From Polaromonas jejuensis NBRC 106434 (lineage in GTDB: Bacteria > Pseudomonadota > Gammaproteobacteria > Burkholderiales > Burkholderiaceae_C): 64,000 nucleotides of DNA. Below are positions 1 through 64,000 of this stretch, in pieces (position 1 is the first letter of the stretch; each line of letters begins with the position of its first letter). The notes beneath the pieces were generated by a model. It saw only the letters and a list, made by a program, of their open reading frames with translations, was not told the origin of the DNA and did not search any database. Both the position numbers and the translations under genes were made by a program. The stretch lies in assembly GCF_001598235.1 (NCBI RefSeq), contig NZ_BCYO01000001.1, positions 310,001-374,000 on the forward strand. Reading direction: 5' to 3'.

Positions 1-943
1 CCGCTTTGCGCTTCGCCGTGAGGCCGCCGCGCAGTCCCTGCAGGCCCAAATAAGTGGGCGCGATGGCCTCCAGTGCCGCCGGCGCAATGCCCAGTGCCTG
101 CAGGCCAGGCAGCTTGCCGCTGGCGACGTTGTCGGTTTCCATGGCGTCGAGATTGTCCTGGCTCAGCAGCGGCTCGCCCGGCGCCAGCGCCATCAGCCGG
201 GCCTGCAAACGCGCCAGCGGCGCAGGCAGCCCGATCACGGGACGGCCCTTGCCGCCCTTGATGCCGGCGTAATGGCCTGCCAGCTTCACCAATTGCCGTA
301 GCGTGAAGACTTCGGGCCCGCAAACTTCATAGATCTGGTCTATCGTGCCCCTGTCCTGCAGGCAGTGCAGCACCGCGCTGGCAACGTCCTCGACCCACAC
401 GGGCTGAAAGCGTGCCTCGCTGGCGGCCAGCGGCACCACTGGAGCCAGTCGCTGCAGCCGGGCAAAGGTGTTGAGGAATTTGTCTTCCGGGCCAAAAATC
501 ACGCTGGGGCGCAGCACCGTCACATCCAGCCCGCTGCTGAGCAGCACCGTTTCGCCGCGCGCCTTGCTGCGCTGGTATTTTGATGCCGCGCTGAGCGAAG
601 CGCCCAGCGCGCTGACATGCACGATGCGCCGCAGGCCGCTGGCCTCGCAGGCACGCGCCAGCTCCAGCGGCAACTGGACATGCGCCTTTTCAAAGTCGGC
701 TTCCGAGCCGTGCAAAATGCCCACCAGGTTGACCACCGCCTCGTGCCCGGCCAGCAAGGGCGCGAGCGAGGCACTGTCATGCACATCGACCTCGACCACG
801 TCGACCAACGGCAGCACCTGCAGGTGCCGGGCCTTGTCGCTGCGACGCGTGGCCACGGTCACGCGGCATTGCTGGCGGACCAGTTTTTCGCACACATGAC
901 CGCCGATAAAACCGGTACCACCCAGGAGAAGAACTTTTTCCAT
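1..943 (-). CDS. NAD(P)-binding SDR-like protein, complex I NDUFA9 family (3' end cut off)
   Basis: About 313 residues are visible; the gene runs off the left edge, so its C-terminus is missing. The N-terminus MEKVLLLGGTGFIGGHV is a Rossmann fold of the atypical short-chain dehydrogenase type with the GGTGFIG dinucleotide motif, followed by conserved segments such as VNLVGIL, HVSALGA, SKAxGE and LRPSVIFGPED. The canonical YxxxK is altered (KYQRSKA), as in the NDUFA9/NAD-dependent epimerase-like group. Bacterial members are usually annotated as complex I NDUFA9-like or sugar-nucleotide epimerase-like; the true substrate is not known. ATG at 943 is the first start after an upstream gap. It lies downstream of, and on the same strand as, the thioesterase gene (85 bp gap). 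Family assignment is good, function inferred. Confidence 0.85.
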   Translation of the reverse strand, partial: MEKVLLLGGTGFIGGHVCEKLVRQQCRVTVATRRSDKARHLQVLPLVDVVEVDVHDSASLAPLLAGHEAVVNLVGILHGSEADFEKAHVQLPLELARACEASGLRRIVHVSALGASLSAASKYQRSKARGETVLLSSGLDVTVLRPSVIFGPEDKFLNTFARLQRLAPVVPLAASEARFQPVWVEDVASAVLHCLQDRGTIDQIYEVCGPEVFTLRQLVKLAGHYAGIKGGKGRPVIGLPAPLARLQARLMALAPGEPLLSQDNLDAMETDNVASGKLPGLQALGIAPAALEAIAPTYLGLQGLRGGLTAKRKA

Positions 944-1028
944 AAACCCTAATTTAGCGTGTTTGTGGGGGTCTTACGTGAAAAGTTGACATCTCTTCCG
1001 CCCTCGGCCCTGCGGCTGCCGCTGGCGG

Positions 1029-1487
1029 TCAATCCCGGACGATTTTGCGCGGTCTGCCGGAGTCGTCAATCGCCACATAGGTCAGGCTGGCTTCCGTGAC
1101 CTTGATGTAGCGGCCCTGGGACCTAAAGCGCTCGGCATACACCTCGACCTGCACCGTGACGGAGGTCGTGCCGATGCGGCTGACGCTGGAAAAGAACGAC
1201 AGGATGTCGCCCACCCGGACCGGCTGCTTGAAGACGAACTGGTTGACGGCCACGGTGGCCATGCGGCCGTTGGCGTAGCGGGCAGGCAGGACCGAGCCCG
1301 CCAGGTCGACCTGGGCCATGACCCAGCCGCCAAAGATGTCGCCGTTGGCATTGCAGTCGCCGGGCATGGGGATCACCTTGAGCACCAGCTCCTTGTCGGT
1401 GGGCAGGTGGACGTTGAGGGGGTGTGCGTCGGCGTGAGCGCCGGCTTCGGCGGTAATGCCCGTGGGCGCGCTGGATTCGGAAGACAT
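1029..1487 (-). CDS. Acyl-CoA thioesterase, hotdog fold (YciA-like)
   Basis: A 152-residue hotdog-fold protein. The central segment MPGDCNANGDIFGGWVMAQ carries the conserved Asn and the Asp-x-Phe-Gly-Gly catalytic loop of YciA/BFIT-type acyl-CoA thioesterases, and the length matches that family. Such enzymes hydrolyse acyl-CoA to free acid and CoA in the cytoplasm. I chose the ATG at 1487 (MSSESSAPTG); upstream in-frame starts add an unconserved extension that overlaps the divergent ABC gene. The start lies 49 bp from that divergent ATG at 1537, so both promoters share this short gap. Confidence 0.88.
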   Translation of the reverse strand: MSSESSAPTGITAEAGAHADAHPLNVHLPTDKELVLKVIPMPGDCNANGDIFGGWVMAQVDLAGSVLPARYANGRMATVAVNQFVFKQPVRVGDILSFFSSVSRIGTTSVTVQVEVYAERFRSQGRYIKVTEASLTYVAIDDSGRPRKIVRD

Positions 1488-1536
1488 AGGCACAATCTGA
1501 ATAGAAATTAATACAAACCAGAAACGATTGTCCCTC

Positions 1537-3384
1537 ATGCGTTCCCGAGCTTCTACGGCCGATTCTTCCCTTCCTGTGCCTTCCGTGACGGCGGCAGGCT
1601 CCCGCACGGCGGCTACCCCTGCGCGCTCGGATCTCGGCACGCTGAAGCGGCTGTTTCCCTATTTGTGGGAGTACAAATGGCGTGTTTTTGCCGCGCTGAG
1701 CTTCATGGTGGGCGCCAAACTGGCCAATGTGGGCGTGCCGCTGCTGCTGAAAAACCTGGTCGACGCCATGAGTTTCAAGCCGGGCGACGTGCAGGCGGTG
1801 CTGGTGGTGCCGGCGGCCTTGCTGCTGGCCTACGGCCTGCTGCGCCTGTCGACCACGCTCTTTACCGAACTGCGCGAGCTGGTGTTTGCCAAGGCTACCG
1901 AAGGCGCGGCGCGGCGCATTTCGCTGGAGGTGTTCCGCCATCTGCATGCGCTCAGCCTGCGCTTTCACCTGGAGCGGCAAACCGGCGGCATGACGCGCGA
2001 CATCGAGCGCGGCACGCGCGGCGTGCATTCGCTGATCTCCTATTCGCTGTACAGCATCATCCCGACCCTGATCGAGGTCAGCCTGGTGCTGAGCCTGCTG
2101 GCCGTCAAGTTCGACGTCTGGTTTGCCGGCATCACCGGCATCGCGCTGGTGTTCTACATCTTTTTCACGGTCACCGTGACCGAATGGCGCACGAAATTCC
2201 GCAAGACCATGAACGAGCTGGATTCGTCGGCCCACAGCCGCGCCATCGACTCGCTGCTGAACTACGAGACCGTCAAATACTTCAACAATGAGGAATTCGA
2301 GGCCGCCCGCTACGACGAAAGCCTCAAGCGCTACCGCAAGGCCGCCATCAAGAGCCAGAACACGCTGAGCCTGCTCAACACCGGGCAGCAGCTGATCATC
2401 GCGCTCGGGCTGGTGGCCATGCTGTGGCGCGCCACGCAGGGCGTGGTCGATGGCCGCATGACGCTGGGCGACCTGGTCATGGTCAACGCCTTCATGATCC
2501 AGCTCTACATTCCGCTGGGCTTCCTGGGGGTGATTTACCGGGAAATCAAGCAGAGCCTGACCGACCTGGAAAAGATGTTCGCGCTGATGGAGCGGGAGCG
2601 CGAAATCGCCGACGAGCCGGGTGCGCAGCCGATCCGCATTGAGGCCTCGCCTGCCGTGCGCTTTGAAAACGTCGGCTTTGCCTACGACCCGGCGCGCCCC
2701 ATCCTGCACAACGTCAGCTTTGACATACCGCCGGGCAAGACGGTGGCGGTGGTGGGTTCGTCGGGGGCCGGCAAGTCCACCCTGGCGCGCCTCTTGTACC
2801 GCTTCTACGACGTGCAGCAGGGCCGCATCACCATTGCCGGGCAGGACATCAAGCATGTCACGCAGGCCAGTGTGCGCCAGGCCATTGGCATCGTGCCGCA
2901 GGACACCGTGCTGTTCAATGACACGGTGGAATACAACATTGCTTATGGCAAGCCCGGCGCCAGCCACTCCGAAGTCGAAGAAGCCGCCCGTGCGGCGCAC
3001 ATCCACGGCTTTATTGCCTCGACGCCGCTGGGGTATCAGACCATGGTGGGCGAGCGTGGCCTGAAATTGTCGGGCGGTGAAAAGCAGCGCGTGGCGATTG
3101 CCCGCACCCTGCTGAAAAACCCGCCGGTGGTGATTTTTGACGAAGCCACCTCGGCGCTGGATTCGGCCAACGAGCGCGCCATCCAGGGCGAACTGCGCGC
3201 CGCCGCGCAAAACAAGACGACGCTGGTGATTGCGCACCGCCTCTCCACCGTGGTCGATGCGCACGAAATCCTGGTGATGGACGCCGGGCAAATAGTGGAG
3301 CGCGGCACGCACGCGCAACTGCTGGACAGGCAAGGCGCTTATGCGCGGATGTGGGCGCTGCAGCAGAGTTCCGGCGAAATTTAA
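1537..3384 (+). CDS. ABC exporter, fused permease/ATPase, Atm1/ABCB7-like
   Basis: A 615-residue half-transporter: an N-terminal six-helix exporter domain (about residues 30-320), then a nucleotide-binding domain. Walker A is GSSGAGKST, the signature is LSGGEKQR, Walker B is VVIFDEATSALD and the H-loop is IAHRLST. The transmembrane part has ABCB7/Atm1-like segments (LRFHLERQTGGMTRDIERG, NYETVKYFNNEEFE), the NYETVK and FNNE motifs being typical of mitochondrial Atm1 and its bacterial homologues. Those export glutathione-linked sulfur or metal conjugates; this substrate is inferred. ATG at 1537 was chosen over a TTG nine bases upstream. Divergent from the thioesterase gene. Confidence 0.9.
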   Translation: MRSRASTADSSLPVPSVTAAGSRTAATPARSDLGTLKRLFPYLWEYKWRVFAALSFMVGAKLANVGVPLLLKNLVDAMSFKPGDVQAVLVVPAALLLAYGLLRLSTTLFTELRELVFAKATEGAARRISLEVFRHLHALSLRFHLERQTGGMTRDIERGTRGVHSLISYSLYSIIPTLIEVSLVLSLLAVKFDVWFAGITGIALVFYIFFTVTVTEWRTKFRKTMNELDSSAHSRAIDSLLNYETVKYFNNEEFEAARYDESLKRYRKAAIKSQNTLSLLNTGQQLIIALGLVAMLWRATQGVVDGRMTLGDLVMVNAFMIQLYIPLGFLGVIYREIKQSLTDLEKMFALMEREREIADEPGAQPIRIEASPAVRFENVGFAYDPARPILHNVSFDIPPGKTVAVVGSSGAGKSTLARLLYRFYDVQQGRITIAGQDIKHVTQASVRQAIGIVPQDTVLFNDTVEYNIAYGKPGASHSEVEEAARAAHIHGFIASTPLGYQTMVGERGLKLSGGEKQRVAIARTLLKNPPVVIFDEATSALDSANERAIQGELRAAAQNKTTLVIAHRLSTVVDAHEILVMDAGQIVERGTHAQLLDRQGAYARMWALQQSSGEI

Positions 3385-3390
3385 GAGGTA

Positions 3391-3443
3391 AATAGTGCTC
3401 CAGCCCTTGTTGTGAGGGCGCGGTAAGCTACTTATTTGATAGC
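3391..3443 (-). repeat. Short dispersed repeat (TAGCT family), intergenic copy
   Basis: Read on the minus strand this has the pattern GCTATCAAATAAGTAGCTT, a variable GC-rich loop, then CAAGGGCTGGAG. The same layout (GCTA near an A/T run, then GTAGCT, then GGGCTAGAGGCCAAAA) recurs at about 18131, 19921, 24368, 25359, 29992, 41939 and 49979. This copy lies just after the stop of the ABC exporter. Identity between copies was judged by eye. Confidence 0.55.
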
Positions 3444-3542
3444 GATTGGGGCTGTGAGGCGGCCGCAGCATTCCTTCGGCGTTTGCCGGCCATGGGTGTT
3501 CCCCCAAGGTCAGGCGCCCGCCAAGCTCGCATAATCCCCTCC

Positions 3543-4514
3543 ATGGAAACCAAATGGCTGGAAGATTTCGTCAGTCTGGCTGAAACGCGCAGTTTCAGCC
3601 GCTCTGCCCAACTGCGTCACGTCACACAGCCCGCGTTTTCGCGGCGCATCCAGGCGCTGGAAGCCTGGGCCGGCACCGACCTGGTGGACCGCAGTTCCTA
3701 CCCGACGCGCCTGACGCCGGCCGGCCAGACGCTGTACAGCCAGTCGCTGGAAATGCTGCAGGGCCTGCAGTCCACGCGCGCCATGCTGCGCGGCCACACC
3801 GCGGCCGGCCAGGACGTCATCGAGTTTGCGGTGCCGCACACGCTGGCCTTCACGTTCTTCCCGGCCTGGGTCAGCAGCCTGCGCGAGAAGTTCGGCCCCA
3901 TCAAAAGCCGCCTGATCGCGCTCAACGTGCACGACGCCGTGTTGCGCCTGGTCGAAGGCAGCTGCGACCTGCTGATCGCCTACCATCATGATTCCCAGCC
4001 CTTCCAGCTGGACCCCGACCGCTATGAAATGGTCTCGCTGGGCAAGGAGGTGCTGGCGCCCTTTTCGCGGGCCAACGCCGCGGGCGAGCCCGAGTTCAGC
4101 CTGCCGGGCCGGGCCGGGCAACCGCTGCCCTACCTGGGCTACGCGCCCGGCGCCTACCTGGGCCGGGTGGTGGACCTGATCCTCAAGCAGTCCAGCACCG
4201 CCATCCACCTGGACCGGGTCTATGAAACCGACATGGCCGAGGGCCTGAAAGCCATGGCGCTGGAGGGGCACGGCATTGCCTTTTTGCCGCTGAGCGCCGT
4301 CAAGAAAGAGCTCAAGGCCAAAAAGCTGGTCAGTGCCGGCCCTGATCTGGAGATGACCATGGACGTGCGCGTTTACCGCGAGCGGCCTACGTCGCAGGAG
4401 GCTGCCAAAACCCATGCCCAGGCGCTGTGGAACTATTTGCAGTCCCAGGCCAGCCAGGCCGGCGGCAAGGACAAGGCGGCAGGCCGGGGCGGCGCTCAGG
4501 CGGCGACTAGGTAG
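3543..4514 (+). CDS. LysR-type regulator, HypT (YjiE)-like
   Basis: A 323-residue LysR-type transcription factor. The winged helix-turn-helix is at residues 1-60 (METKWLEDFVSLAETRSFS, then SAQLRHVTQPAFSRRIQALE), followed by an effector-binding domain to about residue 300 and a low-complexity Ala/Gly-rich tail. The opening METKWLEDF and the RSSYPTRLTPAG segment resemble HypT/YjiE, the hypochlorite-responsive regulator of E. coli; that closeness is from memory and the inducer is inferred. ATG at 3543 is preferred because the HTH then begins at its usual position. No obvious target partner adjoins it; the glt operon follows 403 bp downstream on the same strand. Confidence 0.85.
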   Translation: METKWLEDFVSLAETRSFSRSAQLRHVTQPAFSRRIQALEAWAGTDLVDRSSYPTRLTPAGQTLYSQSLEMLQGLQSTRAMLRGHTAAGQDVIEFAVPHTLAFTFFPAWVSSLREKFGPIKSRLIALNVHDAVLRLVEGSCDLLIAYHHDSQPFQLDPDRYEMVSLGKEVLAPFSRANAAGEPEFSLPGRAGQPLPYLGYAPGAYLGRVVDLILKQSSTAIHLDRVYETDMAEGLKAMALEGHGIAFLPLSAVKKELKAKKLVSAGPDLEMTMDVRVYRERPTSQEAAKTHAQALWNYLQSQASQAGGKDKAAGRGGAQAATR

Positions 4515-4917
4515 CAACCCTTAGTCCTTATAAATAAAACGCATAGCTGGGCGCGCAAACAGCATTGGTGTTTTCAAGGCCGCAAACTTACAGTGCCACA
4601 CGTTCAAGGCAGGCCGCAACCGGCGGTCCATCCGGCTGACAGGCATGGATTGAAAGGCCGGGACGAAAACTGGCACAAAGACTGCTTACATTAACGTTAT
4701 AGTTCCGGGTTTTTATGCGCGCACCATTTTGGAAGCTCCAGCACCGTGTTTTTTTACTGCGTTCCATGCCTGTCCGTTTGACCGCTCGTTTTCGGGCGCG
4801 TGCTTTGCTGGCAGCCCAGGCTGTGCCGCTCTGAAGAGCCCGGGTAAACCTGGGCTTGGCCTGGTGGCCAGCTCTCTAAAATAGTTCGATAACCGTTTCA
4901 TTTCTATAGGAGACTCC
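4515..4917 (+). other. 403-bp leader region before gltI
   Basis: No convincing gene. The region holds the candidate sigma-54 promoter at 4671-4686, so the putative leader RNA would be about 220 nt. A GC hairpin-like stretch (GAGCCCGGGTAAACCTGGGCTTGG, around 4837-4860) lies shortly before the ribosome binding site AGGAG at 4909-4913, and could affect translation. The rest is unassigned. Confidence 0.5.
4671..4686 (+). promoter_or_regulatory. Candidate sigma-54 (-24/-12) promoter of the glt operon
   Basis: The sequence TGGCACAAAGACTGCT fits the sigma-54 consensus TGGCAC-N5-TTGC with one mismatch (C for the first T of TTGC). The GG and GC dinucleotides have the required 12-bp offset. Acidic amino acid importers of this type are sigma-54 dependent in pseudomonads under the AauRS two-component system, which makes this plausible. 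No activator gene is in the window. Confidence 0.5.
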
Positions 4918-5817
4918 ATGAAACTCAAGCTAATCGCTTTGTCCGTCGCCCTGCTCGCTGGCGGCGGCGCATTTGCGCAAGGCGCCGACACGCTTGCCAA
5001 AGTCAAGGCCTCGGGCGTTGTGACCATGGGTGTTCGCGACTCCTCTGGCGCACTGTCCTATACGCTGGGCGACGGCAAGTACACCGGTTACCACGTTGAA
5101 ATCTGTGAGCGCATCGTCGCCAACCTGGAAAAAGCGGCCGGCCGCAAGCTCGAAGTGAAATACCAGCCGGTGACCTCGCAAAACCGCATTCCGCTCGTGC
5201 AAAACGGCACGGTGGACATTGAGTGCGGCTCCACCACCAACAACCTGGCGCGTCAGAAGGACGTGGCTTTTGTGGACACCACTTTCGTGGAAGAAGTCCG
5301 CATCGCCGTGAAGGCCAGCTCCGGCATCACCTCGGTCTCCCAGCTCAACGGCAAGACCGTGGCCACCACCACCGGAACGACGTCGGTGCAGACGCTGCGC
5401 AGGAACAAGCGCGCCGCCGGCGTTGACTTCAAGGAAGTTTTCGGCAAGGACCACTCCGACAGCTTCCTGCTGCTCGAGTCGGGTCGCGCCGATGCGTTTG
5501 TCATGGACGGCTCCATCCTGGCCGGCAACATCGCGACGGCCAAGAAGCCATCCGACTTCAAGATCGTCGGTGAGGTGCTGAGCGTTGAGCCCATCGCCAT
5601 CATGATCCGCAAGGACGATCCCTGGTTCAAGCGCATGGCTGACGACACGGTCAAGAGCATGATCAAGTCGGGCGAGATGAACAAGCTGTGGACCAAATGG
5701 TTCCTGCAGCCGATTCCGCCGAAGAACACCAAGGTCGGCCTGGCGCTGAGCGTCAGCACCAAGGCCGCCTGGGACAACCCGAATGACAAGCCCATGGAAG
5801 AATACGTCCAGAAGTAA
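4918..5817 (+). CDS. gltI: Glutamate/aspartate ABC transporter, periplasmic binding protein
   Basis: A 299-residue family 3 solute-binding protein. It has a cleavable signal peptide (MKLKLIALSVALLAGGGAFA, cut before QG) and the GltI-type body: SGVVTMGVRDSSGALSY, the QPVTSQNRIPLVQNGTVDIE segment, CGSTTNN, and DSFLLLESGRADAFVMDG. It delivers acidic amino acids to the GltJK permease. The start is well supported by AGGAG six bases upstream. It leads the operon and is separated from gltJ by a hairpin that may partly terminate transcription, which would favour excess binding protein. Glutamate/aspartate specificity is inferred from the match to GltI/AatJ. Confidence 0.93.
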   Translation: MKLKLIALSVALLAGGGAFAQGADTLAKVKASGVVTMGVRDSSGALSYTLGDGKYTGYHVEICERIVANLEKAAGRKLEVKYQPVTSQNRIPLVQNGTVDIECGSTTNNLARQKDVAFVDTTFVEEVRIAVKASSGITSVSQLNGKTVATTTGTTSVQTLRRNKRAAGVDFKEVFGKDHSDSFLLLESGRADAFVMDGSILAGNIATAKKPSDFKIVGEVLSVEPIAIMIRKDDPWFKRMADDTVKSMIKSGEMNKLWTKWFLQPIPPKNTKVGLALSVSTKAAWDNPNDKPMEEYVQK

Positions 5818-5835
5818 ACCGGGCTGCCGACGTGA

Positions 5836-5869
5836 AAACCCCGCCGGTCGTCTTGCCCGGGCGGGGTTT
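5836..5869 (+). terminator. Intra-operon hairpin after gltI
   Basis: AAACCCCGCC pairs with GGCGGGGTTT across a 14-15 nt loop, followed by the weak tract CTCGTTTACT. It sits 18 bp after the gltI stop and 50 bp before gltJ, a place where partial terminators or mRNA-stabilising hairpins are usual in binding-protein operons. Confidence 0.65.
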
Positions 5870-5919
5870 CTCGTTTACTGTCGCTAAAAATTACACAACA
5901 ACCATTTGCGGGAGCCGTG

Positions 5920-6642
5920 ATGACTTGGGATTGGCAGGTATTCTTAAACGACGACGGTAGCGGTCGTACCTATCTGCGGTGGATGTTCGACGCCTGGGGC
6001 TGGACACTGTCTGTCGCAGGCTGTGCATGGGTGGTGTCCATGGTGCTGGGGGCCTTGATGGGGACCTTTCGGACTCTGCCCAACAGCCCCTGGCTGGTGC
6101 GGCTGAGCAATGCGTGGGTGGAGCTGTTCCGCAACATCCCGCTGCTGGTCCAGATCTTTGTCTGGTATTTCGTCGTGCCAAAGGTGATCCCGCCCATGAG
6201 GGACGTCCCCGGCTTCGTTCTGGTGGTCCTGGCGCTGGGATTTTTTACCTCGGCCCGTATTGCCGAGCAGGTGCGCGCCGGGGTGCAGGCCTTGCCGCGC
6301 GGCCAGCGTTATGCCGGCATGGCGCTGGGCTTTACCACCTTTCAGACCTATCGCTATGTGATATTGCCCATGGCTTTTCGCATCATCATTCCACCGCTCA
6401 CCAGCGAGTCGATGAACCTGCTGAAGAACTCTTCGGTGGCGTTTGCCGTGTCGATTGCCGAACTCACCATGTTTGCCATGCAGGCGCAGGAAGAGACCTC
6501 GCGCGGTATCGAGATTTATATCGCCGTGACGGGGCTGTACGCCATTTCAGCGTTTGCAGTGAACCGCGTCATGGCCCTGGTCGAGAAAAAAATGCGGATT
6601 CCCGGCTACATCGTGGCCGGCACTGCGGGCGGAGGGCACTGA
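5920..6642 (+). CDS. gltJ: Glutamate/aspartate ABC transporter permease GltJ
   Basis: A 240-residue inner-membrane permease of the HisMQ type with a long N-terminal preface (MTWDWQVFLNDDGSGRTYL) typical of GltJ, then about five membrane segments. The cytoplasmic EAA loop reads EQVRAGVQALPRGQRYAGMA and is followed by LPMAFRIIIPPL. It pairs with GltK to form the channel, driven by GltL. ATG at 5920 is preferred over the GTG directly before it, with GGGAG upstream. The stop is one base before the gltK ATG, so translation is probably coupled. Confidence 0.92.
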   Translation: MTWDWQVFLNDDGSGRTYLRWMFDAWGWTLSVAGCAWVVSMVLGALMGTFRTLPNSPWLVRLSNAWVELFRNIPLLVQIFVWYFVVPKVIPPMRDVPGFVLVVLALGFFTSARIAEQVRAGVQALPRGQRYAGMALGFTTFQTYRYVILPMAFRIIIPPLTSESMNLLKNSSVAFAVSIAELTMFAMQAQEETSRGIEIYIAVTGLYAISAFAVNRVMALVEKKMRIPGYIVAGTAGGGH

Positions 6643-6643
6643 C

Positions 6644-7312
6644 ATGCTGGGACTCGACCTGAGCTTTCTGAACTGGGAGATCATCTCCAAGTTCGTCATG
6701 AACGGATTCATCTTCAGCATTCAGCTGACGGTGATTGCCACCCTGGGCGGCATTGTGCTGGGGACCCTGCTGGCCCTGATGCGCCTGTCGGGCCGGCAGG
6801 TGCTGATGGTTCCCGCGACCATTTACGTCAACGGCATGCGCTCCATTCCGCTGGTGATGGTGATCCTGTGGTTCTTCCTGCTGGTGCCCACCATCATAGG
6901 CAAGCCGATTGGCGCCGAACTCTCGGCCACGATCACCTTTGTGGCCTTTGAAGCGGCTTATTTCAGCGAAATCATGCGGGCCGGCATCCAGTCGATTTCG
7001 CGCGGGCAGGTCAATGCCGGGCGCGCCCTGGGCATGACTTACGGCCAGAACATGCGGCTGGTCATCCTGCCGCAGGCATTTCGCAACATGGTGCCGGTGC
7101 TGCTCACGCAGACCATCATCCTGTTTCAGGACACCTCGCTGGTGTATGCCATTGGTGCTTACGACCTGCTCAAGGGCTTTACCACCGCGGGCAAGATCTA
7201 TGGCCGGCCCGAGGAGGCCTATCTGCTGGCCGCCGTGGTTTATTTTGTGATGTGCTACAGCTTGTCCTATATGGTCAAGCAGCTGAACCGCAGAATCGCC
7301 ATCATTCGCTGA
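6644..7312 (+). CDS. gltK: Glutamate/aspartate ABC transporter permease GltK
   Basis: A 222-residue permease with about five membrane helices. The EAA loop EIMRAGIQSISRGQVNAGRA is followed by LPQAFRNMVPVLLTQTI, which makes the contact site for the GltL ATPase. It starts one base after gltJ ends and has the length expected for GltK. Together with gltJ it forms the heterodimeric inner-membrane channel. Confidence 0.92.
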   Translation: MLGLDLSFLNWEIISKFVMNGFIFSIQLTVIATLGGIVLGTLLALMRLSGRQVLMVPATIYVNGMRSIPLVMVILWFFLLVPTIIGKPIGAELSATITFVAFEAAYFSEIMRAGIQSISRGQVNAGRALGMTYGQNMRLVILPQAFRNMVPVLLTQTIILFQDTSLVYAIGAYDLLKGFTTAGKIYGRPEEAYLLAAVVYFVMCYSLSYMVKQLNRRIAIIR

Positions 7313-7359
7313 GAAGCAGTGTCAAGACATAGCTCTCAAAGAGCACTCTGGAGAATAAG

Positions 7360-8097
7360 ATGATTGAGTTAAAAGAAGTTTCCAAATGGTACGGTGACGT
7401 GCAGGTTCTCAACAACTGCACCACCAGCATCAAAAAAGGCGAAGTGGTTGTGGTCTGCGGACCCTCCGGTTCGGGCAAGTCGACGCTGATCAAGGCCATC
7501 AATGCGCTGGAACCCTTCCAGAAGGGCCAGATCTTTGTTGACGGCCAGGCCGTGCACGACCCGAAAACCGACTTGCCCAAGCTGCGCAGCCGCGTGGGCA
7601 TGGTGTTCCAGAATTTCGAGTTGTTTCCCCACCTGAGCGTCACTGAAAACCTGACGCTGGCTCAGGTCAAGGTGCTGGGCCGCAAGGCGGATGAGGCCAA
7701 AACCCATGGCCTGAAATACCTGGACCGCGTCGGCCTGATGGCCCACAAGGACAAATTTCCCGGCCAGCTTTCCGGTGGCCAGCAGCAGCGCGTGGCGATT
7801 GCCCGGGCGCTCAGCATGGACCCGATTGCCATGCTGTTTGACGAGCCGACCTCCGCGCTCGACCCCGAGATGGTGGGCGAGGTGCTGGACTGCATGATGG
7901 GCCTGGCCCTGGAGGGCATGACCATGATGGTGGTCACGCACGAAATGGGCTTTGCCAAAAAAGTCGGCAGCCGCGTGATCTTCATGGACGTGGGCGGCCG
8001 CATTCTGGAAGACTGCTCCAAAGATGAGTTTTTCAGCCACCCGGAAAACCGCCAGGCGCGCACCAAGGACTTCCTGAACAAGATCCTTCAGCACTGA
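7360..8097 (+). CDS. gltL: Glutamate/aspartate ABC transporter ATPase GltL
   Basis: A 245-residue cytoplasmic nucleotide-binding subunit. Walker A is [10 protein letters not shown], the Q-loop is [10 protein letters not shown], the signature is [10 protein letters not shown], Walker B is [14 protein letters not shown] and the switch is VTHEMGFA. The FELFPHLSV segment is characteristic of polar amino acid importers. It follows gltK by 47 bp with GGAG before the ATG, and closes the operon. Confidence 0.94.
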
Positions 8098-8414
8098 GCG
8101 GTAAGGCTGACCGGTAAAGGCCAGGCCGAAACCGGGTCAGCACTGCCGATGCCAGTATTGAAACCTCATGCGAACCACTTTGACTGCCACCCCGTATGCC
8201 CAGGCGTACCCGCTTGCTGCCTGCGCGGCAGCGATGGGCTGCGCCTGCGCAGGGTGCCGCGTCCAGTGGCCGCATCAGCCGGTTGCACATTCCTGAGCCC
8301 GGCGATCCACTCCCCATCCTTTATTCTTTAGCGCTACTTCTGGATCACCGGGCCCCCGCCTTCAGCGCGGCTTGCCCGTCAGCCTTTCCGGGCATTTTGA
8401 TTCAGGAGTTCCCC
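8098..8414 (+). other. 317-bp gap between gltL and rnk
   Basis: An imperfect hairpin (GCTGACCGGT at 8106-8115 with ACCGGGTCAGC at 8131-8141) lies just after gltL and may protect or end the operon mRNA, but there is no U-run. The remainder shows no gene I can support. The rnk ribosome binding site CAGGAG is at its end. Confidence 0.4.
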
Positions 8415-8834
8415 ATGTCCATTTCAACCCCGTCGGCACGTTTGCTGACCGAGCTCGACCACATCCGCATCAGCAAGCTGCTGCAGCGCCCCGCCTTGGC
8501 TTCAACAGAACTGGCTGCGGCGATTGAGGAGGTCATCGACGGCGCCGAGCTGATTTCTTCCTACGACGCACCGCCCACTCTGGTGACCATGTACTCGCAG
8601 GTTCTGATTGCCGATACGCAAACCGGCGAGCAGCGAAAGTTGACGCTGTGCTACCCTGATGATGCCGAACCGGCGACGGGATTTGTTTCCGTACTGTCCC
8701 CGGTGGGCAGCAGTTTGCTGGGCCTGTCGGCGGGCCAGCTGGCCACCTGGCGCATGCCCCATGGCAGCACGGCATCGGCGCAAATACTGGAGATTCTTTT
8801 TCAGCCCGAAGAAAGCGGCGACTATCTTCTGTAG
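8415..8834 (+). CDS. rnk: Nucleoside diphosphate kinase regulator Rnk / GreA-GreB-like
   Basis: A 139-residue protein with a short N-terminal helical part and the C-terminal FKBP-like domain shared by Rnk and the Gre factors. Recognisable stretches are [20 protein letters not shown], and [18 protein letters not shown], the last being the hallmark of this domain. Rnk lacks the long Gre coiled coil and binds RNA polymerase. The ATG is 6 bases after CAGGAG. It is 56 bp upstream of pyrC; there is no clear functional link. Confidence 0.85.
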
Positions 8835-8890
8835 CCACCGGGGCCCGCGAGGCAGGCCTGCTCGGCGCCGGCAATGCGACAATTCAAGGC

Positions 8891-9952
8891 ATGACTTCCG
8901 CCACTCCGACCCCTGCCGCTACCCTGACCATCACCCGCCCGGACGACTGGCACTTGCACGTGCGTGACGGCGAGGCCCTGCAAACCGTGGTCCCGCACAC
9001 GGCCGCGCAATTTGGCCGCGCCATCATCATGCCCAACCTGCGCCCGCCCGTGACCACCGCCGCGCAGGCCCTCGCCTACCGCGAACGCATACAGGCCGCG
9101 GTGCCGGCAGGCGTGGCCTTCGAGCCCTTGATGACGCTGTACCTCACCGACAACCTGCCGCCCGATGAAATCAAGCGCGCCCGGGACGCCGGCGTGGTGG
9201 CGACCAAGCTCTACCCGGCCGGCGCCACCACCAACAGCGATGCCGGCGTGACCGACTTGCGCAAGACCTACAAGACGCTGGAAGCCATGCAGCGCGAAGG
9301 CCTGCTGCTGCTGGTGCACGGCGAAGTGACCTCGCCCGACATCGACCTGTTTGACCGCGAGGCCGTCTTCATCGACACCCAGCTGATTCCGCTGCGCCGT
9401 GATTTCCCCGAACTCAAGATCGTGTTCGAGCACATCACCACGAAAGAGGCCGCGCATTACGTGCGCGACGCCGACCAGTTCACCGGGGCCACCATCACCG
9501 CCCATCACCTGCTGTACAACCGCAACGCGATCTTTACCGGCGGCATTCGCCCGCATTACTACTGCCTGCCGGTGCTCAAACGCGAAACGCACCGCGTCGC
9601 GCTGGTTGAGGCCGCCACCAGCGGCAATGCCAGGTTTTTCCTCGGTACCGACAGCGCACCGCATCCGGCCCACCTCAAGGAGCATGCCTCGGGCTGCGCC
9701 GGCTGCTACACCGCGCATGCGGCGATCGAGATGTATGCCGAAGCCTTTGATGCGGCTGGCGCACTCGACAAGCTCGAAGGCTTTGCCAGCTTCAACGGCG
9801 CCGACTTTTACGGCCTGCCGCGCAACCAGGGCAGCATCACCCTGCGGCGCGAATCCTGGTTGCCGCCGGAAAGCTTTGCCTTCGGTGCGGGGGAACTCAA
9901 GCCGCTGCGCAGCGGTGAGGCGCTGCCCTGGAAACTGGTCGGCTCACACTAA
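8891..9952 (+). CDS. pyrC: Dihydroorotase (E. coli type)
   Basis: A 353-residue zinc amidohydrolase that interconverts carbamoyl aspartate and dihydroorotate in pyrimidine synthesis. Metal ligands and catalytic elements are visible: WHLHVRDG (HxH plus Arg), the carboxylated Lys in [11 protein letters not shown], His in LVHGEV and [15 protein letters not shown], and the catalytic Asp in GTDSAPH. Length matches class II PyrC. It has a short Thr/Ala-rich N-terminal extension before [10 protein letters not shown]. The next gene begins 11 bp downstream. Confidence 0.96.
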
Positions 9953-9963
9953 AGAGGCTCCCC

Positions 9964-10752
9964 ATGGACCGCAAGCCCCGCGTTGCCCTGCTGATCGATG
10001 CCGACAATTCGCCGGCCGCCAAGATAGACCTGATTCTCAATGAGCTGTCCACGTTTGGCGAGACCAACATCCGCCGCGCCTACGGCAACTGGAAAAAGAA
10101 CGAACTCAAGGGCTGGGAGGAGGTCTTGCACGAGCACGCCATCCGCCCCATGCAGCAGTTTGACTACACCAAGGGCAAGAACGCCAGCGACATGGCCATG
10201 GTGATTGACGCGCTGGAGCTGCTCTACACCGACCGGCCCGACGCCTTCGGCATTGTCTCGTCGGACGCCGACTTCACCCCGCTGGTGATGCACCTGCGCG
10301 CCAAGGGTGCCGCCGTGTACGGCTTTGGCGCGCAGAAAACGCCCGAGCCCTTTGTCAACGCCTGCTCGCGCTTTTTGTTTCTCGACAAGCTGCGGCCCAT
10401 CGCCGCCAGCGATGCGACTGCGGGCAGCCGGGACGATGCCAATGAGGCCGACGAGGCGGGCGCGGTGGCCGCAGCGCCCTTGCGTGCCACGCCGGCGCAG
10501 CTCAAACAGGATGCCAGGCTGGTCCAGCTGCTGCGCAACGCGGTGCAGGCGGCGGCCGATGACGAGGGCTGGGCGCGGGTGGGCGCCGTGGGCACCCAGA
10601 TCGCCAACCAAGCCTCGTTTGACCACCGTAACTACGGTTACGCCACCTTGACCAAGCTGCTGGTGGCGACCCAGCTCTTCGACATTGCGGACGAAGGCAA
10701 ATCCACCGTGATGGTGCGCGACAAGCGGCAGGCCAGGCCCGCGCGCAATTGA
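9964..10752 (+). CDS. NYN/PIN-like nuclease domain protein with C-terminal LOTUS-type domain (LabA/DUF88)
   Basis: A 262-residue protein. The N-terminal NYN domain has the acidic residues expected of a metal-dependent ribonuclease: LIDADN (residues about 9-14), SDMAMVIDALEL, and IVSSDADFTPLV. The last 90 residues (LVQLLRNAVQAAADDEGWAR to the end, with VGTQIANQ and YGYATLTKLL) match the OST-HTH/LOTUS domain, an RNA-binding winged helix. The pairing is that of bacterial NYN-LOTUS proteins of unproven substrate. It overlaps the following DUF3025 gene by one base (TGATG), implying co-translation. Confidence 0.85.
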   Translation: MDRKPRVALLIDADNSPAAKIDLILNELSTFGETNIRRAYGNWKKNELKGWEEVLHEHAIRPMQQFDYTKGKNASDMAMVIDALELLYTDRPDAFGIVSSDADFTPLVMHLRAKGAAVYGFGAQKTPEPFVNACSRFLFLDKLRPIAASDATAGSRDDANEADEAGAVAAAPLRATPAQLKQDARLVQLLRNAVQAAADDEGWARVGAVGTQIANQASFDHRNYGYATLTKLLVATQLFDIADEGKSTVMVRDKRQARPARN

Positions 10753-11510
10753 TGAGGCCGGCCATGCCCAGCGGCCCCGAGGTGCTGCAGGCCATCGATT
10801 GGCGCCAGCCCTGGCTGGCTGGCTGGCGCGAGTGGGGCGAGCCGGTCGCCCAGGCGGTGGCCGATGGCCTGCCTCTGCACGAGGCACTCAATCACCGCTC
10901 GGCGGCACCCGTGCGCTTTGTGCCGCAAGCAGCGCTGCCGCCGGGCGAAGCCTACGAACGCTATATCTTCAATAGCGGACTGTGCCCGACCCGTGAGGGC
11001 TTGCACGACTTTTTCAATGGATTGTGCTGGATGCGCTTCCCGCGCATCAAAACCCGGCTCAACCAGCTGCAGGCGGCCGAAATTGCCGCTGCCGGCGTGG
11101 CGCCGCTGCGCGGGCCGGTGCGCGATGCCTTGACGGTGTTTGATGAAAATGCCGCTTTTTTGCTGGCGCCACCGCCCCTGTGGGAGGCCCTGATGGGCAA
11201 GGACTGGCAGGCGCTGTTTGTGGCGCTGCGCCCGCTCTGGCCGCAAGCCCGGCTGGTGCTGTTTGGCCATGCCCTGCTGGAAAAGCTGGTTTACCCAAGA
11301 AAACCGATCACGGCCCACGTCTACCTTGCGCCACCAGCTATTGATACGATAGCGAATCTGGACGCCTGGCTGGCGGCCGACCTGGGCGCGGACAAGCTGG
11401 CTGGCAAGCCTTTTGTGCCCTTGCCGGTGCTGGGCGTGCCCGGCTGGTGGCCGGAAAACGAGAACTTTTCCTTTTATGATGACTCCCTTGTCTTCCGCCC
11501 GCGCAGATAA
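10752..11510 (+). CDS. DUF3025 domain protein
   Basis: A 252-residue protein of unknown function. The conserved core YERYIFNSGLCPTREGLHDF then FNGLCWMRFPRIKTRLNQLQ identifies DUF3025. ATG at 10752 overlaps the stop of the NYN gene; an in-frame TTG directly before it gives one residue more. An AGCTATTGATACGATAGCG stretch at 11336-11354 resembles the tip of the short repeat family but is too short to call. Confidence 0.85.
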   Translation: MRPAMPSGPEVLQAIDWRQPWLAGWREWGEPVAQAVADGLPLHEALNHRSAAPVRFVPQAALPPGEAYERYIFNSGLCPTREGLHDFFNGLCWMRFPRIKTRLNQLQAAEIAAAGVAPLRGPVRDALTVFDENAAFLLAPPPLWEALMGKDWQALFVALRPLWPQARLVLFGHALLEKLVYPRKPITAHVYLAPPAIDTIANLDAWLAADLGADKLAGKPFVPLPVLGVPGWWPENENFSFYDDSLVFRPRR

Positions 11511-11648
11511 AGAATAACCAGCAAAATCCTGCGCCGGTGGCCGATACGAACGGCTTGATTTGGGCTGAATCCCCCTCATTTGTCCGGAAAGCAACTCTCA
11601 CGGCAGCATTCACTGCCGCCTTTGGTCCCCGACCTCCACGGAGAATTC

Positions 11649-12524
11649 ATGAAACGTATTTTTTTGTTCCTGCTCACCAACATTGCCGTCGTGGCCGTGC
11701 TGGGCATTGTGGCCAGCCTGCTGGGCGTCAACCGCTTTCTCACGGCCAATGGCCTGAACCTGTCGGCGCTGCTGGGCTTCGCCCTGATCATGGGCTTTGG
11801 CGGCGCCATCATCTCGCTGCTGATCAGCAAGCCCGTGGCCAAGTGGAGCGCCGGCGTGCGCGTGATCAACAACCCCCAGAACGCGGACGAAGCCTGGATT
11901 GTCGAGACGGTGCGCCAGCTGGCCGACAGGGCGCAGATCGGCATGCCCGAGGTCGGCATTTTCGAAGGCGAGCCCAATGCCTTTGCCACCGGCGCGTTCA
12001 GGAATTCGGCGCTGGTGGCCGTGTCCACCGGACTGCTGCAAGGCATGACCAAGGAAGAAATCGAGGCCGTGATTGGCCACGAAATTGCGCACGTCGCCAA
12101 TGGCGACATGGTCACCATGACGCTGATCCAGGGCGTGATGAACACCTTTGTGGTGTTCCTGTCGCGGGTGATTGGCTATGCGGTGGATAGCTTTTTGCGC
12201 CGCGGCAGCGACAACAACTCCGGCCCCGGCATTGGTTACTACGTCAGCACCGTCGTGCTCGACATCGTGCTGGGTTTTGCGGCCGCCATCGTGGTGGCGT
12301 GGTTCTCGCGCCATCGCGAGTTTCGGGCCGACGCCGGCTCGGCCCAGCTGCTGGGGCGCAAGCAGCCGATGATGAATGCGCTGGCCCGCCTGGGCGGCAT
12401 GCAGCCCGGCGAGCTGCCCAAGAGCGTGCAGGCCATGGGCATCACCGGCGGCATAGGCCAGCTGTTTGCCACCCACCCACCGATTGAAGAGCGCATCGCC
12501 GCCTTGCAAAACGCGCCGCGTTGA
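11649..12524 (+). CDS. htpX: Membrane zinc metalloprotease HtpX
   Basis: A 291-residue M48 peptidase. Two N-terminal membrane helices ([20 protein letters not shown], and the [20 protein letters not shown] segment) precede the zinc site [14 protein letters not shown] (HExxH), with two further helices and the third ligand Glu in [11 protein letters not shown]. HtpX degrades misfolded inner-membrane proteins. ATG at 11649 is preceded by ACGGAGAATTC, and earlier in-frame starts add unconserved sequence. It converges on proQ over a strong bidirectional terminator. Confidence 0.95.
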
Positions 12525-12543
12525 AGCTTGCCGTGAGGGCATC

Positions 12544-12573
12544 AAAAAAGCCGGCGCATGCGCCGGCTTTTTT
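12544..12573 (+). terminator. Bidirectional terminator between htpX and proQ
   Basis: The perfect hairpin AAAAAAGCCGGCGCA/TGCGCCGGCTTTTTT is flanked by A6 and T6, so it works as an intrinsic terminator for both strands. It lies 20 bp after the htpX stop and 16 bp beyond the end of proQ on the opposite strand. Confidence 0.92.
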
Positions 12574-12589
12574 GCTGGTGGGAAGGGAT

Positions 12590-13273
12590 TTAAACGGCCG
12601 CCTGGGGGCCGGCCTGATCCAGCATCCTGGCGACTTCCGCGGGGTCCATGCCGTACATGTCGGCGAACTCGGCCGCCGTCTTGCCGCTGGCCCGAAAGGC
12701 CCTGAGCAGCGCCTCGCGCTTGGCGGCCTTTTCCGCAAGTTCGGAAAAGGCCGTGTCCAGCAACTCGTTGGAGGTCTCGCCCTGGGTCCTGATTTGCAGC
12801 AGGTAGTCTTCCCGGCTCAGGCCGGAGGCTTCAATGGCCGCCATCAGTTGCGCCACCACATAGGGCCGCAGGTCTTGGTTCGAGCGGGCTTGGCGGCGGC
12901 GGAACACCTCCATGATGGCGTAGTGCACATGCTCGGGCGCGACCGGCTCCACGGGCTGACCCTGCAGGTCGTGACGCGGCAGGCCGGCGGCCACGCTGTC
13001 GAGGTAGCGCGTGGAGCGGGCATGCAGACCCAGCGCAATCTTCAGTTCGTCGCGCTTGAACAGCTCGGGGTGCAGGGCCAGCAGGTCCTGAAAGACACCC
13101 AGCTTGAGCGGCCGGAACTGGGCGCCAAACATGTTGGGGTAGAGCGTGAAAAGCTGCTCCAGGACCGGGTGAACCTGGTTTTTGGCGCGCGGTGCATTTT
13201 GCGGCTTCTTGCGGCGGCGCGGCGCCGCGCCTTCTTGTGCATCGGCGGGGGTTGGGGAGGCGGTGTCAGTCAT
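12590..13273 (-). CDS. proQ: ProQ/FinO family RNA chaperone
   Basis: A 227-residue protein. A basic linker (APRRRKKPQNAPRAKNQ) precedes a ProQ/FinO domain at about residues 35-140: VLEQLFTLYPNMFGAQFRPL, LGVFQDLLALHP, LKIALGLHARSTRYL. FinO-domain proteins bind structured 3' ends of sRNAs and mRNAs. The C-terminal region (to DPAEVARMLDQAGPQAAV) lacks the Tudor-like module of E. coli ProQ, so this is a family-level name. ATG at 13273 is preferred to a TTG one codon upstream. Confidence 0.88.
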   Translation of the reverse strand: MTDTASPTPADAQEGAAPRRRKKPQNAPRAKNQVHPVLEQLFTLYPNMFGAQFRPLKLGVFQDLLALHPELFKRDELKIALGLHARSTRYLDSVAAGLPRHDLQGQPVEPVAPEHVHYAIMEVFRRRQARSNQDLRPYVVAQLMAAIEASGLSREDYLLQIRTQGETSNELLDTAFSELAEKAAKREALLRAFRASGKTAAEFADMYGMDPAEVARMLDQAGPQAAV

Positions 13274-13429
13274 CAATCAGTGGTGTCAGTTTGAGGTTCG
13301 GGGCGGGCAGGGCGCACCCGCAAGCGTTTTTTAGCCGAGGGCGAAGTATCCACTATCCATGGCTCGCGTGGGTTGATGGAGGCGTTGCTGGCGGCCTGAT
13401 GGCAGCGGCGTTGCGGCGAGTGAACGGCA

Positions 13430-15091
13430 TCAGGCGGCTGGCGTCCGCAGGTGTTCGGCATCCTGCAGCAGGCTGCGCGCCACCGCCTCGGCCACCTTGA
13501 TGCCATCGACGCCGGCCGACAAAATGCCGCCCGCATAGCTGGCGCCTTCACCCGCGGGGTACAGGCCACGTACATTGAGGCTTTGCAGGTCCTCGCCACG
13601 GCTGATCTTGATGGGGGACGAGGTACGCGTTTCCACGCCCGTCAGCACCGCATCGTGGGTGTCAAAACCCTTGATCTTGCGGCCAAAGGCCGGGAAGGCC
13701 TCCCGCATGGCGGCAATGGCGTAATCGGGCAGGGCGGACGACAAATCACCGATCACCACCCCCGGTTTGTACGAGGGCAGGATGCTGCCCAGCGCCCTGG
13801 AGGGGCGCCCGGCCACAAAGTCGCCCACCAGCTGGCCGGGGGCCTCGTAGTTGCCGCCGCCCAGCACAAAGGCATGGGATTCGAGCCGGCGCTGCAGGTC
13901 TATGCCCGCCAGGGCATGGCCCGGGTAGTCGCGCGGGTCTATGCCGACCACGATGCCGGCATTGGCATTGCGTTCGTTGCGCGAGTACTGGCTCATGCCG
14001 TTGGTCACCACGCGGCCGGGCTCCGACGTGGCGGCAACCACCGTGCCGCCCGGGCACATGCAGAAGCTGTAGACCGAGCGGCCGTTGCTGGCGTGGTGCA
14101 CCAGCTTGTATTCGGCCGCGCCCAGCGACGGGTGCCCGGCATGGCGGCCCCAGCGTGCGCGGTCGATGATGCCTTGCGGGTGTTCGACGCGAAAGCCGAT
14201 GGAAAAAGGCTTGGCCTCGATGTAGACGCCGCGTTCATGCAGCATGGCAAAGGTGTCGCGCGAGCTGTGGCCCAGCGCCATGATCACCTGGTCGGCGCGA
14301 AGTTCGTGGCTTTGGCCCGTGGCCTGGTCCAGCACCGTCAGGCCGCGCAGGTGTTTGCCGTCCGGGCCGTTTTCAATCAGCACGTCCGTCACGCGCTGCT
14401 CAAAGCGGATCTCGCCGCCCAGCGCAATGATTTGCTCACGCATGTTTTCCACCACCTTCACCAGCTTGAAGGTGCCGATGTGGGGATGCGCTTCGTAAAG
14501 GATATCGGCCGGTGCGCCGGCCTTGACAAACTCGTTCATCACCTTGCGGCCCAGGTGGCGCGGGTCCTTGATCTGGCTGTAGAGCTTGCCGTCGGAAAAC
14601 GTGCCGGCGCCGCCCTCGCCAAACTGCACGTTGGACTCGGGGTTGAGCACATTCTTGCGCCACAGGCCCCAGGTGTCCTTGGTGCGCTGGCGCACGGTCT
14701 TGCCGCGCTCCAGCACGATGGGCTTGAAGCCCATTTGCGCCAGCAGCAGGGCGGCAAAGATGCCACAGGGGCCGAAACCGACCACTACGGGGCGCAGCGG
14801 CAGGCCGGCCGGTGCCTGGCCCACCGGGTGGTAGCTCATGTCGGGCGTGGGCAGGATGTGCGGGTTGCCGGCGTGGCGCGCCAGGAGTGGGGCTTCCTGG
14901 CTGGCATCGGCCAGCCTGACATCGACGATGTAGACCTGCAGCAGCTCGGCCTTGCGGGCATCGAAGCTGCGCTTGTGCACATCAAGGGTTTGCAGGCCGG
15001 TGGCCGCGATGCCCAGGGTTTTGGCCACGAGGGCGGGCAGGGCATCTTCCGCGTGGTCCAGCGGAAGTTTGAGTTCAGTCAGTCGAATCAT
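13430..15091 (-). CDS. FAD-dependent oxidoreductase, COG2509 family
   Basis: A 553-residue flavoprotein. A roughly 90-residue N-terminal cap (MIRLTELKLPLDHAEDALP) precedes the FAD-binding VVVGFGPCGIFAALLLAQ. The C-terminal RGLYPAGEGASYAGGILSAG completes the flavin site. Segments GEGGAGTFSDGKLYS and SFCMCPGGTVVAATSE (two close cysteines) are typical of this uncharacterised dehydrogenase family. The reaction is unknown. ATG at 15091 is the only good start. It is divergent from rnpB, with 84 bp between. Confidence 0.88.
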   Translation of the reverse strand: MIRLTELKLPLDHAEDALPALVAKTLGIAATGLQTLDVHKRSFDARKAELLQVYIVDVRLADASQEAPLLARHAGNPHILPTPDMSYHPVGQAPAGLPLRPVVVGFGPCGIFAALLLAQMGFKPIVLERGKTVRQRTKDTWGLWRKNVLNPESNVQFGEGGAGTFSDGKLYSQIKDPRHLGRKVMNEFVKAGAPADILYEAHPHIGTFKLVKVVENMREQIIALGGEIRFEQRVTDVLIENGPDGKHLRGLTVLDQATGQSHELRADQVIMALGHSSRDTFAMLHERGVYIEAKPFSIGFRVEHPQGIIDRARWGRHAGHPSLGAAEYKLVHHASNGRSVYSFCMCPGGTVVAATSEPGRVVTNGMSQYSRNERNANAGIVVGIDPRDYPGHALAGIDLQRRLESHAFVLGGGNYEAPGQLVGDFVAGRPSRALGSILPSYKPGVVIGDLSSALPDYAIAAMREAFPAFGRKIKGFDTHDAVLTGVETRTSSPIKISRGEDLQSLNVRGLYPAGEGASYAGGILSAGVDGIKVAEAVARSLLQDAEHLRTPAA

Positions 15092-15174
15092 GAGGGGCTC
15101 GTGTTGATCAAGCAGCCCTGTATTTTAAGTGGCCCAGGCCTGGGGGTTGAGTCTCGGGGGATAATAGCCCCCGT

Positions 15175-15508
15175 GAAGCCTGCCAGACCGCCGCTGGTGC
15201 AATTGTGGAAACACAGCACTGGAGGAACGTCCGGACTGCACAGGACAGCGTAGGAGGTAACACCTCTCCACCGTGAGGTGAGGATCAGAGCAACAGAGAC
15301 GAGCCGATTCAGTTCGGGTGAAACGGGCAATCTCTACGCGCAGCAATACCAAGTAGGCCAGCGTTGATGTAGCTCCGCAGAGCTGGCGGGTAGGTAGCAC
15401 CGAGCCGGGTGGGCGACCCCCGGCCCAGATTAATGGCGGTCACGCCGGGCCAACTTGCTTTAGGGCAAGTTGGCCGGGTGCACAGAATCCGGCTTATCGG
15501 CAGGCTTC
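15175..15508 (+). ncRNA. rnpB: RNase P RNA (M1 RNA), bacterial A type
   Basis: The 5' end GAAGCCTGCC pairs with GGCAGGCTTC at 15499-15508, forming helix P1 and setting the limits (about 334 nt). The universally conserved P4 region is visible as GGAGGAACGTCCGG near 15221-15234 and its partner ACAGAATCCGGCTTA near 15482-15496. GAGACGAGCCG and GGTGAAACGGGCAA are further conserved A-type blocks. It is the catalytic RNA that matures tRNA 5' ends. A plausible -10 box, GATAAT, lies at 15160-15165. It converges on the solute-binding lipoprotein gene. Confidence 0.97.
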
Positions 15509-15513
15509 ACACT

Positions 15514-16371
15514 TTATTTTGACGCGGCGGCGGCGGGCGCTGCGGCAACCGGCGCGGCGCCGAAATACTTGGTGTAAATCTGCTTGTAAGTGCCGTCTGC
15601 CCTGACGTCGGCCAGGCCCTTGTTGATTTTTTGCAGCAATTCGGCATTGCCTTTCTTGACGGCGATGCCGTACTGTTCGGTGGCAAAGCTGCTGTCGCTG
15701 ACGGTCTTGAATTTCGACTCGCTGTTGTTGTTCACATAGTTCACCACCACGCCGTTGTCGGCCACCACGGCGTCGACGCCGCCGGCCTCCAGCTCCTTGA
15801 GGGCGAGCGGGGTGGACTCAAAGCGCTTGATGTTGGCGCTTTCCTTGCCTTGCAGCTTGGCAACGACCTCGTCGCCCGTGGTGCCGTTCTGCACGCCGAC
15901 CTTGAGCTTTTTCAGGTCGTTGAAGGTGCTTATCTTTGAATCCTTCTTCACGGCAATCAGTTGCTGGGCGTCGAAGTAGGGCTCCGAAAAGTCCAGCGTC
16001 TGCTTGCGCTCGCTCGTGATCGTGATGGCGGACACCAGCAGGTCGCGGTCACCCTGCGCAACCGAATTGAAGATGCCTTCCCAGGGCGTGTTGAGAAACT
16101 TCACTTCCATGCCGGCCTTTTGCGCGACGGCTTTGACCACCTCAATGTCAAACCCGACGATGTCGCCTTTTTCATTTTGCGACTCGAAGGGGGCATAGGC
16201 GGCGTCGGTGCCGACCACATACACCTTGGCGGCCGGCGCCGGGGCAGCGGCTGGTGCAGGCGCGCTGGCGGCTGGCGCCGGGGGTTCCTGCTTGCTGCAG
16301 GCTGCCAGCATCAGGCCGATCATCAGCGTAGCGGCTGACTGTAGAAAGTGTCGTGTTGTCATCGATGGCAT
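15514..16371 (-). CDS. Amino-acid-type ABC solute-binding lipoprotein
   Basis: A 285-residue family 3 binding protein. The lipobox LMLAACSKQE (Cys about residue 25) is followed by a Pro/Ala linker and the body YVVGTDAAYAPFESQNEKGD, VGFDIEVVKAVAQKAG, and FSEPYFDAQQLIAV, typical of basic or polar amino acid receptors. An Ala-rich tail (AAPVAAAPAAAASK) ends it. ATG at 16371 has GGAG six bases upstream. No permease or ATPase adjoins it, so it is an orphan receptor; its partner must lie elsewhere. Ligand unknown. Confidence 0.9.
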   Translation of the reverse strand: MPSMTTRHFLQSAATLMIGLMLAACSKQEPPAPAASAPAPAAAPAPAAKVYVVGTDAAYAPFESQNEKGDIVGFDIEVVKAVAQKAGMEVKFLNTPWEGIFNSVAQGDRDLLVSAITITSERKQTLDFSEPYFDAQQLIAVKKDSKISTFNDLKKLKVGVQNGTTGDEVVAKLQGKESANIKRFESTPLALKELEAGGVDAVVADNGVVVNYVNNNSESKFKTVSDSSFATEQYGIAVKKGNAELLQKINKGLADVRADGTYKQIYTKYFGAAPVAAAPAAAASK

Positions 16372-16718
16372 TGAGAACTCCGCAAAAAAGTTGAAGTGAA
16401 GGTGTCAGGCCAGGCCCACACAGCCAGGCCCTGAACGGGTAAGAAAAGTATAAGCCTCGGTGCATGCAAATGACCGGAAGCGGCCAAGGGCAGCCATTAG
16501 CACGCTTTGATTGAATTTCAGTAGAGCGCGTGCATAAACTGTCATTCAAATATTGCCCAAATACCACGCAAAGTGCAGGCATCCGCCAGCCACTCGGTTG
16601 CCCCATGTGGATGGCTCTGCCCGGGGACTACACGGCCATCTGGCATGCCAGTGGTGGTGTCTATGAAAACGTCACCGATGAGCCGGCAGTAGTCCCCCAT
16701 GCGATTTCGCTTTGGCAA
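16372..16718. other. 347-bp unassigned gap before the phosphatase-like gene
   Basis: The first 150 bp upstream of the lipoprotein gene should carry its promoter. Between about 16545 and 16715 the plus strand reads as a plausible open stretch (MWMALPGDYTAIWHASGG in one frame) that I do not recognise and that runs on antisense into the neighbouring gene. I do not call it a gene. Confidence 0.3.
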
Positions 16719-17261
16719 TCAGCTGGCTGGCTTTTTGGGCAACTTTTTTTCCAATACAGGGACGATGTATTGGTTAACTTGAGCAAACATTTGCTCGTAT
16801 ACCTCCATGGGCTTTCCCCAGGCGTCAGCGATATCCTTGGATTCTCCGGTGACGTATTCGGACATGGTGAAGGTCTTGGTCTTGGCCTCCGGAAAGAGCT
16901 CAACCAGTTTGTTCTTGTGTTTGCCGGTCATCGTCAGGATGACGTCGGCATGGTGAACGTCGTTGCTTGTCAGCTGGACGGCACGATGCGCGGAGACGTC
17001 CAGGCCGTGCTTTTTCAGCAGCGTGGCTGCATTGGTTTCCGGCATGACGTCAAACGGGTCCATGTCGACGGCACGGGAAATGACGGCAATATGCAGCTTC
17101 TTTTCTCCGATGACCGAGTTCGCCAGTGCCTCGGCGGTAACACTTCGTCCCGTATTGCCGGTATCAACAAACGCTATTTTTGTGGGTTCGTCCGCACTTG
17201 CAGAGACGCTGAGCGCCAGCAGCACGCCAGAAGCTACAAAAGAAAACCAATTTTTTTTCAT
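16719..17261 (-). CDS. Exported low-molecular-weight phosphatase-like protein, catalytic Cys replaced by Asp
   Basis: A 180-residue protein with a signal peptide (MKKNWFSFVASGVLLALSVS, cleaved after SASA) and a low-molecular-weight protein tyrosine phosphatase/ArsC-like fold. The P-loop expected as CTGNTCRS reads DTGNTGRS at residues 33-40: the nucleophilic Cys is Asp33 (codon GAT at 17163-17165). The rest of the fold is kept (VDMDPFDVMPE, ADVILTMTGKHK, DAWGKPMEVYEQ), including the Asp of the general-acid loop. With no nucleophile it should not be a normal phosphatase and may bind a ligand or act by another chemistry. Base composition is visibly more AT-rich than in its neighbours, suggesting transfer. 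Confidence 0.82.
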   Translation of the reverse strand: MKKNWFSFVASGVLLALSVSASADEPTKIAFVDTGNTGRSVTAEALANSVIGEKKLHIAVISRAVDMDPFDVMPETNAATLLKKHGLDVSAHRAVQLTSNDVHHADVILTMTGKHKNKLVELFPEAKTKTFTMSEYVTGESKDIADAWGKPMEVYEQMFAQVNQYIVPVLEKKLPKKPAS

Positions 17262-17685
17262 GTCTCCACTTTCAAGGTCAATTTAAAAAGTTGATAAGCG
17301 AGCCCCTGCTCAAGGCAGTGATGCCACCACCAGATTCCCGGTGGAGGCGATCAATTTCCTGCTTCCGCAAGTGTTTTTTTTGTGCCCCATGCCAGACGTT
17401 TGTGGTACCCATCCAGCGAAGCCATGCTAACTGAGGAGCGCCGAAATTTGCTTTCGTAGTTCAATCAGGTGCGGCGCTTTCGTGAAACTAAATTATGAAA
17501 ACATTGGAAAAATTGATCAAAGTTTCAATACAAGCTGGATTCATGGAAATATTTTTGATTTTTCCAGCCGCAAGGCCCGAATGGGCCGTATGCATCTCAC
17601 AGGGCAAGTCCCCGGCTGGCAGCACAACACCTGTGTCGCAGGGGGCGGAGCCAGGGTCCGCGCAGCCTTGGCTCCGTACAGGCCT
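17262..17685. other. 424-bp AT-richer gap, no gene supported
   Basis: The stretch 17470-17575 is markedly AT-rich for this chromosome. A short open frame at 17495-17779 on the plus strand (MKTLEKLIKVSIQAGFMEIF) begins there but overlaps the end of the NUDIX-MBL gene and shows no recognisable domain, so it is not called. Probably carries the promoter of the phosphatase-like gene. Confidence 0.3.
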
Positions 17686-19320
17686 TCAGGTCGCGTGCCG
17701 TGAGGCCAGAATCCGCTCGACGTGGGCCTGCAGCGACCGCAGCGCGATGGGCCACAAGCGCGGGTCGGTGTCGTCATAGGCTAGCGCGACCCAGTCTTGC
17801 GGGGTGCCATCGGGCCTGGCCTGCATGGCCGCCAGCACCTTGGCTTCACGCTTGAGGCGGTGTGCCTTGAGTTGGGCAATGGCCTGCTTTGCCGCGCCGA
17901 GTACGTAACCATGGGCGGGCAGGATGAACTCGATCTGGTGCTCGTCGCAGGCCGTACTTAGCAAGTCCAGAGAGTCGAGGTAGGCCGTCATCTCGCCGTC
18001 GGGCGGGTTGATGATGGTGGTGCTGCCGTTGAGGATGTGGTCGCCCGAAAACAGCAGGCCGTCTTCAAGCAGCACCAGGCACACATGGTTGGCCGCATGG
18101 CCGGGCGTGAAAATCACCTTCAAGGTATGCGTCAGCCCTTGGTGGAAAAGCACCAGCAGCTCTCCATTTGATAGCGCCCGGTCGGGTGTGAATTGCGAAT
18201 CGGCGCGCGCGGTGGATGCCGAAGGCAGGCCCAGAATCGGGGGCGCGCCGGTACACAGCGCCTGCAGCGGCCTGGCCGCGGGTGAATGGTCGGGGTGGGA
18301 GTGTGTGCAGACAATGGCCTGAATGCGGCCAAGCGTGGCTTCATGGAGGCGCTGGATATGCCCGGCATCGTTGGGGCCCGGATCGATCACGATGTAGCCG
18401 CTGTCCGCATCCCCCACGATATAGCTGTTGGTGCCCGGCCCGGTCATCATGCCGGGGTTGGGCGCGGTCAGGCGCCTGACGTTCTTCAGCAGCGCCACCG
18501 GCCGCCCGGTCTGCCAGTCCAGCGGGTGCACGATCTGCCCGTCGGGGCAGGTCAGCGCCAGCTCGCCGTAGGGCGCGTCAGACTCCATGTAGCGGGCTTC
18601 CTTGCCGTTCAGCAGGCCGGCACGCGGGCAGGAGGTCCACAGCGGCTCTTCGGAAGAGCAAGCCTTCAGCACGGCCTCCACATCGGGATAGTGCTGCAGG
18701 CGCTCCAGCGTGCGAATCGTCGGAAAAATCATGAAGAAGCCACCGGCCTGGTGCCGTGCCAGCGCCTCGGCCGGCCGCACCCAGACCGGCTCGAACTGCT
18801 CGGCCTCATCCGCCACCGGACTCTGGCCCTCCGGCATGCGGGCGATCAGAAAGGGCACGTCAAAGCGGCGCGGCAAGTCGCGGTCGGTGACCCAGTGCGC
18901 CAGCACAAACACCTCGCTACCGGCCAGCGTGAGGCCGCGTGCCCGACACTGCGCGGCGAACGGTGCCTTGCGGTCCAGCGCCGCGATGTCGGCGGTCGTG
19001 GCGTAGCTGCCGTCGGCATGGCGCGCCAGCAGCACGCCCAATTCTTCAAAGCTTTCGCGAATGGCCGCAATCGCCTGCGTCAGGTGCAGGTCGCTCTGCG
19101 TCGTGCGCCGGCTGGACTGGTCATGCGCCGCCGCATCCGCAGCATCAATGCCGCCGCCCGGGAACACATAGGCCCCGGGGGCGAAGCTGGCCGTCATGGA
19201 GCGCCGCGTCATCAGCACTTCAATGCCTTGCGGCGTGTCGCGCAGCAGCAGCACGGTGGCTGCGGAGCGTAGGGGCGCGGGTTCGCGTTGGGGGTAGAGG
19301 AGCTGGGAAGGTCTGGCCAT
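17686..19320 (-). CDS. NUDIX hydrolase fused to metallo-beta-lactamase fold hydrolase (LACTB2-like)
   Basis: A 544-residue two-domain protein. Residues about 15-250 are a NUDIX domain: [29 protein letters not shown], and the NUDIX helix [13 protein letters not shown]. Residues about 270-540 are a metallo-beta-lactamase fold with [14 protein letters not shown] (zinc-binding HxHxDH), [11 protein letters not shown], and FSGDHIL. Plain LACTB2-type proteins carry the second half only. The substrates are unknown; hydrolysis of a nucleotide- or CoA-linked thioester or ester is plausible. The minus-strand reading of 18131-18175 includes a copy of the short repeat family, in frame. Confidence 0.87.
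18131..18175 (-). repeat. Short dispersed repeat inside the NUDIX-MBL gene
   Basis: On the minus strand it reads GCTATCAAATGGAGAGCTGC, a loop, then CACCAAGGGCTGAC, matching the family pattern. It lies within the metallo-beta-lactamase half and is translated in frame ([16 protein letters not shown]), so the insertion has been tolerated at a loop. Confidence 0.5.
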
Positions 19321-19330
19321 GAACGATTAT

Positions 19331-19425
19331 GGCCCCCACGCTTGTGGCTACGCCGCTCTTCGAGAACACTGCGTGTACTGCGCTGCCCCCCGAGGGTGCT
19401 GATTTTCCTTGGGGCGGCCCGGCGG
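19331..19425 (+). repeat. 95-bp dispersed intergenic repeat, copy 1
   Basis: Begins GGCCCCCACGCTTGTGGCTA and ends GGGGCGGCCCGGCG. The second copy at 47891-47985 matches along the whole length, with differences clustered in the middle (AACACTGCGTG against AACGCTTCGCG) and near TGCTGATTTTC. It contains hairpin-forming blocks (CCCCCCGAGGG, CCTTGGGGCGG). It sits between the divergent NUDIX-MBL and dapF genes. Confidence 0.85.
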
Positions 19426-19482
19426 GAAATTGCACTGTCTCGCGGAACTTTGCCAGAGCTATGCAACGAGGATAATCATCAC

Positions 19483-20361
19483 ATGCGAATCCGATTTACA
19501 AAAATGCAGGGCGCGGGCAACGACTTCGTGATGCTCGACGAGACCCGCGCGCCGCTGGGCCTGACAACGGCGCAGTACCGCTTTCTGGCCGACCGGCACT
19601 TTGGCGTGGGCGCCGACCAGATTCTCTCGGTGCGGCCTTCGCCGGGGGAAGGCATCGACTTTGAATACGTGATCCATAACGCCGACGGCGGCGAGGTCGA
19701 GCAGTGCGGCAATGGGGCGCGCTGCTTTGTGCGTTTTGTGCGCGAACAGGGGCTCACCACCAAGGACGTGGTAAAGGTCAAAACCCTGAGCGGCGTGATA
19801 GAGCCGCGCATGCAGGCCGACGGCCGGGTCACGGTGGACATGGGGGCACCGGTGTTTGAGCCGGCGCGCATTCCCTTTGATGCGTCGGGTTTGACGCCGG
19901 AACCCCATGGTTCATGGCAGAAATGGCCTCTGGCCCTTGATGGATGGTCGTCATCAGCTCCACTTTTCATAGCGGCTCTGTCAATGGGCAACCCCCATGC
20001 GGTGCAGTTGGTGGATGACGTGGACACCGCGCCGGTGCTGGAAACCGGCCCGCTGATTGAAAACCACCCGCGTTTTCCCAAGCGCGTGAATGCCGGCTTC
20101 ATGCAACTCGTCTCGCGCGGCCAGATCCGCCTGCGGGTCTACGAGCGCGGCGCCGGCGAAACGCTGGCCTGCGGCACGGGCGCCTGTGCGGCGGTGGTGG
20201 CCGGCATACGCTGGGGCCTGCTCGACACGCGGGTCGATGTGCTCACGCGCGGCGGCCAACTCACGATCGAGTGGGCTGGCCAGCTGGATGCGCCGGTCAT
20301 GATGACCGGCCCGGCGACCACGGTGTTTGCGTCCGAGATCGACATTCCCGATGCGCCTTGA
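19483..20361 (+). CDS. dapF: Diaminopimelate epimerase
   Basis: A 292-residue enzyme that converts LL- to meso-diaminopimelate for lysine and peptidoglycan synthesis, feeding the MurE step encoded downstream. It has [12 protein letters not shown], the two catalytic cysteines in QCGNGARCF and LACGTGACA, and [12 protein letters not shown] at 19483 gives the standard N-terminus. At about residues 147-164 the sequence [17 protein letters not shown] is encoded by a copy of the short repeat family (19921-19973). Starts a dapF-DUF484-xerC run, usual in proteobacteria. Confidence 0.96.
19921..19973 (-). repeat. Short dispersed repeat inside dapF
   Basis: On the minus strand it reads GCTATGAAAAGTGGAGCTGA, a loop, then AAGGGCCAGAGGCCATTT, one of the best copies of the family. 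It is read in frame in dapF between the two halves of the enzyme, at a position that varies in length among DapF proteins. Confidence 0.65.
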
Positions 20362-20443
20362 CGCATCACCCTGCAACAGCCGATGACGTGCAGCCCGTGG
20401 CGCGGGCCCTTGCGACGCCTTTAAAACTGGTGACAATGCCGAC

Positions 20444-21133
20444 ATGAATCCAACTGAACACCCCATCACCGAAGACGACATCGCGAACTTTCTGGCCAAC
20501 ACGCCCGACTTCTTCGAGCGTCATGCCGAGTTGCTGGCCTCGGTGCAGCTCTCCAGCGGCCATGGCGGTCGCGCCGTCAGCCTGCAGGAGCGCCAGGCCG
20601 GCATGCTGCGCGAAAAGATCAAGGGCCTGGAGACGCGGGTGGTCGACATGATCCGCCACGGTCAGGAAAATGTGGCCATTGCCGACAAGATGCAGCGCTG
20701 GACGCGCAAGCTGCTGCAGGCCGCGCAGGCGCGCGACCTGCCCGGCCTCATCGTTGACGGGCTGAGCACCGAGTTCGAGATACCGCAGTCCGCCATCAAG
20801 GTCTGGAACGTCAACGGCATTTTTTCCGATGAACGTTTTGCCACGGGGGTGAGCGAGGATGCGCGAACCTTTGCCGCCTCGCTGAGCACGCCGTACTGCG
20901 GCGTCAACTCCGGCTTCGAGGCCGTCGACTGGCTGCCGGATCCCGGCGTGGCGATGTCGCTGGCCCTGATCCCCCTGCGCGCCGCCGCTGACGCGCCGGT
21001 CGCGGGCCTGCTGGTGCTGGCCTCCCCCGATCCCGAGCGCTTTCACAGCGGCATGGGCACCGATTTCCTGGAGCGCCTGGGCGAGCTGGCGGGCGCGGCA
21101 CTGTCGCGTCTGCGGGCGCAGACCAGCCGCTGA
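20444..21133 (+). CDS. DUF484 family protein
   Basis: A 229-residue protein with the DUF484 start ITEDDIANFLANTPDFFERH and a GAF-like C-terminal half (LIPLRAAADAPVAGLLVLAS). It stands between dapF and xerC, the usual place for this family. The function is unknown; a link to the XerC division-site recombinase is only contextual. ATG at 20444 agrees with the family N-terminus. Confidence 0.9.
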   Translation: MNPTEHPITEDDIANFLANTPDFFERHAELLASVQLSSGHGGRAVSLQERQAGMLREKIKGLETRVVDMIRHGQENVAIADKMQRWTRKLLQAAQARDLPGLIVDGLSTEFEIPQSAIKVWNVNGIFSDERFATGVSEDARTFAASLSTPYCGVNSGFEAVDWLPDPGVAMSLALIPLRAAADAPVAGLLVLASPDPERFHSGMGTDFLERLGELAGAALSRLRAQTSR

Positions 21134-21144
21134 TCCAGCGCCTC

Positions 21145-22212
21145 ATGACGCGGTCTTCGCCCCACGCGCCCGCGCCTTCCGGGGCGGTGGCCGAGCCTGC
21201 CGCCGAGCCGCATCCGCTGATAGGGCGCTACCTGGCGCATGTGCGCGTGGAAAAGCGCCTGGCGCAACGCACCGTGGAGCTCTACACGCTGGACTTGCAA
21301 AAGCTGCAGGCCAACGCCCGCCAGGCCGGCGTGGCGCTGACGGCGGTGCAGAACAGCCACATCCGTCGCTGGGTGGCGCAGATGCATGGCGCCGGGCGCA
21401 GTGGCCGCGGGATCGCGCTGATCCTGTCGGGCTGGCGCGGTTTTTACACCTGGCTGGGCCGCGAAGGCCTGGTGAGCGGCAACCCGGTGCAGGATGTGCG
21501 TGCGCCCAAGGCCGCCAAGCCGCTGCCCAAGGCCCTGAGCGTGGACGAGGCGGTGCAGCTGGCCAGCTACCAGGCGGAAACCGCCGCGGGCGACCCCGGT
21601 CTGGAGGCCAGGGACCGGTGCATCACGGAACTGCTGTACGGCTGCGGGCTGCGCATTGGCGAGCTGGTGGGGCTGGATGTGCGGGCCAGCGGGCAGGCCC
21701 GCGGCTGGATCGACATGGCGGCCGCCGAGGCCCATGTGCTTGGCAAGGGCGAGAAGCGGCGCAGCGTGCCGGTGGGCCGCGCGGCCCTGCAATCCCTGCG
21801 GCAGTGGCTGGAGGTCCGCGGCCGCTGGGCCGGTGACGGCGTGCCGCCAGGCGCTGCGGATGCCCCCGGGCAGGCCCTTTTCATCAACCAGCGCGGCGCG
21901 CGGCTCACCCCCCAGCATATCCGCGTGCGGCTGAAGCAGCGTTCGCAGCAGGCCGGCCTGGCGACGCCGGTGCACCCGCACATGCTGCGCCATTCGTTTG
22001 CCAGCCATGTGCTGCAGTCCAGCGGGGACTTGCGCGCGGTGCAGGAGTTGCTGGGCCACGCCAACATCACCACCACCCAAGTCTATACACGGCTTGATTT
22101 CCAGCACCTGGCCAAGGTGTATGACGCGGCCCATCCGCGGGCCATGTCGCCCAACCCCGGTTCGGGTGCTGTCCGGCCGCCCGGCAAGGTCACCGGCAAG
22201 GTGAAAGCCTGA
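21145..22212 (+). CDS. xerC: Tyrosine recombinase XerC
   Basis: A 355-residue recombinase that resolves chromosome dimers at dif with XerD. The N-terminal SAM-like core-binding domain (ALILSGWRGFYTWLGREGL region) is followed by the catalytic domain with the R-H-R-H-Y set: Arg in YGCGLRIGEL, HMLRHSFASH, GHANITTTQVY with the nucleophilic Tyr in VYTRLDF. The DUF484-xerC order supports XerC rather than XerD. It is longer at both ends than E. coli XerC, with a Pro/Gly-rich tail. Confidence 0.94.
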   Translation: MTRSSPHAPAPSGAVAEPAAEPHPLIGRYLAHVRVEKRLAQRTVELYTLDLQKLQANARQAGVALTAVQNSHIRRWVAQMHGAGRSGRGIALILSGWRGFYTWLGREGLVSGNPVQDVRAPKAAKPLPKALSVDEAVQLASYQAETAAGDPGLEARDRCITELLYGCGLRIGELVGLDVRASGQARGWIDMAAAEAHVLGKGEKRRSVPVGRAALQSLRQWLEVRGRWAGDGVPPGAADAPGQALFINQRGARLTPQHIRVRLKQRSQQAGLATPVHPHMLRHSFASHVLQSSGDLRAVQELLGHANITTTQVYTRLDFQHLAKVYDAAHPRAMSPNPGSGAVRPPGKVTGKVKA

Positions 22213-22228
22213 AAGGCTGCCCCCGGGT

Positions 22229-24067
22229 TCAGGCTCTTTTGCGGAGGTAAGAGCGCAGCAAGGCCTCCGGTGGCGGTGCTTCGCCGAGCATGAACACCGC
22301 GCGCCGGCTGTCCCCGGGCACCATGGCCAGACGTTCTTCGAGCTGCATCAGCAGGCCCTGCGCGTTGGAGCCCTGGCGAGGCACCAGCGCATACGCCACG
22401 TGCACCTGCGCCACGCAGTCCACGTGCAGGCCCTTGTACGGCATGAGGCAGCGCGCCACGATGCGCGGCCCGAGGGTGCCGGCATCTTCCGCACTGAAGG
22501 GGCCCTCCACCAGCATGCCGAAACGGCGCTCCGACAGCCTGGCAGCGCTGTCGATTTCGCGCGCGGTGGACAGCAGCCGCTCCGCCACGCGCAGCGGTAG
22601 TTCGTCGGCCGCCTTGCGCCCGAAGTCGCGCTGGACCTGCTCGGCATTGACCAGGTCGACGAGCATCACGGCGCTCTGGTGGCGCAGCCGCTGGGAGCGC
22701 GCAATCATGCGCGTCAGGCGTTCGGTGAACACATGGCCGTTGATCAGGCCGGTGCTTGGATCGACCCGGTCCAGCCCCTGGATGCGCCTGGTGTTTTCGC
22801 GCCGGTGCTGGCTGCGCAGCATCAGCACCACCATGACGATGGGCAGATGCAGCGCCACGCCCAGCTGCATCCCATGCTGGGTCAGAAAGCCCGCGGGCAC
22901 CAGCCGGGCGCTGTTGGCCAGCATCCAGCCGGCGCTGGCGAGCACCGGCAGGTAGGCGAGCATCAGCCAGGGCGCAAACCGGTCGCCGCGGCGCCAGGCC
23001 CAGCCCATCACCAGCATGCCGCTGAACTCCAGCAGCAGGACAATCGGCACGAAAACGTCCATGCGCGATGCGGCGGGCACCAGCGCCATGGCGGCGGCGG
23101 CCAGAATGCCCAGCCCCGCCTGTCCGGCCGTCAGCCGTTGCAGGCGCAGGGAACGCTCGGGCAGGGCCACGGCGGCCGAGATGAACAGCAGCGTGGCGGA
23201 CGCCGTCAGCAGGGGCAGCACGGAGGTGGAAATATCGTTCCACCAGGGCCAGTCCGGCCACAGGTGCAGGCCGGCGATGCCGGTCACGGTGGCCTGGGTC
23301 AGTCCCATCAGCGTCACGCAAAGGGCGTAAAAACCATAGGCGCTGTCCCGCAGCGAGAGGGCGCCCAGCGCGGAAACCACGGCCGCCAGCCCGGTCAGCC
23401 CGAAGAAGATGCCCAGGATCAGCGACACCCGCTGCTCCCGATAGCTCAGGCGTCCTTCGCTGATGAATTGCAGCTGGCTGCTGAAGGCCTGGCCGTTCTC
23501 CAGGCGCAGCAGGTATTTGGTCGGCACCTCGGCGGACAGGGCAATCGGCAGCAGGGGATGGCGGTGTGGCACCGGCCATTTACTCACGGCGATCAGGTCG
23601 CCCGCCCGCTGCTCGTTCCACTGGCCGGCGCTGTCCAGCGTGTAAAGCGAGGCGCGGTTGATGGCCGGGTTGGGCACTTCCAGGTACCAGCGCTCGCCAT
23701 CGGGGGCCGGCGGCACGCTGAAGCGCACCCACATGGAATGGCCGCTCGTCACCGGGTAGATCGCATCGGGGCGCGTGGGCTTCCAGGCAAGGGTGCTGGT
23801 GCGGCTGACCTGGTCTGGCGTGAACTGGCCTGTCGTGTCTATCCAGTAGTCGCCCCAGTCCTGCAGGGCCACCGGCTGGGTGTGGGTGTCCAGGTCCAGC
23901 ACCGTGCGCGAGCGCGCGGGCGGGCTGTTCAGCCCCAGCAGCGTGACCAGCAGCAGGCTCATGGCCAGCGTCCGCAGCCGGCGCAGCGCCGGGGCAAAGC
24001 GTTTGCCCGCGATGCCGGCCGCCGGCTGGCGGCGTCCCCACGGCGCAAAAAAGTTCTTGAAAATCAT
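22229..24067 (-). CDS. 7TMR-DISM membrane protein with degenerate GGDEF domain
   Basis: A 612-residue signalling protein. An N-terminal signal/anchor segment (residues 31-50) leads to a periplasmic 7TMR-DISMED2-type sensor (about 60-210), seven membrane helices (about 212-420) and a C-terminal GGDEF-like domain (about 440-605). The DPSTGLINGHVF and VMLVDLVN blocks of the GGDEF fold are present, but the active-site loop expected as GGDEF reads SERRF at residues 512-516 (22520-22534). It should not make c-di-GMP and may act by binding. ATG at 24067 gives a sensible membrane anchor; longer starts overlap the divergent methyltransferase gene. Confidence 0.85.
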   Translation of the reverse strand: MIFKNFFAPWGRRQPAAGIAGKRFAPALRRLRTLAMSLLLVTLLGLNSPPARSRTVLDLDTHTQPVALQDWGDYWIDTTGQFTPDQVSRTSTLAWKPTRPDAIYPVTSGHSMWVRFSVPPAPDGERWYLEVPNPAINRASLYTLDSAGQWNEQRAGDLIAVSKWPVPHRHPLLPIALSAEVPTKYLLRLENGQAFSSQLQFISEGRLSYREQRVSLILGIFFGLTGLAAVVSALGALSLRDSAYGFYALCVTLMGLTQATVTGIAGLHLWPDWPWWNDISTSVLPLLTASATLLFISAAVALPERSLRLQRLTAGQAGLGILAAAAMALVPAASRMDVFVPIVLLLEFSGMLVMGWAWRRGDRFAPWLMLAYLPVLASAGWMLANSARLVPAGFLTQHGMQLGVALHLPIVMVVLMLRSQHRRENTRRIQGLDRVDPSTGLINGHVFTERLTRMIARSQRLRHQSAVMLVDLVNAEQVQRDFGRKAADELPLRVAERLLSTAREIDSAARLSERRFGMLVEGPFSAEDAGTLGPRIVARCLMPYKGLHVDCVAQVHVAYALVPRQGSNAQGLLMQLEERLAMVPGDSRRAVFMLGEAPPPEALLRSYLRKRA

Positions 24068-24154
24068 CTGCCAGCGATTGTGGCAGCGTTTACAAAAATT
24101 GATGTCAAGAGTTCTTGCCGCGCTGCGCGGGATTCGAGCCACGACAATAGGCTC

Positions 24155-25345
24155 ATGAAAATAATTCGACTGAAAGAAGGCAAGGAGCGCTCCTTGCTGC
24201 GCCGCCATCCCTGGATTTTTGACGGGGCCATTGCCAAGGGCGGTGGCGATGCCGGTGAAACCGTGCGGGTGGAAAGCCACGGCGGCCAGTTTCTGGGCTG
24301 GGCCGCTTTCAGCCCCAGTTCCAAGATCCGCGCCCGGGTCTGGAGCTTTGACGAAGCGCAGCGCATTGATGCTTCATTTTTTGTAGCGCGTATCGCCCAG
24401 GCCATAAGCGCCAGACGCCTTTTTGATGTGAAAAGTGACGGCATGCGCCTGGTCCACGGGGAATCCGACGGCCTGCCCGGCCTGGTGGTAGACCGTTATG
24501 CCGACACCCTGGTGGCGCAGTTTTCAAGCTGCGGCGCCGAGCGCTGGAAAAGCGTGATTGTCGACGCCCTGCTGGCGCAAACCGGCTTGACGCGGCTTTA
24601 TGAGCGCTCCGACGCCAGCGTGCGCTCGCTGGAAGGCCTGCCGGAAGCCACCGGCTGGCTGGCCGGCTCGGGCGATACCGGCATCACCATCACCGAGCAC
24701 GACTGGAAACTGAGCCTGGACGTGGCCGAGGGCCACAAAACCGGCTTTTACCTGGACCAGCGCGACAGCCGCCAGAAGTTTGCCGCCTACGCGCGCCGCC
24801 TGAAGTTTGAGCGCGTGCTCAACTGCTACTGCTACACCGGCGGCTTTACCGTGGCCGCGCTGGCGGGCGGTGCGGCGCATGTCACCTCGATTGACTCCTC
24901 GGGCCCGGCCATTGAGCGCGCCAGGGCCAATGTGGCGCTGAATGGCTTTGCTGCCGGCCGCACCACCATGCTGGATGCCGACGTCAACGCCATGCTGCGC
25001 CAGTACCAGAAAGAGGGCGCCAGCTTTGACGCCATCGTGCTCGATCCGCCCAAGTTTGCACCCACCGTCACGCACGCCGAGCGGGCCGCCCGCGCCTACA
25101 AGGACATCAACCGGCTGGCCCTGTCCATACTGGCGCCGGGCGGGGTGCTGTTTACCTACTCCTGCTCCGGCGGCATCAGCGCCGACCTGTTCCACAAGAT
25201 CGTGGCCTCGGCAGGCACCGATGCCGGGGTGGATGCCTTTATTTCCGAACGCATGGGCGGCGCGCCCGACCACCCCATGACGGTGGCCTTCCCGGAGGGC
25301 GAGTACCTCAAGGGGCTGGTTCTGGTCAAACGCCCGGCGGGCTAG
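24155..25345 (+). CDS. Class I SAM-dependent rRNA methyltransferase, RlmI-like
   Basis: A 396-residue RNA methyltransferase. An N-terminal PUA domain (MKIIRLKEGKERSLLRRHPW and on to about residue 75) precedes a central domain and a Rossmann SAM-binding core: LNCYCYTGGFTVAALAGGA, VTSIDSSGPA, and the catalytic LDPPKFAP. This matches the RlmI/YccW m5C1962 23S rRNA methyltransferase family. The catalytic cysteine lies in TYSCSGG. A copy of the short repeat (24368-24425) is read in frame between PUA and the next domain (SFFVARIAQAISARRLF). ATG at 24155. Confidence 0.88.
   Translation: MKIIRLKEGKERSLLRRHPWIFDGAIAKGGGDAGETVRVESHGGQFLGWAAFSPSSKIRARVWSFDEAQRIDASFFVARIAQAISARRLFDVKSDGMRLVHGESDGLPGLVVDRYADTLVAQFSSCGAERWKSVIVDALLAQTGLTRLYERSDASVRSLEGLPEATGWLAGSGDTGITITEHDWKLSLDVAEGHKTGFYLDQRDSRQKFAAYARRLKFERVLNCYCYTGGFTVAALAGGAAHVTSIDSSGPAIERARANVALNGFAAGRTTMLDADVNAMLRQYQKEGASFDAIVLDPPKFAPTVTHAERAARAYKDINRLALSILAPGGVLFTYSCSGGISADLFHKIVASAGTDAGVDAFISERMGGAPDHPMTVAFPEGEYLKGLVLVKRPAG
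24368..24425 (+). repeat. Short dispersed repeat inside the RlmI-like gene
   Basis: Reads GATGCTTCATTTTTTGTAGC, a loop, then CATAAGCGCCAGACGCCTTT, close to the family end GCGCTAGAGGCCAAAA. It is translated in frame, so the protein carries repeat-encoded residues at a domain junction. Confidence 0.5.
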
Positions 25346-25358
25346 CCCTTTATCGATG

Positions 25359-25405
25359 AAATTGGCATCCAGCCCAGCTGAGTCGGGCGTAAGATGCTAT
25401 TGAAA
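25359..25405 (-). repeat. Short dispersed repeat, copy after the RlmI-like gene
   Basis: On the minus strand: TTTCAATAGCATCTTACGCC, then CAGCTGGGCTGGATGCCAAT, matching the GGGCTAGAGGCCAAAA end. It lies 14 bp after the stop codon of the methyltransferase gene and may double as its 3' hairpin. Confidence 0.4.
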
Positions 25406-25607
25406 GGGGAGCGAGCGGCGGCCGGTCGGCACTGAGGGCGGGATGCGGACCCGCCACATCCTTGCCAAGACGCCTTTGGCCGTGGTGGTATTGCGCAAAG
25501 CCGTCATGGACTTGAAGGGCTCGCTAAACTCCCCAGCTTGGTTCCTTGCCCGCCTGCGTATTTTTTGCGTATTTCTTTGTATTTCCCCTGTTTTTTAGGT
25601 AGACACC

Positions 25608-26654
25608 ATGAGTTTGATCCCCGTCACCATCCTCACCGGCTTTCTCGGCTCGGGCAAGACCACGCTGCTCAAGCGCGTGCTGACCGAGGCCCATGGCCAG
25701 AAGATTGCCGTCATCGAGAACGAATTTGGCGAGGAAAACATCGACAACGAAATCCTCGTCAACGACACCACGGAAAACATCATCCAGATGAATAACGGCT
25801 GTATTTGCTGCTCGATCCGCGAGGATTTGCGCGAAACGCTGCAATTGCTGGCCGCCAAGAAGCGCAAGGGCCTGCTCGACTTCGAGCGCGTGGTAATTGA
25901 GACCACCGGCCTGGCCGATCCCGGGCCGGTGGCGCAGACCTTTTTCATGGACGAGGAAATTGCCGAGCAATACCTGCTGGATTCCATCCTGACCCTGGTG
26001 GATGCCAAGCATGCGCCGCAGCAGCTCAACGATCGCCAGGAAGCGCGCCGCCAGGTCGGTTTTGCCGACCAGATCTTCATCAGCAAGGCCGACCTGGTGG
26101 CCGAGGACGAGGTCGAGGCGCTGATGCACCGGCTCAAGCACATGAATCCGCGCGCGCCCCAGCAGGCGGTGCATTTCGGTGAGGTGGCGATTGCCGATGT
26201 GTTTGACCTGCGCGGCTTCAACCTCAATGCCAAGCTCGACATCGACCCCGATTTCCTCCAGGCCGATGAACACGACCATGACCACGCGCACGGCGAGCAC
26301 TGCGACCACCCGTCCCACGCGCACGACCGTGATGACGGCAACCACCATCACCATGATGACGACGTGAAAAGCTTTGTGTTCCGCTCGGACAAGCCCTTCA
26401 GCCCGGCCAAGCTCGAGGACTTTCTGGGCGCGGTGGTGAATATCTATGGCCCGCGCATGCTGCGCTACAAGGGGGTGCTGAATATGGAGGGCACCGACCG
26501 CAAGGTGATCTTCCAGGGCGTGCACCAGCTCATGGGCAGCGACCTGGGCCCCGCCTGGGCCGAGAGCGAGAAAAAAACGAGCAAGATGGTTTTCATAGGC
26601 ATCGATTTGCCCAAAGATATTTTTGTGCAGGGCCTGGAGCAATGTCTGGTTTAA
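25608..26654 (+). CDS. CobW/ZNG1-type zinc metallochaperone GTPase
   Basis: A 348-residue G3E GTPase. P-loop GFLGSGKTT at residues 11-19, the metal-binding CxCC motif GCICC at 64-68, the base-recognition SKADL at 159-163, and a His-rich stretch (EHDHDHAHGEHCDHPSHAH) at residues 221-250. The C-terminal CobW_C domain starts near FVFRSDKPF. CobW proteins of this kind insert zinc into client enzymes, mostly under zinc limitation. The neighbour is a DksA that has lost most of its zinc ligands, which fits a zinc-economy theme, though no Zur box was recognised. The ATG follows GTAGACACC. Confidence 0.92.
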   Translation: MSLIPVTILTGFLGSGKTTLLKRVLTEAHGQKIAVIENEFGEENIDNEILVNDTTENIIQMNNGCICCSIREDLRETLQLLAAKKRKGLLDFERVVIETTGLADPGPVAQTFFMDEEIAEQYLLDSILTLVDAKHAPQQLNDRQEARRQVGFADQIFISKADLVAEDEVEALMHRLKHMNPRAPQQAVHFGEVAIADVFDLRGFNLNAKLDIDPDFLQADEHDHDHAHGEHCDHPSHAHDRDDGNHHHHDDDVKSFVFRSDKPFSPAKLEDFLGAVVNIYGPRMLRYKGVLNMEGTDRKVIFQGVHQLMGSDLGPAWAESEKKTSKMVFIGIDLPKDIFVQGLEQCLV

Positions 26655-26972
26655 GGTAGGCTGTCCGCCTAAAGCCATTAAAGGCGGGGAGGGCTTCATG
26701 TTTGTCTCGATTCTCCAACGGTTTGTTTTTTGCCTGTTACGCTGCGCTGGCCAGCCGCTACAATCGCGCGCCGACCAAAATACCCGGAAAGCCGAATCGG
26801 GAGGCCAGCCTGGCGGAAATCTGCCTGAACGCCGCGTCAAAGTGGCCGAGGCTGGCAGGCGGCATACAAACCAGGAAATCTGGCAACAGCTGAAGCCGGG
26901 CTGCCTGACCGCAGTTTGGCCAGGAGTCGGCTTGGGGGCCATCCCCAGGCTGCTTCCCCGAGGAGAGACATT
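26655..26972 (+). other. 318-bp leader region before dksA
   Basis: A TACAAT -10-like box at 26759-26764 follows TGTTACGCTGC, making a plausible sigma-70 promoter with about 200 nt of leader RNA. No coding sequence is convincing. AGGAGA at 26961-26966 is the ribosome binding site for the GTG at 26973. Confidence 0.4.
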
Positions 26973-28004
26973 GTGAAAGCCCAAGCGAAGAAGACCCTAA
27001 CGTCCGCCAAGGCCGCTGCCAAGTCAGCCGGCAAGGTGGCCGTGAAGGGCAAGCCAGCGCCCAAAGCCGCAGCCAGGACCGCGGTCCCGGTCACGAAAAA
27101 AGCAGTCAAGCCCGTTCAGCCCGTTGCCAAAGCCAGGTCGGCGCCCAAACCCGTCGCCTCCAAGGCCGTCGCCAAAAAAGCCGCCAAGCCGTCAAGCCAG
27201 GCGGCTTCCCAGAAAAAGCCGATTCCGGCCCCCAGCAAGAAAGCAGTGGCCACACCAGCCAAACCCGTGACTAAACCATTGCCGAAACCTGCCGCGAAAG
27301 CGCCTGCCAAGCCCGCCAAAGACAGCCATGCCGCCGGCAGCGCCAAAGTGGCGCCGCCGGCGCCTGTCCCGGCCCCGGTGCTCATGGCGCCCAAGCCCTT
27401 GAAGCCGGGACGACGCAGTTCAGCCCGAACCGCAGTCCAATCCCCTCCGCCCGCACCCATGGTGCCAACCCATGCGCCTGACGCAGCCAAAGCCAGTTAC
27501 TCCACCATGACCGAACGCGTGATTGCGCCGCCCTTCCAGGCGGCCGCCCCCAAAGACCCCAAGCTTGCCAACAACTGGAAGACCAAGCCTGCCGACCAGC
27601 TGACCGACGAGGAAGTCAAGGCCATGCCCGACTCCGAGTACATGAACGAAAAGCAGCTGGCCTTCTTTCGCCACAAGCTGTCGGTGCTCAAGCAGGAGAT
27701 TCACAACAGCGCCGGCGAAACCACCGAACACCTGCGCGAAGACACCGTCGTGGTGCCCGATCCGGCCGATCGCGCCACCATTGAAGAAGAGCATGCGCTC
27801 GAATTGCGCACCCGCGACCGCGAACGCAAGCTGCTCAAGAAGATCGAGCAGTCGATTGCCCGCATTGATTCCGGTGACTACGGCTACTGCGACGAGACTG
27901 GCGAACCCATTGGCGTCGGCCGCCTGATTGCCCGTCCCACGGCCAATTTGTCGCTGGAAGCACAGCAACGCCGTGAGCTCAAGCAAAAAATGTTTGGCGA
28001 TTAA
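26973..28004 (+). CDS. dksA: DksA with a long histone-like Lys/Ala/Pro tail
   Basis: A 343-residue protein. Residues 1-175 are Ala/Lys/Pro-rich and basic, like histone H1 or AlgP tails. From about 205 it is DksA: the coiled-coil tip DPADRA (the DxxDxA motif that acts in the polymerase channel) and a C-terminal zinc-finger region, DYGYCDETGEPIGVGRLIAR. Of the four zinc cysteines only Cys306 remains; the others are Thr, Ser and Ala, as in zinc-independent DksA types. It modulates RNA polymerase with ppGpp. GTG at 26973 is chosen for AGGAGA at 26961. The tail roughly doubles the usual 140-150 residues and could bind DNA or RNA. Confidence 0.9.
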   Translation: MKAQAKKTLTSAKAAAKSAGKVAVKGKPAPKAAARTAVPVTKKAVKPVQPVAKARSAPKPVASKAVAKKAAKPSSQAASQKKPIPAPSKKAVATPAKPVTKPLPKPAAKAPAKPAKDSHAAGSAKVAPPAPVPAPVLMAPKPLKPGRRSSARTAVQSPPPAPMVPTHAPDAAKASYSTMTERVIAPPFQAAAPKDPKLANNWKTKPADQLTDEEVKAMPDSEYMNEKQLAFFRHKLSVLKQEIHNSAGETTEHLREDTVVVPDPADRATIEEEHALELRTRDRERKLLKKIEQSIARIDSGDYGYCDETGEPIGVGRLIARPTANLSLEAQQRRELKQKMFGD

Positions 28005-28041
28005 CCGCCGCAGGCCGGCAGAACGCTCTTAATCGCATCCC

Positions 28042-29838
28042 ATGTCCAAAGAAGATACCGCACCAGGCTTGCTTTCCAAGATGGTGAAGTTCGTCCGGAA
28101 TCCGGCCACGAACTGGTCGGAGCTGGACACATTGCAAGCCGATCGCGACGACGCCATCAGCAAGCAGTTGCTCAAGGAGATGATTGAGCGCAAGCGGCAG
28201 AACGACTTTGTACGCAAGCGCGAATTCGACATGTTGCGCAAGATGCGCAAGCGTGAGGCCATGGTGGGTCTGGGGCCGGATGGGGGCGGCAAGCCCTCGT
28301 TCTTTCAAAGCAGCATCCCTTCCAGGCCGGATGACCGGGCGTCCACGATCAAGAAGATCGATGAGATCGAAGCCCAGATGGCCATGCAGTGGTGGAAGAC
28401 CAAGAGCGCCAATGCGCCGGACAACTCGGTTCATGTGCCACTGATGTCTCAAGACAAGGGGCCTGTCACGCAGGGGCCTTTAGACAGCGCGCTGCCCACC
28501 GCCTACCGGGCGACGGCGCCGGCAGGGCTGCCGCCCAGGGCCGCGGACGCTGCAACGGCGCAAGATGCGCCGCCAACCCGGCCGGACGCGCTGCCCAATA
28601 TGCCTGCGTCTGCAAGCGCCGCCGGTCGCCCCGGTAATACGATAGGCACGATAGGCGCTTTGTCGGGCATGGGCGCTGGCAACGACCAGGCATCGGGTTT
28701 TACGCCTTCCAAATTCACGGCGGTGGAGGTGGAAGAAGCCATGGCGCACGATGCGGAACTTGAAGAGGCGGCGATCCGTTTTGCCAATGGCGATGATGCC
28801 GGGGCCGAGGCGGGGCTGCTGGAAATTCTCGGGCCGGGCGGCTTGCGCGCGGGGCATGCCGAAACCTGGTTGACGCTGTTTGACCTGTACCGCGCCACGG
28901 CCCAGCAGGGCAAATTCGAGTCGGCGGCGATCGGCTTTGCCGAGCGTTTTGACCGTTCGGCACCGCAGTGGTTTTCAATGCCGGACATGGTGAAAAAGCT
29001 CAAACCAGCGGGCAAGACCAGCAACGGGCCTGCCGCCGACTGGGTCTGCCCCTCGGTGGTGGGCATCCAGACGGTCGCGGCGCTGAAAGCGGCCATGGCC
29101 AAGGCGCCCATGCCGTGGCGCCTCGACTGGCACAACCTCAAAACCCTTGAAGCGGCCGCCGTCGAGCCCTTGCACCAGGTGTTCCGCACCTGGGCGGCGC
29201 AGCCGGTGCAACTGCGCTTCATTGGCGACGCCCAGCTGAGGAAGGTGCTGAAAGACGCCACGCCTTCGGGTGGCCGCGATGTCGCTCAAAGCTGGTGGCA
29301 GCTCCGCATGGAAGCGCTGCGTGTGACGCGCCAGCCCGATGACTTTGAACTCGCCGCGCTCGATTTCTGTGTCACCTACGAGGTCTCTCCGCCATCATGG
29401 GAGCGTGCGCGCGGTGATTACAAATCGCTGGATGCGCAAGGGGGCGTCATGGGCGGGAACGCCTTCATCGGCGAGGTTTACCGTGACTCGGTACCCTCGG
29501 GCCTCAGCGCGATGGACGCCGACAGCCAGCTCGATGGCCAGAGTTCCGAAATGAGCAATCTTATGTCGGTGGAACTCTCGGGGCAAATCCAGGGTGACGC
29601 GATTGCCGTATTGGACAAGCTGGAAGCCAAGCTCATGGGGGCTGACATGATGCTGATTTCCTGTGCCAAGCTGATACGTGTCGATTTTTCCGCCGCGGGG
29701 ACGCTGCTGAACTGGGTGTCTGCCCGCGCAGCCGAAAACCGCGCTATTCAGTTTTCAGACGTCAATCGCCTGGTCGCCGCTTTTTTCAATGTGATCGGGA
29801 TCTCGGAGCAGGCCAGCGTGGTGGTTCGGATCGACTGA
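28042..29838 (+). CDS. Conserved protein with C-terminal STAS-like domain
   Basis: A 598-residue protein. The N-terminus (MSKEDTAPGLLSKMVKFVRN, then a charged helix LLKEMIERKRQNDFVRKREF) is followed by a low-complexity Pro/Ala linker (about residues 150-220), an all-helical middle, and a C-terminal STAS-like fold ending FNVIGISEQASVVVRID. The segment LISCAKLIRVDFSAAGTLLN resembles the phosphoacceptor loop of anti-sigma antagonists, with Ser in RVDFSAAG. Function unknown; STAS proteins often work in partner-switching. It follows dksA by 37 bp and is probably co-transcribed with it. Confidence 0.75.
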   Translation: MSKEDTAPGLLSKMVKFVRNPATNWSELDTLQADRDDAISKQLLKEMIERKRQNDFVRKREFDMLRKMRKREAMVGLGPDGGGKPSFFQSSIPSRPDDRASTIKKIDEIEAQMAMQWWKTKSANAPDNSVHVPLMSQDKGPVTQGPLDSALPTAYRATAPAGLPPRAADAATAQDAPPTRPDALPNMPASASAAGRPGNTIGTIGALSGMGAGNDQASGFTPSKFTAVEVEEAMAHDAELEEAAIRFANGDDAGAEAGLLEILGPGGLRAGHAETWLTLFDLYRATAQQGKFESAAIGFAERFDRSAPQWFSMPDMVKKLKPAGKTSNGPAADWVCPSVVGIQTVAALKAAMAKAPMPWRLDWHNLKTLEAAAVEPLHQVFRTWAAQPVQLRFIGDAQLRKVLKDATPSGGRDVAQSWWQLRMEALRVTRQPDDFELAALDFCVTYEVSPPSWERARGDYKSLDAQGGVMGGNAFIGEVYRDSVPSGLSAMDADSQLDGQSSEMSNLMSVELSGQIQGDAIAVLDKLEAKLMGADMMLISCAKLIRVDFSAAGTLLNWVSARAAENRAIQFSDVNRLVAAFFNVIGISEQASVVVRID

Positions 29839-29991
29839 ACTCGAGCAATGGCCGGCCTGTTGAGGCTGGCCCATTTTGCGCGCTGGGCTTTTCGCTGCGG
29901 CAGCCTCGGCAGGGGTAAACTCACAAGCACTTCTCCAGATCAGGGCCGTGATGCGCCGCAGGCCGCACGGGGCTTCCAATCCTCGATGGCT

Positions 29992-30057
29992 GCTATCTTT
30001 TTGGTAGCTTTCGTCACCCGTTCCTGCTGGGTCTTGGGTGTTTTCCATATAAAAACC
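29992..30057 (+). repeat. Short dispersed repeat, intergenic copy upstream of mraZ
   Basis: Begins GCTATCTTTTTGGTAGCTTT, then a GC-rich loop, ending in a TTTTCCATATAAAAACC tract. It is longer in the loop than the other copies, so the match is only partial. Confidence 0.4.
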
Positions 30058-30284
30058 GCTCAAGCTGCGCGGTTTCCCCGCCTTCTCTGGCGGCGTGATA
30101 CTTTCCAGTAAACGGAAGTTGCTGCAAGCCTTTGCGGTTCTTGTGGCCTGCGCCACGGCGCTTAAGGAAACACCTTCATTGCTTGTGCTAAGTGCTTAAT
30201 CTAGAACATTTTTTTATTCAAAATACATTTCGGAAACGACTCCCTAAGTGCTTGATTTCATTGAAAAAAATTGTTGCGAATCCC

Positions 30285-30312
30285 TTGCTTCCAGAAGGTT
30301 TCCTGATAAAGT
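30285..30312 (+). promoter_or_regulatory. Candidate sigma-70 promoter of the dcw cluster
   Basis: TTGCTT at 30285-30290, a 16-bp spacer, then TAAAGT at 30307-30312. The -10 runs into the MraZ operator beginning at 30311, so bound MraZ would block this promoter. The boxes are weak, and other AT-rich promoters upstream are possible. Confidence 0.45.
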
Positions 30313-30350
30313 GGGAAAAAGTGCAGTTTAGTGGTGAAAAGTGTTGTTTA
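30311..30350 (+). promoter_or_regulatory. MraZ operator: four GTG-started repeats at 10-bp spacing
   Basis: Four successive 10-bp units begin with GTG: GTGGGAAAAA, GTGCAGTTTA, GTGGTGAAAA, GTGTTGTTTA. MraZ in E. coli and Mycoplasma binds direct repeats of TGGGN separated by 5 nt (10-bp period) upstream of its own gene. Here the phase is exact, ending 14 bp before the mraZ start, although only the first unit has the full GTGGG. MraZ octamers would thus autoregulate the cluster. Confidence 0.8.
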
Positions 30351-30363
30351 AGGGTTTTTAACG

Positions 30364-30792
30364 GTGTTTCAAGGCGCGTCATCTCTAGCTCTCGATGCCA
30401 AAGGTCGGCTGTCCGTGCCGACCCGGTATCGCGACGTGCTGAGCGCGACGGCTTCGGGCCAGCTCACCATGACCAAACACCCGCACGGCTGTCTCATGAT
30501 TTTCCCACGCAACGAATGGGAAAAATTCCGCGAGCGTATCGCGTCGCTGCCCATGGATGCGCAGTGGTGGAAACGGATTTTTTTGGGTAACGCCATGGAT
30601 GTGGACATGGATGCGACCGGTCGCATCCTGGTCTCGCCGGAGTTGCGCGCAGGCGCCGGCATCAGCAAAGACACGGTGCTGCTGGGCATGGGCAGCCACT
30701 TCGAGCTCTGGGATGCTGCGACCTACGCCGCCCAGGAGGCGGAGCAGATGAAGGCCCAAATGCCCGATGTCTTCAGAGATTTTTCTTTTTGA
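30364..30792 (+). CDS. mraZ: Transcriptional repressor MraZ
   Basis: A 142-residue MraZ with two AbrB/SpoVT-like swapped-hairpin domains ([20 protein letters not shown] at residues 1-20 with the second repeat near [18 protein letters not shown]). It binds the operator just upstream and heads the dcw cluster. Starts at GTG, giving the family's FQGAS N-terminus. rsmH follows 9 bp downstream. Confidence 0.95.
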
Positions 30793-30801
30793 AAGAAGAC
30801 G

Positions 30802-31719
30802 GTGCAAGCTACATGGACACATCGCACCGTCTTGTTGAACGAAGCCATAGCGGCGCTTCAAGTCAACCCGGACGGCCACTACATCGATGCGACTTTCGGC
30901 CGCGGCGGACACTCGCGCCTGCTGCTGTCAAAGCTCTCCGCGCTCGGGCGCCTGACAGCCTTCGACAAGGACCTGGATGCCATTGCGGAGGCGAAAACCA
31001 TTGTCGATCCGCGTTTTTCCATCCGTCACGAAGGCTTCATGCACCTGGGCCAGCTGCCTGCGGCGAGTGCGGCGGGGGTGCTGATGGACCTGGGCGTGAG
31101 CTCGCCCCAGATCGACAACCCGGTGCGGGGCTTTTCTTTTCGGCAGGAAGGGCCCCTGGACATGCGCATGGACACCACGCGTGGTCAAAGCGTCGCGGAG
31201 TGGCTGGCCGATGCATCCATAGAAAGCATGGCGGAGGTGATTCGTGACTATGGCGAAGAACGGTTTGCTGGGCAGATCGCAAAGGCGATTGATCGTCGCC
31301 GACAGGAACGGGGGCCTCTTGGAACCACCGCTGAACTGGCCGAAGTCGTGGCTGGCGCGGTCAAAACCCGCGAGCCGGGCAAGGACCCTGCAACGCGCAC
31401 ATTTCAGGCTCTTCGGATTTTCATCAATGCCGAGCTTGAAGAGCTGCAACAGGCGCTAGAAGCGTCACTGAAAGTGCTCCAACCGGGAGGCCGTCTGGTG
31501 GTGATCAGTTTTCATTCGCTCGAGGACCGCATCGTCAAGCAGTTTATCGCCACGCATTCGCGCGAGGTGTTCGACCGGCGCGCCCCGTTTGCGGCACCCA
31601 AAGCCATGAAGCTCAATGCGCTGGGTCGCACCAAGCCCAGTGAAGAGGAAGTGGCCAGCAATCCGCGTTCGCGCAGCGCCGTGATGCGGGTGGCCGAGCG
31701 TACCGGGGTGCTTGAGTGA
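30802..31719 (+). CDS. rsmH: 16S rRNA m4C1402 methyltransferase RsmH
   Basis: A 305-residue SAM-dependent methyltransferase that modifies C1402 of 16S rRNA. Motifs: [15 protein letters not shown], the SAM site [23 protein letters not shown], and the C-terminal [16 protein letters not shown] at 30802 gives the expected WTHRTVLL opening. The stop codon TGA at 31717-31719 is 40 bp before the ftsL ATG. Confidence 0.96.
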
Positions 31720-31759
31720 TGACCCGGCGCTCATTGGCAAGCAGTGTGCGGGGCAGGCC

Positions 31760-32056
31760 ATGGCCCGTCTGAACCTCGTGCTCCTGCTGGCCGTGCTGGT
31801 CAGTGCGCTGTACCTGGTGCACACGCAGTACGAGTCACGCCGGCTCTATGTCGAGCTGGAAAAGGCTGCCGCCCAGAGCCGGAAAATTGAAACGGACAGC
31901 GAGCGCCTGCAGGTGGAAAAGCGTGCCCAGGCCACGCCCCTGAAGGTGGAAAAACTCGCCAGGGATCGCCTGCTGATGCGCACGACAACGCCTGCCATCA
32001 CGCAGTACGTGAGCTACAAGGATGCCGTGACGGCAGAGGCAGGGGCGCATGAGTAA
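31760..32056 (+). CDS. ftsL: Cell division protein FtsL
   Basis: A 98-residue bitopic membrane protein. A short cytoplasmic end (MARLN) precedes the helix LVLLLAVLVSALYLVHTQ, then a periplasmic coiled coil (YESRRLYVELEKAAAQSRK). FtsL joins FtsB and FtsQ to activate FtsWI. ATG at 31760 fits the typical length; a TTG 48 bases upstream, right at the rsmH end, would add a hydrophilic extension. It overlaps ftsI by 8 bases. Confidence 0.9.
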   Translation: MARLNLVLLLAVLVSALYLVHTQYESRRLYVELEKAAAQSRKIETDSERLQVEKRAQATPLKVEKLARDRLLMRTTTPAITQYVSYKDAVTAEAGAHE

Positions 32057-33782
32057 GAGCGTGCGCTACACCTCCAGTCCTTTGCTGGCGAGCAAGACGC
32101 CGGTCTGGCGCAGCAAGTTCATTGTGGCCGGCATTGCGCTGGCCTTCGCCGGGCTGGCCGGCAGGGCGGCCTACATCCAGATTTTTGGCAATGACTTTTT
32201 CCAGCGCCAGGGCGAGGTTCGCTTTGCACGGACCCTGGAGCTGCCTGCCAACCGGGGCCGCATTCTGGACCGCAATGGCCTGATTCTGGCCTCCAGCGTG
32301 CCGGCGCCCAGTATCTGGGCCATTCCGGAAGACGTGGATGCGAGCAAGGCCCAGCTGGCAGAACTGGCCGGGCTGCTGGAAATGCCGCTGGCTGAACTGA
32401 ATAAAAAACTCGCCGATGAGGACAAGACCTTTGTCTGGGTCAAGCGCCAGGTGGACGAGCCGGTGGCCCAGAAAATCCAGGCCCTGGGCATCAAGGGCAT
32501 TTATCAGCGCAAGGAGTACAAGCGCAAATACCCCGAGGGCGAAACCCTTGCGCATGTGGTCGGGTTTACCAATGTGGAAGACCGCGGGCAGGAAGGCGTT
32601 GAGCTGACCTTCAACAAGGAACTCGCCGGCAAGGCGGGTTCCCGGCGCGTGATCAAGGACCGCCTGGGCCGTGTGGTCGAGGGTGTGGGCGAGCAGGTGC
32701 CGCCGGCCGAAGGCAAGGACATCCAGCTGAGCGTCGACAGCAAGGTGCAGTTTTTCGCTTACCAGAAGCTGCGCGACGCTGTGGTCGCGCACAAGGCCAA
32801 GGCCGGCAGTGTGGTCGTGCTCGACGCGATCACCGGCGAGGTGCTGGCGCTCGCCAACTACCCAAGCTATGTGCCCGACAAGCGCCAGAACCTCACGGGC
32901 GAACAGCTGCGCAACCGCGCCCTGACCGACACTTTCGAGCCCGGCTCGACGATGAAGCCGATCACGGTGGCGATGGCGCTCGAGGCGGGCAGAGTGACGC
33001 CGCAGACCATCATAGAAACCGGGCCCGGCCGCTTCAGCATCGGCGGCTTCACCATCAGTGACACCCACAACTACGGCACGCTGACCGTCGAAGGCGTGAT
33101 CCAGAAGTCCAGCAACGTCGGTGCTCTGAAGATTGCGCAAAGGATGAGTCCCCACGAGATGTGGGATACCTATGTCGCCCTCGGCTACGGCCAGAAGCCG
33201 CAGATCCAGTTTCCCGGTGCAGTGACGGGCAGGCTCCGGCCCTGGAAAACCTGGCGTCCCGTCGAGCAGGCGACCATGTCCTATGGCTACGGGCTCTCCG
33301 CTTCGCTGTTCCAGATGGCGCACTCCTACACCGCTTTCGCGCACGACGGGCAAATCATTCCGGTCACCATGCTCAAGAGCCGCGAACCCGCCGTCGGCGT
33401 CAAGGTGTTTTCTGCCGAGAACGCGTACGCGGTGCGCCGGATGCTCCAGATGGCAGCCGCCCCGGGCGGCACCGGCCAACTGGCGCAGACGGTGGGCTAT
33501 TCGGTCGGCGGCAAGTCGGGCACAGCGCACAAGCAGGTCGGCAAGGGCTATGCCAGCAATAAATACCGTGCCTGGTTTACCGGCATGGCGCCCATAGAGT
33601 CGCCGCGCATCATCGTCGCGGTGATGATCGATGAGCCGAGCGACGGCAAGTATTTTGGCGGTGTCGTGGCCGCGCCGGTTTTCAGCGAGGTGGTGCAGCA
33701 GACGCTGCGCATGATGGGGGTGCAGCCCGACGTGAATGTCAAGCCGCAGATCGTGACGCAGGCCGTCGAGGAGTCGTTTTGA
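32049..33782 (+). CDS. ftsI: Peptidoglycan transpeptidase FtsI (PBP3)
   Basis: A 577-residue class B penicillin-binding protein, the division-specific transpeptidase. A membrane anchor near residues 25-45 (IVAGIALAFAGLAGRAAYI) precedes the pedestal domain and the catalytic domain with STMK (in EPGSTMKPITV), SSN (IQKSSNVGAL) and KSGT (GGKSGTAHK). The last triad is KSG rather than KTG. The ATG lies 8 bases inside ftsL. The TTGA at its end overlaps the murE start. Confidence 0.96.
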   Translation: MSKSVRYTSSPLLASKTPVWRSKFIVAGIALAFAGLAGRAAYIQIFGNDFFQRQGEVRFARTLELPANRGRILDRNGLILASSVPAPSIWAIPEDVDASKAQLAELAGLLEMPLAELNKKLADEDKTFVWVKRQVDEPVAQKIQALGIKGIYQRKEYKRKYPEGETLAHVVGFTNVEDRGQEGVELTFNKELAGKAGSRRVIKDRLGRVVEGVGEQVPPAEGKDIQLSVDSKVQFFAYQKLRDAVVAHKAKAGSVVVLDAITGEVLALANYPSYVPDKRQNLTGEQLRNRALTDTFEPGSTMKPITVAMALEAGRVTPQTIIETGPGRFSIGGFTISDTHNYGTLTVEGVIQKSSNVGALKIAQRMSPHEMWDTYVALGYGQKPQIQFPGAVTGRLRPWKTWRPVEQATMSYGYGLSASLFQMAHSYTAFAHDGQIIPVTMLKSREPAVGVKVFSAENAYAVRRMLQMAAAPGGTGQLAQTVGYSVGGKSGTAHKQVGKGYASNKYRAWFTGMAPIESPRIIVAVMIDEPSDGKYFGGVVAAPVFSEVVQQTLRMMGVQPDVNVKPQIVTQAVEESF

Positions 33783-35290
33783 CTACGCAACTCCACAGCC
33801 CTGAGCAGGCCGCATGCTGGTTGCGCGAACGCGTGACCGCCAGCCTCTGCACGGACAGCCGCCAGGTCGGTAGCGGCGATGGATTCATTGCCTGGCCCGG
33901 CGCGGCAACTGATGGCCGAAAGTATGTGGGCGACGCACTCGCTGCGGGTGCACAGGCTTGCCTGGTCGAGCAGGAGGGCGCTGCGGCATACGCTTTCAAG
34001 GATGAACGCGTTGCGACTTATGCGGGACTCAAGGCGGCGACCGGGCCGATAGCCGCGGCTTATTTTGAGGCGCCCAGCCAGCAGTTGCAGGTCGTGGCGG
34101 TCACTGGCACCAATGGCAAGACCTCGACCACATGGTGGCTGGCGCAGGCGCTGGGCCGCCTGGGCCGCAAATGCGGTGTGGTCGGAACCCTGGGTATAGG
34201 TGAGCCTGGGGCCCTGGTTTCCACTGGCCTCACCACCCCTGATCCGGTGCTGCTGCAGCGGCAGTTGCGGCGTTTTGTGGATGAAGGCTTTGCGGCCTGC
34301 GCGCTGGAGGCCTCATCGATCGGCATCGTGGAGCGGCGCCTGGATGCGACGGCCATACAGGTCGCGATCTTCACCAACTTCACGCAGGACCATCTCGATT
34401 ACCACGCCTCCATGCCGGCCTATTGGGAGGCCAAGGCGTTGCTGTTCGACTGGCCCGGGCTGAAGGCGGCCGTCATCAATGTTGACGATCCCCAAGGGGT
34501 TGAGTTGAACGCCTCTCTGGCCGATTCAACGACGGGGCGGGACCTGGATATCTGGACATTTTCATGCGACGGGCCCGCACGGCTGCAAGCGCTCGATATT
34601 CATCACGGGACCCAGGCTTTGCGCTTTGACGTCGTTGAAGGCGCCGAACGCCACAGGATTTCAACCCGCCTGGTGGGGCAGTACAACGTGTCCAACCTGC
34701 TGGGCGTGATGGCGGCCCTGCGTGCGATGGGCCTGCCGCTGGCCGATGCGGTGGGCGCCTGCGCTGATTTGCTGCCGGTGCCTGGCCGCACGGAGACCCT
34801 GGCCATGGAGGGCCTGCCGCTGGCCGTCATTGATTACGCGCATACGCCGGACGCGCTGGAGAAGGTGCTCAGGGCGCTCAGGCCGGTCGCGGCAAGCCGC
34901 GGCGGCCAGCTCTGGTGTGTCTTTGGCTGTGGGGGCGACCGTGACAGCAGCAAGCGCCCGCTGATGGCGGCGGTGGCGGAAAAGGAAGCCGATCAGGTGG
35001 TGGTGACCAGTGACAATCCGCGCAGTGAAAATCCGCTGGCCATTATTTGCCAGATATTGCTGGGCTTGAGCCATAGCGATGTCGTGCATGTGCAGGCAGA
35101 CCGGGGCGCCGCGATTGCCTATGCGCTGAGCCTGGCGCAGCCTCAGGATGTGGTGCTGCTGGCCGGCAAGGGCCATGAGGAGTTTCAGGAGACTGATGGC
35201 GTCAAGCGGCCTTTCTCCGACCGGGCGCATGCCCAGGCCGCCCTGAACGCCGTGCTGGCTGGACGCCGGGCGGGGGGAGACGTCGCATGA
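33779..35290 (+). CDS. murE: UDP-MurNAc-tripeptide synthetase (meso-DAP-adding) MurE
   Basis: A 503-residue Mur ligase that adds meso-diaminopimelate to UDP-MurNAc-Ala-Glu. P-loop [12 protein letters not shown]-terminal UDP-binding domain; the meso-DAP specificity motif DNPR in TSDNPRSENP. The best start is TTG at 33779, which overlaps the ftsI stop as TTGA; a later start would remove part of the UDP-binding domain. The ATGA at its end overlaps murF. Confidence 0.95.
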   Translation: MTTQLHSPEQAACWLRERVTASLCTDSRQVGSGDGFIAWPGAATDGRKYVGDALAAGAQACLVEQEGAAAYAFKDERVATYAGLKAATGPIAAAYFEAPSQQLQVVAVTGTNGKTSTTWWLAQALGRLGRKCGVVGTLGIGEPGALVSTGLTTPDPVLLQRQLRRFVDEGFAACALEASSIGIVERRLDATAIQVAIFTNFTQDHLDYHASMPAYWEAKALLFDWPGLKAAVINVDDPQGVELNASLADSTTGRDLDIWTFSCDGPARLQALDIHHGTQALRFDVVEGAERHRISTRLVGQYNVSNLLGVMAALRAMGLPLADAVGACADLLPVPGRTETLAMEGLPLAVIDYAHTPDALEKVLRALRPVAASRGGQLWCVFGCGGDRDSSKRPLMAAVAEKEADQVVVTSDNPRSENPLAIICQILLGLSHSDVVHVQADRGAAIAYALSLAQPQDVVLLAGKGHEEFQETDGVKRPFSDRAHAQAALNAVLAGRRAGGDVA

Positions 35291-36687
35291 TGAGCTTGCA
35301 GCAAGCCTTGGGCTGGTTGCCGGCGGCGCGTCTGGTCGGCGATGGCCGTGTAGCGCCGCTGCGCGTGCACACCGATACGCGCAGCTTGCAGGCGGGGGAC
35401 CTGTTCGTGGCACTCAAGGGCGAGCGTTTTGATGCCCATGAGTTTCTGGCGCAAGCCAAAGCGCAGGGTGCTGTTGCGGCGATTGCCCACCAGGGCCTGG
35501 CCGAGGCGGGGATGCCCGGCCTTGAAGTGGCCGACACCAAGCGGGCGCTGGGCCAGCTGGCTGCCGGCTGGCGTTCGCAATTCAGCCTGCCCCTGATTGC
35601 GGTGACGGGCAGCAACGGGAAAACCACGGTCACGCAGATGATCGCGTCGATTCTTCGCGCCTGGAAGCCGGCCGGGGCTTTTGCGACGGAAGGCAATCTC
35701 AACAATGACATCGGCGTGCCGCTGACATTGCTGCGTCTTCGTGCTTCGCACCAGGTGGGCGTGGTGGAGCTGGGCATGAACCACCCGGGAGAAATCGCCT
35801 GTCTGGCCGAAATGGCCCGGCCCACCGTGGCGCTGGTCAACAATGCCCAGCGCGAGCACCTGGAATTCATGGCCACGGTGGACGCGGTGGCGCAGGAAAA
35901 TGGCTCGGTGCTGTCCTCTTTGGGCGCGGGTGGCACCGCGGTTTTCCCCGCCGACGATGACTACAGCGCCGTCTGGCGCGACTTGGCGGGCGCATGCAAG
36001 GTGTTGACCTTTGCACTGTCTGGCGCCGCCGACGTCACGGGCCAGGCGCGCTGGAGCGGCGAGCGCTGGTGGGTGACGGCGCACACACCAGCAGGGCCGC
36101 TGGATTTTTCCCTGCAGGTCGCCGGCCGGCACAACATCAAGAACGCCCTGGCGGCCACCGCCTGTGCACTGGCGGCGGGCGTGCCCTTGCCCTTCATTGC
36201 GGCGGGGCTGTCCGCGTTTGCGCCAGTCAAGGGGCGTTCGCGCGCCATTCCTGTCCCCGTGCAGGGACGCGTGCTCACCCTGATTGACGACAGCTACAAC
36301 GCCAATCCGGACTCCATGCGTGCCGCCATCGACGTTTTGGCCGAGTTGCCCGGGCCGCGCTTGCTGGTCATGGGCGACATGGGGGAGGTCGGCGATCAGG
36401 GGCCGCAGTTCCACCGCGAAGCCGGTCAGTACGCACTGGGCCGGGGTATCGAAAAGCTCTACACGCTGGGCGTGCAGTCTGAACAGGCGGCTATCGCCTT
36501 TGGGCAGGGGCGCCACTTCGATGACATGGCGGGGCTGGTCACCGCCGTGGTGGCCGAGCTGACTGGTTCCGGCAGCGTGCTGGTGAAGGGCTCACGGTTC
36601 ATGAAGATGGAGCGGGTGGTGCAGGCCATAGCGGCAGCCACCGCCGATCACACACAACAATCCAAGGAAGAGCCTCATGCTGCTTAG
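35287..36687 (+). CDS. murF: UDP-MurNAc-pentapeptide synthetase MurF
   Basis: A 466-residue Mur ligase that adds D-Ala-D-Ala to the tripeptide. P-loop [13 protein letters not shown], the substrate loops [14 protein letters not shown] and [14 protein letters not shown], and [12 protein letters not shown] of the C-terminal domain are typical. Start ATG overlaps the murE stop (ATGA); it overlaps mraY by 11 bp. Works after MurE and Ddl. Confidence 0.96.
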
Positions 36688-37855
36688 TCTGGCCCAGTGG
36701 CTCCAGTCAATTTCCCCTGAATTTGGTTATTTCAGGGTGGTTCAGTACCTGACGTTTCGCGCGGTCATGGCCGCACTCACGGCCTTGCTGATAGGCCTGC
36801 TGGCCGGCCCCTTCGTGATTCGCCGGCTGATAGCGCTCAAGATTGGCCAGCCGATTCGCGAATACGCCATGCAGACGCATCTGAGCAAAAGCGGCACGCC
36901 CACCATGGGCGGCGTGCTTATCTTGTTGTCGATTGGCATTTCGACCCTGCTGTGGTTCGACCTGTCGAATCGCTTTGTCTGGATTGTGCTGATCGTCACC
37001 CTGGGTTTTGGCGCCATCGGCTGGGCGGATGACTGGCGCAAGGTCGTGCTCAAGGACCCGGAAGGCATGCGCTCGCGCGAGAAATACCTCTGGCAATCAT
37101 TGATAGGGCTGATCGCTGCGCTGTACCTGGTGTTCAGCATCTCGGAGAGTTCCAACCTGCGGGTGCTCGAACTGTTCTTCAGCTGGGTGCAGTCGGGCTT
37201 TGATGTGAACCTGCCGCCCAAGGCCGGCCTGCTGGTGCCTTTCGCCAAGGAAGTGAGCTACCCGCTGGGCGTCTTCGGGTTTGTGATCCTGACTTACCTG
37301 GTGATTGTGGGCTCCAGCAACGCCGTCAACCTGACCGACGGCCTGGATGGACTGGCCATCATGCCGGTGGTCATGGTGGGCTCTGCGCTGGGCGTGTTCG
37401 CCTATGTGACCGGCAGCTCCGTGTATTCCAAATACCTTCTCTTTCCGCACATTCCCGGCTCGGGCGAGCTGCTGATCTTTTGCTCGGCCATGGCCGGTGC
37501 CGGGCTGGCCTTTCTGTGGTTCAACACGCATCCGGCCCAGGTTTTCATGGGCGACGTTGGTGCCTTGGCACTGGGCGCCGCGCTGGGCACCATTGCCGTG
37601 ATCGTGCGCCAGGAAATTGTGCTGGCCATCATGGGCGGCATCTTTGTCGTCGAAGCCCTTTCCGTGATGCTGCAGGTGACCTGGTTCAAGTACACCAAAA
37701 AGCGCTACGGCGAGGGGCGGCGCCTGCTCAAGATGGCGCCGCTGCACCACCACTTCGAGAAAAGTGGCTGGAAGGAAACGCAGGTGGTCGTTCGTTTCTG
37801 GATCATCACCATGCTGTTGTGTCTCGTTGGTCTTTCAACCTTGAAGCTCAGGTAA
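36677..37855 (+). CDS. mraY: Phospho-MurNAc-pentapeptide translocase MraY
   Basis: A 392-residue, ten-helix inner-membrane transferase that makes lipid I from UDP-MurNAc-pentapeptide and undecaprenyl phosphate. Visible motifs are [20 protein letters not shown] (catalytic Asp-Asp), [24 protein letters not shown] and the [12 protein letters not shown] loop. The start ATG is 11 bases within murF, and murD starts 3 bp after the stop. Confidence 0.97.
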
Positions 37856-37858
37856 GGC

Positions 37859-39643
37859 ATGAGGCATTTACAAGACCAAACCGTGTTGATCCTGGGCCTG
37901 GGTGCGTCCGGCCTGGCCATGGCGCGCTGGTGCGCCCGCCATGGGGCATTGGTGACGGTCGCCGATACGCGCGAAGCGCCTTCATTGCTCGCAACGCTGA
38001 GGCAAGAACTTCCTGGTGTGAAGTTTGTGAGCGGCGCCTTTACGCCGGATCTGGTGCAGGGCACGGCCGTGCGTGCGGTCTATCGGTCACCGGGATTGAC
38101 GCCCGCGACCATTGCACCCGTGGTGGATGCGGCGCGTGCCATGGGTCTGCCTGTGGGTGGGGAGCTTGACCTTTTCTCGCGGGCCCTGGTTGACCTCCGC
38201 GAGCTGCCGGCAACAGAGGCAGGGGAAGGAAATTCCGGGCCTCTTGCATCCCCTGAGGCTGTGATCGAAGGGCCGCTGCCCGACGTGTCTGGCGTGGTCG
38301 ATGCAGTCGATGTGCCGGATGCGGCCGGTTCGCTGAAGGGCGACGCCGCTTTGATGGCCGACGCTTGCGGCGACATGGACGAGGGGCCCACGCCAGAGGC
38401 GGCGGAAAGCGCGCCCGCACTGGAAGAGGCCGGCGAAGACGCAGCGTTACCCGCTCTGCTTGCCCCTGTGCCGGCTGAACAGCCTACCGGCTACAGGCCG
38501 GTGGTATTGGCCGTCACGGGAACGAACGGCAAAACCACGGTGACGTCCCTGGTCGGCCAGCTGGTGCAGCGGGCCGGAAAAACCGTTGCCGTTGCGGGCA
38601 ATATCGGCCCGACGCTGCTCGACACGCTGTCTGCGCACCTTGACGCGCAAACCCTGCCGCAGGTTTGGGTGCTGGAGCTGTCCAGCTTCCAGCTCGCGGA
38701 TGTGCAGGACTTTGAGCCGACGGCTGCCGTGGTGCTGAACATTACCCAGGACCACCTGGACTGGCATGGCGACATGGATGCCTACGTCGCGGCGAAGGCC
38801 CGGATATTCGGCGGCAGCACCTTCATGCTGTTGAACCGTGACGATGCCCGGGTGATGGCCATGCTTCCGCCGCCTGTCAAGGTTCGCCTGCGGCCTGCGC
38901 AGGTTCGCCCCCACGCGACGTTTGGCGCCGGGGAGCCGCAGCGCCCCGGGGACTACGGCATTGAAACCGTCAACGGCATGGCCTGGCTGGTGCGCGCGGC
39001 AGAGGCCGATGAGACGATCAAGCGCCGCAAGGACGAGGAAGTGGCGCTGCACATCCAGCGCCTGATGCCGATTGATGCATTGCGGATTCGCGGTCGACAC
39101 AACGCCACCAATGCCCTGGCGGCGCTGGGCCTTGCCGTTGCCGCGGGTTGCAATCTTGCCCCCATGCTGCACGGCCTGCGTGAATACCGCGGTGAGCCGC
39201 ACCGTGTGGAGTCCGTGGCGGTCGTCAACGATGTCGAGTACTTCGACGATAGCAAGGGCACCAATGTCGGGGCTACGGCCGCGGCGCTCACAGGTCTGGG
39301 GGCCGAGCGCAAGCTGGTGGTCATCCTGGGCGGCGAAGGCAAGGGCCAGGATTTTTCGCCGCTGGCCGAGCCCGTGGCGCGCCATGCCCGGGCGGTGGTG
39401 CTGATAGGGCGCGACGCGCCTCTCATCCGATCCGCCCTGCAGGACAGCCATGTGCCGCTGCTGGATGCCATCTCCATGCCGGAAGCGGTGGCCATTGCCG
39501 CCCGGCAGGCCGAGGGCGGCGATGCGGTGCTGATGTCGCCGGCCTGCGCCAGTTTTGACATGTTTGACAACTATGAGCACCGCGCACGGGTTTTTTGTGA
39601 GGCGGTGCAGGTGCTGGCCGGTGACCAGGGGGCCGTGCTGTGA
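37859..39643 (+). CDS. murD: UDP-MurNAc-alanine D-glutamate ligase MurD with large acidic insert
   Basis: A 594-residue Mur ligase; the usual length is about 440-460. The N-terminal UDP domain ([16 protein letters not shown]) ends near residue 115. Then comes an Ala/Pro/Glu/Asp-rich, low-complexity insert at about 117-210 (38207-38488), and the ATP P-loop [13 protein letters not shown] at 219-231. The remainder ([23 protein letters not shown]) is normal. A second, smaller insert near 345-400 adds charged residues ([14 protein letters not shown]). The insert joins domain 1 to domain 2 and may only be a flexible linker. Ends as GTGA with ftsW. Confidence 0.95.
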
Positions 39644-40896
39644 CGCTGTCCACACGTCTTTTTGGCTGGTTCTCCGGCGTGGGGAAGGCCGCCTCGGAGG
39701 TGTTGCCGGTCCGCCTGGGCGGGCAGACCTTGTCGCGCACTCTGGCCACGCCGCCTGCGCGCATGGCCGGCTTTGACCAGGCGCTGGTCTGGGTCACCGT
39801 GGCTTTGCTCATGTGGGGCCTGATCATGGTGTATTCGGCATCGGTTGCGATGCCTGACAACCCCAGATTCTCACGCTACGCACATACCCATTTCCTGCTG
39901 CGCCATGTCCTCTCGCTGTTCGTGGCTTTCGTCGTGGCGGCGCTGGCGTTTCAGGTGCCCATGGCCACCTGGGAAAAAGTGGCGCCATGGCTGTTTGTCG
40001 TGTCGTTGCTGCTGCTGATATTGGTGCTCCTGCCTTTCATTGGCAAGGGTGTCAATGGCGCGCGCCGATGGATTTCGCTGGGCTTCATGAACTTTCAGCC
40101 CTCGGAGCTCGCGAAGTTCGCAGTGCTGCTGTATGCGGCGGATTACATGGTGCGGAAAATGGAAGTGAAAGAGCGCTTCTTTCGCGCCGTGATGCCCATG
40201 GCCATTGCGATCGCCGTCGTCGGCGTGTTGCTGCTGGCCGAACCCGACATGGGGGCCTTCATGGTGATCTCGGTGATCGCCATGGGCATTCTCTTTCTGG
40301 GTGGCGTCAATGCCCGCATGTTCTTTCTGATTGCGGCCGTGGTGGTGGTGGCCTTTGGACTCATGGTGATGCTCAGCGAGTGGCGCCGCGAGCGGATTTT
40401 TGCCTATCTGGACCCCTGGAGCGACAAATACTCCATGGGCAAGGGCTACCAGCTTTCCCACTCGCTGATTGCCTTCGGGCGTGGCGAGATCTTTGGCGTC
40501 GGCCTGGGCGGCAGCATTGAAAAACTGCATTGGCTGCCCGAGGCGCACACCGACTTCCTGATGGCCGTGATTGGCGAGGAATTCGGCCTGATGGGCGTGC
40601 TGGCCGTCATCGGCCTGTTCATGTGGATGACCCGCCGCATCATGCACATAGGCCGTCAGTCGATTGCGCTGGACCGCCTGTTTGCCGGCCTGGTGGCCCA
40701 GGGTGTCGGGATCTGGATGGGCTTCCAGACCTTTATCAATATCGGCGTGAACCTGGGCGCCCTGCCGACCAAGGGTTTGACCTTGCCCCTGATGAGCTAC
40801 GGCGGCTCGGCGATTTTGATGAACCTGATTGCCCTGGCGGTGGTTCTGAGAATTGACTATGAAAATCGGGTTCTCATGCGCGGGGGCCGCGTATGA
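39640..40896 (+). CDS. ftsW: Septal peptidoglycan polymerase FtsW
   Basis: A 418-residue SEDS glycosyltransferase with about ten helices. A 45-residue cytoplasmic N-terminus precedes [20 protein letters not shown]; other marks are [15 protein letters not shown], the catalytic-loop segment [19 protein letters not shown], and [17 protein letters not shown]. It starts at GTG overlapping murD (GTGA), and ends in a sequence repeated 79 bp downstream at the murG start. Confidence 0.95.
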
Positions 40897-40912
40897 GAAC
40901 CGATTTCATCAA
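40861..40912. repeat. Inverted repeat at the end of ftsW
   Basis: The arm GAAAATCGGGTTCTCATGCG pairs with CGCGTATGAGAACCGATTTC across a short G-rich loop (GGGGGC), with one or two mismatches. It spans the ftsW stop codon. It may act as a hairpin between ftsW and murG or be a product of a template-switch mutation. Confidence 0.7.
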
Positions 40913-40976
40913 AACCGGGTTGAGTGCGAAACACTGCAACGCCTTTGCGTTGTTAATGCGCGGGGGCCGCGTATGA
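40876..40976. repeat. 79-bp-period direct repeat joining ftsW and murG
   Basis: The sequence ATGCGCGGGGGCCGCGTATG at about 40877 recurs at about 40956. In both, TATGA follows: the first copy holds the ftsW stop, the second the murG start. An ancestral overlapping stop/start seems to have been duplicated, leaving a 76-bp spacer in a region otherwise tightly overlapped. Confidence 0.85.
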
Positions 40977-42055
40977 GCCGCCAGCGTTGCGCCCTCGTGA
41001 TGGCCGGTGGTACCGGCGGGCATATCTTCCCGGGCTTGGCCGTCGCCGAGGCCCTGCGCGAGCGCGGCTGGCGTGTGCACTGGCTGGGCGGCAAGGGCGG
41101 CGCCGCTCACCCGAGCATGGAAAGTCAGCTGGTGCCGCCGCGTGGCTTTGCCTTCGAATCGATTGATTTTTCCGGGGTGCGCGGCAAAGGTCCGGCCACT
41201 GTGGTGTTGCTGCCGCTGCGGCTGCTCAAGGCTTTTTGGCAAAGCATCCAGGTGGTCAGGCGCGTGAAGCCCGATGTGGTGGTGGGCCTGGGCGGCTATA
41301 TCAGCTTTCCGGCCGGCATGATGAGTGTGCTGCTGGGCAAGCCGCTGGTGCTGCACGAGCAAAACTCCGTGGCGGGCATGGTCAACAAGGTGCTGGCCGG
41401 CGTGGCCGATCGGGTCTTTACCGCCTTTCCCGGCGTGTTCAGGAAGGCCGAGTGGGTGGGCAACCCCTTGCGTCCCGCTTTCACCCGCCAGCCGGCTCCC
41501 GCCGAGCGTTTTGCCGGCCGCAGCGGACCGCTGAAGTTGCTGGTGGTCGGGGGCAGCCTGGGCGCCAGGGCGCTCAATGAAGTTGTGCCCAAAGCCCTGG
41601 CCTTGATCCCGGTCGATGAGCGTCCGCAGGTCAGGCATCAAAGCGGCGCGCGGCAGATCGATGCGCTGCGGGCCCACTATGAGGCGGCCGGCGTGCAGGC
41701 GGAACTCACGCCTTTCATTGAAGACACGGCCCAGGCGTTTGCCGACGCCGACCTGATCATCTGCCGTTCGGGCGCCAGCACGGTGACCGAGATTGCGGCC
41801 GTGGGCGCTGCGGCGCTGTTCGTACCCTTTCCCGCGGCGGTGGATGACCACCAGACCCTCAATGCCCAGTTTCTGGTGGCGCAAGGCGGCGGCTGGCTGC
41901 TTCAGCAGCGCGACCTGAACGCAGAGAAACTGGCGTTGATGCTACAAAAAACAGAGCGTACTGCGCTTGTCCAGTGCGCGCTAAAGGCTAAAAACATGCA
42001 AAAAATTGAAGCCACCGCCCGGGTGGTGGCCGCTTGCGAGGAGCTTGTCCCATGA
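40973..42055 (+). CDS. murG: Lipid II synthase MurG
   Basis: A 360-residue GT28 glycosyltransferase that adds GlcNAc to lipid I. The N-terminal [20 protein letters not shown] and [11 protein letters not shown], plus the C-terminal HQSGA and [16 protein letters not shown] (UDP-GlcNAc site), are all present. ATG at 40973 matches the family start. Near the C-terminus, residues about 323-340 ([18 protein letters not shown]) are encoded by a copy of the short repeat family (41939-41995). The final ATGA overlaps murC. Confidence 0.96.
41939..41995 (+). repeat. Short dispersed repeat inside murG
   Basis: Reads ATGCTACAAAAAACAGAGCG, then TACTGCGCTTGTCCAGTGCG, then CGCTAAAGGCTAAAAA, which matches the family end almost unit for unit. 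It is read in frame in the C-terminal region of MurG, with no loss of the reading frame. Confidence 0.7.
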
Positions 42056-43482
42056 AGCACGCCATCAGGCACATCCACTTTATCGGGCTGGGCGGTTCGG
42101 GCATGTCAGGCATTGCCGAAGTCCTGCACAACTTGGGCTACACCATTTCGGGGTCCGACCTCTCGGACAGCCCGACGCTGCAACGCCTGGCCGGCCTGGG
42201 TATCCAGACCTTTGTGGGGCATGCCGCCACCAATCTGGCCACGGTCGATGCGGTGGTCACCTCAACCGCCGTACAGGCCGACAACCCCGAAGTGCTCGCG
42301 GCGCGTGAAAGACACATACCCGTGGTGCCGCGAGCCCTGATGCTGGCCGAGCTGATGCGCCTGAAGCAGGGCATTGCGATTGCCGGCACGCATGGAAAAA
42401 CCACGACCACCAGCCTGGTGGCCAGTGTGCTGGCCGAAGCGGGCCTGGACCCGACCTTTGTGATCGGTGGCCGGCTCAACAGCGCCGGCGCCAACGCCAA
42501 GCTGGGTTCGGGCGACTACATCGTTGTCGAGGCCGACGAATCGGACGCTTCCTTCCTGAACCTGTTGCCGGTGATGGCGGTGGTCACCAATATCGATGCC
42601 GACCACATGGAGACCTATGGTCATGACTTTGGCAAGCTCAAGCAGGCCTTTGTCAATTTCCTGAACCGCATGCCTTTTTATGGCACGGCCATCCTGTGCA
42701 CCGACGATGCGGCCATACGGGACATCGTGCCCGAGGTTTCCCGCCCCATCACGAGTTATGGCTTTGGCGAAGAAGCGCAAGTGCGCGCTATCCATGTGCG
42801 GCCCGTGGGCGCGCAAATGCACTTCACCGTGCAGCGGCGCAACGGTGTCACCTTGCCGGACCTGGAGGTGGTGCTCAACCTGGCGGGCGAGCACAACGTG
42901 CTCAATGCCTTGTCAGCCATTGCTGTCGCGGCCGAACTCAACGTGCCCGATGCTGCCGTGCAGAAGGCCCTGGCCGAATTCCGGGGCGTGGGCCGGCGCT
43001 TCCAGAATTATGGCGATCTGCCTGCGAAAGACGGTGGGCTGTTCACGGTGATCGAGGACTATGGCCACCATCCCGTCGAGATGGCGGCCACGCTGGCGGC
43101 GGCGCGCGGTGCTTTCCCTGGCCGCCGGCTGGTGCTGGCCTTCCAGCCGCACCGCTATACACGTACGCGCGACTGCTTTGAGGACTTCGTCAAGGTCATC
43201 AGCACCCATGCCGATGCGGTGTTGCTGGCCGAGGTCTATGCCGCTGGCGAGGCGCCTATTGTGGCGGCCGACGGCCGCTCGCTCGCGCGCGCCTTGCGCG
43301 TGGCGGGCAAGGTGGAACCGGTCTTTGTGGACGGGATTGAGGCCATGCCCCAGGCGATTCTTGACAACGCATTGAGCGGCGATGTCGTGATGTGCATGGG
43401 CGCAGGGTCCATAGGCCTGGTGCCCGCAAAAGTCGTTGACATGCTGAACACAACTGGGCGCACGGCGCCTGCAGGACATTGA
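42052..43482 (+). CDS. murC: UDP-MurNAc L-alanine ligase MurC
   Basis: A 476-residue Mur ligase, the first peptide-adding step. The Rossmann-like [17 protein letters not shown], the ATP loop [22 protein letters not shown] and [13 protein letters not shown] are typical. ATG at 42052 overlaps the murG stop. It ends TGATG with ddl. Confidence 0.96.
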
Positions 43483-44462
43483 TGATGGACCAGAGTCTCC
43501 CCAATTTTGGCAAGGTCGCTGTTCTCATGGGCGGCTTGTCGTCCGAGCGCGAAGTCTCGCTGATGTCGGGTCGTGGCGTGCTGGAGGCGCTGCGCTCGCG
43601 CGGCGTCGATGCCCACGCGTTTGACCCCGCCCAGCGCGATCTCGGCGAACTGAAAGCCGAAGGGTTTGCGCGCTGCTTTATCGCGCTGCATGGCCGTTTC
43701 GGCGAAGACGGTACGGTGCAGGGCGCGCTGGAGCTCCTGGGAATTCCCTACACGGGCTCAGGCGTCATGGCCTCCAGCATGGCCATTGACAAGGTCATGA
43801 CCAAACGCGTGCTGCTCTCCGAGGGTTTACCCACGCCAAACTATGTGTTGCTGCGCCGTGAGGCTTACAGCGATGCCGACATCGCAGCCATTCCCGATAC
43901 GCTGGGCCTGCCGCTGATCGTCAAGCCCGCGCGCGAGGGGTCTTCCCTTGGCTTGACCAAGGTGACGGCGCGCGCCGGCATGGCCGAGGCCATCGCCTTG
44001 GCCGCCGGGCTGGACGCCGACATTCTGTGCGAGCAGTTCATCAGTGGCGACGAAGTGACTTGCCCGGTGCTGGGCACCGGTGCCGAAGCAAAGGCCCTGC
44101 CGGTCATTCGCATCGTCGCGCCCGATGGCAACTACGACTACCAGAACAAATACTTCACCGACACCACGCAGTACCTGGTGCCCTGCGGTTTGCCCGAAGG
44201 GGAAGAGGCGGCGATCCAGCAACTGGTTCTGCAGGCCTTTCGCACGCTCAACTGCCGCGGCTGGGCGCGTGCCGATGTGATGATAGACAGGCTCACGCGC
44301 AAGCCCTACCTGCTTGAAATCAATACCTCGCCGGGCATGACCGGGCATTCCCTGGTGCCGATGTCCGCAAGGGCCGCCGGCATCTCTTATGAAGACCTCT
44401 GCCTCGGGGTGTTGAGGTCCGCCTCGCTCGACCACCAGAAACCAAGGGGAGCCGCCACTTGA
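43482..44462 (+). CDS. ddl: D-alanine-D-alanine ligase
   Basis: A 326-residue ATP-grasp ligase that supplies D-Ala-D-Ala to MurF. N-terminal [17 protein letters not shown], active-site [12 protein letters not shown], and the C-terminal [18 protein letters not shown] are diagnostic. ATG at 43482 overlaps the murC stop, with a second ATG directly after. The order murC-ddl-ftsQ corresponds to DdlB. It ends TTGA with ftsQ. Confidence 0.95.
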
Positions 44463-45262
44463 GTCGTTCCCTGCCACTGCCAACACCCTTGCCGCTGGAC
44501 GTCAAGCTCATGAACACCTTGTCGGTGATTCTGGGCCTGGTGTTTGCCGCCATGGTGCTGGCGCTGGCCGTGACCTGGCTGATGCGTCAGTCGCTGTTCA
44601 ATCTGAATGCCATCCGCGTGCAGGGGGATCTGGCGCACAACAATGCCGTCACCCTGCGCGCCAATGTGGCGCCGAAACTGGCCGGCAATTTCTTCACCGT
44701 GGATCTGGATCGCACACGCATGGCCTTCGAGGCGGTGCCCTGGGTGCGCCGGGCCATGGTGCAGCGCGAGTTTCCCAATCGCTTGAAGGTGGTGCTGCAG
44801 GAGCACAAGGCCGTCGCCTACTGGGGTCCCGAGAGCGATGCCCGGCTGGTCAACGCCTTTGGCGAGGTGTTTGAAGTCAACCAGGGTGATGTGGACACGG
44901 AAGACTTGCCGCTGCTCAATGGGCCGCCGGGGCAGGCGCCGCTGGTGCTGCAGGCTTACCAGCGGCTCGCCCCTATGTTTGAAGGGATCGATGCCGTGCT
45001 GGAGCAATTGCAGCTGACCGGCCATGGCAACTGGCACGCCCAGCTGGACAGTGGCGCGGTGATTGAACTGGGGCACGGTTCGCCCGAAGAGATTCAGGCA
45101 CGGGTGCGCCGCTTCACCGCGACGCTGACGCAGGTCTCCTCCAAGTATGGGCGGGATCTGGAGTCCGCCGATCTGCGTTATGGCAATGGGTATGCCATCA
45201 AGCTTAGAGGGGTCACCACAGTCAGCCCTGCTGACACGGATGACGGAAAAAAGAAAAGGTAA
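44459..45262 (+). CDS. ftsQ: Cell division protein FtsQ
   Basis: A 267-residue bitopic protein. A cytoplasmic lead ([19 protein letters not shown]) precedes a membrane helix ([19 protein letters not shown]), the periplasmic POTRA domain ([16 protein letters not shown]) and the beta domain. FtsQ recruits FtsB/FtsL. I choose TTG at 44459, overlapping the ddl stop (TTGA), with AAGGGGAG nine bases upstream; an ATG at 44510 would cut the cytoplasmic part. ftsA starts 4 bp on. Confidence 0.9.
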
Positions 45263-45266
45263 AAGT

Positions 45267-46496
45267 ATGGCCAAAGAATACAAAGATCTCGTCGTCGGGC
45301 TGGACATCGGTACCAGCAAGGTGATGGCCGTGGTGGCCGAGATCATGCCGGGGGGGGAACTCAAGCTGGCGGGCCTGGGCATTGCGTCGAGCAACGGCCT
45401 CAAGCGCGGCGTGGTGGTGAATATTGACGCCACCGTGCAGAGCATCCAGCAGGCGCTCAAGGAGGCCGAGCTGATGGCCGACTGCAAGATCGCCCGCGTC
45501 TACACCGGCATCACCGGCAGCCACATCCGCGGCATCAACTCCAGCGGCATGGTGGCGGTGAAGGACAAGGAGGTCACGCAGGCCGATGTGGCCCGTGTGA
45601 TCGAAACCGCCAAGGCCATCAACATCTCCACCGACCAGCGCCTGCTGCTGGTCGAGCCCCAGGAGTTCGTGATCGACGGCCAGGATGTGCGCGAGCCGAT
45701 CGGCATGAGCGGTATCCGCCTGGAGGCCAAGGTGCATATCGTGACCGGCGCGCAAAGTGCGGCGGAGAACATCATCAAGTGCGTTCGGCGCTGCGGCCTG
45801 GAAGTGGATCAGCTGATGCTGAACCCCTTGGCTTCCAGCCTGTCGGTGCTGACGCAGGACGAGCAGGAGCTTGGCGTGGCGCTGGTGGACATCGGCGCCG
45901 GCACCACCGATGTGGCCATCTTCACCGGCGGCGCGATCCGGCACACCGCGGTGATTCCGATTGCCGGCGACCTGATCACCAGCGACATCGCCATGGCGCT
46001 GCGCACCCCCACCAAGGACGCCGAGGACATCAAGGTGGAAAGCGGTTATGCCAAGCAGCTGCTGGCCGATCCCGACACGCAGGTGGAAGTGCCCGGCCTG
46101 GGTGACCGCGGTCCCCGCATGTTGAGCAAGCAGGCCTTGGCAGGCGTCATTGAGCCGCGTGTTGAGGAAATTTTCTCGCTGGTCCAGCAGGTGATCCGTG
46201 AGTCGGGCTACGAAGAGGTGCTGTCCTCAGGCATCGTGATCACCGGCGGCAGCGCGGTGATGCCGGGCATGGTCGAGCTCGGCGAGGACATTTTTCTGAA
46301 GCCCGTGCGACGCGGCATACCGCGCTATTCCAGCGCCTTGTCCGACATGGTGGCCCAGGCCAGGGCCGCCACGGTGATGGGGCTGCTTGAAGAGGCCAGG
46401 CTGGCCCGCATGCGCGGCTACAAGGTGGCGCAAAAAGCCGGTAGCGTGCACAACGCATTGGGTCGTGTGAAAGATTGGTTTGTGGGGAATTTTTGA
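45267..46496 (+). CDS. ftsA: Cell division protein FtsA
   Basis: A 409-residue actin-like ATPase that tethers FtsZ to the membrane. VVGLDIGTSKVMAVVAE opens phosphate-loop 1; VDIGAGTTDVAIFTGG and GIVITGGSAVMPGM follow. The C-terminal amphipathic helix is KDWFVGNF. ATG at 45267 gives the standard length. The gap to ftsZ is 161 bp, larger than any within the upstream cluster, so ftsZ likely has its own promoter. Confidence 0.97.
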   Translation: MAKEYKDLVVGLDIGTSKVMAVVAEIMPGGELKLAGLGIASSNGLKRGVVVNIDATVQSIQQALKEAELMADCKIARVYTGITGSHIRGINSSGMVAVKDKEVTQADVARVIETAKAINISTDQRLLLVEPQEFVIDGQDVREPIGMSGIRLEAKVHIVTGAQSAAENIIKCVRRCGLEVDQLMLNPLASSLSVLTQDEQELGVALVDIGAGTTDVAIFTGGAIRHTAVIPIAGDLITSDIAMALRTPTKDAEDIKVESGYAKQLLADPDTQVEVPGLGDRGPRMLSKQALAGVIEPRVEEIFSLVQQVIRESGYEEVLSSGIVITGGSAVMPGMVELGEDIFLKPVRRGIPRYSSALSDMVAQARAATVMGLLEEARLARMRGYKVAQKAGSVHNALGRVKDWFVGNF

Positions 46497-46657
46497 TGAA
46501 TAAATATTCCTTCTTCATGGTTTTCAGCTTCATCGGCCGGCCTTCGCGGCGTACCCATTCCGGAGGCGCAGACCCGCCTGCGTGACAGGTCTCATGTCAA
46601 GCATAAAAACTTTCTAATAATTTTTGGCAACTGCAGTTTATTGATAGGAGGCTCCCA

Positions 46658-47887
46658 ATGAGCATCGAAATGATTGAAATCGAGGAATTCAACCAAGGCA
46701 CACAAATCAAGGTCATCGGTGTCGGCGGCGGCGGCGGTAACGCCGTCGGGCACATGATTGACTGCGGCGTGCAGGGCGTCGAGTTCATCTGCGCCAACAC
46801 CGACGCGCAGGCCCTCGCCCGTGGCAGTGCGCACAAGATCATCCAGCTGGGCAGCAGCGGATTGGGAGCCGGCAGCAAGCCGGACAAGGGTCGCGATGCG
46901 GCCGAGCTGGCGATTGACGACATTCGCAGCGCCATCGACGGCGCGCACATGCTGTTCATCACGGCCGGCATGGGCGGCGGCACAGGTACCGGCGCCGCAC
47001 CCGTGATCGCTCGCGTGGCCAAGGAGATGGGCATTCTGACGGTCGGCGTGGTGACCAAGCCTTTCGACTTCGAAGGCGGACGCCGCATGACCAACGCCGA
47101 TCTCGGCCTGGCCGAGCTGGAGGCGAATGTGGATTCGCTGATCGTCGTGCTCAACGAAAAGCTGCTGGAAGTGCTGGGCGATGACGTGACGCAGGACGAA
47201 GCCTTTGCCCACGCCAACGATGTGCTGAAAAACGCCGTCGGCGGGATTGCCGAAATCATCAATGTGCCGGGTCATGTCAACGTCGACTTTGAAGACGTGC
47301 GCACCGTGATGGGCGAGCCTGGCAAGGCCATGATGGGCACGGCCAAGGCCAGCGGCCCTGACCGCGCGCGCCTCGCCGCCGAACAGGCCGTGGCCTGCCC
47401 GCTGCTGGAGGGCATCGATTTGTCGGGTGCCAAGGGCGTGCTGGTGCTGATCACCGCGGCCAAGGGCTCGCTCAAATTGAGCGAATCCAAGCTGGCGATG
47501 AACACCATCCGCGCTTACGCCTCGCCCGATGCGCATGTCATCTATGGCACGGCTTATGACGACGAGCTGGGTGAGGACATCCGCGTGACGGTGGTGGCCA
47601 CCGGCCTGAGCCGCCAGGGGGTGCGCCGCCATGCACCGCCGCTGCAGGTGCTGCGCACCGGAACCGACAACGTGCCCTTCAACGTGCCCACCCTCAATGC
47701 CATGACGGGCACTGCAGGCGTGGCGCAGGTGAGCATGGGATCGGCGCAGCCCGACTACGGCAACATGTCGGTGCCCAGCGTGTGGCGCACCAACCGTACC
47801 CAGGCTGCGGCCAAGGTGGATGCGCTGGCATCGGGGGGCATGGACGATTTCGAGATTCCGGCCTTCCTTCGCAAGCAAGCGGATTAA
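46658..47887 (+). CDS. ftsZ: Cell division GTPase FtsZ
   Basis: A 409-residue tubulin-like GTPase. Nucleotide-binding elements are VGGGGGNAVGHMI, the tubulin signature GGGTGTGAAPV, and the T7 loop region. The C-terminal peptide DDFEIPAFLRKQAD binds FtsA and other partners. AGGAGG at 46645-46650 gives a strong ribosome binding site for the ATG. It is followed by the 95-bp repeat. Confidence 0.98.
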   Translation: MSIEMIEIEEFNQGTQIKVIGVGGGGGNAVGHMIDCGVQGVEFICANTDAQALARGSAHKIIQLGSSGLGAGSKPDKGRDAAELAIDDIRSAIDGAHMLFITAGMGGGTGTGAAPVIARVAKEMGILTVGVVTKPFDFEGGRRMTNADLGLAELEANVDSLIVVLNEKLLEVLGDDVTQDEAFAHANDVLKNAVGGIAEIINVPGHVNVDFEDVRTVMGEPGKAMMGTAKASGPDRARLAAEQAVACPLLEGIDLSGAKGVLVLITAAKGSLKLSESKLAMNTIRAYASPDAHVIYGTAYDDELGEDIRVTVVATGLSRQGVRRHAPPLQVLRTGTDNVPFNVPTLNAMTGTAGVAQVSMGSAQPDYGNMSVPSVWRTNRTQAAAKVDALASGGMDDFEIPAFLRKQAD

Positions 47888-48263
47888 TAGGGCCCCCACG
47901 CTTGTGGCTACGCCGCTCTTCGAGAACGCTTCGCGTACTGCGCTGCCCCCCGAGGGGGCTGCCCCGCCTTGGGGCGGCCCAGCGGTGGGGAGGGTGTAAA
48001 GCTGCTGCGCGGCCCGGTCTTGAGCCTGTGGTGCGCGCCGTACTGTCGTAGGCTGTGCTCCTCGGCTCAACTTCGGCCCGCTCGCTACGCTTTCCATCCC
48101 ACTAATCACCGCGCAATGAGGCAGGGCCGTCATGCGGCTATGTCGTCGATAGTTTTTCGCTGCATTGCAATAGAACCGGGCGGCTCAATATGCGGGATAT
48201 GAGGGCCTTTGCCCCTTAATCCTTACTTGGCGCGTTGATGCGTGCACAAATTAAAATAAAGCC
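47888..48263 (+). other. 376-bp gap between ftsZ and lpxC
   Basis: The first 100 bp are repeat copy 2. The rest has no gene I can support; it should hold the lpxC promoter (AT-rich ACAAATTAAAATAAAGCC just upstream of its ATG) and leader. Confidence 0.5.
47891..47985 (+). repeat. 95-bp dispersed intergenic repeat, copy 2
   Basis: Matches 19331-19425 from GGCCCCCACGCTTGTGGCTA through CTTGGGGCGGCCC. It contains a CCCCCCGAGGGGG hairpin and GCCCCGCCTTGGGGC, so it can fold strongly. It begins 3 bp after the ftsZ stop and could end or protect the ftsZ mRNA. Confidence 0.85.
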
Positions 48264-49187
48264 ATGCTTGCCCAAAGAACCCTCAAATCCCTGACCAAGG
48301 CTGTCGGCGTGGGTCTGCACAGCGGCCAGCGGGTGGAGTTGACCCTGCGGCCGGCAGCGCCTGATACGGGGATCGTGTTCAGGCGCGTCGATTTGCCGCA
48401 ACCGGTGGACATCGTCATCTCGGCGCAGGCCGTGACCGACACCCGGCTGGCCTCCACCATCTCCAGCGGCAGTGCCAAGGTGCACACCGTGGAGCACCTG
48501 ATGTCGGCCTGTGCCGGCCTGGGCATAGACAACCTCTACATCGACATCACCGCCGAAGAGGTGCCCATCCTTGACGGTTCCGCCTCTTCCTTTGTCTTTT
48601 TGCTGCAGTCGGCCGGCATTGAACTGCAGGCAGCCCCCAAGCGCTTTGTCCGCGTGATCAAGCCGGTGGAAGTGCGTGAGGGCGAGGGGGCCTCCGCCAA
48701 GTGGGCGCGCCTGAGTCCCTACGAGGGCTACAAGCTGAGTTTTGAAATTGACTTTGACCACCCGGCCGTGGATTCCACCGGCCAGCGCGTGGAATTCGAC
48801 ATGGGGTCGGGCACCTACAGCCGCGACATTGCCCGGGCCCGTACCTTTGGCTTTACCAAAGACGTGGAAATGATGCGCGCCAACGGCCTGGCACTCGGGG
48901 GCGGGCTGGACAATGCCATCGTCATGGACGACTACAAGGTCCTCAACAGCGATGGCCTGCGCTACAACGATGAGTTCGTGAAGCACAAGATACTCGACGC
49001 CATGGGCGATCTGTACCTGCTGGGCAAACCATTGCTGGCGGCGTACAGCGCCTTCCGCTCCGGCCACGCCATGAACAACAAGCTGCTGCGCGAACTGCTC
49101 TTGCACCCGGAGGCTTACGAAACCGTTACCTTCGATGACGAAAACCGCGCGCCCCAGGGTTTTGCCACCCTGGCGCGCGCCTGGTAG
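48264..49187 (+). CDS. lpxC: UDP-3-O-acyl-GlcNAc deacetylase LpxC
   Basis: A 307-residue zinc enzyme, first committed step of lipid A synthesis. It starts [20 protein letters not shown], has the zinc motif [17 protein letters not shown], the [11 protein letters not shown] loop, and the C-terminal [16 protein letters not shown] (third ligand and catalytic His). It stands at the usual end of the dcw cluster. Confidence 0.97.
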
Positions 49188-49214
49188 CGGGCCCCAGGGT
49201 TTTAGTTTCAAGCC

Positions 49215-49391
49215 ATGCTGCTTTTCCGCTGGCTCATCCTGCTGTTGCTGCTGGTGGCCGCGGTGTCGTTCATGTTTTATGCCGGGACCGGGCAATTCCG
49301 GTTCAGGCGATTCGGCCTGCTCATCCTCAAGTGGACGCTGGTCGCCGCCTTCGGTTTTTTTGCGGTGTTGATTCTGGAACGCATAGCCTGA
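49215..49391 (+). CDS. Small two-helix membrane protein (58 aa)
   Basis: MLLFRWLILLLLLVAAVSFM opens a 58-residue protein with two hydrophobic helices (about residues 4-22 and 36-54) joined by a basic turn (RFRRFG). It lies 27 bp after lpxC and on the same strand, and its composition agrees with coding DNA. I do not recognise the family. The function is unknown; it could be co-transcribed with lpxC. Confidence 0.65.
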   Translation: MLLFRWLILLLLLVAAVSFMFYAGTGQFRFRRFGLLILKWTLVAAFGFFAVLILERIA

Positions 49392-49405
49392 GCGGCGATA
49401 CCCTT

Positions 49406-49426
49406 GCGGGCCTCGGGCTGGCCCGC
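49406..49426. terminator. Hairpin between the small membrane protein gene and ruvC
   Basis: GCGGGCC pairs perfectly with GGCCCGC across a TCGGGCT loop, between two convergent genes. There is no T-run, so it may be a weak or Rho-assisted stop. Confidence 0.4.
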
Positions 49427-49427
49427 A

Positions 49428-49976
49428 TCACCGGCTTCGCCCATCCTTGTATTTCCCATCCATGCTGGCGCCCAAGCCACTGGCTTGTGCCAGACGCGCC
49501 ATCGCGCCACCCGCATGGGCATGGGTGATCGCCAGCCCCAAGGCATCGGCGGCATCGGGGCCGGGCAGGCCGGGCAGGCCCAAGAGGCGCTGCACCATGG
49601 ATTGAATCTGGGTTTTGTCGGCACGGCCATAGCCAGTCACGGCCTGCTTCATCTGCAGCGCGGTGTACTCGGCTACCGCCAAATCACTGGAAACAAGTGC
49701 CGTGATGCAGGCGCCGCGTGCCTGGCCCAGCAGCAGGGTGGACTGCGGGTTGACGTTGACGAACACAATTTCCACCGAGGCCGCATCCGGCTGGTAACGC
49801 TCCATGACTTCGCGCACGCCGTCAAACAGCACCTTGAGCCGTGCGGGCAACTGGCCCTTGCCGAGGTGGACGGTGCTGATGGTGCCGCTCGCCACATAAC
49901 GCAGTGTTGGGCCTTCGGCGTCAATCACGCCAAAACCGGTGGTGCGCAAGCCAGGGTCTATGCCTAAAATCCGCAT
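49428..49976 (-). CDS. ruvC: Holliday junction resolvase RuvC
   Basis: A 182-residue RNase H-fold nuclease. [20 protein letters not shown] has the first catalytic Asp, [20 protein letters not shown] a second acidic site, and the C-terminal [14 protein letters not shown] the final Asp pair. Cuts Holliday junctions with RuvAB, which are not in this window. ATG at 49976. Confidence 0.96.
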
Positions 49977-49978
49977 GT

Positions 49979-50033
49979 GCTATACATTTTGTAGCTAATT
50001 GTGCCCGATGGAGTTGGGCTAGAGGCCAAAATA
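49979..50033 (+). repeat. Short dispersed repeat overlapping the end of the CdsA-like gene
   Basis: Reads TGCTATACATTTTGTAGCTA, a loop, then GTTGGGCTAGAGGCCAAAAT; one of the clearest copies. On the minus strand it provides the last codons (FGL) and the TAG stop of the CdsA-like gene at 50019-50021. Confidence 0.7.
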
Positions 50034-51008
50034 CCATCTGACCGAGTGGAAGAATACCGGCGCGGCAAAGCACAGCGCATCGACACGGTCCAGCAGGCCG
50101 CTGGCGCCGGTGATGGACCGTCCTTCAGCCCCCCAGTTGGTGATGCCGCGATCGCGCTTGAGGGCCTTCATGACCAGATGCCCGAGCGAGCCCGACACGC
50201 AGGCGATAAACGCCATCGCCACCGCCTGCGCCGGCTTGAAGGGCGTGAGGCCTGCCATCAGGCCGCCGACCAGGCTGGCCACGATGACGGCGATCAACCA
50301 GCTGCTCCAGTTAAAGCTCTTGCTGATGTGGGGCGCGCTGGGCTGGCGTTGCAGCTTGCGGCTGACCAGGTGCTGCACGATCATGCCGCCCTGCACCACA
50401 AACACCAGAAAAAAGACCAGAAAGGCATTTTTGCCCTCGTTGCCCACGTACTGGGGAAATTTCAGCAGCAGCAGGGCCGGCACGTGGCTCATGCCATAGA
50501 CGCAGACCATGATGCCCCACTGCAGCTTGGCGTTGCGCTCCAGGAAGCGGTGCGGATCATCCGCCAGTGCGCTGACCACCGGAATCGCCAGGAACACATA
50601 GACCGGAATGAACACGGTCACCAGGTCGAAATGCCGCGTGATCACCAGCGCAAACTGCAGCGGCAGCACCACAAAAAAGGCCAGCACCAGGCTGCGGTGA
50701 TCGCCCTGGCGCGTGGGCGAGAGGGTGATGAATTCGCGCAAGGCAAAAAAGGCGACCAGGCCAAACAGCACCGTCGCCACGGTCTCACCCAGCGTCCAGC
50801 CTATCCAGAACACCGTGCACATCAGCCAGGAGGTCCTCAGCAGCCCGTTGAGCTCCTTCAGGTTTTGCGAATGCAGATCGTCCTCATGCCGGTCGCGCAG
50901 CGACATCACCAGCGCTGCCGTGCTGAGAATGGCCAGCAGGCCAAACACCAGCACGAACAGCAGGCCGACCTGCTGGGGCGCAGAGAGGTTGCGCAAAAAG
51001 GTGTTCAT
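50019..51008 (-). CDS. CDP-diacylglycerol synthase-like membrane protein (CdsA family)
   Basis: A 329-residue multi-helix membrane protein. The C-terminal GSLGHLVMKALKRDRGITNW with the acidic DRVDALCFAAPVFFH is the CdsA signature (S-x(3)-K-R-x(4)-K-D). The length exceeds E. coli CdsA because of the extra N-terminal helices (PQQVGLLFVLVFGLL). Substrate is probably phosphatidate or a related phospho-alcohol. It overlaps the end of the acyltransferase gene (start in TGATG), so both act on the same lipid pathway. It may be a paralogue of the main CdsA. Confidence 0.85.
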   Translation of the reverse strand: MNTFLRNLSAPQQVGLLFVLVFGLLAILSTAALVMSLRDRHEDDLHSQNLKELNGLLRTSWLMCTVFWIGWTLGETVATVLFGLVAFFALREFITLSPTRQGDHRSLVLAFFVVLPLQFALVITRHFDLVTVFIPVYVFLAIPVVSALADDPHRFLERNAKLQWGIMVCVYGMSHVPALLLLKFPQYVGNEGKNAFLVFFLVFVVQGGMIVQHLVSRKLQRQPSAPHISKSFNWSSWLIAVIVASLVGGLMAGLTPFKPAQAVAMAFIACVSGSLGHLVMKALKRDRGITNWGAEGRSITGASGLLDRVDALCFAAPVFFHSVRWYFGL

Positions 51009-51619
51009 CAGGACGCTCTCAAGTCCAGCACCGCCTGCCGCGCGCGCGCCAGAAAGTGACCCCGGTCTTCATCGGCGCCCAGGGCGATGGGCGCGCCGAA
51101 GGTGACCGAGCACAGAATGGGCACGGGCACGACTTCCCCCTTGGGCATGACGCGCTGCACGTTGTTGATCCAGGCCGGCACCAGCACGACATGGGGGAAT
51201 TTCTGCGCCAGGTTGTAAAGGCCGGACTTGAATTTCTGCGGCTCTTCCTGGCAGCCCCGCGTGCCCTCGGGAAACAGGATGATGGAGTCGCCATTGCTGA
51301 GCGCCTCCATCAGCGGCTCCAGCGGGTCCTGCTCGCCGGTTTTGGCCCGGTCCACATAGATGGCGTTGAAAACCGCCGTGGTGATCCATTGCTTGAACGC
51401 CGTTTGGGTCCAGTAGTCCTTGGCCGCGATGGGCCGCGTGATGCTGCGCAGCTCTTCGGGCAGCGCCGCCCACATCAGCACCAGGTCGGCATGGCTTTGG
51501 TGGTTGGCGAAATAAATCCGCTGCTCGGCCTTGGGCGGGCAACCCTGCCAGCGCGCCTGGGCACCGGTCAGCAGACGGACCAGGCCCAGCAGAAAGAGGC
51601 GCATCAGTTTGGCGCGCAT
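51008..51619 (-). CDS. 1-acyl-sn-glycerol-3-phosphate acyltransferase-like (PlsC family)
   Basis: A 203-residue acyltransferase. Motif I is NHQSHAD (HxxxxD), and motif III is LFPEGTRG. The catalytic His and Asp lie near residue 42. PlsC acylates lysophosphatidate to phosphatidate, the CdsA substrate, so the pair makes chemical sense. ATG at 51619 is preferred to a longer upstream frame that overlaps mtgA. Confidence 0.87.
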   Translation of the reverse strand: MRAKLMRLFLLGLVRLLTGAQARWQGCPPKAEQRIYFANHQSHADLVLMWAALPEELRSITRPIAAKDYWTQTAFKQWITTAVFNAIYVDRAKTGEQDPLEPLMEALSNGDSIILFPEGTRGCQEEPQKFKSGLYNLAQKFPHVVLVPAWINNVQRVMPKGEVVPVPILCSVTFGAPIALGADEDRGHFLARARQAVLDLRAS

Positions 51620-51623
51620 CGTT

Positions 51624-52397
51624 TCAGGGCGGTTCCACGCCGCCCATGCGGGCCGTGATGGTGCTGGCGCGCGAGGCCAGGTAGCCCGAGCCGGGCCGGG
51701 TTTCAAAATACTTGGGCCGCGGCAGCATCACCGCCAGGCGCGCGGCTTCGTAGGCGCTGAGCCCGGCGGCGGGCTTGCGGTAGTAATGCCGGGCGGCGGC
51801 CTCGGCACCAAAAATGCCTTCGCCCCATTCCACGTTGTTGAGGTAAATCTCCAGAATGCGCTGCTTGTTCAGCAAGGCCTCCAGCAGCAGCGTGAGCAGC
51901 AGCTCCTGGCCCTTGCGCAGCAGGGTGCGCTCACCCGACAGCAAAAGGTTTTTGGCCAGTTGCTGCGTGATGGTGGAGCCGCCCACAATTTTGGGCGGCC
52001 TGGCAAGGGCCGCATTTTTGGCGGACCTGCCGGTCTTGTCGGCTTTGGCCGGGGCCGAGCGGGCGCTCAGCTGCGCCGCGCGCTGTTCGGCCCTGGCGTT
52101 TTTCTCCCAGGCTTTTTCCAGCGCCTCCATGTCCACGCCTTCGTGCTCTATGAAGCTGGCGTCTTCGGAGGCGATGACGGCGCGTTTCAGGTGGCTGGAG
52201 ATCTCCGCATAGGGCACCCACTGCTGGCGCCACTTCAGTGCGCCGGTGTTTCTGGCGATGAGGTAGGCCTCCGAGCGCTGGAAGGCGGTGGACTCGGGGC
52301 TGAGCACCGCCATCAGGGCGATGCGCCCCACAAAATAAAGCTGCAAGGCCAGCCCGGCCAGCACTGCCAGCCCGAGCAGCCTGAGCAGCGCCTTCAT
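51624..52397 (-). CDS. mtgA: Monofunctional biosynthetic peptidoglycan transglycosylase
   Basis: A 257-residue GT51 enzyme. A single N-terminal anchor (LLGLAVLAGLALQLYFVG) precedes the catalytic AVIASEDASFIEHEGVDME (first Glu) and GGSTITQQLAKNLLLSGER (second motif), then KQRILEIYLNNVEWGEGIFG. An Ala/Lys-rich loop (NARAEQRAAQLSARSAPAKA) lies between the two motifs, lengthening the usual short spacer. Polymerises lipid II. Follows aroE on the minus strand; ATG at 52397. Confidence 0.93.
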   Translation of the reverse strand: MKALLRLLGLAVLAGLALQLYFVGRIALMAVLSPESTAFQRSEAYLIARNTGALKWRQQWVPYAEISSHLKRAVIASEDASFIEHEGVDMEALEKAWEKNARAEQRAAQLSARSAPAKADKTGRSAKNAALARPPKIVGGSTITQQLAKNLLLSGERTLLRKGQELLLTLLLEALLNKQRILEIYLNNVEWGEGIFGAEAAARHYYRKPAAGLSAYEAARLAVMLPRPKYFETRPGSGYLASRASTITARMGGVEPP

Positions 52398-52410
52398 GGC
52401 CGCAGGACCT

Positions 52411-53262
52411 TCATGCCAGCTGCGCCCGCATTTCCTGCAGCACCTGTTGCGACGGTGGGCGCACCTGGCGCCACAGCGCAAACGATTCGGCGGCCTGCTC
52501 CACCAGCATGCCCAGTCCATCGCGAGGGGTGGCGCCGCCTTCGCTGGCCCAGGCCATGAAACCCGCCGCCGCGGGGCCGTACATCATGTCGTAGGCCAGC
52601 GCACCGGGTTTGAGAACGCGGCTGTCCACCGGCACGCCGGCACCCGCCAGGCTGCTCGCGCTGGCGTTGATGATGATGTCGAAATTGCCCTCCAGCCCTT
52701 GCAGGTCAAGCGCAATCAGCTCTGTTTTTTGTAGCAAATCCTGCAGCGAAGGGTGCGCCTGGTGGCGCGCCGCCAGGGCCTCGGCCCTGGCCTTGGTGCG
52801 ATTGACCAGCACCAGGCGGCGCGGCAGGGCTGCCAGCAGCGGTGCCAGGACACCCGCGGCGGCGCCGCCGGCACCGATCAGCAGCACATCCCGCCCGGCG
52901 AGTGAAACACCGGCGTTGTTCTGGATGTCATTGACCAGGCCCACGCCATCGGTGTTGTCGGCATGCAGGCTGTGGCCGCCAGGGCCGGGCTGGATGAGTA
53001 GGGTGTTGACGGCCTGCGCCAGCTGGGCCCGGTCGGTCCGCGACGTGGAGGCCTGAAAGGCCTCGAGCTTGAAGGGCACGGTGACGTTGCAGCCGCGCAC
53101 GCCATCCTGCGCCAGCTGCGCCAGCGTGGCCGCAAAACCATCCAGCGGGACCAGCAGGCGCTCATAGCGCAGGGCCTGGCCCGTCAGTTCGGCAAAGCGC
53201 GCGTGAATCAGCGGTGATTTGCTGTGGGCTACCGGGTTGCCCAGTACGAAGTACTTGTCCAT
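52411..53262 (-). CDS. aroE: Shikimate dehydrogenase
   Basis: A 283-residue NADP enzyme of aromatic amino acid synthesis. Substrate-binding KYFVLGNPVAHSKSP and GCNVTVPFKLEAF, NADP-binding LLIGAGGAAAGVLAPLL with NRTKARAE. ATG at 53262 agrees with the family. It overlaps no neighbour; mtgA follows 13 bp on. A weak TTTTTTGTAGC stretch at 52724-52734 may be a remnant of the short repeat. Confidence 0.96.
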   Translation of the reverse strand: MDKYFVLGNPVAHSKSPLIHARFAELTGQALRYERLLVPLDGFAATLAQLAQDGVRGCNVTVPFKLEAFQASTSRTDRAQLAQAVNTLLIQPGPGGHSLHADNTDGVGLVNDIQNNAGVSLAGRDVLLIGAGGAAAGVLAPLLAALPRRLVLVNRTKARAEALAARHQAHPSLQDLLQKTELIALDLQGLEGNFDIIINASASSLAGAGVPVDSRVLKPGALAYDMMYGPAAAGFMAWASEGGATPRDGLGMLVEQAAESFALWRQVRPPSQQVLQEMRAQLA

Positions 53263-53315
53263 GAGTTCAGTATGTATCCATGATTGAACGCCTTGTCCAT
53301 GGGGGCGGCCGGCGT

Positions 53316-54164
53316 TCAGCGGCTCGTGAGCCGGGTTTCAAGGGTGTCGTCCCGCGTGAACTTGAAGCGCGACACCACCACGATCTGGTCGGCCTTGCGG
53401 CGCATGCTCTCGCTGAACCTGCCGAAGGGGCCGGTGCCGCGAACAATGGTCTGCGCCCGCCGGTCCAGCGTCAGGTTGCCCGAGGTCTGGACCACTTCGG
53501 TGTCCAGCACGCGGCCATCAAAATTCACCGTGACGACCATGGTGAGCTCGCCATACAGCTTCTTGCCGGCCTGCTCGGGGAAGTTGACGGTGCCCCGGTC
53601 TTCGACCTTGCGGCGCAGCGCGTCGTAATACACCGCATACACCTCTTCGCGCGTGGCCGGGCTGATATAGCGTTTTTTGGGGCGCGCATTTTCTTCATTG
53701 ATGCGCTTTTCAATTTCGGCCAGGATCTTGACGAGCTGCTTGCGCTTTTCCTCGCGCTCGGCCCGTGCCGGGTTGTTGGCCGGCAGCGTCATGTCCGGCG
53801 GCGGCATGGTGGCCAGCTGCTTCTTGAGTTGCGCCAGCAACTGGGTTTGCTGCTCCTGCAGCGACTCGACCTGGCGCTGCGCGTCTTCCGTCGCGTCGCC
53901 CAGCTCCATCAGGGCCGAGGGCGGCAGCGGCGAGGTGGCGCGCCCTTTTTCGAGTTGGCCGCCGCCGGCGAGCGAGGCCTGCGCAATGGCTTTGGCAAAG
54001 TCCGGTTTCTCGCTGGACCTGGCATTGACCAGAATCACTTCCAGCGGCGTGTCCTGAAACACGCGGTTGAAGCGCTCCGGGTCGACAAAGCGCACGGTCA
54101 GCAGCAGCGCATGGAAGGCCAGCGAGGCGCCCAGGGCAATTTGCAGAGTGCTAGGTGTCTTCAC
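53316..54164 (-). CDS. TonB-family energy transducer
   Basis: A 282-residue protein with an N-terminal membrane helix (LQIALGASLAFHALLLTVRF), a long charged helix-rich middle with coiled-coil character (ALMELGDATEDAQRQVESLQ, EEKRKQLVKILAEIEKRI) and a C-terminal TonB domain (NFDGRVLDTEVVQTSGN, RFKFTRD). It has no Pro-rich linker of the E. coli type. No ExbB/ExbD or receptor genes adjoin it; it may serve one elsewhere or work in another role. Confidence 0.8.
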   Translation of the reverse strand: MKTPSTLQIALGASLAFHALLLTVRFVDPERFNRVFQDTPLEVILVNARSSEKPDFAKAIAQASLAGGGQLEKGRATSPLPPSALMELGDATEDAQRQVESLQEQQTQLLAQLKKQLATMPPPDMTLPANNPARAEREEKRKQLVKILAEIEKRINEENARPKKRYISPATREEVYAVYYDALRRKVEDRGTVNFPEQAGKKLYGELTMVVTVNFDGRVLDTEVVQTSGNLTLDRRAQTIVRGTGPFGRFSESMRRKADQIVVVSRFKFTRDDTLETRLTSR

Positions 54165-54215
54165 AGGCGGAAATTATCGGTGTTTATCGGCCGCTCTTTG
54201 AGCGTTGATCGGGTG

Positions 54216-56276
54216 TTAGTCGGCGCTCTTGCTGGCGTTGGCGGCGTCCGCCGCCGGCTCGTTGACATCCACCGCAATCGAGATCGGGCCGGCCGCCATG
54301 TCGGACTCGCCGTCGTCGTCTTCCTCTTCATTCTCCATGGCGGCTTCCCCATCCGGGGCCACATCCAGACGCTCGATCACCGTGGACGAAATGTCCAGCG
54401 TGATCTCGTCAATCGCCCCCAGCCGGATGCGCACCTTGGCGCCGCGCGGCAGTCCTTGCGCGCCCAGTGCCGGCAGCACCAGCGGCAGCTCGTCGGCGCG
54501 CACCAGGTTGTCCTTGAAGGCCGTGGCCGTCAGCTCGGTGATGCCGTTTTGCTGCAGGTATTTGAGCGTCCAGTAGCGCTCCATGCCGGCCTGAAAACCG
54601 TGGTAGGCGCTATGGGCGGCGTCAAAACCCGAGATGATGGAAAAGAGTTCCGCGTCCTTGGGCTTGAAAGGCGCGGCCAGCGCGGCGGTGCGGCCATGGC
54701 GCGCGCAGGCAATGATTTGCCACTGGTTGACCAGGTCGGTGTAGCGGCGCAGCGGCGAGGTGCTCCAGGCATAGCTGGGCACGCCAATGCCCGCATGCGG
54801 CAAGGCCTTGGTGCCCATGCGCACCTTCACGCCCGGCGCCAGGCTGGCCTGGCTGCGGTAGATGCCGGGCACGCCATGCTCGGCCAGCCATTGGCCCCAG
54901 GTGCTGTTGGCCAGGATCATGGCCTCGGCCACGATCAGGTCCAGCGGCGCGCCACGCTGGCGCACGCTGATGCTGACCGTTTCTTCGCCCTGGGGCTCCT
55001 GGCCGGAGGGGTTGTCCAGCTTGAAGTTGTAGTCGGGCCGGTGGAAGGTCTCGGGCTTGCCGCGCACGACTTCGCGCTGGGCCTTGAGGTGCCTGGCCAG
55101 GCGGTGCAAATAGGACAGCTCCACGCTCCACTGGACTTCGGTGGGCGGCGTGGCCTGGGCGGCCTCAAAAAAGGCCTCGGTGAAGAGGCTGTCCAGCTTG
55201 TCGTGGCGCAGATTGCTGACGATGGGCACCTGCTCCAGCCGGGTGACACGCTGCTTGATCTCGAAGCTGGCTTCGTCCAGCGTCAGGTACAGGGAGAGGG
55301 CCGGGCAATTGCGGCCTTCCAGCAAGGTGTAGGTCTGCACGATGTCATCGGGCAGCATGGTCACCTTGTAGCCCGGCATGTACACCGTGGACAGGCGCGC
55401 GCGGCCGACCGCATCGATGGCGCTGCCCGGCAGCACGACCAGGCCCGGCGCCGCAATGTGGATGCCCAGGGTGACGGTGCCGCTGCCCAGGCCTTGTAGC
55501 GACAGGGCATCATCGATTTCCGTGGTGCTGGAGTCGTCGATGGAAAACGCCTTCACGTCGGCCAGCGGCAGGTCGTCCTTGATTTCGGGCGCCTGCAGCG
55601 CCGGAAAGCCCGTGCCCTTGGGGAAGTTTTCAAACAGGAAGCGCTTCCAGTGGAACTGGTAGGGCGAGGCGATGGCGCCGGCTTTTTGCAGCAGCTCCAG
55701 CGGCGCACTGTGGGTGGCGCGCGAGGCCTCGACCACGGCCTTGTATTCGGGGCTGTTTTTGTCGGGCTTGAACAGGATTTTGTAGAGCTGCTCGCGCACC
55801 GGTGCCGGGCATTGGCCCTGCGCCAGTTCTTCGGCCCAGGCGCTGATCTGCGCGACGAGCTGCTTCTTTTTTTCGATGGCGGCCAGGGCCTGCTGCAGGA
55901 TCTCCGCCGGTGCCTTTTTGAAGCGGCCCTTGCCGGCGCGCCGGAAATAGTGGGGCGCCTCATAGAGGCGGAACAGGGCTGCCGCCTGCTGCGTCAGCGT
56001 GGCGTTGTCGGAAAAGTAGTCGCGGGCCAGGTCGGCAAAGCCGAACTCTTCTTCGCTGGCGAACTCCCAGGCCAGATCCAGCTCGATTTCTTCGCTCACT
56101 TTTTGCCCGGCGGCCACCAGTTCGGCGGGCGCGGGTTTTTCAAACTTGAGCAGGGCGTTGGCGCCCTTGACCTTGACGCGCTTGCCCGAGTCGAGCTCGA
56201 CCTGCAGCGAGGCGTCGCTCTCCGACATGATCCGGCCGGCCAGAAATTTGCCAGCGTCTTCAAACAATACAAACAA
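54216..56276 (-). CDS. RNase II/RNB-family exoribonuclease
   Basis: A 686-residue 3'-5' exoribonuclease. The catalytic RNB domain begins around residue 220 with VKAFSIDDSSTTEIDDALSL, containing the metal-binding acidic cluster, and extends through SRRYTDLVNQWQ-like elements (SPLRRYTDLVNQWQI). The N-terminal cold-shock-like segment (MFVLFEDAGKFLAGRIMSES) is atypical, and the C-terminal S1-like part ends in an acidic tail (MENEEEDDDGESDMA). It is longer than E. coli RNase II, closer to the RNB proteins of betaproteobacteria. Confidence 0.88.
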   Translation of the reverse strand: MFVLFEDAGKFLAGRIMSESDASLQVELDSGKRVKVKGANALLKFEKPAPAELVAAGQKVSEEIELDLAWEFASEEEFGFADLARDYFSDNATLTQQAAALFRLYEAPHYFRRAGKGRFKKAPAEILQQALAAIEKKKQLVAQISAWAEELAQGQCPAPVREQLYKILFKPDKNSPEYKAVVEASRATHSAPLELLQKAGAIASPYQFHWKRFLFENFPKGTGFPALQAPEIKDDLPLADVKAFSIDDSSTTEIDDALSLQGLGSGTVTLGIHIAAPGLVVLPGSAIDAVGRARLSTVYMPGYKVTMLPDDIVQTYTLLEGRNCPALSLYLTLDEASFEIKQRVTRLEQVPIVSNLRHDKLDSLFTEAFFEAAQATPPTEVQWSVELSYLHRLARHLKAQREVVRGKPETFHRPDYNFKLDNPSGQEPQGEETVSISVRQRGAPLDLIVAEAMILANSTWGQWLAEHGVPGIYRSQASLAPGVKVRMGTKALPHAGIGVPSYAWSTSPLRRYTDLVNQWQIIACARHGRTAALAAPFKPKDAELFSIISGFDAAHSAYHGFQAGMERYWTLKYLQQNGITELTATAFKDNLVRADELPLVLPALGAQGLPRGAKVRIRLGAIDEITLDISSTVIERLDVAPDGEAAMENEEEDDDGESDMAAGPISIAVDVNEPAADAANASKSAD

Positions 56277-56352
56277 AACGGAATCCCTCTAACGTCTTTG
56301 ATGACTTGCGGCTAGTGTAATCAGGCAGCCTTCCTGCAGGCTTCTTCAGTCG

Positions 56353-56949
56353 TCAGGCCAGCGCCAGAAAGTCCAGGATCGCCGGCACATGCAGTTCGAA
56401 ATCGCTCAGGGCGTGGTCGCCGCCTTCGAGCAGGCGCAGCTGCGCGCCGGCATAGCGGGCCGTCATTTCGCGCCAGTCCAGCACTTCATCGCCCTTGGCA
56501 ATGACGGCCAGGTAGTTGTGCGGGGCCTTGAGCGGCCCGGCCTGCAGGGCGCGCAGCTCGTCGACAAAGCGAGGTTCAAAGAAAAAGTGCTCGTCAGGAT
56601 TGTGCCAGGCGGTCTGTTCGCCGATGTGGCGGCTCAGGTCGCGCGCCGGGTCGACGGCCGGGTTGAGCAATACGGCCTTGCAGCCCAGGCGCTCGGCCAC
56701 GGCGGTGGCGTAAAAGCCGCCCAGCGAGGAGCCCATCACGGCCAGGCTTTCAAAGCCGGCTTCCCGCGGCCAATGGGCGACGCCGTCCATGATCTGCCGC
56801 ATAGCAAGGCGCGGCGAGGGCGGCAGTGGCGGGCACCACCAGCGCACCGCGGGGTGGCGCTGCTGCACGAGGGCGGCCATTTTTTGCGCCTTGGCGGACA
56901 GCGGCGAGGAACGAAATCCGTGCAGGTAGAGCAGGTGAGTGGTGCGCAT
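56353..56949 (-). CDS. YqiA/YcfP-like alpha/beta hydrolase esterase
   Basis: A 198-residue alpha/beta hydrolase. LLYLHGFRSSPLSAKAQK opens it, the nucleophile elbow is GSSLGGFYA, and catalytic Asp and His are in GDEVLDW and GGDHALSDF. It resembles YqiA, a small-ester hydrolase of unknown natural substrate. ATG at 56949. It follows the RNB gene direction and is probably in the same transcript. Confidence 0.87.
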   Translation of the reverse strand: MRTTHLLYLHGFRSSPLSAKAQKMAALVQQRHPAVRWWCPPLPPSPRLAMRQIMDGVAHWPREAGFESLAVMGSSLGGFYATAVAERLGCKAVLLNPAVDPARDLSRHIGEQTAWHNPDEHFFFEPRFVDELRALQAGPLKAPHNYLAVIAKGDEVLDWREMTARYAGAQLRLLEGGDHALSDFELHVPAILDFLALA

Positions 56950-56978
56950 GCCGCCATCATACGAACGGGAGGACGTAA

Positions 56979-57013
56979 AAAAGCCCCGCAGGCCGGAAGG
57001 CCTGCGGGGCTTT
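56979..57013 (-). terminator. Intrinsic terminator of the 57-59 kb lipoprotein gene
   Basis: AAAGCCCCGCAGGCC pairs perfectly with GGCCTGCGGGGCTTT around a GGAA tetraloop; read on the minus strand it is followed by TTTTTTACG. It sits 36 bp after the lipoprotein stop and before the YqiA-like gene. Confidence 0.9.
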
Positions 57014-57048
57014 GAGAGTTCGGCAGTGTTCTATCGTCTGGACAAGCC

Positions 57049-59382
57049 TTATCGCCTTAAGCCTGTGAAGGTCCCGGCGGGGGTTGTGTAAGTAGCCGCC
57101 ACTTGACTGGTCAGGAAGTCTAACGTTCCGGTGGTGCTGCCATTTATGCCTGCTAAAGTGAAGGCACCGGTTGCCAGGTTGGTAAAGCTCAAAGTGCAAG
57201 CTGTCGCCGCACCACCTTGGGTACAAGTGCCGAGGCCGTTGGCGCCAACGTTCAGCGTAGCCGATTGGGACAACACAGAGCTTGTCAAGTCCCATGTACT
57301 TTGATACGAAGCTGCAGTGAGCGTCAATGGCACATTCACATCAACGGTGGGCAGCCCCAGTTGAGTTAACAGCGCATTGGTTGCCGGCAGATTAAGCCTT
57401 GCAGAGTTGGTGGTGCCAAGGTTGTTTTTATATCCAAGGTGAATCTTGCCGCCACGTTCCACGAACACGCGCTGGTAACCCAGCCCAGTTGCGATCAGCG
57501 GCGGATTGCTCAGCGTCATGACGCGTGCGTCGCCCTGGGTGGTGATGGTGTACGAACCCGTGCCGATCGCGGTGCAGTTGCGCGGCGAGCCGCTGTTAAT
57601 AAAGCGCTCCTTGCACGAGTAGTAAGTGACCGGGTTGGTGCCGGTGCCCTTGAAGGCCACGCGAAGTCTGGTGTTGCCGCTGTAGTAGCCCGGAGCCGTC
57701 GCGCCTGTGCCGACTGGAGCCGTTCCAAGCGTGCCGATGCCCACGGTGCTGTTGCTCCATGCCTCGTCGACCGGGTCGGGGCTGGTGTACAGCTGGGTGT
57801 TGTACGTGAAACTGCCTTGGGGAAAAATGCAGGGCGTACCCGTCATGGCCGCGATCATGCTCTCCAGCGTGACGCTGGCAGTGCCGTTGGTGTTGTTGAA
57901 TTCGGTGGAGTTACAACCCACGCCAGCTGGCTGCGAGCTGGCAACACCACCGGCAGAGACTGCGGCGCTGTACTGGTTTAGCAGGTTACCGCTTCCGGGG
58001 TAGTAGGCGAGCGCCGTGCTCTGGCTTGTGCTTGATTGGTAGAACAGTTTGGAGCCGGTCGGGAACGTGGCTGTACCCAGTGCAGTGCTAGGGTTGCTGA
58101 TAGTAAGATTTTGGTAACCGGCCGCATTGACTTGGTTATAGACTTCCAGCATGGTACGGCCAGCAATGTCGAACGAGGCGCGGTTTGATGTGCCCGTTTC
58201 ATTGTTGTCGCAATCGTTGTACGTGGAGTTGCCCTGGGCATTGCGCACAGTGTTTAAGTTTTCGAAGTTCAAGGCGCAGCCAACCCAGGCCGAACCATTG
58301 AAGTGCAGATCGGACTGGCGGGCGGGGTTGCCGCCAATGTTCGTCCAGGCGGCTGTTTGACCGTTTTGGGTACTGTAGCGGCGTTGTACTGACCGCTGGA
58401 AGCCGGATGCATCTGGCGTAGCCTGGGCCAAGGTCGATACGAAGACGCGGCTAACCCAGTTATTGACATCAGTAAAGTTAAGCAATCTCAGATTGGCCCC
58501 GGCCGTTGGAACATCGGCTACAACGGTGGCCGTCGGGGCGGTCTGGTTATTGATCGCGACCAGCGTGGCGACCGATGCAGTCGTCAGACCCGTGCTTGGG
58601 CTGGCCACCAGCGCATTTGCCTGGGCCAATAAGGCAGCTTCCTTGGCTGCCGGCGTGGTGGCGGCCTGAACGCTGGGGTCGGCCAGGGCGGTCAGCAGCG
58701 CCGGCAGAATTTCAAGAAGCTTGTTCTGGATGATCTTGTCCAGATCGGCCTGCTTGATCACCGCGCCATCAATGGCGGTGGTGCCAACGGTACTGCTCAG
58801 CGTGCTGGCTTGTTGCTGGGTGGTTACGACCACCATGCGCGCCACCGTGCCGGCGGCCTGGCTGTCGGCGGTGGTGCCCTTGCTGTAGTCTTCAAACAGC
58901 GAAACGTTGATGCCGGTTTGCGCTTTGACAGACGCTTCAGCTTGGGCACTGGTGGCCCCGGTGCTGGCGATCTGGCTTTGAACCAGGGTGGTGAGCGGAC
59001 TGACCACGGCGGGTTTGTCGGCCGGGGCCTGCATGGTGAAGCGGGTCGTGACGGGGCCGTATTTGGCATCGACCGCGTCTGTACCAACCACCGCGAGAAT
59101 GGGGTATTTACCCACATCTTCCGTGGGCACCTGGAGGGTGACATTGCCCGCGGCGTCTGTCTTGCCGGAGGGTTCGCCGGCATCGCAAATACCATTGAGG
59201 TTTTTGTCTAGGCAGACTGTTGCGTTTCCGATCGCGTCGTCGACTACGGTAACGGGCACGCCGGTAGTACCCGCCGTTGGTGTGCCGCCACCAGAACCAC
59301 CACCGCCACACCCGGCCAATGCCAGCATGGCGGCACTTGCCAAGGCAAGTGCCAGCTTTCGAGGTTGCAAAGTCATACGCAT
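57049..59382 (-). CDS. Large surface-type lipoprotein (777 aa), unknown function
   Basis: A lipobox (AMLALAGCGGGGSGGG, Cys about residue 24) with a Gly-rich linker, then a segment reading CLDKNLNGICDAGEPSGKTD, like the calcium-binding-style D-x-N-x-D of surface proteins, with DAAGNVTLQVP resembling a carboxypeptidase-regulatory-like fold. The rest (about 150-777) is Thr/Ser/Asn/Ala-rich without recognised motifs. GGGAG lies 6 bases before ATG at 59382. Probably outer-membrane anchored and possibly surface exposed. I cannot name the function. Confidence 0.75.
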   Translation of the reverse strand: MRMTLQPRKLALALASAAMLALAGCGGGGSGGGTPTAGTTGVPVTVVDDAIGNATVCLDKNLNGICDAGEPSGKTDAAGNVTLQVPTEDVGKYPILAVVGTDAVDAKYGPVTTRFTMQAPADKPAVVSPLTTLVQSQIASTGATSAQAEASVKAQTGINVSLFEDYSKGTTADSQAAGTVARMVVVTTQQQASTLSSTVGTTAIDGAVIKQADLDKIIQNKLLEILPALLTALADPSVQAATTPAAKEAALLAQANALVASPSTGLTTASVATLVAINNQTAPTATVVADVPTAGANLRLLNFTDVNNWVSRVFVSTLAQATPDASGFQRSVQRRYSTQNGQTAAWTNIGGNPARQSDLHFNGSAWVGCALNFENLNTVRNAQGNSTYNDCDNNETGTSNRASFDIAGRTMLEVYNQVNAAGYQNLTISNPSTALGTATFPTGSKLFYQSSTSQSTALAYYPGSGNLLNQYSAAVSAGGVASSQPAGVGCNSTEFNNTNGTASVTLESMIAAMTGTPCIFPQGSFTYNTQLYTSPDPVDEAWSNSTVGIGTLGTAPVGTGATAPGYYSGNTRLRVAFKGTGTNPVTYYSCKERFINSGSPRNCTAIGTGSYTITTQGDARVMTLSNPPLIATGLGYQRVFVERGGKIHLGYKNNLGTTNSARLNLPATNALLTQLGLPTVDVNVPLTLTAASYQSTWDLTSSVLSQSATLNVGANGLGTCTQGGAATACTLSFTNLATGAFTLAGINGSTTGTLDFLTSQVAATYTTPAGTFTGLRR

Positions 59383-59660
59383 GTGAAGCTCCCAAAGAGA
59401 TGAAGTGAAACGGCCCGGAAATCGATCTGGTTTTCCTGTAACAACAATAGTGACACATGTGACAAATTGCATCCCATAAATAGGGGAGGTAAAGGATGCC
59501 GGAGCCTGTTGTGGTAAAAATCACACGAAATCCCGGAGAGCCCATTTTTTGAAACTCCCATGTTCATGGGATCAGGGCGGCTGCTTTTTGGCGCCAACTG
59601 CCGATATGCTTGCCTCACGCCAGTTAAGGCCTTTTGACTGACGCAAGAACAGGGGGGGCT

Positions 59661-60386
59661 GTGTGGCGTGTATTGATTGTTGAAGACGATGCGCAGATGC
59701 GTGAGTTTTTTGCGGCGAGCGTGTCGCGCTGCGATCGGCTGGAGCTGGCGGCCAGCGTGGGCACGCTGGCCGAGGCGCGGGCCTGGCTGGACGACCCGGC
59801 CAACGCCGTCGATGTGCTGCTGACCGATCTGGGTTTGCCCGATGGCAGCGGGCTGGACGTGATCCGCCACGCCACCGGTCTGCATCCGGCTTGCGAGCCG
59901 CTGGTGATCTCGATGTTTGGCGACGAAGATAACGTGCTGGCCAGCATTGAAGCCGGTGCGCTGGGCTACATCCACAAGGATTCAACACCCGACGATATTG
60001 CCCTCACCATTCTGGAGATGAAGGGCGGCGCCTCGCCGATTTCCCCCATGATCGCGCGGCGGGTTTTGTCCAAGTACCGTTCTGATCGCCGACAGCAAGG
60101 CAGGGATCGTACAGCCATGGAACAAGCACCGATAGCCATCAAGAGCGAAGCGGTCGAAAATATTGACATCGTGACGCGGCGCGGCTTGTTATCGCCACGC
60201 GAGCAGGAAGTTCTGGCCTTGATCGCCCGCGGCTTTTCCTACGCGGAAATCGCGCGCTTGCAGGGGCTGAGCGTGCACACCGTGCAGACGCATATCAAAA
60301 ACCTCTATGGGAAACTGTCCGTGCATTCCAAGAGCGAGGCGGTGTTTGAAGCCACGCGCATGGGTTTTCTGTCCCGACATGACTGA
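59661..60386 (+). CDS. NarL/LuxR-type response regulator
   Basis: A 241-residue two-component regulator. Receiver domain: LIVEDDAQMREFF, the phosphoacceptor Asp in LLTDLGLPDGSG, and a Lys in YIHKDSTPDD. C-terminal LuxR HTH: LSPREQEVLALIARGFSYAE then LQGLSVHTVQTHIKNLYGKL. GTG at 59661 follows AGGGGGGG and gives the family's short N-terminus; a TTG at 59634 would add nine residues. Probably works with the kinase at 60698. Confidence 0.88.
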   Translation: MWRVLIVEDDAQMREFFAASVSRCDRLELAASVGTLAEARAWLDDPANAVDVLLTDLGLPDGSGLDVIRHATGLHPACEPLVISMFGDEDNVLASIEAGALGYIHKDSTPDDIALTILEMKGGASPISPMIARRVLSKYRSDRRQQGRDRTAMEQAPIAIKSEAVENIDIVTRRGLLSPREQEVLALIARGFSYAEIARLQGLSVHTVQTHIKNLYGKLSVHSKSEAVFEATRMGFLSRHD

Positions 60387-60435
60387 TAAAGGCATTCGAC
60401 CGGGCGTTCGATGCACGGCGTAGGGCTTCGCTAAG

Positions 60436-60690
60436 ATGCGCTTCTCCCTGAAGCATTGCTGTCTTTTAAAATGTCTGTTTCTTTGCTGTTGCGCGCTGAT
60501 GTTTGCCGGTCTGGCCGTGTCGGCGCAAGCGTGGGTGACGGTTCAGGGCCAGACCACGCGCGAGACGGTCAGCCTGCCCTACCATTGAGAACGCCATTGC
60601 GCGGGCCTGGCTGGTGAGGCGACTTTTGAGCAGCCGTTCGAGCTGGCAGAGGCGCCGACGGCGCCCTTAAGTAGGTATAAGCAGGTATCC
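60436..60690 (+). pseudogene. Relic of a sensor-protein gene (signal peptide plus start of an extracellular domain)
   Basis: From ATG at 60436 it encodes MRFSLKHCCLLKCLFLCCCA and AQAWVTVQGQTTRETVSLPY, then TGA at 60586. Read past the stop in the same frame, conserved-looking codons go on for about 30 residues (GEATFEQPFELAEAPTAP) before the pattern fails near 60690. A Trp (TGG) to TGA change followed by deletion of the rest would explain this. The place, between a response regulator and a histidine kinase, suits a lost membrane sensor. The family match (7TMR-DISM-type sensor) is from memory. Confidence 0.55.
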
Positions 60691-60697
60691 TCGCCCC

Positions 60698-61903
60698 ATG
60701 CATTGGCTGACCCTGCGATTTTTGGATCCCGGCCTGGAACGCGCGTTCGCAGAGTCGTTCTTGCCACGGGTACTGCGTCAGGGCCAGATCGCGGTGTGGA
60801 TGGGCATGTTGGTCTATGTGACGCATGGCCTCTTGTTGGACTGGCAATCGCCCGCGCTGGCGTCCGCACAGCCGCTCGGTGGTTTGTGGGGCATGCGATG
60901 GACTGCCATGCTGGTTCCCGTGCTGGTGTTGGTGGTGTGTCGCACGCGGTGGTTCGCCCCGCACTGCCACCTGTGGCTGTCGTCGGTCGGGTTTGCGGCC
61001 GGCTGGGGCCTCACTGCCATGCAAACCCAGGTGACGGAGCAGCATGCAGTGGCGTTTTACCCGCTGATGGTGGAAGTGGCGTTTTACACCTACAACTTTG
61101 TCGGGGCTCGCTTCATCTACGCACTCGGTGTCGACCTGACGCTTCTGGCGGTGTACAACGTGGTTTTCGGCTTCCTGTTTCCCTACCCGGCGCGGGAACT
61201 CCTGGGGCACGATTTCTTTCTCTTCTCAGCCAATCTGATCGGTGGCACGGCAGGCTATCTGGCGGAGCGCCAACGGCGGCGGCTTTTTTTGCAGACGCAA
61301 GAGCTCGCGCGCACGCAGGCCCGCATGCGCGAAAGCGAGGCGGCGCAGGCCCGCGCCCGCATCTTGCGTGACATGCACGACGGCGTGGGTTCGCACATCA
61401 GCACGGCTATCCGGCAGCTGGAATCCGGACGGGCGACCCAGGACGACGTACTGCACACCCTGCGCGATTCGCTGGACCAGCTCAAGCTGTCGATCGATGC
61501 CATGAATCTGCCGCAGGGCGACATCACGGCCCTGCTGGCCAATCTTCGCTATCGGCTGGAGCCGCGCCTGGCTGCATCCGACATCGAGCTGCAGTGGGGC
61601 GTGGACCTGCTGGAGCCGATAGAGCGCCTGGATGCACAGGCCATGAGGCAGCTGCAATTCATGGTGTTGGAGGCGCTGTCCAATGTATTGCAGCATGCCC
61701 AGGCCAGCGTGCTGCGCATCGAGGCGGCGATGACACCCCGGGGCATCCGGCTGCGCCTGGTGGACAATGGCCATGGCTTTGATGTGATGGTCCCGCTGCG
61801 CAAGGGCCTGCAGTCAATGCGCGAGCGGGCCCAGGCGATTGGCGCCACGCTGTCGCTGCACAGCGCGCCGGGGCGCACGGTGGTCGAAATCCTGATTCCC
61901 TGA
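60698..61903 (+). CDS. Membrane histidine kinase, NarX/DegS-like (HisKA_3)
   Basis: A 401-residue kinase with about six hydrophobic segments in the first 190 residues and no periplasmic sensor of note. The dimerisation box is RILRDMHDGVGSHISTAI (His227), the N-box is VLEALSNVLQHAQAS, the G-box is VDNGHGFD, and it ends GRTVVEILIP. Its N-terminus (MHWLTLRFLDPGLERAFAES) resembles membrane domains of Comamonadaceae cyclases (from memory). It likely phosphorylates the regulator at 59661, and sits after the sensor relic. Confidence 0.85.
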   Translation: MHWLTLRFLDPGLERAFAESFLPRVLRQGQIAVWMGMLVYVTHGLLLDWQSPALASAQPLGGLWGMRWTAMLVPVLVLVVCRTRWFAPHCHLWLSSVGFAAGWGLTAMQTQVTEQHAVAFYPLMVEVAFYTYNFVGARFIYALGVDLTLLAVYNVVFGFLFPYPARELLGHDFFLFSANLIGGTAGYLAERQRRRLFLQTQELARTQARMRESEAAQARARILRDMHDGVGSHISTAIRQLESGRATQDDVLHTLRDSLDQLKLSIDAMNLPQGDITALLANLRYRLEPRLAASDIELQWGVDLLEPIERLDAQAMRQLQFMVLEALSNVLQHAQASVLRIEAAMTPRGIRLRLVDNGHGFDVMVPLRKGLQSMRERAQAIGATLSLHSAPGRTVVEILIP

Positions 61904-61940
61904 GGCTCCGGCCCCGGCGCAGCGCGCGGGATAATAGCGC

Positions 61941-63095
61941 ATGACCGCCGTTTTCGACAAACCTTCGCTGTATCGGCGAACCCTTCCCCTGCTGCAAGGC
62001 TTTGATGGCCTGCTGGCTTTTGCGGTGTTTCTGCTGGCCTGCGCCGGCCTGTTGATCATGTATTCGTCGGGCTACGACCATGGCACCCGGTTTTACGACC
62101 ATGGCCGCAACATGCTGATCGCGGGGGCCATCATGTTTGTGGTGGCGCAGATCCCGCCGCAGCGCCTGATGACCCTTGCCGTGCCCTTGTACGTGGTGGG
62201 GGTGACCCTGCTGGTGGCGGTGGCCGTTTTTGGCATCACCAAGAAGGGGGCCAAGCGCTGGCTCAACGTCGGGGTGGTGATCCAGCCCAGTGAAATCCTC
62301 AAAATCGCGATGCCGCTGATGCTGGCCTGGTGGTTCCAGAGGCGCGAAGGCCAGTTGCGGCCGCTGGATTTTCTGGCCGCGCTGATGTTGCTGGTGGTGC
62401 CTGTCGGGCTGATCATGAAGCAACCCGATCTGGGCACCTCCTTGCTGGTGCTGGCGGCGGGCCTGGCGGTCATTTTCTTTGCCGGCCTGAGCTGGCGGCT
62501 GATTGTGCCGCCCGTGCTGCTGGGCCTGGTGGGCGTTTTTCTGGTAGTGTGGTTTGAGCCGCAGCTGTGTGCCGACGGCATGCGCTGGCCCATCCTGCAC
62601 GACTACCAGCAGCAGCGCATCTGTACCTTGCTGGATCCGTCACGCGACCCGCTGGGCAAGGGCTTTCACATCATTCAGGGCATGATTGCGATCGGCTCGG
62701 GCGGTGTCTTCGGCAAGGGATTCATGGCCGGCACGCAAACGCATCTGGAGTTCATTCCCGAGCGCACGACCGACTTTATTTTTGCGGCCTTCTCCGAGGA
62801 GTTTGGCCTGATCGGCAACCTGCTGCTGATTGTCGGTTTCATCTTCCTCATCCTGCGCGGGCTGGCCATTGCGCTGGAGGCGGCGACGCTGTTTTCACGG
62901 CTGCTGGCCGGTGCGCTGACGTTGATTTTTTTCACCTACGCCTTCGTCAACATGGGCATGGTCAGCGGCATCCTGCCGGTGGTCGGTGTTCCGCTGCCCT
63001 TCATCAGCTACGGCGGAACGGCCATGGTGACGCTGGGGCTGGCCATCGGCATGCTGATGTCGATTGCCAAGGCCAGGCGCCTGGTGCAGACCTGA
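61941..63095 (+). CDS. rodA: Rod-shape SEDS glycosyltransferase RodA
   Basis: A 384-residue polytopic SEDS protein. FDGLLAFAVFLLACAGLLIM opens the helices; KKGAKRWLNVGVVIQPSEI, TQTHLEFIPERTTDFIFAAF and LPFVSYGG-like LPFISYGGTAMV are RodA marks (FtsW has TLPLMSYGG). It elongates glycan strands with PBP2. It stands alone here: no mreBCD or mrdA adjoins it, unlike the common operon. Confidence 0.94.
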   Translation: MTAVFDKPSLYRRTLPLLQGFDGLLAFAVFLLACAGLLIMYSSGYDHGTRFYDHGRNMLIAGAIMFVVAQIPPQRLMTLAVPLYVVGVTLLVAVAVFGITKKGAKRWLNVGVVIQPSEILKIAMPLMLAWWFQRREGQLRPLDFLAALMLLVVPVGLIMKQPDLGTSLLVLAAGLAVIFFAGLSWRLIVPPVLLGLVGVFLVVWFEPQLCADGMRWPILHDYQQQRICTLLDPSRDPLGKGFHIIQGMIAIGSGGVFGKGFMAGTQTHLEFIPERTTDFIFAAFSEEFGLIGNLLLIVGFIFLILRGLAIALEAATLFSRLLAGALTLIFFTYAFVNMGMVSGILPVVGVPLPFISYGGTAMVTLGLAIGMLMSIAKARRLVQT

Positions 63096-63116
63096 GGCCT
63101 TGCCGTGCGGCAAGCC
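63096..63116 (+). terminator. Hairpin after rodA
   Basis: GGCCTTGCC pairs with GGCAAGCC around GTGC, directly after the rodA stop. There is no T-run, so it is only a possible terminator or 3'-end stabiliser. Confidence 0.35.
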
Positions 63117-63178
63117 ACGGGGTAAAAGCGGTCTGGTCACTTGTTCAACGCTGAGTCCTGCCTTCAAGGAGCATCTTC

Positions 63179-63361
63179 ATAGCTGGTAAATTTGAGCTCA
63201 AGAAATCCAGGAACGACAAGTATTACTTCAGCCTGCTGGCGGGCAACGGGCAGGCGATAGGCCAAAGCCGGATGTACTCCAGCGAAACGGCGCGCGACGG
63301 CGGCATCGAGTCGTGCAAAACCAATGGGCCGGGGGCTGCCGTCGTTGATTTGACGAGCTGA
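63179..63361 (+). CDS. YegP-like (DUF1508) 60-residue protein with an ATA start
   Basis: The frame encodes AGKFELKKSRNDKYYFSLLA then GNGQAIGQSRMYSSETARDG and GIESCKTNGPGAAVVDLTS, a full single YegP/DUF1508 repeat (GNGQ, GIES and D-T at the end). No ATG, GTG or TTG precedes it in frame: the codons upstream of the domain are GTC CTG CCT TCA AGG AGC ATC TTC ATA, after a TGA. AAGGAG at 63166-63171 stands seven bases before ATA at 63179, an ideal spacing, so ATA is the likely start. Function unknown. Confidence 0.8.
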   Translation: MAGKFELKKSRNDKYYFSLLAGNGQAIGQSRMYSSETARDGGIESCKTNGPGAAVVDLTS

Positions 63362-63462
63362 GCGGCTTTTCAGCGAAAAATCCTTTCGCATCGCGGCCCT
63401 GCCTGGATGGGTCGGGTGGCCTTGCCGCCGCAAGCCCAAGTCAGACTGCCTACAATCGGCGG

Positions 63463-64000
63463 ATGACCTCACTCAAATCCGCTGTCGCGTCCGCTCGTCA
63501 AACCACCGTGGGAGCGAAGCCGCTGGCACGCCCCACCCATGAGTCCACCTCGCAGCGTCTGGTCATCGCGCAAAAACTCCTGCTGGAACCGTTTGGCCTC
63601 AATGATGCCGCCCTGAGCCGCGCCCTGGGCGAAATCACCTCCTACGGCGTGGATGACGCCGATCTGTATTTCCAGTACACCCGCAGCGAAGGCTGGAGCC
63701 TGGAAGAGGGCATCGTCAAGACCGGCTCCTTCAGCATCGACCAGGGGGTGGGCGTGCGCGCCGTCAGCGGCGAAAAAACCGCATTCGCCTATTCCGACGA
63801 TATTTCCGAAGCCTCGCTGCTCGATGCCGCACGCACCGTGCGCAGCATCTCGGGGGCTGGCAAGGCCGGCCGGGTGAAAACGCCGGGCCGCAAAATTGCC
63901 AGCAGCCGCTCGCTCTACCAGGAGCTGGACCCGATTGCCACCCTGGGCAGCACGGCCAAGGTCAAGCTGCTTGAAAAAGTGGAAAAACTCGCCAAGGCCA
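63463..64000 (+). CDS. tldD: Metalloprotease TldD (5' part; cut by the window edge)
   Basis: 179 residues are visible, about a third of the gene. SYGVDDADLYFQYTRSEGWS and EEGIVKTGSFSIDQGVGVRA, with ISEASLLDAARTVRSI, are typical of the TldD N-terminal domain. TldD pairs with TldE (PmbA) in peptide processing and microcin maturation. The active-site HExxxH lies beyond the edge. ATG at 63463 is the first in-frame start. Confidence 0.9.
   Translation, partial: MTSLKSAVASARQTTVGAKPLARPTHESTSQRLVIAQKLLLEPFGLNDAALSRALGEITSYGVDDADLYFQYTRSEGWSLEEGIVKTGSFSIDQGVGVRAVSGEKTAFAYSDDISEASLLDAARTVRSISGAGKAGRVKTPGRKIASSRSLYQELDPIATLGSTAKVKLLEKVEKLAKA

Follow-up and report, generated by a model that had tools for sequence, protein, structure and literature searches.

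The ATA codon at the start position of a one-domain yegP in Polaromonas jejuensis is probably a trace of gene decay

Does an ATA codon behind a Shine-Dalgarno-like site mark a gene that starts there, or is it the relic of an ordinary ATG? The question arises near the end of the window, i.e. the whole 64,000-nt stretch of Polaromonas jejuensis NBRC 106434 DNA analysed here, where a plus-strand open frame of 68 codons runs from a stop at 63152-63154 to TGA at 63359-63361 and encodes a DUF1508/YegP domain. Its codons read GTC CTG CCT TCA AGG AGC ATC TTC ATA GCT GGT AAA and so on. As the sequence-only reading had noted, ATG, GTG and TTG are all missing from its early part; counted from the ATA (63179..63181), the first of them is an ATG at codon 32 (63272..63274), and a start there would leave only 29 residues. 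The AAGGAG (63166..63171) does lie exactly 7 nt (63172-63178) before the ATA. Two other in-frame codons come into view, but the CTG at 63158 lies 5′ of AAGGAG, so that the objection already raised to its spacing holds, and the ATC at 63173 follows AAGGAG by 1 nt. Because of these positions, neither is better placed than the ATA.

The frame clearly belongs to the DUF1508/UPF0339 (YegP) family, since it matched PF07411 with an E-value of 2.9e-18 and 65.9 bits, above the gathering cut-off of 22. From the ATA it comprises 60 codons plus TGA (63179..63361, plus strand), and we assign this segment as a yegP remnant from the DUF1508 match and the comparison with syntenic orthologues described below. 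It is not a chance frame, because the syntenic orthologues align with it codon for codon, a deletion excepted. No second YegP was found in the genome (5.13 Mb, 79 contigs) at E ≤ 1. Predicted RNA folding around the start was ordinary (z −0.34), Rfam gave no match at gathering score in 60000-64000, and a simple scan of 62900-63600 found neither a sigma-70-like promoter nor a terminator.

The neighbours of the frame are those of intact yegP in the genus. Upstream lies rodA (61941..63095, plus strand; PF01098, with TIGR02210 above its cut-off), and downstream a tldD/pmbA-like gene (63463..63999, plus strand; PF01523), which is cut by the window end; the TldD model NF008006 scored below its cut-off on the 179-residue part that the window holds. 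In collections with one genome per species, a YegP match at E ≤ 0.001 was present in 25 of 87 Polaromonas genomes, that of the window included. YegP precedes tldD in 23 of these 25, and is itself preceded by rodA in every case where the contig is long enough (in G013 it is not); in the remaining two, G035 and G038, YegP occurs only where the fetched locus includes neither rodA nor tldD. The place between rodA and tldD is thus common to the window and to its two-domain orthologues in the genus.

For the locus survey we took the stretch before tldD for 80 tldD matches in 79 other genomes of the genus and for the window, which makes 81 loci in 80 genomes, with G025 contributing two; seven of the 87 genomes had no tldD match at the cut-off. 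Besides the window, 22 genus copies of yegP were found at the locus. One of them, in G013, is cut by the contig end and has no readable start; the other 21, four of them frameshifted, all have ATG at the homologous codon. The same was true of all 23 copies read outside the genus, not all of them syntenic. These came from the 26 loci L031-L056, from which we omitted L040 and L043 as repeats of genus genomes and L056 as weak. ATA therefore stands at this codon in none of the 44 other copies. A+G-rich sites like AAGGAG also precede the ATG of orthologues, in leaders read both in the genus and outside it. The trait of an intact two-domain yegP at this point is an ATG at the MAGKF position, and the window has ATA instead. 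An alignment of orthologues was the check that the sequence-only reading had proposed, and the ATG that it had named as grounds for refuting an ATA start does stand in close relatives (21/21 in the genus, 23/23 outside). Its suggestion that the ATA is a point mutation of ATG is supported accordingly.

The second difference from the orthologues is larger. All 17 intact genus copies encode two tandem DUF1508 domains in 110-111 residues, as in the two-domain YegP proteins (UPF0339/DUF1508, PF07411) of known structure, e.g. E. coli YegP (2k8e) and SO_3888 (2k49). The window shares with this form both half-domain sequences and the MAGKFEL start region, but holds a single hybrid domain and lacks one 153-bp repeat, in addition to having ATA for ATG. 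Its beginning resembles domain 1 (IAGKFELKK, mostly MAGKFELKK in the others), and its end resembles domain 2 (ARDGGIESCKTNGPGAAVVDLT). Its 60 codons correspond to codons 1-25 of domain 1 and codons 77-111 of the two-domain gene, and the difference is an in-frame loss of 153 bp, or one repeat period.

The orthologue of G005, in which the repeats that encode the two domains lie 153 bp from each other and show ~70% identity over the stretches found, illustrates the fit. A split with a 153-bp jump matches 139 of 180 bases of the window's frame, compared with 112 for domain 1 alone and 116 for domain 2 alone. We tried six of the 17 orthologues in this manner, and all six fitted the window best as a split, which means that one repeat period is missing from the gene in the window, with the frame preserved. 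The best split offsets were 59-68 against G005 and 58-77 over the six. We place the deletion at the GGCGGGCAA stretch (63238..63246, plus strand), present in both G005 repeats; no exact breakpoint can be assigned, and with other orthologues the deletion falls within a few codons. Judged from these alignments, yegP does not normally have just one domain here. What had been described as a complete single-domain YegP gene is rightly assigned to DUF1508, but it is a two-domain gene minus a 153-bp repeat, and its completeness is not supported.

Taken against functional orthologues, as is usual for pseudogenes, the frame shows two lesions, the lost ATG and the 153-bp deletion. We consider it probable that it is a recently damaged two-domain yegP, silent or nearly so and on its way to loss. 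The DUF1508 repeats would have recombined, or slipped during replication, near the shared GGCGGGCAA, so that one 153-bp unit was lost in frame and a hybrid domain was left. The start codon would have changed from ATG to ATA, in whichever order the two lesions arose, with the ribosome binding site still in place. Nearly half of the coding region is gone, and the ATA is best read as loss of the ATG. Together, the lesions would abolish function; the remnant would be silent or yield only traces of protein, and it would be heading for loss. If so, the locus is a small, clear example of the decay of a tandem-domain gene, in which an in-frame deletion of one repeat leaves a complete-looking frame, and a seemingly exotic start codon is the trace of a lost start. 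It also calls for caution: a good Shine-Dalgarno sequence before a non-AUG codon is, without orthologues, not evidence of unusual initiation.

Absence of the gene is frequent in the genus. In the stretches fetched, YegP was not matched at E ≤ 1 in 58 of the 81 tldD loci. In three of these 58 (G015, G035 and G038) rodA was not found in the stretch either, so that the locus must be arranged otherwise there. On a quick rodA and tldD tree of 73 of the 81 loci, from which eight with partial or missing rodA were omitted and in which 15 of 70 inner branches are weak, the distribution of yegP requires at least 9 changes between presence and absence. The window falls in a clade of 11 rows (SH-aLRT 97 on this tree); among the other ten, yegP is intact in five, frameshifted in two (G014 and G020) and missing from three (G062, G019 and G021).

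The frameshifted copies are not all alike. In a piecewise reading, 6 of the 43 columns that are invariant in intact copies are changed in G020, which suggests real decay, although the intact G017 departs equally often (6/49, leave-one-out); for the remaining intact copies the count is 0 to 4. G014, G053 and G036 show 1/43 departures each, so their frameshifts are recent or are sequencing errors; the latter may apply to G014 in particular, as its frameshift sits in a run of T. With many genomes lacking it and some copies frameshifted, yegP is dispensable in Polaromonas.

Several loci differ in the length of the interval between rodA and tldD. Some genus genomes have ~1 kb extra between rodA and yegP, perhaps another gene, and the rodA-tldD interval reaches 1.4-1.9 kb in L109, L110, L112, L115 and others. 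In one clade without yegP (L101, L102, L103, L104 and L106, from G002, G007, G018, G026 and G046), it is 247-307 nt long and contains repeated G+C-rich stretches, e.g. CTGCCCCCCGAGGGGGC and GGTCTGGCAAAGCCAGT, which look like interspersed palindromic repeats.

The codons that remain in the window do not by themselves prove decay. They contain no stop and no frameshift. Pairwise dN/dS between the window and the intact orthologues was about 0.12-0.36 (computable for 15 of 17), within the range of intact pairs as obtained from 10 of the 17 copies. If the start codon is left out, one of 17 invariant columns is changed in the window, by V26A at a valine invariant in the 17 intact orthologues, and the window has 6 private residues; over the same 58 codons, intact copies have 0 to 9 private residues and 0 to 4 departures. 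Neither dN/dS nor the private-residue counts separate the window from intact copies, so that prolonged neutral drift has left no sign. This would fit young lesions as well as a protein that selection still maintains, and the substitution data are compatible with both.

The second of these options leads to the rival that survives best, though we hold it to be doubtful: the repeat deletion may have produced a viable single-domain YegP, translated at a low level from AUA with the help of AAGGAG. Such a protein might pair with itself and so replace the two-domain form. An intact frame, few private residues and a dN/dS like that of intact pairs all speak for it, as do the single-domain UPF0339 proteins (Atu0232, 2k7i, 83 aa; 6q2z, 60 aa; NCBIfam HVO_2922), among which 2k7i and 6q2z are solved structures with two chains each. 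These proteins have one DUF1508 domain and a length similar to that of the window's frame, and since such structures exist, a product with one domain could plausibly fold. Nevertheless, their similarity to the window is weak (E 3e-5 and 9e-4), the HVO_2922 model gave 25 bits on it against a cut-off of 90, and the window form, unlike them, is the deletion product of a two-domain gene. An AlphaFold model of the 60 residues, made without an alignment, was too poor to judge the fold (mean pLDDT 62.7, pTM 0.42). Among the paper titles listed for YegP/DUF1508 and UPF0339/HVO_2922, there was no study of what the protein does.

Initiation at AUA has precedent. According to PMC13009471, infC, ccpN, citZ and cvfC1 of S. 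aureus have AUA or AUU behind a Shine-Dalgarno sequence, as the window has ATA, and the AUA codons of infC, ccpN and citZ are reported to serve as starts. In poor medium, the AUA reporters of ccpN and citZ described there gave about 10% of the output with AUG, and in rich medium that of ccpN gave up to 30%. For citZ, the AUA is stated to be conserved among strains of a single lineage (NCTC 8325), so that finding an AUA in one lineage alone does not prove that a gene is dead; strictly, conservation of the codon in relatives is not required of an AUA-start gene, although the window shows none (0/44). The part of PMC11497404 that we consulted contained nothing on the strength of AUA initiation.

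The comparison with S. aureus also has another side. In PMC13009471, the S. aureus AUA and AUU starts are backed by ribosome profiling, those of ccpN and cvfC1 also by conservation, in the case of the ccpN AUA between species, and the sites are described as having extended Shine-Dalgarno pairing; the window's ATA recurs in no relative read here. With ATA in 0 of 44 other copies and a single-domain form in 0 of 17 intact genus copies, we see no sign of selection for either, and the frequent absence of the gene in the genus also weighs against this rival. If AUA were used nonetheless, the window would offer a case of AUA initiation outside infC that is specific to one lineage. In a still bolder variant, which we regard as quite improbable, the repeat slip returned YegP to a single-domain state and the lineage then fixed AUA, with low and perhaps condition-dependent product; if true, nature would here have coupled the loss of a domain with a non-canonical initiation codon.

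There is only a slim chance that position 63181 is really G, misread as A in sequencing or in the consensus, and that the true gene is an ATG-started single-domain deletion product. Just one base is involved, and ATG occurs in all other readable copies. However, the same short gene carries the 153-bp deletion, which base-calling error does not make, and collapse by the assembler is unlikely because the G005 repeats share only about 70% identity. That an altered gene should acquire a further lesion would be less surprising than an error falling precisely there. CTG is a rare bacterial initiator, and a start at the in-frame CTG 63158 is scarcely credible, as AAGGAG would then fall inside the coding region, no such site was seen upstream of the CTG, and homology with the orthologues begins at the ATA codon.

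We also observed two features beside the main question. YegP copies of a Desulfobacteraceae MAG and an Acidobacteria MAG (L054 5001-5156 and L055 1560-1715) have identical first 30 residues and identical 20 nt upstream, perhaps through contamination of one bin or through transfer. Downstream of yegP, TACAAT ends 6 nt before the tldD-like ATG in 71 of 76 loci with a placeable start, 7 nt before it in 4 and 5 nt in 1; in the window the feature lies at 63446-63456, the other genus loci have it at the equivalent place, and CTGCCTACAAT occurs within 60 nt of the tldD start in 68 of 81 loci. A −10 element so near the tldD start would imply a transcript with almost no leader, so that in the whole genus tldD may have a promoter of its own and be leaderless.
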